Source: an archaeon
GTDB taxonomy: Archaea > B1Sed10-29 > JAJRYS01
NCBI GenBank assembly: GCA_024275665.1
Contig: JAJRYS010000012.1
Coordinates: forward strand, 1 to 35,600
Direction: 5' to 3'
Length of the DNA: 35,600 nucleotides
Shown: piece after piece, positions 1-35,600 of the stretch
How positions within the stretch are numbered: the first letter of the stretch is position 1
Layout: the number at the start of each line of letters is the position of its first letter
The notes under the pieces: model-generated
What the model saw: the letters and a program-made list of their open reading frames with translations, nothing else
Told to the model about the DNA's origin: nothing
Database searches by the model: none
Translations under genes and position numbers: made by a program

Positions 1-110
1 AACTTTTGATTCCATCCTATTTCAGAATAACAGGAATCAGCGAAACTAATATTATGAGCCTCTAAATATCCTTTTTCAAAATTTTCATTATAATCAATTA
101 TTTTAATCAT
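1..110 (-). CDS. 5' end of a CDS running off the window (hypothetical, begins MIKIIDYNENFEKGYLEAHNISFADSCYSEIGWNQK)
   Basis: Open frame on the minus strand from ATG at 110 to the window edge with no stop; AT-rich; partial. Confidence 0.35.
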   Translation of the reverse strand, partial: MIKIIDYNENFEKGYLEAHNISFADSCYSEIGWNQK

Positions 111-200
111 ACATTCATTTATTTGTTTTATTAAATAAAAACTGTCTTTTTAAAAAATAAGATTAAAAAGAAAAGAGCAAAAAGAGCTCTTTCCTTTAGC

Positions 201-2096
201 TCACTCTTTGTTCCTGATTTCATGCCATTTCTCGATTATGGTTTCTTTCTTCCAGAACGCTATTACCAGCCCTATTATCACGAGGACTGCTAAGGCGTTC
301 AAAGGAGAAGCGAAGGCTCCTACTATTAGTCCTGTGAATCCTGTCTGGTTTGTGTTTTCTTCTTCAGTGGTGTTTGCTTGTTCTTCTGGCATTTCGATTA
401 TCTTAGGGCTTGTCATGTTCTGGAATTCTGATTCTGCCACGTACTTGTTGAACTTGTACTGTACTATGAAAGAGTCCATTGGGTCGAGTGTCACGTTCCA
501 TCCTATTTCAGGGTCTGCTGAGTAGATCTTGTCAGGAGCTGGTGTTATTGTAACCTCGTCCACGTGTTCTGCAAATTCTTTTGGAATGACGTCTTTTACT
601 AGGAAGGTTCTTGGCTCGTTTCCAAGGTTGCTTATCTTGGTTGTTACGTAGGTCTTTGCTTCTGAAGCGTCGTAGTAGTATTCCCTGTACACGTCTATCT
701 TGCTTGTAACGAATTCAGGGTAGTACTTTGACCCAGTGGTTGGCTCGTTTCCAGTTTCAGGTCCTTCTATTACTACTGTTATTGAACTAGTGCTTGTTGC
801 TCCTTCGTTGTCAGTCACGCGTAGGATTGCAGTGTAAGTTCCTGGAGTGTCATACTTGTAGGTTGTTACTCCGTTTGCTGTTGAACTCCAGTCATATGTT
901 CCGTCTCCGTCAAAATCCCACTCATACAACACGATAGAACCGTCTGAGTCTTCTCCTGTTCCAACGAACGCTATCCATTCGTTTACTTCTCCTGTCTTGT
1001 CTTGTCCAGCATAAGCTATTGGTGCTTGGTTAACAGGAGTAGTTTCTGTTGTTTGTTCTTCTTCTTGTGTTTCTTGTTCATTGGTTTGTTCTTCTTCTGT
1101 TTGTTGTTCTGGTTCTAGTATCGTTACTGTTAGAGAGTCAACTGCTTCGTATTCTCCATCACTTACGTAGAAGAAAGCAGTATAGGTTCCAGGAGTGTCA
1201 TAAGAGTGTGTAGTAGTCCCTGAGATTGGGCTCTCCCAATCTATTACTCCGTCTCCTTCAAAATCCCAGGCATAGTTGAGCATGTCTCCGTCTGGGTCTG
1301 TTCCTATTCCATTGAATGCTACTTGGTCTCCTATATAAGCAGTGATGTCTTCCCCTGCTTTTGCTACTGGAGCGTGGTTTTCTTCTTGTGTTTCTTCTTC
1401 TGGTATTGTTGCTTCTATTTGCATGCTTGTGATTGACTCTGCTCCTTTGTCATCAGTTATTTTTAATGTTACTAAATAAGTTCCTGTTCCTGTGTATGTG
1501 TGGGTTGTTGTTAGCATTGTACTTGTTGTTCCGTCTCCGAAGTTCCATTCAACTGCTACTATGGTTCCATCTGAATCATAGGATTGTGAAGCGTCGAACA
1601 CGTACTCGTTAGGAGTAGTGTTATAATATTGTATAATAGCGTAAGGAGGAGTGTTTGTTTCTTCTTGTGCTTGTTCTTCTTCCATAATATAAAATACTAA
1701 TGTCTTTTGAGCTGTTTCATACTTCCTCGTATAACTCCAGTATCCATTATTGTAAGAACTCACTATTGAAGAGCTTATAAAGTCAAGCACTGCGTAATGG
1801 GTTCCTGGAGTGCTGAATGAAATAGTATTATCCACTCTTATCATTGTGTTTCTTGCTATTTTCCTGAATTGTTGTCCTTCGTCTGTAGTGAGGGTGTATT
1901 CTATTCTTGGGAACATTCCATGAACATTAGTGTAAGCTGTTCCAGTTATTCTTATTGGTTCTCCTGTTTTGAACTCGTTTCCGGCAGCAGTGACGCTGTC
2001 AGTGTTTATTGCTGCCAGCACACTTGTGCTGATTAAAGCAATTCCTATTAGGAATATTGCTATTTTTTTAAGATCCATTTTCATACTCCTCCGCAT
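201..2096 (-). CDS. Secreted/surface protein with several PKD domains and a C-terminal TM anchor
   Basis: N-terminal signal sequence; repeated YxWDFGDGTT / YEWDFDGDG...TYTAILRVTDNEGA PKD motifs; C-terminal hydrophobic segment followed by a charged tail. Confidence 0.85.
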   Translation of the reverse strand: MRRSMKMDLKKIAIFLIGIALISTSVLAAINTDSVTAAGNEFKTGEPIRITGTAYTNVHGMFPRIEYTLTTDEGQQFRKIARNTMIRVDNTISFSTPGTHYAVLDFISSSIVSSYNNGYWSYTRKYETAQKTLVFYIMEEEQAQEETNTPPYAIIQYYNTTPNEYVFDASQSYDSDGTIVAVEWNFGDGTTSTMLTTTHTYTGTGTYLVTLKITDDKGAESITSMQIEATIPEEETQEENHAPVAKAGEDITAYIGDQVAFNGIGTDPDGDMLNYAWDFEGDGVIDWESPISGTTTHSYDTPGTYTAFFYVSDGEYEAVDSLTVTILEPEQQTEEEQTNEQETQEEEQTTETTPVNQAPIAYAGQDKTGEVNEWIAFVGTGEDSDGSIVLYEWDFDGDGTYDWSSTANGVTTYKYDTPGTYTAILRVTDNEGATSTSSITVVIEGPETGNEPTTGSKYYPEFVTSKIDVYREYYYDASEAKTYVTTKISNLGNEPRTFLVKDVIPKEFAEHVDEVTITPAPDKIYSADPEIGWNVTLDPMDSFIVQYKFNKYVAESEFQNMTSPKIIEMPEEQANTTEEENTNQTGFTGLIVGAFASPLNALAVLVIIGLVIAFWKKETIIEKWHEIRNKE

Positions 2097-2148
2097 TTTT
2101 AATTAAACATGAATTGTTACTATTTGTGAGGGACTACATTTAAATACT

Positions 2149-4566
2149 TTACGGTTTTAGTTTTTTAGTAAAACCTTTAAATTTAGCAACCCATTGCTTG
2201 TTCTTCTTCGCTTTTTTTCTTGTGTTTGGTCTTTTTTTGACAGCAATTCCTGTATTTGTCAACCCCTTCCTTTCCAAAGCAAACAATCCAGCAGCAATAA
2301 TGCTTAGGAATGTTATTATTGGAGTGAATTCAGGGTCTGCAAGTGCTGAAGTAGCCATCGCAGTCATTCTGCTTCCAGTGCTTTCAGGAGCGTTAGAAGC
2401 ACTCTCATTAGCCTGGGTTATCTCGTTACCTGTTATTACAGAGCCAGAAGTCTCGTTATTAGTAGTCTCATTAGTGGCATTCTCACTAGTCTCGTTAGTC
2501 TCGCTTTCATTCTCTTTTATTTTCTTAACTATAAATCCTCCTCCGCCTCCTGGGTTAGTGGAAGAACCGCTGCTTTGCTGTGGTTTTACAATGCTTATCA
2601 ACACAGTGTAATTACTCATAGCTCCGTTGTCATCAGTAACAGTAAGAGTAACGTTGTAATCAGCAGTAACGTGTGGGAATTCGTGGGCAGGATTCTGTTC
2701 AGTGCTGTTAGTGCCGTCCCCGAAGTCCCAGAACCATGATACTATTACCCCGTCAGCATCAGTGGACTCGTCAGTGAAGTTGAACAAGTACCACGAAGAG
2801 TTAGTGTAAGAAAAGTTAGCAACTGGTGCTTGGTTAGGAGTAACGTTTACTATTATTAAGGTGGTGTTAGTTGCTCCTTGATCATCTGTTACTGTCAGGG
2901 TTATGTTGTAAACTCCTGCATTTGTGAAGACGTGCACTGGCTCTGCGTCAGTAGAGTTGGTGCTGTCGTTAAAGTCCCAGAAGTAATTAGCAATTGTTCC
3001 GTCAGGATCGTAAGAACTTGAAGCATTGAACTGCACTGTTAGTGGTTCTTTTCCTTCAGTCACGTTAGCATCAGCAACTGCTACTGGAGGTTGGTTTGAA
3101 GGGCTTCCTGATTGCGTCACGTTTATCGTGATGTTGCTTGTACTTCTTCCACCAAAACCGTCTTCTACTATGAGTTCTGCAATGTAATTACCAGCAGTTG
3201 AATAAGTATGAGTTCCTATGACTGCCTCAGTGCTTGTGATTACTCCAGTAATGTTATCAGCAGGGTTGTTAACGTCGAATATTAAAGTGAATGTGAGTTG
3301 TTCGTCGTCAGTAGCAGAAGCATTGAACTCTACTGTTAGCGGGGCGGTCCCTTGAGTAGTATTAACATTGAAAGAAGTTATTACAGGGTCTTGGTTCTGT
3401 GTTACGTTTATCAAAACCCAAGCAGTGCTTGTCAACCCATCGTTGTCTGTTACTGTTAGTGTTACATTGTATTCTCCAGGAGCAGTGAACTCATGTGTTT
3501 CTTCAGCATTAGTACTAGTGGTTGAGTCGTTGAAGTCCCAGTGATAAGAAATTATGTTGCCGTCAATGTCGTAAGAATCGCTTGCATTGAACAACACGCT
3601 CAAAGGAGAATAGCCTTTAGTAGTGTTAGTGTTTATCACTGCTACTGGTTCTGCAAGTACTGTGACTATTATTTGGTCTGTTGTTGTTACTCCGTCGTCA
3701 TCAGTAACGTTAAGAATAACAGTAAATGTTCCTGGATTTGAATAAGAATGAGTAACAGTAACCCCGTTGCTTGTTGTTCCATCTCCGAAGTTCCATAAGT
3801 AATTAGTAATCACTCCATCAGGGTCTGTAGAGTTACTGGCGTTGAAAGTTACAAGCTCGTTTACAAGCACTGTCATATCTTGCCCTGCGTCTGCTATTGG
3901 AGGCTGGTTTGGGATTACTGTAATAACAGTAGAGTCAGTGTTTGTTGCTCCTTCGTCGTCAGTCACGCGTAGGATTGCAGTGTATGTTCCTGGAGTGTCA
4001 TACTTGTAAGTTGTTACTCCGTTTGCTGTTGAACTCCAGTCATATGTTCCGTCTCCGTCAAAATCCCACTCATACAACACGATAGAACCGTCTTCGTCTG
4101 TTCCACTACCGTTCAAAGTGATCAAGTGATTGACTTTTACAGTAGCATCAGGGCCAGCGTCTGCTGTTGGCGGTTGATTAGTAACAATTAATGTTTTAGT
4201 AGTGCTTGCGCATGTTCCATAATGGCATACTCTTAATGTGACTTCATAAGTTCCTGGAGTAGAGTACTTGTGGGTTGTTTGGAAAGGAGGGCTGTCGTAA
4301 ATGTCCTCTGACCCGTCTCCGTATTTTATGCTTCCTCCTGTAAGAGGACAGTATCTTATTCCAGTGTTAGTATAATAATAACAGTAAGAATTAGTAGGGT
4401 CGAATGAGAAGTTAACAGCAGTGCTTCCACTATTAGGGTTTATGTTCAAGACTGCTACTACGTGGTATACTGGCGCTCCTCCGCCTCCTCCTGCTACAGC
4501 GAAAACACTACCAAGGAGGGTTATTCCAAACAGGAATGTTAAGAGTGTCTTCTTCAAACCCCACAT
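2149..4566 (-). CDS. Multi-PKD-domain surface protein with C-terminal TM and Lys-rich tail
   Basis: Signal peptide; many tandem PKD repeats (DFGDGT / HxYxxPGTYxVTLxVTDxxG); Gly/Asn/Thr-rich stalk; C-terminal TM. Confidence 0.87.
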   Translation of the reverse strand: MWGLKKTLLTFLFGITLLGSVFAVAGGGGGAPVYHVVAVLNINPNSGSTAVNFSFDPTNSYCYYYTNTGIRYCPLTGGSIKYGDGSEDIYDSPPFQTTHKYSTPGTYEVTLRVCHYGTCASTTKTLIVTNQPPTADAGPDATVKVNHLITLNGSGTDEDGSIVLYEWDFDGDGTYDWSSTANGVTTYKYDTPGTYTAILRVTDDEGATNTDSTVITVIPNQPPIADAGQDMTVLVNELVTFNASNSTDPDGVITNYLWNFGDGTTSNGVTVTHSYSNPGTFTVILNVTDDDGVTTTDQIIVTVLAEPVAVINTNTTKGYSPLSVLFNASDSYDIDGNIISYHWDFNDSTTSTNAEETHEFTAPGEYNVTLTVTDNDGLTSTAWVLINVTQNQDPVITSFNVNTTQGTAPLTVEFNASATDDEQLTFTLIFDVNNPADNITGVITSTEAVIGTHTYSTAGNYIAELIVEDGFGGRSTSNITINVTQSGSPSNQPPVAVADANVTEGKEPLTVQFNASSSYDPDGTIANYFWDFNDSTNSTDAEPVHVFTNAGVYNITLTVTDDQGATNTTLIIVNVTPNQAPVANFSYTNSSWYLFNFTDESTDADGVIVSWFWDFGDGTNSTEQNPAHEFPHVTADYNVTLTVTDDNGAMSNYTVLISIVKPQQSSGSSTNPGGGGGFIVKKIKENESETNETSENATNETTNNETSGSVITGNEITQANESASNAPESTGSRMTAMATSALADPEFTPIITFLSIIAAGLFALERKGLTNTGIAVKKRPNTRKKAKKNKQWVAKFKGFTKKLKP

Positions 4567-4695
4567 AGTGTTACTACTTGTGAGTTACAAAGTATTTAAA
4601 TGTTTTGGTGGTATAATCAAAGTATTAAGCAAGGTAGCAAGGTGAAAAACCAGGCGAAGAGTATAAAAATGATGAATGAATAAGAGTGATTCATC

Positions 4696-5787
4696 ATGAA
4701 GCGAACTTCGTACGTGCTAGACCCATGGTCGTCAGAACTGCCTTCAGACTACAAGCACTTGATGGAAGAATTCGGCATAAAGCCAATAACAGAAGACTTG
4801 AAGAAGAGAATGCCAGACAGTCACTTGATCAGGAGAGGCATCCTGTTCGCTCAAAGAGACCTTGGCAGGATAGTAAAAGCATACGAGGAAGGAGAAGAAT
4901 TCGCAATACTAACAGGAGTAAAACCGTCGAACGTCTTCCACTTGGGAAGCAAGCTAGTAGCAGACGTGCTCAAGTTCTTCCAGGAAATGAACGGCAGGCT
5001 GTTCTACGCAGTAGCAGACATAGAAGCATACCATGCTAACAAACAGTCGCTGGAGAAAAGCGCTGAAATAGCAGTAGACAACATAGCAGACTTACTAGCG
5101 CTGGGAGTAAGCGAGAAGAATTCTTACTTTTATAAACAGTCACAGGAAGAGGAAGTAATGCGAAACGGTTATTTATACGCCCGCAACGTTACCAACAACA
5201 CTCTGAAAGCAGTGTACGGAGACAAGGAAATAGGATTATACATGTCAGCATTAGTCCAAGTAGGAGACATTCTCTTACCAGAATCAGAGAAGTTCGGAGG
5301 ACCGAAGCCAGTAATAGTGCCAGTGGGGATAGACCAAGACCCTCACATAAGACTCACGAGGGACATTGCAGCGAAGCACAGGCTCGTGAGGCCTTCTTCT
5401 GTTTACACGAAGTTCATGCGCTCGCTTACAGGCTCTGAGAAGATGAGCAAAAGCGAGCCAATGGGAATGATATCACTCAACGATGACGAGAAAACAGTAG
5501 AAGTGAAAGTAATGAGAGCATTCACAGGCGGAAGAGTCACCGTGGAAGAACAGAGGGAGAAAGGAGGCGAACCACTAAAATGCGTCGTGTTCGAGTTGTT
5601 CAAGTACCACTTGGAAGAAGACGACAAAAAGCTGGAAGAAAGGTTCAGGAAATGCGTTAATGGGGAAATAATGTGCGGCGAGTGCAAGAAACAAGCAGCA
5701 CAGAGGTTGAAAGAATTCCTGAGAAAACACCAGGAGAAAAAGAAGAAAATGATTCCGAAAGCAAGAAAACTGCTTGAAAAGAAGTGA
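4696..5787 (+). CDS. trpS: Tryptophanyl-tRNA synthetase (archaeal type)
   Basis: Class I aaRS with KMSKS motif (GSEKMSKSEP), ADIEAYHANKQ and VPVGIDQDPHIRLTRDIA typical of archaeal/eukaryal TrpRS. Confidence 0.93.
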   Translation: MKRTSYVLDPWSSELPSDYKHLMEEFGIKPITEDLKKRMPDSHLIRRGILFAQRDLGRIVKAYEEGEEFAILTGVKPSNVFHLGSKLVADVLKFFQEMNGRLFYAVADIEAYHANKQSLEKSAEIAVDNIADLLALGVSEKNSYFYKQSQEEEVMRNGYLYARNVTNNTLKAVYGDKEIGLYMSALVQVGDILLPESEKFGGPKPVIVPVGIDQDPHIRLTRDIAAKHRLVRPSSVYTKFMRSLTGSEKMSKSEPMGMISLNDDEKTVEVKVMRAFTGGRVTVEEQREKGGEPLKCVVFELFKYHLEEDDKKLEERFRKCVNGEIMCGECKKQAAQRLKEFLRKHQEKKKKMIPKARKLLEKK

Positions 5788-5804
5788 AGATCACTGCTTG
5801 TTTC

Positions 5805-6188
5805 TTACAATTCTCCTCCTACTATTACTAATTCTATTCCAAGCGACTTGACCACTGGTTTCAGGAGTTCTGCTTCAGTGCATTCAGCCATTACTATTTT
5901 GTCAACGTTCTCAAGCCTGGCAATGTTCTCTATCTTCTCAGCCCAAGAACCCCACTCGAAGTAATCCTTGAAAGAAACGCTTGTTGGAAGGCTATTCTTC
6001 AGCTCTTCAATGCATTCCTCTGCTTTCTTAATCCTAGTGCCTATGAACGCTGCTGGCACTTCACCCATTTTCTCCTTGTCAACAACGAACAAAGCGATCA
6101 CTGTAACTGGTTTTCCGATGGCTTCGACGAACTCGTCGCTGCATTCTTTCTCGGCAGTAAGCACTGGGACTAACACGTTCATGAACAA
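5805..6188 (-). CDS. Small universal-stress-like alpha/beta protein
   Basis: MNVLVPV... start and ...VDKIVMAECTEAELLKPVVKSLGIELVIVGG end resemble USP-type folds; start may be the internal Met (MNVLVP) at 6182. Confidence 0.5.
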   Translation of the reverse strand: MFMNVLVPVLTAEKECSDEFVEAIGKPVTVIALFVVDKEKMGEVPAAFIGTRIKKAEECIEELKNSLPTSVSFKDYFEWGSWAEKIENIARLENVDKIVMAECTEAELLKPVVKSLGIELVIVGGEL

Positions 6189-6233
6189 AGAATAAGAATT
6201 CTAAGTTTAAAAGAATTTTTCCTACTTTGTTTT

Positions 6234-6515
6234 TCATAAAAACCTTTCAATCTCTTCGTATACTGTTGAACGATGCCCGGCGTAAAGAACAAGCACTTCC
6301 CTGTCAAGCTCTTCAACCCTTATTATCACCCTGTAATCTCCTACTCTTATCTTCCGATAGTTGCTGAAGCCTTTCACCTTATTACTGTACTTGTACGGGT
6401 TTTCTTTTGCTTTTTTCAGTTTTTCAATAATGCGAACGCCTACTTCTCTTGGTAGTTTTTTAATTTCTTTAGCAGCTTTCTTACTTGTTTTTATTTTATA
6501 AGATAAGTTTTTCAT
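6234..6515 (-). CDS. RelE/ParE-family toxin
   Basis: YKIKTSKKAAKEIKKLP ... YRKIRVGDYRVIIRVE ... VLYAGHRSTVYE: typical RelE/ParE pattern; 4-nt overlap with upstream RHH ORF. Confidence 0.82.
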   Translation of the reverse strand: MKNLSYKIKTSKKAAKEIKKLPREVGVRIIEKLKKAKENPYKYSNKVKGFSNYRKIRVGDYRVIIRVEELDREVLVLYAGHRSTVYEEIERFL

Positions 6516-6745
6516 GCAAGCAACTCTTTTTCAAGCTGTTCAAGAGTTACGTATTTGCCTTTCTTGATTTCTTCAACTCTTTTCTCAAGGGCTTTGTAAA
6601 AATCGTTTCTGTTCTTTTCATAAGCATAGAACTCTAGGATAGTCCTAATAGCATCGCTTCTGCTCTCAAACTCTCCTTCTCTTACTTCTTCGTCAATTAT
6701 TTCTAACAGTTTTTCAGGAATCCTTACTTGCACGTTTACAGACAC
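6512..6745 (-). CDS. Ribbon-helix-helix (CopG/ParD-type) antitoxin
   Basis: VNVQVRIPEKLLEIIDEEVREGEFESRSDAIRTILEFYAYE RHH signature; directly upstream of the RelE/ParE toxin. Confidence 0.8.
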   Translation of the reverse strand: MSVNVQVRIPEKLLEIIDEEVREGEFESRSDAIRTILEFYAYEKNRNDFYKALEKRVEEIKKGKYVTLEQLEKELLA

Positions 6746-6830
6746 TAAAAATCACCTGTAATGATATCTCATTACAAGTTTATAAAGTTTTCCAACAGCA
6801 AGAAAGAGAAAGTGAATGGGTCCACCCGGA

Positions 6831-6909
6831 TTTTCGTGGGGAGTTGCGCTTGCCCCAGCGATAGGCCGCTTCACGTGGCCTGCAGGGGTAGAGGGGGTGC
6901 AACCCCTCT
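6831..6909 (-). other. Intron 2 of tRNA-Val (79 nt, T-loop 59/60)
   Basis: Interrupts the T-loop after TTCGAA. A 4-bp central helix TTCG/CGAA with 5' bulge AAA and 3' bulge AAT predicts cleavage that restores TTCGAAT. Internal hairpins GAGGGG/CCCCTC and AGGCC/GGCCT. Confidence 0.82.
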
Positions 6910-6931
6910 TTCGAACCGGGGAGCTTCGCCA

Positions 6932-6962
6932 TACTGCCAACAGCCATTGCTGTGGCTGTTGT
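6932..6962 (-). other. Intron 1 of tRNA-Val (31 nt, canonical 37/38)
   Basis: ACAACAGCCACAGCAATGGCTGTTGGCAGTA: 9-bp hairpin CAACAGCCA/TGGCTGTTG; 3-nt bulges CGA and TAT flank a short central helix (relaxed BHB). Confidence 0.85.
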
Positions 6963-7025
6963 CGTCAAGGCGACGTCCTAACCACTAGACCATGGACCCT
7001 TAATATCTAAAAAATTCTTATCTAA

Positions 7026-7096
7026 TGGACTCGCTGGGAGTCGAACCCAGACTGCTAGCCTGCAAAGCTAGCGTGCTTCCATTACACCACGAGCCC
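7026..7096 (-). tRNA. tRNA-Ala(TGC), intronless
   Basis: GGGCTCG TG GTGT AATGGAA GCAC G CTAGC TTTGCAG GCTAG CAGT CTGGG TTCGACT CCCAG CGAGTCC A; G3:U70 alanine identity pair present. Confidence 0.93.
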
Positions 7097-7276
7097 TTTT
7101 TTTACTATTTAGTTAATATCCTCTGAAATTTTAATATGGATAACCTTTATATAATTATTGTTGATATAATTTTAATTGCGTGCAAGGTAGGTAATGGAAT
7201 GACTGAGTAGTGAGGGACCTTTTTTACTTTTTCTTTTTAAAGCTTTTAAATTAGAGTTTAGATAAAATTATATTTT

Positions 7277-8368
7277 ATGAGTAGTTTTCTTCATGAATTG
7301 ATTGAAAAAGAAACTCCTTTTGGAATAAAATTAACTTCTGATATTCTTTCTGATGAGGCAGAAGAAGTAAGAAACTTTTTCAAAACTTTTAGTCCAACTA
7401 ATTTTTCCAGAGAACCTTGGTTTTATTTTCATATTTCCCCAGAAGCTTCATTATCTCTTAAGTGGAAAATCGAATTAATAAAAAAGCTTTATTATATTTC
7501 AAATAATCAATTTGTTAAATTCATTTTTATTGATTATTATCTTAACGAGTTAGAATACTTGATTAGATTAAGCGTTAAGTACAAGCATTTTTATTCTGAA
7601 GTAAAAAAGGCTTATGATACTTCTGTTAAAGTAATGCTTGAAGGGATAATGAAGAATAATTGGGGCAATCTTCCTTTTATTGATAATAAAATATTCTTAA
7701 TCAAAGATATTAAAGAAAGTCATATGAGTCACAGGCCGCCAGAGTTTCCTTTTCGAGGGAAAACAATTTTATGGGCCTTTGAGACTAGTAAAAAAATTAA
7801 AGAGGTTAATATTGATGGAGTGTGTGGGATCTTACATGGAGGAGTTTTCCCTTCTTTTGTATTATCAAAAATCATAAGTAAACCTGTTCATCTTCTTCGT
7901 TTTTCTTTTTATTCAATGAAAGATACTTATCCAAAATTTATTGATCCTGCTCCAGTTGGAGAAAGGATCATTGTTGTTGATGATGTATATGGTAAAGGTC
8001 GAACGCTACAAATTGTTAGTGATTTTTTGAAAAAGTATGATAATGAAGTACTTACGACAGCTGTTTCTTTTAAACATACTTCAGAAGAAAAAATATACAA
8101 GCCTTCAATTCCTCCTAAATGGATTACGTTTCCACAGTCTCCTTATAGAAAGGAGATTTTATGGGAAGCTTACGGAAATTTATCACTAAAAATAGCTGAA
8201 GAGCTAGCTGCGTTTTTATTAGAATACTATCCAGAGGTGGCTTTTAGAATTTCGAAAACACCCACAAGTTATAAATATTTTGTGGATGAATTTCTCTCCT
8301 ATTTCTTGAAACAATTAAAAAGCATACTAAAAGTGAGGATCAGAACTAAAGATTTAAAGCAAAATTAA
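7277..8368 (+). CDS. Protein with C-terminal type I phosphoribosyltransferase-like domain
   Basis: GVCGILHGGVFPSFVLSKIISKPVHLLRFSFY ... ERIIVVDDVYGKGRTLQIV matches the PRTase PRPP loop (hhhhDDhhxxGxT); the N-terminal ~150 aa are unrecognised. Confidence 0.65.
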   Translation: MSSFLHELIEKETPFGIKLTSDILSDEAEEVRNFFKTFSPTNFSREPWFYFHISPEASLSLKWKIELIKKLYYISNNQFVKFIFIDYYLNELEYLIRLSVKYKHFYSEVKKAYDTSVKVMLEGIMKNNWGNLPFIDNKIFLIKDIKESHMSHRPPEFPFRGKTILWAFETSKKIKEVNIDGVCGILHGGVFPSFVLSKIISKPVHLLRFSFYSMKDTYPKFIDPAPVGERIIVVDDVYGKGRTLQIVSDFLKKYDNEVLTTAVSFKHTSEEKIYKPSIPPKWITFPQSPYRKEILWEAYGNLSLKIAEELAAFLLEYYPEVAFRISKTPTSYKYFVDEFLSYFLKQLKSILKVRIRTKDLKQN

Positions 8369-8413
8369 TTTTTGAAAAGCCACAGATGGGACTTGAACCC
8401 ACAACCTCCTGCT

Positions 8414-8566
8414 CTCTCAAACTGCTCCTGTTACTTGTTTTCCGCTGTGAAGCGGAAACCAGGCCACTTCAGCTTCAGCTGAACGTGGTCTTCAGATGTC
8501 GATTTGCGAACTGGGTAGTTCGCAAATTTGAAGACGCGTAGTCTTCAAATCTGGCTGTGGCAGTCG
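8414..8566 (-). other. Anticodon-loop intron of tRNA-Thr (153 nt, 37/38)
   Basis: BHB: central helix CTCG/TGAG, bulges TAC and AGA, intron helix GACTGC/GCAGTT. Four strong consecutive hairpins inside. Confidence 0.85.
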
Positions 8567-8587
8567 TACGAGGCAGGCGCTCTGCCA

Positions 8588-8624
8588 TTGCTCCCACGAG
8601 CAAAGAAGTTTTGCTTCAGGCGAA
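8588..8624 (-). other. D-loop intron of tRNA-Thr (~37 nt; boundary uncertain by 1-2 nt)
   Basis: The 44-nt insert-bearing D-loop reduces to AATGGCA. The intron 3' end carries GAGC, which can pair with D-stem 5' strand GCTC, leaving AAT/AAT bulges. Internal hairpins GAAG/CTTC and TTGCTC/GAGCAA. Confidence 0.68.
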
Positions 8625-8790
8625 TTGAGCTACGGTGGCATAGATTGAGCTATTTTTACGAATAGGTTAATGTTTTTTTATTTAATTTAATATTTTAAGG
8701 CTTTTCTTGTTAGTGCTTTGCTTGGTTGAAACTTGTTAAACAATACAAATATATATCATAAAGAATACAAACGTATTAAAGGTGTTGGTA

Positions 8791-9084
8791 ATGGGAGTCA
8801 TGGTGACAACTGTAAGAATACCAGTAAAGCTAAAAGAATATGCTGACAAACTCGTGGAAGAAGGTTATTATAAGAACTTCTCAGACTTAGTAATATCTGG
8901 TTTGAGAAGAGAAGTATTTGAGAATAACATGACGCTTGCTGTTAAGAAAGCAAGAGAAGCTAAGAAAGCAGTATGGGAAGAAGCACTTAAAAAAGCAAGA
9001 GGGGATCCTGACAAAGCTATTAAGATAATGCAAAAAGAAGCAGAAAAATTATACGCAAGCGATCCTTCATTCTGGTCATTATAA
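8791..9084 (+). CDS. Ribbon-helix-helix DNA-binding protein (putative antitoxin)
   Basis: VTTVRIPVKLKEYADKLVEEGYYKNFSDLVISGLRREV RHH pattern; ORF track start 8782 is a GTG upstream. Confidence 0.7.
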   Translation: MGVMVTTVRIPVKLKEYADKLVEEGYYKNFSDLVISGLRREVFENNMTLAVKKAREAKKAVWEEALKKARGDPDKAIKIMQKEAEKLYASDPSFWSL

Positions 9085-9489
9085 AACTTCCTCTGGCTTG
9101 TAAACTCTTATCCCGTAGACTCTTCCAATTTCAAACCAGTGTTTATCATAACTAATAGGAATAGCTTTCAATTTTTTAGCAATTAATACGTGCAAACAAT
9201 CATTAAAACCAACCCCAAGCCACTCGTTTTGCTTTAAAGCAACTTGCCTGTCTTCTTCAGTAATCCTAACTCCCTTGCACATTCCTTTCAAATATAATGC
9301 ATTTTTCAAATCTTCATACTCTTCCAACAATCCTTTATTCTTAAGCTCTGCCCAGTGCCTGTCCGTGACTATCACTAATGCTTTTTCTTTTATTATCCTC
9401 TCAAAAAGCCTGACTGTTTCTTCGTGTTTTTCATCATTCTCGTCAAAGTAAGAAATCCACACGCAAGAATCCAAGTAATATTTTTTCAT
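9079..9489 (-). CDS. PIN-domain protein (VapC-like)
   Basis: KYYLDSCVWISYFDEND ... GVGFNDCLHVLIAKKLKAIPISYDKHWFEI: PIN acidic residues; converges on the RHH gene with overlapping stops. Confidence 0.72.
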   Translation of the reverse strand: MKKYYLDSCVWISYFDENDEKHEETVRLFERIIKEKALVIVTDRHWAELKNKGLLEEYEDLKNALYLKGMCKGVRITEEDRQVALKQNEWLGVGFNDCLHVLIAKKLKAIPISYDKHWFEIGRVYGIRVYKPEEVL

Positions 9490-9569
9490 TAAATAGTTAG
9501 CTGTCAGATTTTTATAAAAACATCCTAGAACTAGCTCATGGTTTTAACAAGTGTAAACCAGTAAAAAAC

Positions 9570-9923
9570 TCAGCACGTCACGTGAATGACTGCTATCGTC
9601 TTCTTCTGGTTGCATAAGTCGTTGTATTTTTCAATAGCCTGCGGCGTAGGAAGTGATATTATTTGTATTCCTTTCTCTCTTGCAAGAACTTCAGCGTCAC
9701 TGCTCACCCTCGCTACTCCGTCCTGCCCAGTACCAAATACTACTACTTCAACGTCATCAGACAAGTACTTCTCCAGTTCTTCCCTGCTCAGCAAGTGATG
9801 GCTTCCAACACTCTCACGCCTGCGTGGTTTATTGTCCAAGCCAACCCACACGTCGTGGTCGTACTCCACGTTGTCAAACCACACCCTGCCGAAGCTCGTC
9901 TTCTGAAACATTCCAAGACTCAC
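9570..9923 (-). CDS. Mth938/DUF498-like domain protein
   Basis: VVVFGTGQDGVARVSSDAEVLAREKGIQIISLPTPQAIEKYNDL...VIHVTC resembles Mth938-like domain. Confidence 0.7.
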   Translation of the reverse strand: MSLGMFQKTSFGRVWFDNVEYDHDVWVGLDNKPRRRESVGSHHLLSREELEKYLSDDVEVVVFGTGQDGVARVSSDAEVLAREKGIQIISLPTPQAIEKYNDLCNQKKTIAVIHVTC

Positions 9924-10228
9924 CTTGAGTACAGTGTTCTGGAACCAACATACCTCACGTAAGTCTCGCTGGGAGTTGACACTACTATGAGTTCAGGGTT
10001 TCTCTTCAACTCGTTCAAATCGTAGTCAGACGCGTGAGACCTCTCCCTGCCAGGGTCAGCGATGTTAATAATCTCTGCTATTTCCTCAAGGCTGAGAGCG
10101 AGTCCTTTCAACTCCTTCGTGACTGCTATTACTTCAGCAGTCTTCGTTGGCTTCGGCGCTTCCTTGATCTTGTCAAGCACTCTTGGAGTCAGCTTGTCAG
10201 ACACTATTCTCCTTAACTCTATCATCAA
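9920..10228 (-). CDS. Conserved hypothetical small protein
   Basis: Overlaps start of the Mth938-like gene by 4 nt; operon-like coding. Confidence 0.55.
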   Translation of the reverse strand: MMIELRRIVSDKLTPRVLDKIKEAPKPTKTAEVIAVTKELKGLALSLEEIAEIINIADPGRERSHASDYDLNELKRNPELIVVSTPSETYVRYVGSRTLYSR

Positions 10229-10258
10229 ACCACCCGACCTCTCCTTAATATAAACGCC

Positions 10259-10720
10259 TTGGTTGTTAATAAAAATATGCTTGAACTCTTAAAAATAATC
10301 ATAATAACACTCATTCCAGGAATAGAGTTAAGAGGATCCATCCCAGCAGGCATTGCAATGGGCGTTGACCCCCTGCTGGTGTTCTCCACAGCACTCTTAG
10401 CGAACATTGCAGTAATTCCCTTTGCGTTCTTAGGGCTTGACTTGTTCTACGAGCTCTTATCCAAAAACAAGCTCGTTAAGAAGTACGTTGAAAGAACACG
10501 CAGGAAAGCCACTCCACGCGTGCAGAAATACGGCTTGCTTGGCTTGCTGTTATTCGTAGCAGTCCCACTTCCAGGCACAGGAGCCTACACAGGAGTAATA
10601 GCAGCATGGCTATTCGGATTCGACAGGAAAAAATCAACAACAGTAATAAGCCTGGGAGTAATCACAGCAGGCTTGCTAGTGCTAGCAGCGAGTGTCGGTG
10701 CTGTAATGTTTGTGAGGTGA
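10259..10720 (+). CDS. Small multi-drug export-like membrane protein (COG2426 type)
   Basis: IPGIELRGSIPAGIAMGVDPLLVF ... PLPGTGAYTGVIAAWLFG motif pattern. Confidence 0.75.
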   Translation: MVVNKNMLELLKIIIITLIPGIELRGSIPAGIAMGVDPLLVFSTALLANIAVIPFAFLGLDLFYELLSKNKLVKKYVERTRRKATPRVQKYGLLGLLLFVAVPLPGTGAYTGVIAAWLFGFDRKKSTTVISLGVITAGLLVLAASVGAVMFVR

Positions 10721-10724
10721 ATGC

Positions 10725-11249
10725 ATGCATGTCGTGAATGTTGAGATAAAAGCAAGATTGGGTGATGAGGAGAAAGTCAGGCGTGTTCTTGCAGAGAAGA
10801 AGGCTTTTTTCAAGGGCAAAGATCACCAGGTTGACACTTATTTCAAGATTAACAATGGGAGGTTGAAGCTCAGGCAGGGGAATATTGAAAACAAACTTGT
10901 CTACTATGATCGTAGGAATGAGAAAGGACCCAAGCAGTCAGATGTCCTGTTATTCGAAGTTGGGAAGGATTCTGATTCTTTGAAAAAAGCATTATCAAAA
11001 GCATTAGGAGTGTTAGTGGTGGTTGATAAGATGAGGGAAATTTATTTCGTTGGTAATGTTAAAATTCACATTGATGAAGTCAAAGGACTTGGTTCTTTTG
11101 TTGAAATAGAAGCAATAGACGAGAATGGTAGTATTGGTGTTGAAGAGCTAAGAAAACAATGCGAAGAATTCATGAAACTCTTTGGGATAAGGGAAGAAGA
11201 CCTTGTTCCAATTTCTTACAGCGATTTATTACTGAAGAAAAAAGAATAA
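10725..11249 (+). CDS. CYTH-domain protein (CyaB/ThTPase-like)
   Basis: VNVEIKARL...HQVDTYF...GRLKLRQG...LVYYDR...IHIDEVKGLGSFVEIEA: CYTH EXEXK and downstream motifs. Confidence 0.82.
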   Translation: MHVVNVEIKARLGDEEKVRRVLAEKKAFFKGKDHQVDTYFKINNGRLKLRQGNIENKLVYYDRRNEKGPKQSDVLLFEVGKDSDSLKKALSKALGVLVVVDKMREIYFVGNVKIHIDEVKGLGSFVEIEAIDENGSIGVEELRKQCEEFMKLFGIREEDLVPISYSDLLLKKKE

Positions 11250-11256
11250 AAATTCT

Positions 11257-11430
11257 TCACGCAATAGCATTTAGAAGCAGTTCTATGACTATGAAAGCAA
11301 TCGCGACTCCTACTACTACCATTGGAGAAATCTTAGGACCTCCTCCGCTCACGTCAAAGAAACGCATTATACCAGCGCCGCTCATCGGCGTCTGAATCGG
11401 GTTTTCTTTTATTCCCTTCACGAAAAACAC
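11257..11430 (-). CDS. Preprotein translocase Sec61-beta subunit (SecG-type)
   Basis: Hidden short ORF not in the supplied track: (V/M)FFVKGIKENPIQTPMSGAGIMRFFDVSGGGPKISPMVVVGVAIAFIVIELLLNAIA*. Archaeal Sec61-beta pattern (SxAGxMRFF..GxKISP + single TM). GTG start, 11430 or 11421. Confidence 0.83.
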   Translation of the reverse strand: MFFVKGIKENPIQTPMSGAGIMRFFDVSGGGPKISPMVVVGVAIAFIVIELLLNAIA

Positions 11431-11556
11431 CACCTAAATCTCTTGTCTTTGTTTTTGACAGCAAGGGTTTTTAATTGTTTTTGAATTCCAGGTTTTTTAA
11501 ATAAGTAAGTTTATTAAAAGTAATTGCTGAAGGGTTTTGTAAGGGAGTTTTTGTTC

Positions 11557-12033
11557 ATGAAGAGAGGTAGGAAAGCGCAGAGGAGGAGTAATCTTGGCAG
11601 GAGGCTGAGGGAGTCTCCTGTTTCTCGTAATCCTGTTACTGTTATTGAAGAAGCACGTAAGGAGATTAACCAGCTGCGCAAGCAATATGGTGTTAATCCT
11701 CCTCTTGGAGTGCAGCAGAAGATAAGAGCATTGAAACAAGTTATAAGAGAGCAGGAAGAGAAAAAGGAGGAGGCAGTTGGAAGAGTTGTTGAGGAGCCTA
11801 AAGGCCCGTTAGTGAGGATACGTGCTGTAAGGGGAAGGATTAGGAAGAAGTTGGAGAGTGATTTGAAGTACAAGACTCATGAAGTGTTTGGTTTGAAGAG
11901 GCAGGAATGGGTTTCGCTTCCTTTGGAAAAAAGAAGGGAGTTGAGGAAAGCGGGAATGGATTATGCTAAGGGAAGGATTACCAAGGAAGAATTCGAGGAA
12001 AAAACGAAAGAAATCTTGTCAGGAAAAGAATAA
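11557..12033 (+). CDS. Basic Arg/Lys-rich hypothetical protein
   Basis: MKRGRKAQRRSNLGRRLRE..., likely ATG at 11557 inside the ORF. Confidence 0.55.
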   Translation: MKRGRKAQRRSNLGRRLRESPVSRNPVTVIEEARKEINQLRKQYGVNPPLGVQQKIRALKQVIREQEEKKEEAVGRVVEEPKGPLVRIRAVRGRIRKKLESDLKYKTHEVFGLKRQEWVSLPLEKRRELRKAGMDYAKGRITKEEFEEKTKEILSGKE

Positions 12034-12081
12034 ACACGTTGCGCTCATTCCGTTCACTTAACTGAACGCATTGAAGACGGA

Positions 12082-12213
12082 GGAGGGAAGAGAAGAACCA
12101 AGAGGCAAAGCAAGCAGTGAAACGCTTCGCCCGACGCAGGCTTCGTTCTTCGGGTCTGCTAACAGCGATTACGCTGCTGCGCGATGAGCATGCTGTCTGC
12201 TTTTCTTCCTTCC
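12082..12213. ncRNA. Candidate structured RNA (unknown family)
   Basis: 14-bp closing stem 12082-12095/12200-12213 (GGAGGGAAGAGAAG/CTTTTCTTCCTTCC, two G.U) around a GC-richer interior with hairpins CAGCG-ATTA-CGCTG and CCCGA...TCGGG; no good ORF. Confidence 0.35.
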
Positions 12214-12295
12214 AAATCTGCAGTAATTGCTTTTAGTTCTCTTATATGCTAACACCTCACTCCCGTATCTTTTATAAAGATTGTCCTTTTAATAA

Positions 12296-13561
12296 TTGTT
12301 CATGGAGTTGGAGACTAAGAACATTGCCAACCTCACGGGGTTGGTCATTCTCGTGTTCATATTACTGTTCTTGCTTGCTAATTTTGGTTACATCAGCCCT
12401 TGCAGCATTCCAGGCTTTTCAGGAGTTTATTACGGGATAAAAGGGTATCCGAGGATTGCAATAGTTTCAGGTTCTGATGGCATGGGGGATGCTGAAAAAC
12501 TCAGGAACATTCTCATTCAGAGGAAGAATGTTTTCCCCGTCACGCTTGACGTAGAAGACTTGAAGACAGGAGGAGTGCTTGACAATTACCAAATGGTCAT
12601 AGTAGACCATGCTAAGACCATTGACACTGCTGCTTTGTACGCTTTCCGTGACTACGTGCAAAAAGGAGGGCGCTTGGTTTGGATTGGTGATGCTGGAACA
12701 GGTTTGGGAGAAAACGATTACTACTGTGAGAAAGTGGAGTTCGCTTACTTGCCTGCTACTATTTACACTAATGATGATGGTTCTTTCACTCAATGTGCTC
12801 CTGACTGGATTGTTTATTCTCCTAACGTGCCAGAGAGACTGGAGTCAGGGTTGTGTGGCAAGGACTTTGCTGACGTCGTAGTGACTTTCGTAAGAGAAAA
12901 CAAGAGCATTTACGAGTCAGCGTTTACTGGCACTACTTTCCCTTGTCCTGACGTTGACAATGCATTCCAAGTCAAAGGAGCTGACAAAATCCTATCATGC
13001 TTGTCCCTGATAGGGGATGTTAGTAGTAAGAGTGATGAGGAGATCAAGCAGGAAGTAAATGAGAAATGCACTTACAGTGCTTCCATTGCTCTTGCTCAAG
13101 GAGTAGTTATCGGAAATAATCATTGGAGGAGAGGAGCAGTAGAGACTGACACTGGCAAGAAGCTGCCTGCGTTTGACTTCGGAGCAACAGTCATAGGAGC
13201 TGACTATGTTGCAAGTGCTAAGGCTGAGTTGTTCTTAAAGCCTGTTGACCCTGACCATCCGCTGGTAAAGGGTTACGAAGTTGGAAGTGATGTTGGCAAG
13301 TACTTCGGAAGCACTAACTTTTCAATAGTAAGCACTCTTGGTTATGAGATGAGGTCAAAAGCAGTCATGAACGCTCAGATAGGAGGTAAGACTTACCCAG
13401 CGATGATAGTTTCAAGCCCTGTAGGTCCTTTGCTTGCGAAGACCGGCTTGGTGACATATTATGCTTTCCCTCTAGAGGACTTGATTTACGAGGATGAGAA
13501 TGGGGATTACAAGGGAGCTGTTAACTTGGTTGACAACCTCGTGGATTACTTGATATGCTGA
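12296..13561 (+). CDS. N-terminally membrane-anchored GATase1/flavodoxin-like (Rossmann) protein, paralogue 1
   Basis: N-terminal TM then PRIAIVSGSDGMGDAEKLRNIL...YQMVIVDHAKTID...FRDYVQKGGRLVWIGDAG. Confidence 0.7.
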   Translation: MFMELETKNIANLTGLVILVFILLFLLANFGYISPCSIPGFSGVYYGIKGYPRIAIVSGSDGMGDAEKLRNILIQRKNVFPVTLDVEDLKTGGVLDNYQMVIVDHAKTIDTAALYAFRDYVQKGGRLVWIGDAGTGLGENDYYCEKVEFAYLPATIYTNDDGSFTQCAPDWIVYSPNVPERLESGLCGKDFADVVVTFVRENKSIYESAFTGTTFPCPDVDNAFQVKGADKILSCLSLIGDVSSKSDEEIKQEVNEKCTYSASIALAQGVVIGNNHWRRGAVETDTGKKLPAFDFGATVIGADYVASAKAELFLKPVDPDHPLVKGYEVGSDVGKYFGSTNFSIVSTLGYEMRSKAVMNAQIGGKTYPAMIVSSPVGPLLAKTGLVTYYAFPLEDLIYEDENGDYKGAVNLVDNLVDYLIC

Positions 13562-13612
13562 AAAGGAGTATTAATAAATGAGAAAGTATCATAATAAGAT
13601 ATTGTAAGAGGT

Positions 13613-14461
13613 GTGTGCGGCATGCAGGATTATTCATACTACGAATATGAGGAAGGTTGGAAGAAGAAATTTGAAGCAACAATCCCAATACTGTTACTGG
13701 TTTTAGTATTGCTAATCTTGGCTTGGAAGATGCAGTGGCTCTGTGGTTTGCCTGTTGTTGGAGGTGTTTGCGGTTCTCCAGTAGTGAACATCCTACTAGT
13801 TGGAGACGATCCTGATATTGCAAGAGCGCTTGACGAGATTAAAATTGGAATGCCTTTGAATTATGAGATCTTTGACACTAAGGACATTGAAAACCTGCGT
13901 GACGCTTCTTACTTGAACAATTATGATATTATCATTCTCACTGAGAAGATCGATCCTAATGACCCTACCATGATGCCTTCTTTGTTCAGAGAGTACTTGT
14001 CACAGCGCCTTGCTAACAACGGAAAACTAATACTATACGGGGTTGCTGGAAGTAGGGTTCCAGGAGAGCCTTCTGCTAATGGTTGGAAGCAAGCAAGCAT
14101 GGACAAGTATGTTCCAGTAACTTGCACTACTGGCTTGTGCGGAGCTGATTCAAAGGATGTGAGAGCTTCTTCGTTAGTGTCTTTGAAGGTCACTGATATA
14201 AATCACCCAATGGTCAAGGAGTTTGGAATGACTGCTCAGTTCACCCCTGGAGCAAGCTTGGAGTTTGCAGTGGTGAATGTTGATGAAGGAAAGGCTATTG
14301 CTAACATTGAAGTTAGTACTGAAGCACAGACTCTGGCATACCCTGGAGTAGTTGTGTCTTCTCATGGTTTGACTGGGAGAACTGTTTACTTCGCTTATCA
14401 CCCAAGCAGGACTCCTACCATCTTCAAGAATGCTATTAAATACTTAATGAACAGCATGTGA
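13613..14461 (+). CDS. Membrane-anchored Rossmann-like protein, paralogue 2
   Basis: TM near N-terminus then VVNILLVGDDPDIARAL...YDIIILTEKID...LRLANNGKLILYG-type pattern; likely ATG at 13622. Confidence 0.68.
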   Translation: MCGMQDYSYYEYEEGWKKKFEATIPILLLVLVLLILAWKMQWLCGLPVVGGVCGSPVVNILLVGDDPDIARALDEIKIGMPLNYEIFDTKDIENLRDASYLNNYDIIILTEKIDPNDPTMMPSLFREYLSQRLANNGKLILYGVAGSRVPGEPSANGWKQASMDKYVPVTCTTGLCGADSKDVRASSLVSLKVTDINHPMVKEFGMTAQFTPGASLEFAVVNVDEGKAIANIEVSTEAQTLAYPGVVVSSHGLTGRTVYFAYHPSRTPTIFKNAIKYLMNSM

Positions 14462-14491
14462 TTTGGAATGGAGTTTAGGAGATGATGAATA

Positions 14492-15373
14492 ATGGTGGAT
14501 TTGCCTTATTACTATGAGGAAGGACCTAAAAGGTATTTGGAGAGCTTGATTCCAATAATAATATTAGTACTGATAGCAGTGGTTCTTGTTGGAAAGACTA
14601 CTACTTTATTCTGTTCTGTTCCAGTGCTTGGAAGCGTTTTTTGCGGCGGCCAGTACATTAACATTGCAGTGATAGGAGACTTCCAATACGGAGATACTCT
14701 TGTAAAAGCACCTGAATTAAAGGCATTGCTTGACGGCGACTTGGGAAGAGCTTGCAACATGCAGTACCAGACTTTCACTCCTGATGACTTGCAATATGTG
14801 AAAGACAGTTTGATAAAAGACTTCGACCTCGTTGTGTTGGTTGGTGAGAGAAACTACACCAGGCCTGTGAGGGAAGCTGTAGAGTCTTACTTGCAGTCAG
14901 GTGGGAAGGTTATAATAATAGGGGATGCTGCTACTAAGGACCCTGATGATTTTGCTTACCTTGGATGGGGTCATATTGAAGTACCAATACAGTTAAGACC
15001 TAATGTTGACAAGACTGACAATGGAGTTCCTTACGTAGAATTAGCGGGCACACAGTTAAGAGTGGTTGACTTAAACAATCCAATAGTAGTAGGGTATGGT
15101 TTGAAGGTTAACTTAACTGAGTTGTCTAACAAGCCTTCTTGCAGTGCTGACAAGCTTACAATGATTGACGTTAATCCTACGAGCGGAGGAACTATTCTCA
15201 TTGCTTCTGGCATCGAGGACGGCAGGAAGAAAACAGTCCCAGCAGTAGTGGAGAGCAATTCATTGCTAGGGGGCAAGGTGTATTACTTCTCTTTCGACCC
15301 TGGATGCATGCCTAACATGTGGATTTCCACAGTGCAGGAAATAACAGGTAAGAAGGCTTGCCAGTCTTGGTAA
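14492..15373 (+). CDS. Membrane-anchored Rossmann-like protein, paralogue 3
   Basis: Same layout: YYYEEGPKRYLESLIPIIILVLIAVVLVGK TM; INIAVIGDFQ...FDLVVLVGERN...VESYLQSGGKVIIIGDAAT. Confidence 0.7.
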   Translation: MVDLPYYYEEGPKRYLESLIPIIILVLIAVVLVGKTTTLFCSVPVLGSVFCGGQYINIAVIGDFQYGDTLVKAPELKALLDGDLGRACNMQYQTFTPDDLQYVKDSLIKDFDLVVLVGERNYTRPVREAVESYLQSGGKVIIIGDAATKDPDDFAYLGWGHIEVPIQLRPNVDKTDNGVPYVELAGTQLRVVDLNNPIVVGYGLKVNLTELSNKPSCSADKLTMIDVNPTSGGTILIASGIEDGRKKTVPAVVESNSLLGGKVYYFSFDPGCMPNMWISTVQEITGKKACQSW

Positions 15374-15439
15374 ACTTTTTTCTTCCTTTTTTTATTATTT
15401 TGTTCAAGGATTGAAACAACCATTATTCTAACTTATAAT

Positions 15440-16372
15440 CTACAAGTTGTGTGCTTCTAACACTTTCACGTCATCAGTTTTTCCATCACCGTCTTTGTCA
15501 AGTCCTCTTATCACGCAGTAGAAGTCTTTTCCTTGCTCGTATTTCCTTAGTACTTTGTCATGGTATTGTGTTATTGCAATGATGCTTGCTTTCGTTCCTT
15601 CATGTTTTAATCCTGATAATAAGATTACTTTTTTGCTCTTGTCCCATGGGTTTGTTATTTTTGCTATAAGACTTATGTCCTCACCATCATAATGCTTATT
15701 TGTGAAGGAAGAATGCAATTCCCATATTTTGTCCCATTCAAACTTTATTTTTAGAAAATTGTTTAACTCATTTGTGATAATGTTCGTAGCAGGCCCTCCT
15801 ATTATTATGAGGTTTCTTTTTTCCTCATGCTCTGCTTTTGCCTCTGTATCAAACTTTACAACAAACCTGTTTGGAAGAGAGCAATACTTGCCTATAAACA
15901 TTGCCAAATGCACTGCTGTGTGCCCGTCTCTTGCTGTTGTCATGTAAGGTCCGTGTTTGAAAGGAGCGCTTACTACCACAGATCCTTCAAACACTCCGTT
16001 ATTAACGAATTCTTGAAAAAACTCTCTTGCTTTGCTGTCTTCTTTTTCTTCAACCCTGCTTTTCTTTATTTCAAAACCGAAAGCATTAGAAGTAGGAGCG
16101 TAATACTTGCTTACTGCTCCTTTTTTAATTTCTTCTCTTATTACTGTAACCAATCCTGCTTTCTTAAGGTTGTTTATGTAGTAGTATACTTTTTGTTCGT
16201 GGATTCCAAGTTCTCTTGCTATTTCATTAGGGTATGTTGGTTTTTTTGCAAGAGCTTTAAGTATTCTCAAGCTGTTTTCGTTTAATAGTTTGAATGCTTT
16301 CACTGGGTTTCTCATTATTAGTATTGGTTCGGAATATTTTTTCCCATTAACGTGTCTTGTTAAGAAATACAT
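15440..16372 (-). CDS. HTH (ArsR-like) protein with C-terminal domain resembling the archaeal S-layer C-terminal fold
   Basis: SLRILKALAKKPTYPNEIARELGIHEQKVYYYINNLKKAGLV winged HTH; C-terminal RNLIIIGGPATNIITNELNNFL. Confidence 0.65.
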   Translation of the reverse strand: MYFLTRHVNGKKYSEPILIMRNPVKAFKLLNENSLRILKALAKKPTYPNEIARELGIHEQKVYYYINNLKKAGLVTVIREEIKKGAVSKYYAPTSNAFGFEIKKSRVEEKEDSKAREFFQEFVNNGVFEGSVVVSAPFKHGPYMTTARDGHTAVHLAMFIGKYCSLPNRFVVKFDTEAKAEHEEKRNLIIIGGPATNIITNELNNFLKIKFEWDKIWELHSSFTNKHYDGEDISLIAKITNPWDKSKKVILLSGLKHEGTKASIIAITQYHDKVLRKYEQGKDFYCVIRGLDKDGDGKTDDVKVLEAHNL

Positions 16373-16469
16373 GTTATTATTATCTCAAAAAAGCTTTATA
16401 AATTTTTTTATAATGGTATTAATTCTATTGTAAAAAATTTTATAAATATTGAAAAGCACACTCTACTCC

Positions 16470-18191
16470 ATGTGCGGCATAATAGGATACATAGGAGAAG
16501 AAAATGCTGTAGGAATAGTATTACAAGGGCTTAAGAACCTTGAATACCGCGGTTATGATTCTTACGGCATTGCATGGCAAGAAAAAGGGATAAGACTGTT
16601 TAAGAAGACTGGAACAATCAAAGAAGATGTAAATGCAAATTCAAGCATGGCAATAGGCCATACTCGGTGGGCTACTCATGGGAAAGTAAGCAGGGAAAAC
16701 GCTCATCCTCACACTGATTGTTCAGGGGAAATAGTGATAGTTCACAATGGCATAATAGAAAACTATAACGAGCTGAAAAAAGAATTAATGAGAAAAGGCC
16801 ATGTGTTCAAGAGTGATACTGATAGTGAAGTAATAGCACATTTAATAGAAGAAGGAATGAAAGAAGTAAGAGACCTTGAAAAAGCAGTAAGGAATACTTT
16901 CAGAAAGCTTGAAGGAAGCTATGCTGTTCTTGTTATAAGAGAAGGAGAGGAAAAGATAATAGGCGTGAGGAAGGATTCTCCACTTGTGATGGGTATTTCT
17001 GACAGCGGTTTGTTTGCTGCAAGCGACGCCCCAGCATTCTTACAACATACTAAGAGAGTAGCATGGTTATACAATAACGACATGATAATCCTTTCAAGGA
17101 ATGGTTTCAGAGTATTGGATTTGAACACTGGTAAGCAAGTAAACAGGGAAGTGGAGACAATTGATTGGAATGCGGAGCAAGCGAGCAAAGGAGAATTCAA
17201 GCACTTCATGCTCAAAGAAATACTGGAGCAAATAAGCGTTTTGAAGAAAACAGCAAGCAGGAAAGATGTTGGAAAAGCAGCTGAAATGATAAAAAAAGCG
17301 GGCAATGTAGTGCTCACTGGATGCGGCACCAGCTACCACGCTTGCCTCTCAGCAGAGTATTCTTTAGCAAGGGAAGGAGTAAATGCAAGGGCAGTGTTGT
17401 CATCAGAGATGATTAACTATTCTAACCTGATTAATGAAAAGACATTAGTAATAGCTGTTTCGCAAAGCGGGGAAACAGCAGACGTCCTTGAAGCAGTGAA
17501 AATAGCTAAAAAAAAGAAAGCAAGAATACTCTCCCTTGTTAATGTTAAAGGCTCTTCTCTTGAAAGAGAATCGCAGGAAACATTGCTGCTGAACGCTGGT
17601 CCTGAAATATGCGTGCTGTCAACAAAATCATATACTTCCCAAGTAGCCTTGCTGACAATGATTTCAGAAAGAATAGCAGGAAAGGAGAGTTTTCTTGAAA
17701 AAGCATGGAAAGAGTTGTATAATCTGACTTCTCTGTCATCCAGGAAGAGGATAAAAAAAATAGCGGAAAAAATGAAAGACGCTAAAAGTATTATTATAAT
17801 AGGAAGAAACCATCATTATGCTACTGCTCTTGAAGCAGGCTTGAAAATAAGAGAGGTTTCTTACATTCCAGCGTTTGCTTTTGCAGGAGGAGAATTGAAA
17901 CACGGAAACATCGCGTTAGTGGAAAAAGGAACTCCTTGCATTGTCTTCGGATGTGACAAAGACACTATTTCTAATGCTGTTGAAATGAAGACAAGAGGAG
18001 GATGGATAATAGGAATATCACCTCAATACAATGAAGCGTTCGACGACTGGATAAGAGTACCAGAAGCAGGAGAATATAACACGATAACCCACATAATACC
18101 AGCGCAGATACTCGCATACTATTTAGCCACGTTGAAAGGACTTGATCCTGACAAGCCAAGAAACCTTGCCAAAAGCGTTACAGTGAAGTAA
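16470..18191 (+). CDS. glmS: Glutamine--fructose-6-phosphate aminotransferase (isomerizing)
   Basis: MCGIIGYIG N-terminal Cys nucleophile, GHTRWATHG, two SIS domains (GCGTSYHA, SQSGETAD). Start reassigned from 16449 to 16470 so that Cys follows Met. Confidence 0.95.
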   Translation: MCGIIGYIGEENAVGIVLQGLKNLEYRGYDSYGIAWQEKGIRLFKKTGTIKEDVNANSSMAIGHTRWATHGKVSRENAHPHTDCSGEIVIVHNGIIENYNELKKELMRKGHVFKSDTDSEVIAHLIEEGMKEVRDLEKAVRNTFRKLEGSYAVLVIREGEEKIIGVRKDSPLVMGISDSGLFAASDAPAFLQHTKRVAWLYNNDMIILSRNGFRVLDLNTGKQVNREVETIDWNAEQASKGEFKHFMLKEILEQISVLKKTASRKDVGKAAEMIKKAGNVVLTGCGTSYHACLSAEYSLAREGVNARAVLSSEMINYSNLINEKTLVIAVSQSGETADVLEAVKIAKKKKARILSLVNVKGSSLERESQETLLLNAGPEICVLSTKSYTSQVALLTMISERIAGKESFLEKAWKELYNLTSLSSRKRIKKIAEKMKDAKSIIIIGRNHHYATALEAGLKIREVSYIPAFAFAGGELKHGNIALVEKGTPCIVFGCDKDTISNAVEMKTRGGWIIGISPQYNEAFDDWIRVPEAGEYNTITHIIPAQILAYYLATLKGLDPDKPRNLAKSVTVK

Positions 18192-18228
18192 AAGAAATGT
18201 AAAAATAAAAAAAGAAGGAAAAAGGCTT

Positions 18229-18390
18229 TTAATACCTTCTTCTATTGTAGTTGTTCCTCTGTGGCCTGTGCTTCCTGTAACAGTCCCTGCAGTAAACAGG
18301 CCTGCCTTCTGTTGGTTCGAAAGGAACTTCGCATTCCTTGCCGCAGTCTGCGCAGACTGCTTTGTGCATTTCTCTGCTTTCAAAATACAT
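18229..18390 (-). CDS. Small CxxC...CxxC zinc-binding protein (53 aa)
   Basis: Below the track cutoff: MYFESREMHKAVCADCGKECEVPFEPTEGRPVYCRDCYRKHRPQRNNYNRRRY*, a recognisable CxxC-CEVPFxP-RPVYCRDC family. Confidence 0.88.
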   Translation of the reverse strand: MYFESREMHKAVCADCGKECEVPFEPTEGRPVYCRDCYRKHRPQRNNYNRRRY

Positions 18391-18528
18391 TCTTCTTTAC
18401 ACCTTTTATAACCTAGTGAATTAGTAACTGCCCAAGAAATAGTAACTCCTTCCCGCGTTAACTAATTCCCAGCTCTTGTTAGGAACAATGGGGTTTATAA
18501 TGGTTTTCATCTGAAAAATAATAAGAGG

Positions 18529-18780
18529 TTGTTTTTCATGTTCAGGAGAATGAAGAAAAAGAGGAAAGAAGATGACTTTTATTTTGACAGGAAAGACTAC
18601 GAATGCTTGTTGAGGGATACAAGGAGAAGGGGTTTGTCAATAGCAGAAGCAAGAATGGTTGTGTGGTTGATGAGGAACGGCAAGCTGTCGGTAGAAGATG
18701 TGCAAAGAATAGCTAATGCAGAGCCAAATAAGTTCATAAAATCCATCATTGAGAGGGGTGTTAAGAAGCTGAAGAAATGA
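18529..18780 (+). CDS. Small basic hypothetical protein
   Basis: 83 aa ORF in a gene-free interval; plausible coding. Confidence 0.5.
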   Translation: MFFMFRRMKKKRKEDDFYFDRKDYECLLRDTRRRGLSIAEARMVVWLMRNGKLSVEDVQRIANAEPNKFIKSIIERGVKKLKK

Positions 18781-18786
18781 AGAGCC

Positions 18787-20532
18787 TCATTCTTCTATCC
18801 TTGTCTTTTTTTGTTCTTCGTACATGCGGATTATTTCACGCACAGTGGTTGCTTCGTAAGGAGTCTTGTCTTCCCTCAGCCTTATCATGCGCGGAAAACG
18901 CAGAGCATAACCAACGCCGTCTTTCATTCCACAAGTGTGCATGGGGCTCTTCGTAATCTCGTCTGCGAGCACTTCTGCAACGTACTTCGGTTCAACCCAG
19001 TAGTCTGGTTTTACAAGGCTGTCAACATTCTTAGGCTTCTGCTTCACGCACACTTTGTCAAGTAGTTGTTTCAGTTCTTTCATTTGTTCTTCTGAGAACC
19101 CGCTTCCAACACGCGCGATGGTCTTGAACTCGTCAGCTTCGTCGTCGTAGACAGCAGTTAACAGTCCTCCGAATCCTAGCTTCGTCCTCATTCCCTTGCC
19201 AGCGTAATAACCTACTATGACCACGTCCACGGTGTCTCCTAATTCTCCTTTGTAGCTTCTCTTCATCTTAATCCAAGCGAACTTACGAGCGCCAGTAGTG
19301 TAAGGAGCGTTCAAATCCTTTGCTACTATTCCTTCAAGCCCCCTGCTTATAGCATCTTCGAAGAACTCTTTCAATTCTTCAGCGTTGTCTGTTATTATTT
19401 CTTCTGCGAGTTTCAAAGTCTCTCCTGGTTTTATGATTTTTTCAAGAATATTCCTTCTTTCCTTGAACGGCTTGTTCCTTACATCTTCTCCGTCAACGTA
19501 CAACACGTCGAATAAGAACACTTTCAAAGGATATTCTTTGGCTTTTTTCTCTATTCCATGCTTCCTCTTTCTTTGGATCGTTACTTGGAAGGGGAGAAAT
19601 TCTCCAGTAGCTTCGTTGTAACCAATGGCTTCTCCTTCTATTATTGTTTGTTTTGCTTTTACTTGTTCTCTCACTGCTTTGACTACTTCTGGGAACATGT
19701 GAGTCATTTCTTCTTCCCTGCGTGAGAATATCCTCACATCATCACCGTTCTTATGAATAGCAATGCGGAACCCGTCGTATTTGTGTTCTGCAGCGCACTT
19801 GCCAAGCTTTTTGATTATTTCTTCTGCTGTTGGAAGACGCTCGCACAAAGCAGGTCTTAATGGGACTCCCACTCTTACTCTTATGTTTTTCACTCCTTCA
19901 AGCCCTTTCTCATACAATGTCTTAGCAACGAGTCCGAGATCTGAGCAGACGTTGTAAGCTTCTTCAAGAACACTTCTCTGTGTCTTGTCACCAAGCACTG
20001 CAGTTGCAAGCGCGTCAAGAATCGTAGGATCCCCAACTCCAAGGGATAGTTTACCGAGGGGAATGCGGATAATGTACCTTGCTTCTAACGGTTTAGAATT
20101 GTTAAGCAGTTCTACCAGTGTTTTTATCTTCAAATCCTGTGACCTTGCCCCTGAAACAGTTGCCATCTTATAGAAAGCGTTGAACACGTGCTTTACTGTC
20201 AGGTCTTGTGAGAACAAAGACTTCTGCTTCTTCTTGCTTACAAATTTCTCAGCAACCAGCCCAAGGTCTCCAAGCTCGTGGTATTTTTTCTCAACTTCTT
20301 TGACAGGATAACCAGTGGCTTTGCTTATTGCTTGCTCTGCGAGCTTTTCGCCAATGCCTATTTCGATGTTTTTGAAAGCAGGAGCAACCCTCCCCTGTAA
20401 CAAGTACACTACTTTGTCAATGTCGCTTGCAGGAGTTTTCTTGAACAAGTCAGCAAGTATTGAAGTCATTTCAAGCCTTTTTGAAGTCTCTTCAAGTTTT
20501 CTGAACGTGTCAGCGACTTCTGCGAACATCAC
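18787..20532 (-). CDS. lig: ATP-dependent DNA ligase
   Basis: AEHKYDGFRIAIHK (KxDG), IIEGEAIGYN, EGIVAKDLNAPY, WIKMKRSY motifs. Confidence 0.95.
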   Translation of the reverse strand: MMFAEVADTFRKLEETSKRLEMTSILADLFKKTPASDIDKVVYLLQGRVAPAFKNIEIGIGEKLAEQAISKATGYPVKEVEKKYHELGDLGLVAEKFVSKKKQKSLFSQDLTVKHVFNAFYKMATVSGARSQDLKIKTLVELLNNSKPLEARYIIRIPLGKLSLGVGDPTILDALATAVLGDKTQRSVLEEAYNVCSDLGLVAKTLYEKGLEGVKNIRVRVGVPLRPALCERLPTAEEIIKKLGKCAAEHKYDGFRIAIHKNGDDVRIFSRREEEMTHMFPEVVKAVREQVKAKQTIIEGEAIGYNEATGEFLPFQVTIQRKRKHGIEKKAKEYPLKVFLFDVLYVDGEDVRNKPFKERRNILEKIIKPGETLKLAEEIITDNAEELKEFFEDAISRGLEGIVAKDLNAPYTTGARKFAWIKMKRSYKGELGDTVDVVIVGYYAGKGMRTKLGFGGLLTAVYDDEADEFKTIARVGSGFSEEQMKELKQLLDKVCVKQKPKNVDSLVKPDYWVEPKYVAEVLADEITKSPMHTCGMKDGVGYALRFPRMIRLREDKTPYEATTVREIIRMYEEQKKTRIEE

Positions 20533-22253
20533 CTTAGAAAGCCTCCTCTTACCATCTTCTTCCTACGAAGCCGTGGTATTAATAAGTTCTTCTCTTGCTT
20601 TAGTTTTACAAGTGCTTTTAACAAGAACACGAAGCCAAGAGCAGCCATTAATGCTACGAGCACTGTTACTATTATGCTTGTTGAAAGGCTTACTACGAAC
20701 AGCAGTACTGATGCTGTGAAACTGAACAAGGAGAAGAGAAGGTCTGTTACTTCTTCCCTCATTGCCTCAAGTTCTGTTCCTTTCAACGTTCTCACTGCCA
20801 CATCCATCATCATCAACCGTGTCTGTTTTGCTATTGAAAGAGCAATAGGAAGAGCTAGCAAGACAGCTGTCCCAATAATTATGAAAGAATTGTCAATGCC
20901 TGGAATGACAGTGGCTTTGACTTCAATATTAGCGTACAATGCAAGATACAACACGCTTATCACTGCGAACACATTCACTCCTATGGCCTTTAGTCTTTTC
21001 ATAAAAGCATTTTGCAACGCTCTGCTGTGGAAGATATTCTGGAAAAAAGCCTGGTTTAAGTCTATTACGATGCTTGTTTTGTCTTTTATTTTTCCTGGAA
21101 CAATTCTTGAAAGCAAATGAGTTATCCTTTCACTGTTGTTGTATAAAGGAGCGACGAGCATCGTGCTAGTGATTGTCAGGAAAATAGCACTGCTTAGAAT
21201 CAAACTAGCATGGGGAGTGCTAAGCACTACTGCAAACCCTGCTATTATAAGCGAAAACTCTCCGATTGAAGCCATTACTGCTGACACTCTCATGCTTTCA
21301 TTCTCCCTTAACCCCACTATTGCTCCTGCAAAAGCAAAAGAAATAGTCTGAGCAACCAGCCTTACCAAAAGCAATACTATTCCCATGATTATTGCGATAA
21401 TGCTCAATGACTGGAACTTCAGTCCTATGCTCACGAAGAAGAAAGCAGCGAAGAACTCTCTGAAAGACTCAAGTTCTTTTTTAACTTGTTCAGAGTGCTT
21501 CAATTCTGACAACAGCAAGCCGCCTAAGAAAGCTCCAATGGCAAGGGGGAGTTTGAAGAAAGAAGCAAGCCAAGCAAAACCCAAAGCAATTCCAAGCACG
21601 TATAACGCGACATGGCTTTCTGATGAGATGTTCTCAATGAATTCAACAAACTTCCTTGGAACCCAGCTTACTACAAGAAGAGATACTGTGACAAAAAACA
21701 AGCTGTTCAAAACCACTGTGTTGAAAGAACCCTGAGAACCGTAAGCAGCGAACAATCCAAGAGCAGCTACTGCTACGAAGTCCTCTATCAATAACATTGG
21801 AATGCTTATCCTTGCTTCCAAGCTGTTGCTCATCTTGTTATCAAGCAAGTGCTTGCTTACGATGGCAGTGCTGCTGAAAGTTAGTATAAGACCTATCATG
21901 AGGGCTTCTTCTCCTGATAAACCAAACAATCCAGCTGTGAGAAAACCAGCTGAAAAACACAAGACCATTTTCACAGGAGATATTAGGAAAGCAGCAAGCC
22001 CTCCTTGCTTGAATTTCCTAGCGTCAAGCTCTAACCCTATAAAGAACAACAGCATTATTATTCCGAGTTCTGAGAACAGTTCAATTGTTTCGTTCTGAGT
22101 TACTAATCCTAACAAACCTGGCCCGAGTATGACTCCTCCAAGCAAGTAGCCTACTATCTCAGGCTGCCCGAGCTTTCTGAAAAAAGCCCCTAAAAGCATT
22201 GACAAGAACAATGTCAAGCCAATTTCAAGAATAACGCTCTCAACAAAGACCAT
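20529..22253 (-). CDS. CPA2/Kef-type cation:proton antiporter
   Basis: Many TMs; GYLLGGVILGPGLLG, IMLLFFIGLELD, TFSSTAIVSKHL; 4-nt overlap with ligase. Confidence 0.87.
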   Translation of the reverse strand: MVFVESVILEIGLTLFLSMLLGAFFRKLGQPEIVGYLLGGVILGPGLLGLVTQNETIELFSELGIIMLLFFIGLELDARKFKQGGLAAFLISPVKMVLCFSAGFLTAGLFGLSGEEALMIGLILTFSSTAIVSKHLLDNKMSNSLEARISIPMLLIEDFVAVAALGLFAAYGSQGSFNTVVLNSLFFVTVSLLVVSWVPRKFVEFIENISSESHVALYVLGIALGFAWLASFFKLPLAIGAFLGGLLLSELKHSEQVKKELESFREFFAAFFFVSIGLKFQSLSIIAIIMGIVLLLVRLVAQTISFAFAGAIVGLRENESMRVSAVMASIGEFSLIIAGFAVVLSTPHASLILSSAIFLTITSTMLVAPLYNNSERITHLLSRIVPGKIKDKTSIVIDLNQAFFQNIFHSRALQNAFMKRLKAIGVNVFAVISVLYLALYANIEVKATVIPGIDNSFIIIGTAVLLALPIALSIAKQTRLMMMDVAVRTLKGTELEAMREEVTDLLFSLFSFTASVLLFVVSLSTSIIVTVLVALMAALGFVFLLKALVKLKQEKNLLIPRLRRKKMVRGGFLR

Positions 22254-22335
22254 AAGCTTATTAATACGAGTTAATCATATAAAAATAAGCCACGACAATG
22301 TTTCAAAAAACAATTGAAAAAGGAGGTAGTCAAGA

Positions 22336-22611
22336 ATGGCAGATGAAAACTCAGTGTACATTGGAAAGAAAGGAGTAATGAGCTACGTCTTAGCAGTAGT
22401 AACACAGTTCAACTCAGGAGCAAAAGAAGTAGTAGTAAAAGCAAGAGGAAAAAGCATTTCAAGAGCAGTGGACGTAGCAGAAATAGTCAAGAACAAGTTC
22501 CTCAACGACGTCAAAGTAAAAGACATCCAGATAATGACAGAAGAACTCCAGAACAAAGAAGGAACCTCTTCAAACGTCTCAGCAATCGCAATCACTTTGG
22601 CAAAAGAGTGA
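22336..22611 (+). CDS. albA: Alba chromatin protein
   Basis: [49 protein letters not shown]. Confidence 0.93.
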
Positions 22612-22629
22612 GTAATGCATTAGCATTAC
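22612..22629. other. Perfect 7-bp hairpin just after alba stop
   Basis: GTAATGC-ATTA-GCATTAC immediately follows the TGA; T-rich tract ~22669-22708 downstream. Confidence 0.5.
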
Positions 22630-22716
22630 GAATTCCGGGAAGAGTGAGGATAAAAAATCCAGTGAAACCTCTTTTTCTCTTTTTGTTTTTGTTATTTGTT
22701 TTTTGTTTTCATGTTC

Positions 22717-22971
22717 TTAGTAAGCTTTATCATGATGGTCAAGGGATATTAAAAGAACAGTTTCATCTTCTATTTTGAAGATTAGAACAAAACTGCCGAA
22801 ATGAATCCTGTGATACCCTGCTAACACATTTTTTAAGGGTTTGAATCTTCTAGGGTTTTCCACTATTTCAATAATCTTTTTCTTAATTCTTTCAAATAAC
22901 TTCTTGTCTTTTTTCTTAAGTTTTTTCATAGATTTCTCAAATTGTTTGCTGAAGATGACCTCATAAGCCAC
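22717..22971 (-). CDS. RelE/ParE-family toxin
   Basis: YEVIFSKQFEKSMKKLKKKD ... GYHRIHFGSFVLIFKIED...LISLDHHDKAY. Confidence 0.82.
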   Translation of the reverse strand: MAYEVIFSKQFEKSMKKLKKKDKKLFERIKKKIIEIVENPRRFKPLKNVLAGYHRIHFGSFVLIFKIEDETVLLISLDHHDKAY

Positions 22972-22981
22972 TGAGATCCTC

Positions 22982-23227
22982 TCATAATTTTTTCAAATAG
23001 CTAACTGCTTGTTTTTGAGTCATCCTCTTACCATGCTTGCGCATTTCTTCTTCAATCTTCTTGTACCTGTCGATTTTCTCTAGGATTATCTTTCTTCTTA
23101 TCACATCAAGAATGAATTCTTGCACACTTTTGTAACCATATTCTTCTGAATATTGTTTTGACTCTTTGTAAAGAACTTCTGGGATTACTAAACTTATTTG
23201 CTTTGTTTTAACCATGAAAACCACCAC
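22982..23227 (-). CDS. RHH-type antitoxin
   Basis: KTKQISLVIPEVLYKESKQYSEEYGYKSVQEFILDVIRRK; upstream of RelE/ParE toxin. Confidence 0.72.
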   Translation of the reverse strand: MVVFMVKTKQISLVIPEVLYKESKQYSEEYGYKSVQEFILDVIRRKIILEKIDRYKKIEEEMRKHGKRMTQKQAVSYLKKL

Positions 23228-23340
23228 ATTATTTTCGTACTTTTAAGTATTTAAAAGTATTTATTATTGCAGTTTTTTGCAACATTATTTTACAAAGCAA
23301 TCTTTTAAAAACACTTTTCTTTATTAAAGAACGTTGAAGA

Positions 23341-24138
23341 GTGATGATCATGGTTAGAAGGAGTTATGTCCGGGCAGTAGGAGGAGCAAGAAAAGAAAAA
23401 GAAGTCATTGAAAGAATAGTAACCCCAGAAGGAGTTCTGTATAAGGTTAATGGGGAAGAAGTGCTGTTAGAGCGTGATACTCCTAAGGGGAAGAACATAG
23501 TAGTAGTTGGAAACCCTCGTGCTAAGAAAATAGAACAAGCAGCAAGAAGATATTATGAAGGAATGATAACTCCTGTAATGCAGGAAATAATGAAAGCTCC
23601 TCCTGAGAAAAAGCTTAAGTTATTAGAACAAGCAAGAAGAGAGATGAAAAAATTCAACCCTGATTTGCTTTTCATAGAGAAAGAAGAAGGAGGAATAGAA
23701 CCATTAGGAGACCCTGTTCTTGAAAAGAAAACACAACTCGGCTTGAACAGGGGGATTAAAGACGTGAAAGAAGAGTTCTTTGAATGGTTGGAAAAACAGG
23801 AAGAAAAAGCAAGGAGAGAACTGCAAAAGCAGAAGAAAAAGAAAAGACCAAGTAAGAGTAAGAAAGGACCAAGACAAGTGAAGAAGCCAAAATCAAGGAC
23901 AAAGCAGGTTGTTCGAGAGCTTGCCCCACAGGAGTCATTCGAAGAAAGACTAAGACAGAAGCTTGAAGAGGAAAAAAGACAGAAGATGAGCAGAGAGTTC
24001 GCTGACTACATCGCCAAGAACAGTATAATGCGCGACGAGATTGCAAGAGCTTTTGACTTGAAGAACTCAAAGCCAAGCACAGTAGCCAGGTTTTTGCAAA
24101 GCGAAGAATTCCAAGGCAAGATCCTGAGAAGGTATTAG
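23341..24138 (+). CDS. Lys/Arg-rich hypothetical protein
   Basis: 265 aa, highly basic coiled central region (KQKKKKRPSKSKKGPRQVKKPKSRTKQ). Confidence 0.6.
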   Translation: MMIMVRRSYVRAVGGARKEKEVIERIVTPEGVLYKVNGEEVLLERDTPKGKNIVVVGNPRAKKIEQAARRYYEGMITPVMQEIMKAPPEKKLKLLEQARREMKKFNPDLLFIEKEEGGIEPLGDPVLEKKTQLGLNRGIKDVKEEFFEWLEKQEEKARRELQKQKKKKRPSKSKKGPRQVKKPKSRTKQVVRELAPQESFEERLRQKLEEEKRQKMSREFADYIAKNSIMRDEIARAFDLKNSKPSTVARFLQSEEFQGKILRRY

Positions 24139-24208
24139 GAACTCAGCAAGGGAACGAGAAGGTTCCTCAGGGACTTGCAGAAAATGGAAAAAGGAGATGC
24201 ATGAACCC

Positions 24209-26320
24209 CTACTTTTCTTCAAGTACTGCTTTTTTCACGATCATGCGTGCAGTGTACTCGTTTTCCTTGACTATTTCGTAGTCAGTGATGCGTATTCGCT
24301 TGTCGAAGAAGGGAGCGTCGAGCACGAGTGTTTCGAATTCTCCTCCCTCGCCAGCCACGTTAAAACCGTATTCCTTGCTTAGCTTTACGAGCTTGTCAAC
24401 GTCTTCCAGTGTTATCTTCCTGCCAAGCCATGACGCGTACAGTCCCTGTGCTGCTATGCTTGAAAACCATACTTCGTAGTTCTTTACAACGTAACGTATT
24501 TCTTTTTCCTGGTCAGCGTGCCACAACGGAGCGAATACTTTCAACCCGAGCTCGTCGCATACTCTTTCAATCCTGTTCCTCTGATAATTAGAGTACAAAG
24601 CACCGCTCACCACTCCCTCTACTCCGTGTTTTTCAATTGCTGTTCGCAGTGCTTTTTTCAAGTCTTCGAGCTCTTCTTCCTTCACTCCTTTAGTCTCCTG
24701 CAAGACCAAGGGCAGGTTCATTGCCCTTGCTTGGAGTTCTACTAAGTGAATGTTGGGAGTGTGGAACATGAAAGACTCAGGGTTCTCGCTTTTCAAAGTA
24801 ACAAGACACGCTATCTTGTAATTCTGTTTCTTCATTACTTCCAAGGCGTAGTACCCGTCCTTGCCTCCGCTTACGAGTGCTGCGAGGCGCACGTTTCCCT
24901 CGTCGTAGTACTGTCTCAAGTATTCTGACTTGGTCATTCCTTTTGCTTTGGCGAGTTTCTCGATTGCCTTGTCAACCCCGCTTCCGTACTGCGCTGCTTT
25001 CTTCTCCCTAAAAGCCAATTCTTCAAGCACTCCCATTCTCACCGCGTTTTTCCTAAGTACGTACTTGTTCTCGTCTCCTCTTATCTTCAAATCAGTGGGA
25101 ATGCGCAGCGCGTAGTCAACGAGTTTCAAGTCGAGGAAAGGCACGCGTAGTTCTATGTTGTTGTTCATTGTCACAACGTCATCGCGGTAGTTATTCACTT
25201 CGTAGATCCTGCGGATGCTTGACAAGCACTCTTTTTCCAAGTAATGAGAACGCTTGTGCCTCTCGTAACCAGCGAACAACTCGTCAGCCCCAGAGCCTGT
25301 GAAAGCAACGCGTACTCCGTCTTTCTTCATCTCCTCAGCAGCAGCGTACAGAGTTACTGCTACTCCTACTTTTACTGGATTATTGTCTTCTATCAAAGGA
25401 GTGGCTGTCTTCACAAGTCTCTCAACTTCACCAATGTCAAGCGTTACCACTTTCAGCTTTAATCCCATTGCATTGGCAGCGTTCTCAGCTTCTTTCACGT
25501 CTATTGATCCTGGAAAGCCTGCAACGTAACAAGTGAAGTCAACTCCTTCGTCTTGCAGTGCTTTCGCAACCACGAGTGAGTCTACTCCTGCTGAGAAAAA
25601 CAAACCAACCTTTATTCCTTTGTCAGGCACGCGTATTCTCACGCTTTCCCTTATCAGTTCCCCGAGTCTTTGAATGACTTCTTCTTCACTGCCTCTTACT
25701 AACGGCTGTGTTTCGAAAAACTTTCTTTGCTTTTTCTCTTCTTCAAGAGTCTCAGCATCCAGGATTAGTATTACCCTGGGATTAAGTTCTTCAACCCTTT
25801 CAAAGCTTTTCCTAAGTGCTTTTTTCTCAGAAGCAAAACCAAAACCGTTCCCTTTCTTTGCAATCCACAAGGGCTTGACTCCAAGCAAATCCCTGCACAA
25901 GACCACTTTCCCATCAAGCCACCAGGCGAACGCGTACACTCCTCTTACTTCTTCCAGTGTTTTTTCAAGTCCGTGTTTTTCAAGCATTCTCAAAAGCAGT
26001 ACGGCGTCGTTCTCAGCTTCAAGTCCGTATCGTTGGTTTAATTCTTTCCAGTTGTACAACTCGCAGTTAGCAACCAAGACGCTGTGTTCTCCTTTCAACG
26101 GCTGCGTAGTAAACCCCACTATGGAGTGCAGGTTGTGAGCCATCACGTTTTCTGAGCTTAGTTCTTGTTTTTCAAGGAGTTCAAGAGAACGAGCAACCAC
26201 TACCCTATCGCTGTCAGTGACTCCGAACGCGTCCAATCCCCTGTTCTTCATTACTTTGAGCCCGTTGACTGCTTTTCTGAACGCGTCTTCTAATCCGAAG
26301 AAGCCGATGATTCCGCACAT
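24209..26320 (-). CDS. Fused class-II glutamine amidotransferase/asparagine synthetase + Dph6-like (diphthine--ammonia ligase) PP-loop protein
   Basis: N-terminal MCGIIGFFG GATase; VGLFFSAGVDSLVVAKAL PP-loop and ELRVPFLDLKLVDYALRIP of AsnB; from residue ~478 a second PP-loop ALVSGGKDGYYALEVM and hallmark GEGGEFETLVLDAPFF of the Dph6 family. Confidence 0.88.
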   Translation of the reverse strand: MCGIIGFFGLEDAFRKAVNGLKVMKNRGLDAFGVTDSDRVVVARSLELLEKQELSSENVMAHNLHSIVGFTTQPLKGEHSVLVANCELYNWKELNQRYGLEAENDAVLLLRMLEKHGLEKTLEEVRGVYAFAWWLDGKVVLCRDLLGVKPLWIAKKGNGFGFASEKKALRKSFERVEELNPRVILILDAETLEEEKKQRKFFETQPLVRGSEEEVIQRLGELIRESVRIRVPDKGIKVGLFFSAGVDSLVVAKALQDEGVDFTCYVAGFPGSIDVKEAENAANAMGLKLKVVTLDIGEVERLVKTATPLIEDNNPVKVGVAVTLYAAAEEMKKDGVRVAFTGSGADELFAGYERHKRSHYLEKECLSSIRRIYEVNNYRDDVVTMNNNIELRVPFLDLKLVDYALRIPTDLKIRGDENKYVLRKNAVRMGVLEELAFREKKAAQYGSGVDKAIEKLAKAKGMTKSEYLRQYYDEGNVRLAALVSGGKDGYYALEVMKKQNYKIACLVTLKSENPESFMFHTPNIHLVELQARAMNLPLVLQETKGVKEEELEDLKKALRTAIEKHGVEGVVSGALYSNYQRNRIERVCDELGLKVFAPLWHADQEKEIRYVVKNYEVWFSSIAAQGLYASWLGRKITLEDVDKLVKLSKEYGFNVAGEGGEFETLVLDAPFFDKRIRITDYEIVKENEYTARMIVKKAVLEEK

Positions 26321-26321
26321 T

Positions 26322-26537
26322 TCACTTCTTTCCTTTCCTGCTCATGTCCATGAGTACTTTTATAACGAGAACTATGAACAAAGCGTAGACAGGATACCAG
26401 AAGGCTTCTGACTGCGCATAAACAGCTCCTATGAACTCTCCTATTATCAATACTATGAGAGTATAAGATATGAAGAAGATGGTAACGTCTTCTATTTTGT
26501 TGAATACTTCTGTGATGGCTTTCCCAACAGCGCTCAT
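26322..26537 (-). CDS. Small membrane protein
   Basis: 71 aa with two hydrophobic segments; abuts the AsnB/Dph6 gene. Confidence 0.5.
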   Translation of the reverse strand: MSAVGKAITEVFNKIEDVTIFFISYTLIVLIIGEFIGAVYAQSEAFWYPVYALFIVLVIKVLMDMSRKGKK

Positions 26538-26572
26538 GTTTTTCTTTTTGTAAAAACGGGTTTAAAAAGGGT

Positions 26573-26905
26573 TTACATGAGCTTCATTTGCAGTTCCGCG
26601 AGTTTTTCCCTGAGCTCCTGGTTCTCTCTTCTCAATCTTTCAAGCTCTTCTTCTAACGGATTCTTCTGAGGCTGTTTTGGAGCTTCTTCTATCACCTTTG
26701 TAGGAGGATTGAGTTTTATTGGCTGTGCTTTCCAAATAGACCCATGTCCAAGCCCTGCGTTTGGATCTGGTCCTACTGGGTCTCCTCTTGGCTCAACTTT
26801 TAAGAAAATGTCATCGCGGTTCACGTTGCGCTGTGGGTTTCTTTGACGTGCCATCATCTCAGCTTGTGCTTCGTACTTCTTAATAATATCAGCTATCAAA
26901 GCCAT
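26573..26905 (-). CDS. Small protein with C-terminal coiled coil
   Basis: ORF with leucine-heptad C-terminus LEEELERLRRENQELREKLAELQMKLM. Confidence 0.5.
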   Translation of the reverse strand: MALIADIIKKYEAQAEMMARQRNPQRNVNRDDIFLKVEPRGDPVGPDPNAGLGHGSIWKAQPIKLNPPTKVIEEAPKQPQKNPLEEELERLRRENQELREKLAELQMKLM

Positions 26906-27012
26906 TGCGCACCGACCTTTTTTCCAGAACTATTTAAAAGAAAAAGCAACAACCCTTTAAAAAAGTTTCCTTCGCAATCCAAACCAAAAGAATTCAAAAC
27001 ACTTCGCAGAGG

Positions 27013-27702
27013 TTAGGATTTCTTAGCTTTTTTGAACACTCCGGTAAGAGTCCCTGCTTCTGCTCCTGCTATCAAACTCCTATTCACCACGTTGGCAAAC
27101 ATCCTCTTCACAGAATCCTTATCACGCAAGCCATCCAAAGAGTCAACGAACTCATTAAAAGACTTTAACAAAGCTTTTTTCTGCGCAGAATCAGCTTTCC
27201 TAATGCTTGACTGCTTTGCAGAGAACAACTCATACAACACTACTGCTACTGCGTGAGACAAGTTCAAAGCAGAATACTGCTTGCTGGTTGGAATCGTAAG
27301 CACCACGTCGCACTTCGCAAGTTCTTCATTAGTCAAGCCAGTACTCTCCCTTCCGAATACCAACGCAATCCTCCCGTCAACGTTCTTAACCTCTTCTGAG
27401 AACTCACGCACAGAATAACACTGCCTTACCACGTCATAACCAGCAGAAGTCTTAGCAGTAGTTCCGATGACGAAGTCAAAGCCTTCAAGCGCTTTTTCAA
27501 AACCACTGACAATGCGTGCTTCTTCCACGATGCCGTAAGCACGAGAAGCAAGCTTCCTGCACTCATCGCTTTTCAAATCACAAGCAGGATTCACTACCAC
27601 CAGTTCTTTCAAACCAAAATTAGTCATTACACGCGCAACGCTTCCAACGTTCCCAGCATTCTCAGGCTCCACGAGCACCACTGCTGCGTTCATATCAACC
27701 AA
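27013..27702 (-). CDS. TrmJ/SpoU-type RNA 2'-O-methyltransferase
   Basis: VLVEPENAGNVGSVARVMTNFGLKELVVVNP ... ALVFGRESTGLTNEEL ... LNLSHAVAVVLYEL SPOUT motifs. Confidence 0.9.
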   Translation of the reverse strand: MVDMNAAVVLVEPENAGNVGSVARVMTNFGLKELVVVNPACDLKSDECRKLASRAYGIVEEARIVSGFEKALEGFDFVIGTTAKTSAGYDVVRQCYSVREFSEEVKNVDGRIALVFGRESTGLTNEELAKCDVVLTIPTSKQYSALNLSHAVAVVLYELFSAKQSSIRKADSAQKKALLKSFNEFVDSLDGLRDKDSVKRMFANVVNRSLIAGAEAGTLTGVFKKAKKS

Positions 27703-28357
27703 GCATCCTTACGTATTCGCTGATTTCTTCTTTCGTGATTGAGCATCCTGCGAACTTTGCAGCGTACAACGCTGCTTCCAAGCAAGTTTTTCCCATGCAC
27801 TCGTCAAGCCATCCTTTCTCATACGCGAACGCGATTACCTCTGTTGACCTGAGCACGTTAATGTCAGACAGTTCTATTTTAATTTCCCTCAGCACATCTT
27901 TATCCATACTTACCTTGTACCCGGTTCTGTTCTGCATGTAGTCCCTTACTTTGACAGGGTCTTCTATCAAGTGCCTCGTCGTCCTCTCATCCACGAACAA
28001 CGCGTCTGCTTTCAACAGCTTGTAAGCAGCCATTGCTTCTGCTTCTCCGCGTTGCACTATCTTAACCCTCTTCCCCTTGTACTCCATCAACGAGTTAGTA
28101 AGATTTATCAATTCGTCTGCTTTTCTCTGCACTTCACCGTCATCAACTATTCTTAGCACTCCTTCGTCTATCAAGTGTTTTAACAACAACGCTTTGTACT
28201 TGAATAACTTCGTGTGAAAGGGGTGTTCTACTATCTCAGCAACCACTCCTCTCGTGATGAAGAGTTTGTGTTCTTCAGCAAGCTTTTCCACTACTTTGTT
28301 CAAGCAGTTGTCCCCAAGTGATATCAGCGAGCTTGAATCCCATACCAGCAAGCTCAT
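27695..28357 (-). CDS. PIN-like domain protein
   Basis: LLVWDSSSLISLGDN ... RGEAEAMAAYKLLKADALFVDERTTRHL; overlaps TrmJ-like gene. Confidence 0.62.
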   Translation of the reverse strand: MSLLVWDSSSLISLGDNCLNKVVEKLAEEHKLFITRGVVAEIVEHPFHTKLFKYKALLLKHLIDEGVLRIVDDGEVQRKADELINLTNSLMEYKGKRVKIVQRGEAEAMAAYKLLKADALFVDERTTRHLIEDPVKVRDYMQNRTGYKVSMDKDVLREIKIELSDINVLRSTEVIAFAYEKGWLDECMGKTCLEAALYAAKFAGCSITKEEISEYVRMLG

Positions 28358-28914
28358 TCCAACACCTTCCTAGTCATGAACCATCTTTCCCTAACGCTTT
28401 TAGTCTGAGTAAAGGGCCTTTCATGAATCTTAGTAGTGCCAACGTAGTCTATTAGTTCTGCTTTGCTTACTCCTGCTATTTCGCACGCGCGTGACAATGA
28501 CAAGCCCAAAGCATACATTCTTGAAGCCTGCTTTACTCTCGCGTGATGCACGACGTCAACTGCATAGTTGCCTGCTTGTTCGTCAAATTCTCTTATTCTT
28601 TCAAGCACTTGTGACAATGTTTCCTGCATGCTTTCCAAAGTGCTTTCTTTCTGGATTTCTTTCTTCAAGTAATAAGCCATGCTTTTCTTGAAAGAATCCC
28701 ATCCTGGAAGTTCTCTGAAGTGCTGTTTCCTAAGAAGCTTTGAAAAAGCATAAGCAATCAAAGCAAGCTCGAACAATGCTTTGTTGTCAGTGAAAGCAGA
28801 TTCTTCCACGAGCTTGTTGCTCATCACCCTCAGGGAGAAGGAATCATCTTCTTCAATGAGTTTGACTACTTCTGCCAAGTACTTGTCAATGCTTTCCTCA
28901 GTCACTATCTTCAT
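28354..28914 (-). CDS. Conserved archaeal hypothetical protein
   Basis: 4-nt overlap with PIN-like gene and adjacent to FEN-1; SLSRACEIAGVSKAELIDYVG helix-turn-helix-like segment. Confidence 0.62.
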   Translation of the reverse strand: MKIVTEESIDKYLAEVVKLIEEDDSFSLRVMSNKLVEESAFTDNKALFELALIAYAFSKLLRKQHFRELPGWDSFKKSMAYYLKKEIQKESTLESMQETLSQVLERIREFDEQAGNYAVDVVHHARVKQASRMYALGLSLSRACEIAGVSKAELIDYVGTTKIHERPFTQTKSVRERWFMTRKVLE

Positions 28915-29940
28915 TCAAAACCACTTGTCAATCCTTTGCTGCGTTTCTCTTTCCTCGTACGAAGTGATTAAAGCATCTACTACTTTTAAAACCCTGTCTT
29001 TTGAAAAATCATGCTCTTCCACCAGCACTTTCATTATCCTTACTTCGTCTGGTTTCTTCCACTCCAACGAGTAATCTTTGGTTATTCTTGGCTTTAGAAA
29101 GATTTTCCTCACTTCTCTTATTACTTCCTCGCATTCCATTCCTTTCTCCTTGCACGCGTCTTCGTATGACTTTCCTTGCTTCACTAGTTCTAGGGCTTTC
29201 TTCGGTCCTATTCCTTTAATGCCTTGGTTGAAGTCAGTGCCTATCATTAAGCCAATCTCTATTAACTGTTCGCGCGTAATACCAAGCCCTGCGAGTGTTT
29301 CTTCGAGTTCTATGAGTTCAGGCTTTATGACTACGTAAATGTTCTTGTTAGGAAGTTTCCTCTTGCCAGTAATGGCAAGGTTGCGGACGAGACGAGGAGC
29401 TCCGAACAGCAACGAGTCGTAGTCCTGGGAACCAGCAGCCCACACTTCTTTCTCCGCAGCCATGAAAGCAGCTTGTGCTTCTCCTTCTCCAGGAGCCTGT
29501 ACTACTGGCACGCCCATTGCTTCCAGCAATTCCTTAGAATCCTTGATCATGTCATCAGATAATCTGGAGGTTGCTTGCGCGTATTTCCTCAACTCCTTAA
29601 CACGCCCAGCCCTCTTGGCTTCTTCCAGTTTTTGTTTCGCTTTCTCTTTTGCTTCTTCTCTTTTCTCAATTGTGCTCTTCTTAAGCAAGGAGTGCTCGCC
29701 GTCGAAGATGAACACTGGTTTCACGCCGTTCTGAAGCAGGTTAGCAGTCCTGTAAAACAAGCCTGACAAGTGAGAAGTAATCCTGCCCTGCGAGTCCATT
29801 AAAGGCGTGCCATCATACTGCCTTATGATGCTCAGGAACTGGTACAACGAGTTGAAAGCATCAATGGCTATTTCACGCGTGTTCAAATCGCTCAAGCTGA
29901 TTTCCTTCTTCTCAACAAGGTCTCCTAACTGCACTCCCAT
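28915..29940 (-). CDS. fen: Flap endonuclease 1
   Basis: IAIDAFNSLYQFL, KPVFIFDGEH, APGEGEAQAAFMA, GSQDYDSLLFG, GTDFNQGIKGIGPKKAL; C-terminal PIP box QQRIDKWF. Confidence 0.96.
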   Translation of the reverse strand: MGVQLGDLVEKKEISLSDLNTREIAIDAFNSLYQFLSIIRQYDGTPLMDSQGRITSHLSGLFYRTANLLQNGVKPVFIFDGEHSLLKKSTIEKREEAKEKAKQKLEEAKRAGRVKELRKYAQATSRLSDDMIKDSKELLEAMGVPVVQAPGEGEAQAAFMAAEKEVWAAGSQDYDSLLFGAPRLVRNLAITGKRKLPNKNIYVVIKPELIELEETLAGLGITREQLIEIGLMIGTDFNQGIKGIGPKKALELVKQGKSYEDACKEKGMECEEVIREVRKIFLKPRITKDYSLEWKKPDEVRIMKVLVEEHDFSKDRVLKVVDALITSYEERETQQRIDKWF

Positions 29941-30025
29941 GAAAACTAACTACTAAGAACAAGAATTTAAAACCTGTTGCTTTGAACCTTTCCATGTTAA
30001 AAAACAGTGAACGCGGAGGGCGAGA

Positions 30026-30119
30026 TTTTCTCGCTGTCCAGCTGGCTTTTCCGCTGTTAAGCTGAACTAGTGCATGCGGCTTGAGCCGCGTGCGCTTAAG
30101 TGCCGGCTGGTTGCAGCCG
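30026..30119 (-). other. T-loop intron of tRNA-Ser (94 nt, 59/60)
   Basis: Splits TTCGAA^T; 3' bulge AAT as in tRNA-Val. Hairpins CGGCTG/CAGCCG, GCGGC/GCCGC and GTTCAGCT/AGCTGGAC. Confidence 0.8.
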
Positions 30120-30158
30120 TTCGAACTCGCGAGCCCCGAAGGGCACTGGCTTAGCAGG

Positions 30159-30200
30159 CTCGCCTCGCTCCGCCGCTCTTGGAAAAGCAGCGTGGGCGAA
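30159..30200 (-). other. Anticodon-stem intron of tRNA-Ser (42 nt, 30/31)
   Basis: BHB: central helix CGCT/GGCG, bulges GGT and AGC, intron helix TCGC/GCGA. Confidence 0.75.
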
Positions 30201-30214
30201 CCAGCGCAATACCA

Positions 30215-30258
30215 TTGCACCTGCAAAGGTGCAAACCAAAGGGTTTGCCGTTTGCGGT
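30215..30258 (-). other. D-loop intron of tRNA-Ser (~44 nt; boundary uncertain by a few nt)
   Basis: Removal restores D-loop TAGTGGTAT. Intron 3' GTGC can pair with GCAT of the D-stem leaving AGA/AAT bulges. Hairpins GCAAACC/GGTTTGC and TGCACC/GGTGCA. Confidence 0.68.
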
Positions 30259-30266
30259 CTATGCGA

Positions 30267-30301
30267 CCTCCGCGCTTTTAGTATTGTAGTGTGCATGGTT
30301 T
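30267..30301. repeat. Direct repeat copy 2 (tRNA-Ser 5' end plus 5' flank)
   Basis: 35-bp identity cctccgcgcttttagtattgtagtgtgcatggttt with 30348-30382, period 81 bp. Confidence 0.93.
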
Positions 30302-30347
30302 TAACCATGCGCGCTTTAGCGCCAGTCCGATAATGTCGGCTGTGCGG

Positions 30348-30382
30348 CCTCCGCGCTTTTAGTATTGTAGTGTGCATGGTTT
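30348..30382. repeat. Direct repeat copy 1, carrying a tRNA-Ser-like 5' fragment (GCGGAGGCCGCACAG on minus)
   Basis: Same 35-bp string; similarity continues imperfectly into the D-arm (GCGGAGGcCGCAcAG vs GCGGAGGtCGCAtAG). Confidence 0.93.
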
Positions 30383-30418
30383 AGTGTTGTATTTTTGTTC
30401 TTCTTTTCTTAAAAACTT

Positions 30419-31102
30419 TTACTCAATCATTATTCCTGCTGCTTCGTCAAGGGTTCCTACGCAGGTGATGTTTATTCCTTGCTCGTCTTGCACGAGCGGG
30501 CATTGTGCTTTTGGAATGAGGATTTTTTTCAAGCCGTATTCTTTTGCTGTTTTTACTTTGACTTCTAGTCCTGCTATTTCACCGATCCTGCCAGTGTCGT
30601 CAATGGTGCCTGTGATTGCCGTGTCTTGCCTGATTGTTTTGTTCTCTGCCAGGGCTATAAGAGCCACTGCTATTCCTGCTCCTCCTGAAGTTCCTTCAAT
30701 GTAATGTGCTTCTGCGCTTACTGTTATGAACAAGTCTTCGTTCCCAAGCGTTTCTCCTAAGTAATTTTCAACAGCAGTAATCACTATTTGCATTGAGTCT
30801 TGTAACTGCATGCCGTAAGAATGCAGTGTGGTTTCGAAGAACACCCTTCCCCTACCGGGTTTTTCACTCACTCTTATCCTCACAAGCTCGCCTGTTTCAT
30901 TATCTTCATGAATTCCTACTCCTATGACTGTAACTGAATGCTGTTCGTTGCAGTTAGTATTTTCTCTGGTTATTACTATCTCTTGCGTTGTCATTGATTG
31001 AGTGCTTTTTAAAGGGTTGTAGTTTATTATCATTCCTATTCCGAAGAATACTTCAAAGAGGATTATTATAATGAGTATTGCTATGAGTTTCTTTGCTTTC
31101 AT
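30419..31102 (-). CDS. Membrane-anchored/secreted Lon-like (S16) protease domain protein
   Basis: N-terminal TM; EGTSGGAGIAVALIAL (Ser), TGTIDDTGRIGEIAGLEVKVKTAKEYGLKKILIP (Lys dyad region). Confidence 0.82.
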   Translation of the reverse strand: MKAKKLIAILIIIILFEVFFGIGMIINYNPLKSTQSMTTQEIVITRENTNCNEQHSVTVIGVGIHEDNETGELVRIRVSEKPGRGRVFFETTLHSYGMQLQDSMQIVITAVENYLGETLGNEDLFITVSAEAHYIEGTSGGAGIAVALIALAENKTIRQDTAITGTIDDTGRIGEIAGLEVKVKTAKEYGLKKILIPKAQCPLVQDEQGINITCVGTLDEAAGIMIE

Positions 31103-31196
31103 AGGATGAACTCTCCTTGTCTTTATTTGTAACAGGTTTGCTTGGATACCATTCTCTATTATTTTTCATGCTTCCTGTTTTTTGTCATGGCTTGGG

Positions 31197-31445
31197 TCAT
31201 CTTTTTATTACAGCATTGTAAATCAGGGCTATTATTGCTCCTCCTATGGCTCCATCTATGAAACCCCATACTGCCCCTATGATTGAGCCTATGAATGTGG
31301 GGGAGTATCCTATGTACACTGATGCCAGTATTTCTACTACCTTTGTCCCCAATCCAAACAGAGCCATGAGGCCGAGGAGAAACACGTATGCTCCCCATGA
31401 TACCCCTAATCCGATAGCCAATGCTTTCACACTTAGTTTTTCCAT
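31197..31445 (-). CDS. Small glycine-rich membrane protein (holin-like)
   Basis: MEKLSVKALAIGLGVSWGAYVFLLGLMALFG...GAVWGFIDGAIGGAIIALIYN; start reassigned to internal ATG at 31445. Confidence 0.65.
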   Translation of the reverse strand: MEKLSVKALAIGLGVSWGAYVFLLGLMALFGLGTKVVEILASVYIGYSPTFIGSIIGAVWGFIDGAIGGAIIALIYNAVIKR

Positions 31446-31564
31446 GTCTACAATTACATTCGAGCTGTTTATAAATTTTCGTGTTAGGAAATAGTTTGAA
31501 AAACAATTTATTGTAACCAACGTTGCGTTTTTATATTCTTTTTGCTTTATCATAGGATGAAGGC

Positions 31565-34500
31565 GTGGTCTTTCCAAAGGTGGCGCATGTGACTTTCATT
31601 GAGAAAATGAAGATGAAGAATTTTAAATCTTTCACTAATACTGTTATTCCTTTCACTCCTGGTTATGTTGTAATAATAGGCCCTAATGGTAGTGGAAAGT
31701 CAAACATTCTTGATGCTTTGTGTTTTGCTATTGGCGCTTCTTCCATGAAACACTTAAGAGCAGAGAGGCTCACTGACTTGGTTAATCACAAGTCGAAAGA
31801 CAAGACTGCTCTGGTAGAAGTTGAAATCCGTGACAGAGGAGGAGAGCTTCACACTATTTCAAGGGCTATTGATTCTAAGGGAGTAAGTGTGTTCAGGTTG
31901 AATGGGAAGAGGACTACTAAGTTCCAGATCGAGGAACTTTTGCGTGCGATGAACGTGCATGCTGACGGCCATAACATTATCCTGCAGGGTGACGTGACGA
32001 GAGTAGTACGCATGACCCCAATGCAGAGAAGGCAGTTCCTTGATGAGATTTCAGGCATTGCTGAATACGAAGAGAAGAAACAAGAAGCAGGAAGAGAACT
32101 TGAGAAAGTAGAGCAGAAAATAAGAGACTCTTCACTCATCCTTTCAGAACGCGAAGGATACCTGCGCACTCTGGAAAAAGAAAAAGTGGAAGCAGAAGTC
32201 TACTTGAAACTGAAGAAAGAGGAAAAGCAGTTGCAAGCGTCACTGGTTAAGAAGGATTTGTCTTCTGTGGAAACTACTTTTTCCAACTTGTTGAAGTTCA
32301 TTGCTTCTGCCAAAGAGGATTTGGAGGAGTTCCAAAAAGAGAAGCAGAAACTGGATGAGGGCATTGAATTAGCAAACAAGGAAATCGATGCTCTTACTGA
32401 GGAGATTTTCAAGGAGAGTGATAAGAGGCAAGCAGCAGCGCGCAAAGAAGTGGAAGAGGTTAAAGCACGCCTCATGATCGCGGAGGAGAAGACTAAGGAC
32501 TTGCTTGCGAAGAAGGAAGAGCTTAAGAAAGCAAGAGAAGAGCTGAAGGAAAAACTCTTGGAAGTAAACAAGCAAGTCAAGGAGAAAGAGAAAGAACTCA
32601 GAGCACTGGGAAGAGAAGAAGACTCGTTGTTGAAAGAACTGCACGAAGTACAGAGAGAGCTTGAGGCTCTTACGAAGAAAGCAGGAGTGACTACTGGTTT
32701 TGACGAAGTGTTCAAAAAAATTGACGAGCTTGATGAGAAGATTAACAAGCAAAGGCAAGAACTCAGTAGAGTGGAGGCAGAGGTGGCCTCACAATCAGAA
32801 GTGCTGAAGATAAAGAAAGCAGCACTAGAAGAATCTAAGAAGAAAATAGAAGCGTTCAAAGAGAAGGGAAAAGAGTTTGAGGATAGAATAAACAAACTGG
32901 AGAAGGAGAAAAAACAAGCAGAAGAAGAGTTAAAAAAATTGGTAAAGGAAAAGGAAAAATTGTTTGAGAATGAGAAGCATGACAACGAATCACTGCGTAA
33001 GATAGAAGAAAAACTAACTGTTAAAAAGAAAGAACTCGCAAGGATAAATGCAAAAATAAGCGCTGCTAAGAGTATAGTAGAGTTGAAAGACGCTGCGAAA
33101 GCAGTGCTGGAGGCCAAGCTCCCAGGAATCATTGGAGCAGTGCGTGACTTGTGCTCTTACTCACAGAAACACGCAGCAGCTTTGGAGACAGCAGCAGGTC
33201 CGCGTTTGTTTTACATAGTTACTGAAACTGCTACTGCTGCTACTAACGCCGTAAAGTTCTTGAAGAAAAACAAGCTTGGGCGCGTTAGTTTCATTCCCCT
33301 TGATAGGATAAAGCCAACCAAGCCAAGCAAGGAAGTAAGAGAACTTGCTAAGAAAGAAGGAGTCATAGGATTCGCTGTTGATTTAGTGAAGTTTGACAAG
33401 AAACACGCTCTTGCTATTGAATTCGTGTTCGGAGACACTCTCATAGTCAAAGACATTGACGTTGTGAAAGAAATAGGCGTTCGGAAAGCACGCATGGTAA
33501 CGCTTGATGCTGACGTCGCAGAGTACTCTGGACTCGTGACTGGTGGTTTTTTCAAACACGCTGTAAGACAATCTGACTTAAAAGAACTGGAAAAACTCGA
33601 AGAAGAAGTAGAATCATTAGAAGAAGATAAGAAAGCAATAATCGCGAACCTGCATTCACTACGTGAGAAAATCAACGCTGTTGGTGATGAGAAGTCAAGA
33701 GCAGAAGTAAGACTCAAAGAAGCAGAAGTGCTGCTTAGGGAGATGAAAGAACGCATGAAGGAAAGCGAGCAGCCAGAATCACTGGAAAAACTTGAAAAAG
33801 AAGTAAACGAAGCAGAACTCGCTATAAAGAAATTGCTGATAAGAAAGAAAGAAGCCGAGGAAAAACTCAACAAGTTATTAGAAGAAAGAGTGAGGCTGAA
33901 GCAAGAAATCAACGTTCCTGACGTTGAAAAATTCTCAGAAGAACTTAAGAAAACAGAGTCAAAAGTAAACGAATTCAAGGAAAAACTCAACGAGTTGAAA
34001 GTAAGAAAAGCAAGCGCGAAATCAGAAATAGATAAAATATTCTTGGAAAGAATCAAAATGCTTGAAAAACAAGCAGACGACATTGACAAGGAAATAGGAA
34101 CGGCTGAAAACGAGTTAAGAAAGCTTGAAAAGCAAGGAGCAGAACTCGAAGTAGTTTTGAAAGAAAAAGAGAACAAAGTAAGAGAGTTAGCGTCGAGCAT
34201 GACCGAGTTGTTCAAGAAGAAAGAAGAGTTAGAGAAGAAGAGGAACAACTTAATGCAGGAAATAGGAACACTGAACAGGAAGATAGAAGAAGTAAGAGAA
34301 AAAATGAACGAAAAACAAGTGGAAAAAGCGAAAATAGAAGAAAAATACGCTGAGCTAAAAAAGCAATGGGAGAAATACAAAGAAATAGAAGTGCTGAGCT
34401 TGTCACGCGCCAAGCTTGAAGAAAAACTCGAGCAAGTTCAAAAACAACTTGAAAACATTGGAACAGTCAATCTGAAAGCAGTTGAAATGTATGAAGAGTA

Positions 34501-35071
34501 CGCGAAAGAGATAGAAGACATTAAGAAAAGAAAACAAAAACTCATGGAAGAAAAGCAGTCAATCCTTGACATGATAGAAGAGATAGACAAGAGAAAAATA
34601 GAAGCGTTCGCGGAAACCTTCCACGCGATTAACAAGAACTTTGACAAGTACTTTAAAGAGTTATACCCGGAACCAGGGTCAGAAGCGCATATTGCTCTTG
34701 AAAAGCCAGACGAGCCGATGTCAGGAGGATTGCTGATAAAAGCAAAGCCAAGAGGGAAGCAACTCAAATCAATAGACGCGCTAAGTGGTGGAGAGAAAAC
34801 GCTAACAGCAATAGCATTCCTATTCGCAGTGCAAGCGTACAACCCTTCACCATTCTACGTGCTTGACGAAATAGACGCAGCACTAGATGCTGAAAATGCT
34901 GAAAGAGTAGCCAACATGATAAAAAAATTCTCCAAAGACACACAATTAATTCTGATTACCCACAACCCAGTAGTCACGAGAAAAGCAGACCAAGTAATAG
35001 GAGTGCACATGAACAAAGAAGGGTCAAGCGTCATAGAGCTAAACTTGAAAAAGTATCAAGCACTCAACTAA
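31565..35071 (+). CDS. smc: Chromosome segregation protein SMC
   Basis: Walker A GPNGSGKSN, long coiled coils with hinge, signature LSGGEKTLTAIAFLFA, Walker B FYVLDEIDAALD. Confidence 0.97.
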   Translation: MVFPKVAHVTFIEKMKMKNFKSFTNTVIPFTPGYVVIIGPNGSGKSNILDALCFAIGASSMKHLRAERLTDLVNHKSKDKTALVEVEIRDRGGELHTISRAIDSKGVSVFRLNGKRTTKFQIEELLRAMNVHADGHNIILQGDVTRVVRMTPMQRRQFLDEISGIAEYEEKKQEAGRELEKVEQKIRDSSLILSEREGYLRTLEKEKVEAEVYLKLKKEEKQLQASLVKKDLSSVETTFSNLLKFIASAKEDLEEFQKEKQKLDEGIELANKEIDALTEEIFKESDKRQAAARKEVEEVKARLMIAEEKTKDLLAKKEELKKAREELKEKLLEVNKQVKEKEKELRALGREEDSLLKELHEVQRELEALTKKAGVTTGFDEVFKKIDELDEKINKQRQELSRVEAEVASQSEVLKIKKAALEESKKKIEAFKEKGKEFEDRINKLEKEKKQAEEELKKLVKEKEKLFENEKHDNESLRKIEEKLTVKKKELARINAKISAAKSIVELKDAAKAVLEAKLPGIIGAVRDLCSYSQKHAAALETAAGPRLFYIVTETATAATNAVKFLKKNKLGRVSFIPLDRIKPTKPSKEVRELAKKEGVIGFAVDLVKFDKKHALAIEFVFGDTLIVKDIDVVKEIGVRKARMVTLDADVAEYSGLVTGGFFKHAVRQSDLKELEKLEEEVESLEEDKKAIIANLHSLREKINAVGDEKSRAEVRLKEAEVLLREMKERMKESEQPESLEKLEKEVNEAELAIKKLLIRKKEAEEKLNKLLEERVRLKQEINVPDVEKFSEELKKTESKVNEFKEKLNELKVRKASAKSEIDKIFLERIKMLEKQADDIDKEIGTAENELRKLEKQGAELEVVLKEKENKVRELASSMTELFKKKEELEKKRNNLMQEIGTLNRKIEEVREKMNEKQVEKAKIEEKYAELKKQWEKYKEIEVLSLSRAKLEEKLEQVQKQLENIGTVNLKAVEMYEEYAKEIEDIKKRKQKLMEEKQSILDMIEEIDKRKIEAFAETFHAINKNFDKYFKELYPEPGSEAHIALEKPDEPMSGGLLIKAKPRGKQLKSIDALSGGEKTLTAIAFLFAVQAYNPSPFYVLDEIDAALDAENAERVANMIKKFSKDTQLILITHNPVVTRKADQVIGVHMNKEGSSVIELNLKKYQALN

Positions 35072-35077
35072 TCCTCC

Positions 35078-35497
35078 TCACTGGAACAACTGCATTGTCT
35101 GGTAAAAATTAATCCTGAAAACAAGCATAATGAAAGTGATGGAAATAATCCACAATAATCCTGTGATAGCACGCTGCTTAGCGAACTCCAAGTTGTTCTT
35201 CTTATCCAAATCATTAACCACGTGACCATAATAACCTACGAAGAAAGCGCTCACGTAATACGCTGGAATCAAAAGCATGAGCAGGAAAGGAATCAAAAAC
35301 AAGTCAACCCACCACGTCTTCTTCGAAAAACGAGTCTTAAAATCCCTGTCAATGTTAGGCAACAACACGCCGACAAAAGCAATGCTTACAATGCTCCAGA
35401 AAGCCTGCGAATACATGTTGCCGTTCACTAACACTGCGTACGTGAAGCCGAACAACGTTCCGAAAAACAAACTCCTCAAGTGCCTTTTGAGTTTCAT
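35078..35497 (-). CDS. Multi-TM membrane protein (DUF457/YdjM-like)
   Basis: Four hydrophobic segments, LLPNIDRDFKTRF and GYYGHVVNDLDKKNN polar motifs. Confidence 0.55.
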   Translation of the reverse strand: MKLKRHLRSLFFGTLFGFTYAVLVNGNMYSQAFWSIVSIAFVGVLLPNIDRDFKTRFSKKTWWVDLFLIPFLLMLLIPAYYVSAFFVGYYGHVVNDLDKKNNLEFAKQRAITGLLWIISITFIMLVFRINFYQTMQLFQ

Positions 35498-35504
35498 GAT
35501 TACT

Positions 35505-35600
35505 TCACTTCGCTTTCTTTTTCTTCTTCGCCTGCATGACTACCCCGAACGGCTGTTCAGGAGTGATGCCGAGTTCTGGATCCATGTAACTCATCTTGCC
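35505..35600 (-). CDS. C-terminal end of a CDS running off the window (…KMSYMDPELGITPEQPFGVVMQAKKKKKAK*)
   Basis: Open frame to the window edge, Lys-rich tail. Confidence 0.4.
   Translation of the reverse strand, partial: GKMSYMDPELGITPEQPFGVVMQAKKKKKAK

Follow-up and report, generated by a model that had tools for sequence, protein, structure and literature searches.

A tRNA-Val(GAC) gene with two predicted introns, one in the T-loop and shared with non-cognate tRNA genes of a DPANN-like archaeon

The window, i.e., the whole stretch of 35,600 nucleotides that we analyzed, carries a tRNA-Val(GAC) gene at 6999→6817 on the minus strand, 183 nt in total and interrupted by two introns. The initial annotation had proposed such a gene, with introns of 31 nt at 37/38 and 79 nt at 59/60 and no strand given, and ARAGORN indeed finds it once both are removed. 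The features discussed below are the following (BHB, bulge-helix-bulge).

6963-6999, minus strand: exon 1 of tRNA-Val(GAC), positions 1-37, 37 nt; ARAGORN detects the gene in the spliced sequence only
6932-6962, minus strand: intron 1, 31 nt, canonical position 37/38, a stable hairpin
6910-6931, minus strand: exon 2, positions 38-59, 22 nt, with the T-loop TTCGAA at its end
6912-6915, minus strand: TTCG, positions 54-57, 5' half of the BHB central helix, pair probability 0.83-0.91
6831-6909, minus strand: intron 2, 79 nt, T-loop position 59/60, family A
6833-6836, minus strand: BHB central helix, 3' half, formed by CGAA of the intron tail; the bulge AA^T60 follows
6817-6830, minus strand: exon 3, positions 60-73, 14 nt, with T60, the 3' sides of the T-stem and acceptor stem, and discriminator A73
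7026-7096, minus strand: intron-free tRNA-Ala(TGC), found by ARAGORN and Rfam, 26 nt upstream of tRNA-Val
8378-8639, minus strand: tRNA-Thr(CGT), with introns in the D-loop (34 nt) and at 37/38 (153 nt)
30012-30273, minus strand: tRNA-Ser(GCT), with introns in the D-loop (41 nt), at 32/33 (42 nt) and at 59/60 (94 nt)

Read on the minus strand from 6999 to 6817, the gene is GGGTCCA TG GTCTAGTGGTTAGGACG TCGCC TTGACG [31 nt] T GGCGA AGCTC CCCGG TTCGAA [79 nt] T CCGGG TGGACCC A. Removing both inserts leaves a standard 73-nt tRNA-Val(GAC) with complete acceptor stem (7/7 pairs) and T-stem (5/5) and an intact anticodon stem. ARAGORN calls tRNA-Val(gac) on this 73-mer and misses the unspliced gene; in the window, ARAGORN and Rfam at the gathering score recovered the neighboring tRNA-Ala alone. 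The first intron folds into a hairpin of -23.3 kcal/mol, anticodon stem included, and its junction is a near-BHB with three of the four central pairs. The T-loop junction is a strict BHB, with the T-stem as outer helix and 3-nt bulges AA^A and AA^T. This agrees with the TTCG/CGAA helix and the junction TTCGAA^T that had been predicted beforehand: RNAfold gives the helix pairs probabilities of 0.83-0.91 and places the strict BHB 0.5 kcal/mol above the unconstrained minimum. Such a fold is not a chance occurrence, because the same arrangement is found in 28 of the 41 tRNA genes of this genome. The tRNA-Ala(TGC) is probably co-transcribed with tRNA-Val(GAC). The codons GTT and GTC, which need the latter, are used 132 times in the eight large window genes that we sampled.

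We consider it very probable (about 0.9) that tRNA-Val(GAC) is encoded here by a functional gene, present in a single copy, and that its transcript would carry two predicted BHB introns, the one in the T-loop being a copy of a recently spread family. In the nearest relative (G004), the orthologous gene has an intact T-loop, lacks intron 1, and is identical to the spliced exons at 64 of 73 positions. The differences include compensatory pairs, with A7-U66 for G7-C66 and three pairs of the T-stem, and we conclude that selection acts on the tRNA across its introns. A search for a second, intact tRNA-Val(GAC) had been set as the test for a pseudogene. Neither the tRNA search of the whole genome nor a DNA search recovered one from the 634-kb, 90.8%-complete assembly, in which such a copy could be missing; Val(CAC) and Val(TAC) are the only other tRNA-Val genes.

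Interrupted tRNA genes dominate this genome. Our curated set of 41 genes, which was built from tRNA-bearing stretches with an intron-tolerant script and may lack some genes, contains 65 introns: 28 at 59/60 (43% of all introns), 16 at 37/38, 16 in the D-loop, whose boundaries are less certain than the others, two at 32/33, two at 29/30, and one in the acceptor stem of the initiator tRNA-Met. Thirty-eight genes (93%) are interrupted and three are intron-free. ARAGORN recognizes 6/41 of the genes unspliced vs 41/41 after in-silico splicing, and the whole-genome Rfam search gave many weak tRNA matches that are broken in the T-loop.

Several of these genes have peculiarities of their own. The tRNA-Thr(CGT) gene occurs twice (window 8378-8639, minus strand, and G000:C9:5437-5659), each time with a D-loop and a long 37/38 intron, and the window copy has one acceptor mismatch. 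Upstream of tRNA-Ser(GCT), within window positions 30012-30400 (minus strand), the leader and first bases of the gene make up a direct repeat of ~33 nt (ACCATGCACACTACAATACTAAAAGCGCGGAGG twice). The initiator tRNA-Met (G000:C8:25945-26097, L091) combines a 37/38 intron with a 34-nt intron at 4/5 of the acceptor stem, whose BHB uses leader bases (GCAG/TTGT). The D-loop introns of tRNA-Asp (G000:C36:4966-5153) and tRNA-Gln (C26:2282-2600) share a hairpin unit of ~32 nt (GCTTGTCYG...CAGACAAT), which is tandemly duplicated in the former and, in the latter, is interrupted by a module common to T-loop and anticodon introns. Finally, the 182-nt 37/38 intron of tRNA-Pro(CGG) contains a candidate circularly permuted tRNA-Pro(AGG) (G000:C1:1724-2066, L089), where T CTCGG CGACCCC A precedes GGGGTCG...CCGAG TTCGAA and the flanks, GCTTTTCTTGGTTTT / AAAAGCCAAGAAAAGC, are complementary. 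Once rejoined, the candidate is accepted as a tRNA by ARAGORN; its oddities are A34 and a central helix that has a mismatch.

The T-loop introns follow a common rule: exon TTCR54-57 pairs with the YGAA (AGAA in some) of the intron 3' tail, which is followed by RR^T60. Among the 27 T-loop introns that were first analyzed, 100 of the 108 possible pairs between positions 54-57 and intron bases -6 to -3 are formed, vs 28-62 in registers shifted by 1-3 nt. All four central pairs are present in 19 of these 27, the others having three and an R57-A mismatch. When the later-found intron of Gly(TCC) is included, the survey of strict BHBs gives a 4-bp helix in 20/28 and a 3-bp helix (AGAA tail) in 8/28, with an outer helix in 28/28; several D-loop introns fit poorly at the chosen boundaries. 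RNAfold assigns the exact BHB a low probability in several T-loop introns (e.g., 0.01 in Ala-CGC and His-GTG), and those with three pairs might be poorly cut by a narrow alpha4 enzyme. The match between exon and intron extends to the variable base. Within family A, base -6 of the intron is C in genes with G57 (Val-GAC, Val-CAC, Leu-CAA) and T in genes with A57 (Val-TAC, Pro-TGG, Pro-CGG, Lys-TTT). Watson-Crick matches of R57 with base -6 are more common in this genome than in shuffles (permutation p=0.002), and a tally by hand of tRNA-confirmed introns from several lineages, found with a pattern in which R and Y are unconstrained, gives 57:-6 counts of A:T 20, A:C 0, G:T 8, and G:C 8 (Fisher p=0.0004), both p-values being optimistic because copies within an intron family are not independent.

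This raises the question of the enzymes that would process these introns. We found a single EndA gene, of the alpha type and 170 aa long from the first ATG, and most other genomes of the phylum also have one EndA gene each. No second or beta subunit was identified in this genome with the family profile (E<=10), the assembly being 91% complete so that one could be missing; in viral contigs, no relatives of EndA were found. The protein aligns to the alpha4 EndA of M. jannaschii (1A79) from residue 3 to residue 169, with one gap of one residue, and the alignment retains the Tyr, His, and Lys that we take to be the active-site residues. The CSL loops have 15-18 residues and the ASL 11 (PMC12397907); given the single 1-residue gap, both are absent here. 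Hence, the enzyme is neither an (alpha-beta)2 EndA with a Crenarchaea-specific loop nor, at 170 aa, a three-unit fusion (~390 aa) with an ASL. Alpha4 and alpha2 enzymes are described as cutting canonical BHBs only, and multiple non-canonical introns accompany (alpha-beta)2 or epsilon2 enzymes (PMC4033280; PMC6379350). This genome departs from that correlation, and the strict BHB kept in most of its T-loop introns may be the reason why an alpha-type EndA suffices. The gene of the RtcB ligase (G000:C29:5794-7086, L086) has one in-frame TAG, the codon at 6232, in an otherwise intact frame, which is probably a sequencing error. We do not favor recoding of TAG as the cause of this stop, as 13/108 long open stretches end in TAG.

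The T-loop intron of the window belongs to family A, which is present in the genes of Val(GAC), Val(CAC), Val(TAC), Leu(CAA), Lys(TTT), Pro(TGG), and Pro(CGG). It is 97% identical to the copy in Val(CAC) and 96% to that in Leu(CAA), vs 51-55% for the exons of Val and Leu, and 72-89% identical to those in the Pro and Lys genes. The Val(TAC) copy, assigned to the family by DNA search, has been lengthened by an internal insertion. There are five multi-member families, and other groups sharing introns comprise Phe, Met, Thr(GGT), and Thr(TGT), or Asn, His, Cys, Gln, Arg(TCT), and Ser(GCT). Across isotypes, introns are 84-97% identical over 34-103 nt and their exons 51-76%, and searches with two family members revealed intron copies inside tRNA genes only. 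Since near-identical introns thus reside in non-cognate tRNAs with dissimilar exons, their sequences indicate that introns have evidently moved between unrelated tRNA genes. The flanking identity common to all T-loop targets is short: GGTTCRA and TCC.

The comparison set includes 19 genomes of the phylum. Two genomes of the same order were recognized, by identical DNA, as QMVG01 'Candidatus Micrarchaeota archaeon B47_G15' and JAJSAI01 'archaeon Dive96_bin4.413', which fits the early guess of a DPANN-like genome. In the nearest relative, G004, none of the 23 tRNAs examined, Val(GAC) included, has a T-loop intron. G005 has three, and T-loop insertions, usually one, are found in tRNA-like genes of G002, G008, G011, G014, G015, and G016; the insertion given by the tRNA script in G015 has a tail that departs from the YGAA rule. 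G005 also has a tRNA with a long variable arm (L106:87-215, minus strand), whose anticodon appears to be TAC and whose T-loop holds a 43-nt intron. A pattern for short T-loop introns, applied to 394 archaeal genomes, matched 11 times in this genome (0 in the reversed control) and 15 times in G030. A few other genomes had 7 or 6 matches and the remainder mostly 0-4, many of the latter outside tRNA genes. In G030, an unrelated archaeon whose neighboring genes have weak TACK-like matches, all 10 matches that we inspected are tRNA genes. Given the separate bursts in this genome and in G030, bursts of T-loop introns occurred at least twice independently. T-loop intron families of their own, in several isotypes, are present in G030 (L236-L245), G072 (L253), G251, G334, and G131 (L247-L249). 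Such families of other archaea (GGTTCRAATGCTGCGGAAGC...GCTGAAAATCC; GGTTCAAATTTCAAAAATCTGGAG...GTCTGAAAATCC) obey the TTCR/YGAA rule.

These observations allow us to weigh other readings of the locus. It could be a decayed pseudogene, disrupted by insertions of repeats, with an intact copy at work elsewhere: the inserts are repeated sequences, and the missing part of the genome could hold such a copy. Yet every stem is intact, the differences from the relative are compensatory pairs, and the 38/41 genes interrupted likewise cannot all be pseudogenes. With no second copy found, compensatory changes in the stems, and the same architecture genome-wide, we rejected this reading as highly improbable. 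It is scarcely credible that the T-loop insert is retained, giving a mature tRNA with an expanded T-arm or a fragmented tRNA. Expansions or gaps are tolerated in some rRNAs and mitochondrial tRNAs, a general tolerance beside which we found nothing specific in favor of retention; a strict BHB and the covariation of R57 with the intron would be pointless without cutting by EndA, and the elbow, the modifications, and end processing need the geometry of the T-loop. The introns could instead serve chiefly as carriers of small RNAs, e.g., guide RNAs, their location in tRNA genes being incidental. C/D guides are known from some archaeal tRNA introns, and a conserved internal module recurs here among introns at different positions. 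Still, Rfam at the gathering score identified tRNAs only (in the window and three tRNA-rich contigs) and, at E<=1, nothing credible within the Val introns, which makes this account very unlikely. Matches to tmRNA_permuted and mascRNA in the Val introns were below threshold and were rejected.

A further alternative to transposition is that T-loop introns arose independently in each tRNA, converging on a splice position that is permissive. In several lineages, unrelated sequences use 59/60, a sign that the position is favored in its own right. This may explain the existence of separate families, but not the copies inside one family, where introns of different isotypes in a single genome are so much more alike than their exons; as an account of the T-loop introns in general, we find convergence very unlikely. 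We therefore return to a functional gene with a recently spread intron. The 3' tail of this intron (CGAA AA) would pair with exon TTCG54-57 atop the T-stem, forming a strict BHB at 59/60. From what is known of the pathway, the single alpha-type EndA, presumably a homotetramer, would cut both bulges and RtcB would join the exons. The family would have spread recently among non-cognate tRNA genes, which could work since GGTTCRA^TCC is a target common to all tRNAs, and the sixth-last base of the intron would then match R57. Candidate routes are DNA recombination, or reverse splicing with an outside reverse transcription; spread at the RNA level lacks an enzyme, since no reverse transcriptase (RVT_1 domain) was found in this genome.

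Introns located at tRNA attachment sites have been proposed as a protection of the gene against integrating elements (Randau and Soll, cited in PMC3293823). A T-loop intron that breaks the usual 3' attachment site is compatible with a protective role, and neutral spread of a mobile intron explains the data equally. Tentatively, as a serious possibility that we hold just short of even, BHB introns at 59/60 may be a class of mobile tRNA parasites that target the universal TTCRA T-loop, have had independent bursts in several archaeal lineages, can occupy almost all tRNA genes of a cell with only an alpha4-type enzyme, and also generate tRNA genes permuted at 59/60.

Parts of this picture are already known. 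Position 59/60 is among the published non-canonical positions of tRNA introns (PMC4090602), and transposition of tRNA introns has been described in Thermoproteales, where P. calidifontis has >70 introns in its tRNA genes (PMC3218864; PMC4033280). Like the introns of Thermoproteales (Sugahara 2008; Fujishima 2010; reviews PMC4033280, PMC4090602, PMC3218864), those found here occur several per gene and at positions other than 37/38, including 59/60, and near-identical copies lie at the same position of non-cognate tRNAs. Unlike Thermoproteales, which have an (alpha-beta)2 EndA, this DPANN-like lineage has one alpha-type EndA without CSL or ASL, and 43% of its introns are at 59/60. The lineage context had been flagged as unusual; the DPANN-like part of that suggestion fits, but the intron load is less exceptional than supposed, since 92-95% of tRNA genes are now reported as interrupted in the Asgard groups Atabeyarchaeia and Freyarchaeia (PMC11291895). 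These resemble the present genome, with its 93%, in that non-canonical positions are frequent and many genes have several introns. They differ in being an unrelated lineage, for which the passages considered describe no T-loop bias, intron families, or EndA type. ARMAN-1 and -2 (Micrarchaeum; PMC12397907, PMC4033280) are also small-celled DPANN with non-canonical intron positions, but ARMAN-2 has a fused three-unit epsilon2 EndA with an ASL, as opposed to the single-unit alpha enzyme found here. The permuted tRNAs of Thermofilum pendens (PMC3218864, PMC3978253) have a BHB exactly at 59/60, where the tRNA-Pro candidate also breaks; unlike them, tRNA-Val is in the normal order here, and the candidate sits in the intron of another tRNA with weak BHB pairing. 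In the open-access literature we found no DPANN archaeon, and no genome whose EndA is of the alpha type, for which such an intron load is reported. Hence, 59/60 introns, transposition in Thermoproteales, and heavily interrupted Asgard tRNAs were known, and what is new is the lineage, the preference for the T-loop, and the type of EndA.

The accepted view holds that diverse introns in archaeal tRNAs go with a broad-specificity EndA that has a CSL or ASL loop. In this DPANN-like genome of 634 kb, 41 tRNA genes contain 65 introns and the one EndA is of the plain alpha type, which is a direct test of this view: either alpha4 enzymes process far more than was thought, or strict BHBs at unusual positions suffice. 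If T-loop introns are indeed mobile parasites, this would contradict the rule that such loads require an (alpha-beta)2 or epsilon2 enzyme with CSL or ASL. Since near-identical copies are recent events, the route of intron movement could be tested by comparing close strains. There is also a practical consequence, as a standard tRNA search misses most of the tRNAs of such genomes.

What the first reader, a model, noticed from the sequence alone, without database searches (positions are those of the whole stretch)
30012..30273. tRNA-Ser(GCT) split by three introns (D-loop, 30/31, 59/60)
Seen directly: an 82-nt mature tRNA with every stem Watson-Crick paired, UUCG-capped variable arm and G73 emerges only after removing ~44, 42 and 94 nt. 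The 30/31 intron has a strict BHB (TCGC/GCGA, bulge GGT, CGCT/GGCG, bulge AGC). Three introns in one tRNA gene is exceptional, and standard annotation would probably miss it. The ORF track puts several false ORFs over it.
Basis: partly seen in the sequence, partly recalled or inferred. Interest (0 to 1): 0.86.

Follow-up and report, generated by a model that had tools for sequence, protein, structure and literature searches.

The report
Serine tRNA gene with three introns
In a tiny, Micrarchaeota-like archaeon, the only serine-GCT tRNA gene found is cut into four pieces by three removable inserts, and at least 37 of the 41 tRNA genes found in this genome are interrupted, often by related inserts, although its only detectable tRNA-splicing enzyme is of a type thought too strict to remove many of them.

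Summary
Confirmed and extended. Window 30273..30012, minus strand, encodes tRNA-Ser(GCT) in four exons. Removing 44, 42 and 94 nt (sites 15/16, 30/31, 59/60) leaves an 82-nt tRNA that ARAGORN calls Ser(gct) and that aligns across all three junctions with six uninterrupted Ser(GCT) genes of relatives (best 91%, E 3e-25). No other Ser(GCT) was found in the 634-kb, 91%-complete assembly. The gene is not exceptional in its own genome. Of 41 tRNA genes I located, 27 carry an intron at 59/60 and only three are uninterrupted. Ser(TGA) and Ser(GGA) also have three introns each. The candidate's introns have relatives: D-loop in Ser(GGA) and in another family's Ser(TGA); 30/31 in Ser(TGA); 59/60 in five other tRNAs. 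Three-intron tRNAs and intron transposition are known from Thermoproteales. What differs: the genome shows a single 181-aa alpha-type endonuclease, collinear with M. jannaschii alpha4 and lacking the ARMAN and Crenarchaea loops, yet needs relaxed sites cut; and the insertion hot spot is the invariant TTCRA of the T-loop. Splicing itself is inferred, not shown. In passing: a permuted tRNA-Pro nested in another tRNA-Pro's intron, and partial tRNA copies ending at intron sites.

The parts
30259..30273 (-). Exon 1: nt 1-15 GCGGAGGTCGCATAG (acceptor 5' strand, D-stem 5' half, A14 G15)
   Evidence: aligns to intact Ser(GCT) genes of relatives
30215..30258 (-). Intron 1, 44 nt, D-loop 15/16; central helix GCAT (exon)/GTGC (intron), bulges AG^A and AA^T
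   Evidence: junctions fixed by intact orthologues; homologous intron in Ser(GGA) of this genome and Ser(TGA) of G005
30201..30214 (-). Exon 2: TGGTATTGCGCTGG (D-loop rest, D-stem 3' half, nt 26-30)
   Evidence: (30201-30214 = query 16-29)
30159..30200 (-). Intron 2, 42 nt, position 30/31; HBh' motif CGCT/GGCG, bulges GG^T and AG^C, TCGC/GCGA
   Evidence: homologue in Ser(TGA) (score 33 vs best of 1000 shuffles 27) and the same motif in Ser(GGA)
30120..30158 (-). Exon 3: nt 31-59, with anticodon GCT at 30155-30153, UUCG-capped variable arm, T-stem 5' strand and TTCGAA
30026..30119 (-). Intron 3, 94 nt, T-loop 59/60, family F1; h = T-stem, H = TTCG against AGAA (3 of 4 pairs), bulges AA^C and AA^T
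   Evidence: scores 40-65 against Asn, Cys, Arg, His and C26:2600 introns; no shuffle above 31
30012..30025 (-). Exon 4: TCTCGCCCTCCGCG (T60, T-stem 3' strand, acceptor 3' strand, G73 discriminator)
30274..30302 (-). Promoter-like 5' flank of the tRNA gene, directly repeated at about 30355-30384
   Evidence: sequence; the promoter role is inference
30340..30354 (-). Partial 5' copy of the tRNA (GCGGAGGCCGCACAG, 2 mismatches to nt 1-15), ending exactly at the D-loop intron site, followed by hairpins; probable relic
   Evidence: offset -81; same arrangement upstream of Ser(GGA) and of Ser(GCT) in relative G008

Best explanation
A functional, apparently single-copy tRNA-Ser(GCT) gene of a Micrarchaeota-like DPANN archaeon whose transcript carries three archaeal bulge-helix-bulge-type introns. 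Inferred mechanism: the tRNA splicing endonuclease cuts each intron at paired 3-nt bulges and the RNA ligase RtcB joins the exons to give the 82-nt tRNA. At 59/60 the T-stem is the outer helix and the invariant T54-R57 (TTCR) pairs with a YGAA-like tract near the intron 3' end. At 30/31 and 15/16 only one outer helix forms, so relaxed motifs are used. The introns are members of families: the D-loop intron is old in serine tRNAs of this order; the 30/31 intron is shared with a paralogue; the 59/60 intron belongs to a family spread by transposition over unrelated tRNAs. Shown: gene, exon boundaries, homology of the introns, shared pairing pattern. Inferred: transcription, cleavage, ligation and the route of transposition.
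For: Spliced sequence is tRNA-Ser(gct) by ARAGORN and aligns across all junctions with six intact Ser(GCT) genes. Sole Ser(GCT) in the assembly. Paralogues Ser(TGA) at C29:3023 and Ser(GGA) at C28:15004 have three introns each, sharing 15/16 and 30/31. D-loop intron: score 68 against Ser(GGA) and 30 against G005 Ser(TGA), best shuffles 31 and 26. T-loop intron: scores 40-65 against five other tRNAs, best shuffle at most 31. 27 of 41 catalogued tRNA genes have a 59/60 intron; H is fully paired in 19, and a C partner occurs only with G57. A complete alpha-type endonuclease with Tyr/His/Lys is present.
Against: No RNA data. The T-loop motif of this gene has one mismatch in the central helix (TTCG/AGAA), and the 15/16 and 30/31 motifs each lack one outer helix, which the literature says alpha4 enzymes do not cut (PMC4090602, PMC4033280). 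The catalogue scan required at least 3 of 4 central pairs, so H of at least 3 is partly by construction. RtcB was not searched for. The assembly is fragmented (37 contigs, 91% complete).
Confidence: 0.9

Rival explanations
1. A decayed tRNA pseudogene with inserted sequence; Ser AGC/AGT codons are read by another, unassembled tRNA-Ser(GCT).
For: About 9% of the genome may be missing. The T-loop central helix has one mismatch. Partial tRNA copies do litter the genome.
Against: Acceptor, T, anticodon and variable stems are intact, and all three intron boundaries fall exactly where intact orthologues continue. Paralogues Ser(TGA), Ser(GGA) and Ser(CGA) are interrupted in the same way, so an uninterrupted gene is not the norm here. 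No second Ser(GCT) found.
Confidence: 0.05
2. The introns are real, but cutting relies on an enzyme other than the alpha subunit alone: an undetected beta subunit in the missing 9%, or endonuclease or tRNA supplied by a host cell.
For: Literature ties relaxed and non-canonical introns to (alpha-beta)2 or epsilon2 enzymes with CSL/ASL loops (PMC4033280, PMC12397907). DPANN archaea are often host-dependent (general knowledge). Relative G001 has two endonuclease genes, one with the catalytic His replaced.
Against: PF01974 and PF02778 both find one ORF here (the only other PF01974 match, 12.9 bits, lies in an acetyltransferase-like ORF). Most order and class relatives, including intron-rich G009, also show a single alpha gene.
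Confidence: 0.3
3. Alternative 5' exon use: the transcript starts at the upstream partial copy (30354) and is spliced from there to the 15/16 acceptor site, or the partial copy is a trans-spliced 5' half.
For: The copy ends exactly at nt 15; its GCAC is fully complementary to the GTGC of intron 1; it carries its own copy of the 5' flank; the same layout is conserved upstream of Ser(GGA) and in G008.
Against: The copy has C8 instead of U8; the Ser(GGA) copy has lost A14 and an acceptor pair; no matching 3' half was seen. These look like decaying duplicates.
Confidence: 0.05

Closest known systems
Multiple-intron tRNA genes of Thermoproteales (Pyrobaculum calidifontis tRNA-Glu(UUC), P. islandicum tRNA-Pro(UGG), three introns each; PMC4390854, PMC4090602)
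   Same: Up to three BHB-type introns in one tRNA, several at non-canonical sites, 30/31 and 59/60 among the sites known; similar introns shared by unrelated tRNAs (Fujishima 2010, cited in PMC4090602 and PMC4033280).
   Different: DPANN, Micrarchaeota-like host with a 634-kb assembly; only an alpha-type endonuclease found; site combination 15/16 + 30/31 + 59/60; dominance of the 59/60 site (27 of 41 genes).
Atabeyarchaeia/Freyarchaeia (Asgard) tRNA introns (PMC11291895)
   Same: 92-95% of tRNA genes interrupted, often at non-canonical sites and with several introns.
   Different: Unrelated lineage; the passages read give no splicing-endonuclease type and no T-loop family of shared introns.
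ARMAN-1/2 (Micrarchaeum) tRNAs and epsilon2 endonuclease (PMC4033280, PMC12397907)
   Same: Same broad group of ultrasmall archaea; multiple-intron tRNAs.
   Different: Here the enzyme is a 181-aa alpha type collinear with M. jannaschii alpha4, without the ARMAN-specific loop.
Permuted tRNAs joined at 59/60 in Thermofilum pendens and Cyanidioschyzon merolae (PMC3218864)
   Same: Break at 59/60 in the T-loop with a BHB-like junction; one such gene also occurs in this genome.
   Different: The candidate itself is collinear, not permuted.

Membership tests
tRNA-Ser(GCT) | Cloverleaf with GCT anticodon, long variable arm, G73 | tested here: met
   (ARAGORN on spliced sequence; alignment to six intact Ser(GCT))
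tRNA-Ser(GCT) | Only gene for its codons in the genome | tested here: inconclusive
   none other; assembly 90.8% complete
Archaeal BHB-type tRNA introns | Paired 3-nt bulges flanking a 4-bp central helix at each junction | tested here: met
   and sequence: 30/31 CGCT/GGCG (one G-U), 15/16 GCAT/GTGC (one G-U), 59/60 TTCG/AGAA (3 of 4 pairs)
Archaeal BHB-type tRNA introns, strict form (hBHBh') | Both outer helices and a fully paired central helix | tested here: not met
   30/31 lacks the exon-exon helix, 15/16 lacks the intronic outer helix, 59/60 has a central mismatch (sequence)
Archaeal BHB-type tRNA introns | Excision and ligation in vivo | not testable with these tools
   no RNA data
Transposed tRNA intron families (as in Thermoproteales) | Similar intron sequences in non-homologous tRNAs | tested here: met
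   F1 in Ser, Asn, Cys, Arg, His and C26:2600; F3 in several tRNAs and in G009
alpha4-type splicing endonuclease | Single ~180-aa subunit with N domain, C domain and catalytic Tyr/His/Lys, no CSL/ASL | tested here: met
alpha4-type splicing endonuclease | Homotetramer | not testable with these tools
   inferred from homology to 1a79 only
alpha4-type splicing endonuclease | Host tRNA introns restricted to canonical strict sites | tested here: not met

The most novel reading that the evidence does not exclude
An alpha-only (probably alpha4) endonuclease without the known specificity-broadening loops supports a genome in which about 90% of tRNA genes are interrupted, including relaxed sites. This would break the accepted link between enzyme architecture and intron diversity. 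A self-spreading intron family docks on the invariant TTCRA of the T-loop, and the partial tRNA copies and the nested permuted tRNA are by-products of the same process.
Probability: 0.35. Interest if true: 0.82.

Novelty: new variant of a known kind. Interest (0 to 1): 0.62.

Why it matters
The standard view (PMC4033280, PMC4090602, PMC12397907) is that alpha4 and alpha2 enzymes cut only canonical BHB sites and that non-canonical, multiple introns followed the evolution of (alpha-beta)2 or epsilon2 enzymes with extra loops. This genome, and its class relative G009, show the introns without the loops. That makes the rule directly testable with one small recombinant protein and three short RNAs. 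It also supplies a simple reason for one intron family to enter almost any tRNA: every tRNA has the T-loop TTCRA with which the intron pairs. Practically, tRNA counts used to judge completeness of such genomes are badly low: Rfam finds 12 tRNAs above cut-off where at least 41 exist.

Tried and rejected
Reading the gene on the + strand (acceptor palindrome misleads; the anticodon loop CTGCTAA lies on the minus strand). A 42-nt D-loop intron with an 84-nt product, replaced by 44/82 after comparison with orthologues. First anticodon-loop pattern had a one-base spacing error and gave only chance-like hits; not used as evidence. Long-gap T-loop pattern in relatives was at control level in most genomes, so its counts are not evidence; only hits confirmed by T-stem and acceptor pairing were kept. 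The weak second PF01974 match (C8, 12.9 bits) lies in an acetyltransferase-like ORF and was rejected as a beta subunit. The upstream 5' copy as a functional split-tRNA half was considered and judged unlikely (C8; lost A14 and acceptor pair in the paralogue's copy; no 3' half). Similarity of the G011 Leu T-loop intron to F3 was not significant (score 14).

Full report
WHAT IS THERE. The finding holds. The gene lies on the minus strand, 30273 to 30012. Neither ARAGORN nor Rfam sees it in place. Its 5' acceptor strand GCGGAGG (30273-30267) pairs with CCTCCGC (30019-30013), and G73 is at 30012. Removing 44 nt at 15/16, 42 nt at 30/31 and 94 nt at 59/60 gives GCGGAGGTCGCATAG|TGGTATTGCGCTGG|CCTGCTAAGCCAGTGCCCTTCGGGGCTCGCGAGTTCGAA|TCTCGCCCTCCGCG, 82 nt, which ARAGORN calls tRNA-Ser(gct).

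PROOF OF THE EXON BOUNDARIES. A nucleotide search with the spliced sequence in 41 archaeal genomes found uninterrupted tRNA-Ser(GCT) genes. The best is in G003, same order but another family (91% over 77 nt, E 3.3e-25). ARAGORN calls that locus, and those in G016, G012, G006, G004 and G017, Ser(gct) without intron. The alignment runs through all three junctions, apart from the usual D-loop length variation. In the window's own genome the query matches this gene only in separate exon pieces (30259-30273, 30201-30214, 30120-30159, 30012-30027). This excludes chance and fixes the D-loop intron at 44 nt; my first cut of 42 nt was wrong.

UNIQUENESS. The assembly has 634 kb in 37 contigs, 90.8% complete. 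Neither Rfam tRNA searches down to E = 10 nor the BLAST search shows another Ser(GCT). The other serine genes are Ser(CGA) (C26:610, two introns), Ser(TGA) (C29:3023, three introns at 15/16, 30/31, 59/60) and Ser(GGA) (C28:15004, three introns at 15/16, 30/31, 37/38).

GENOME CONTEXT. The closest named relatives of the neighbouring FEN1-like protein are mostly Micrarchaeota metagenome assemblies, at 46-49% identity. Rfam finds only 12 tRNAs above its cut-off. A scan for T-stem plus acceptor pairing with an optional T-loop insert, in targeted stretches, together with reading of the remaining hits, located 41 tRNA genes. Of these, 27 have a 59/60 intron, three (Ala GGC, Ala TGC, Leu CAG) are uninterrupted, and one is permuted (the count is my tally from those outputs and a lower bound). 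The genome rivals the richest known cases: Thermoproteales at about 70% of tRNAs with introns and Asgard Atabeyarchaeia at 92-95%, as stated in PMC11291895.

THE INTRONS BELONG TO FAMILIES. Local alignment against 1000 dinucleotide shuffles: the D-loop intron matches that of Ser(GGA) (68, best shuffle 31) and that of Ser(TGA) in G005, another family of the order (30, best shuffle 26), so it is old in serine tRNAs. The 30/31 intron matches Ser(TGA) (33, best shuffle 27); the match to Ser(GGA) is weaker (22; 12 of 1000 shuffles as good), although the motif is the same. The 59/60 intron matches introns at the same site in Asn, Cys, Arg, His and C26:2600 tRNAs (40-65; no shuffle above 31). A second family (F3) is shared by several tRNAs here and by tRNAs of G009, another family of the class (37, best shuffle 26).

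HOW IT PROBABLY WORKS. At 59/60 the T-stem is the outer helix; T54-R57 pairs with the 4 nt that precede the last two intron bases; the two bulges are A58 N59^i1 and the last two intron bases^T60. In 27 introns the central helix is complete in 19 and has 3 of 4 pairs in 8, including this gene. The background for complete pairing within the same introns is 4.5%, or about 24% given at least three pairs, which the scan required. A C partner occurs only with G57, as pairing demands. Because TTCRA is near-universal in tRNAs, one intron end fits almost any tRNA. At 30/31 the motif is HBh' (no exon-exon helix); at 15/16 it is hBH-like. Cutting by the tRNA endonuclease and sealing by RtcB are inferred from general knowledge of archaeal tRNA splicing.

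THE ENZYME PUZZLE. Pfam PF01974 and PF02778 both hit one 181-aa ORF. It aligns almost without gaps to M. jannaschii EndA 1a79 and has the Tyr, His and Lys of the active site. It has none of the 11-18 residue loops (ASL, CSL) that PMC12397907 links to broad specificity. A one-residue longer basic stretch (KEKRK) is shared with relatives, including G003, whose Ser(GCT), Ser(CGA) and Ser(TGA) genes are uninterrupted, so it is not obviously the answer. Almost all relatives in the order and class have a single such gene. These include G009, where Rfam sees only 6 tRNAs at E of at most 0.1 and where 59/60 introns are also common. Reviews state that alpha4 and alpha2 enzymes cut only canonical BHB motifs (PMC4033280, PMC4090602). 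Either that rule is too narrow, or a further factor is missing from the assembly or comes from a host.

WHAT IS KNOWN AND WHAT IS NOT. Three introns in one archaeal tRNA are known (P. calidifontis Glu, P. islandicum Pro; PMC4390854); 30/31 and 59/60 are listed sites (PMC4090602); intron transposition is described for Thermoproteales (same sources and PMC4033280). I found no description of this lineage, of a genome dominated by 59/60 introns, or of heavy non-canonical intron load with an alpha-only enzyme. That search covered open-access full text only.

THE UPSTREAM COPY. A partial copy of the promoter-like flank and nt 1-15 lies 81 nt upstream (30354-30340) and ends exactly at the intron site. 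Similar 5' copies lie 81-95 nt upstream of six other tRNA genes here and upstream of Ser(GCT) in G008. Four genes have 3' copies (T60-G73) downstream, preceded by a shared element. Breakpoints coincide with the intron sites 15/16 and 59/60 in the clearest cases, which suggests relics of intron movement or tandem duplication; such duplicates are also possible raw material for permutation. A permuted tRNA-Pro is in fact present, nested in the 37/38 intron of another tRNA-Pro.

VERDICT. A new variant of a known kind; its main value is the genome-wide pattern and the test it offers of the enzyme-intron rule.

Noticed in passing
G000:C1:1724-2066 (locus L001 1724-2066): tRNA-Pro(CGG) with a 182-nt 37/38 intron (plus an 86-nt 59/60 intron); inside the 37/38 intron lies a circularly permuted tRNA-Pro(AGG): 3' half 1799-1812 upstream of 5' half 1851-1911, flanks pair over 15 bp, join at 59/60; ARAGORN folds both joined products. 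A34 in the anticodon is odd.
   Followed up: partly
window 30340-30384 and upstream of Ser(GGA) C28, Lys C14:1123, Gly C14:2752, Leu C12 (twice) and C36:2672, Pro-like C36:2368; G008 Ser(GCT): Partial copies of the tRNA 5' end (about nt 1-15) with hairpins, 81-95 nt upstream of the full gene, ending at or near the D-loop intron site.
   Followed up: partly
downstream of Ala(GGC) C1:1311, Gly C14, C36:4966, Leu C12 (loci L001, L112, L110, L029): 3' partial copies (T60-G73) 87-164 nt downstream, preceded by a shared ~60-nt element GGGGGTCAGGAGGACCCTGGAACTGGGGGGAACCGTTAGGTGCCC..GCGGTTCGGAA, which also appears inverted in the Leu 5' copies.
   Followed up: partly
window 8378-8639 (-), 6817-6999 (-), 7026-7096 (-): Other tRNA genes in the window: putative Thr(CGT) with large D-loop and anticodon-loop introns, putative Val(GAC) with an anticodon-loop and an F3 59/60 intron, and an uninterrupted Ala(TGC).
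   Followed up: partly
G000:C8 about 25945-26085 (locus L008): Initiator-like tRNA-Met whose 5' acceptor strand appears split by an intron (AGCG^...^GGG), plus an anticodon-loop intron.
   Followed up: no
G009 (same class): Only 6 Rfam tRNA hits (E up to 0.1) in a 92%-complete genome; many tRNAs with 59/60 introns of a family AAGAAGGGTTGCACCCTTTCTAAACCTGCAGGG related to F3.
   Followed up: partly
G001:C33 and C41 (loci L192, L193): Two endonuclease genes; one has the catalytic His replaced by Asn (GNAIWL), suggesting an independent alpha-beta enzyme. Its Ser(GCT) has a D-loop intron at 15/16.
   Followed up: no
loci L023 (window 8378-8639), L030 (C9), L111 (C26:2600): The core of the F1 T-loop intron (CCACGTTCAGCTGAAGCTGAAGTGGCCTGGTTTCCGC) also occurs in introns at other positions, so the family appears to have moved between sites.
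   Followed up: no
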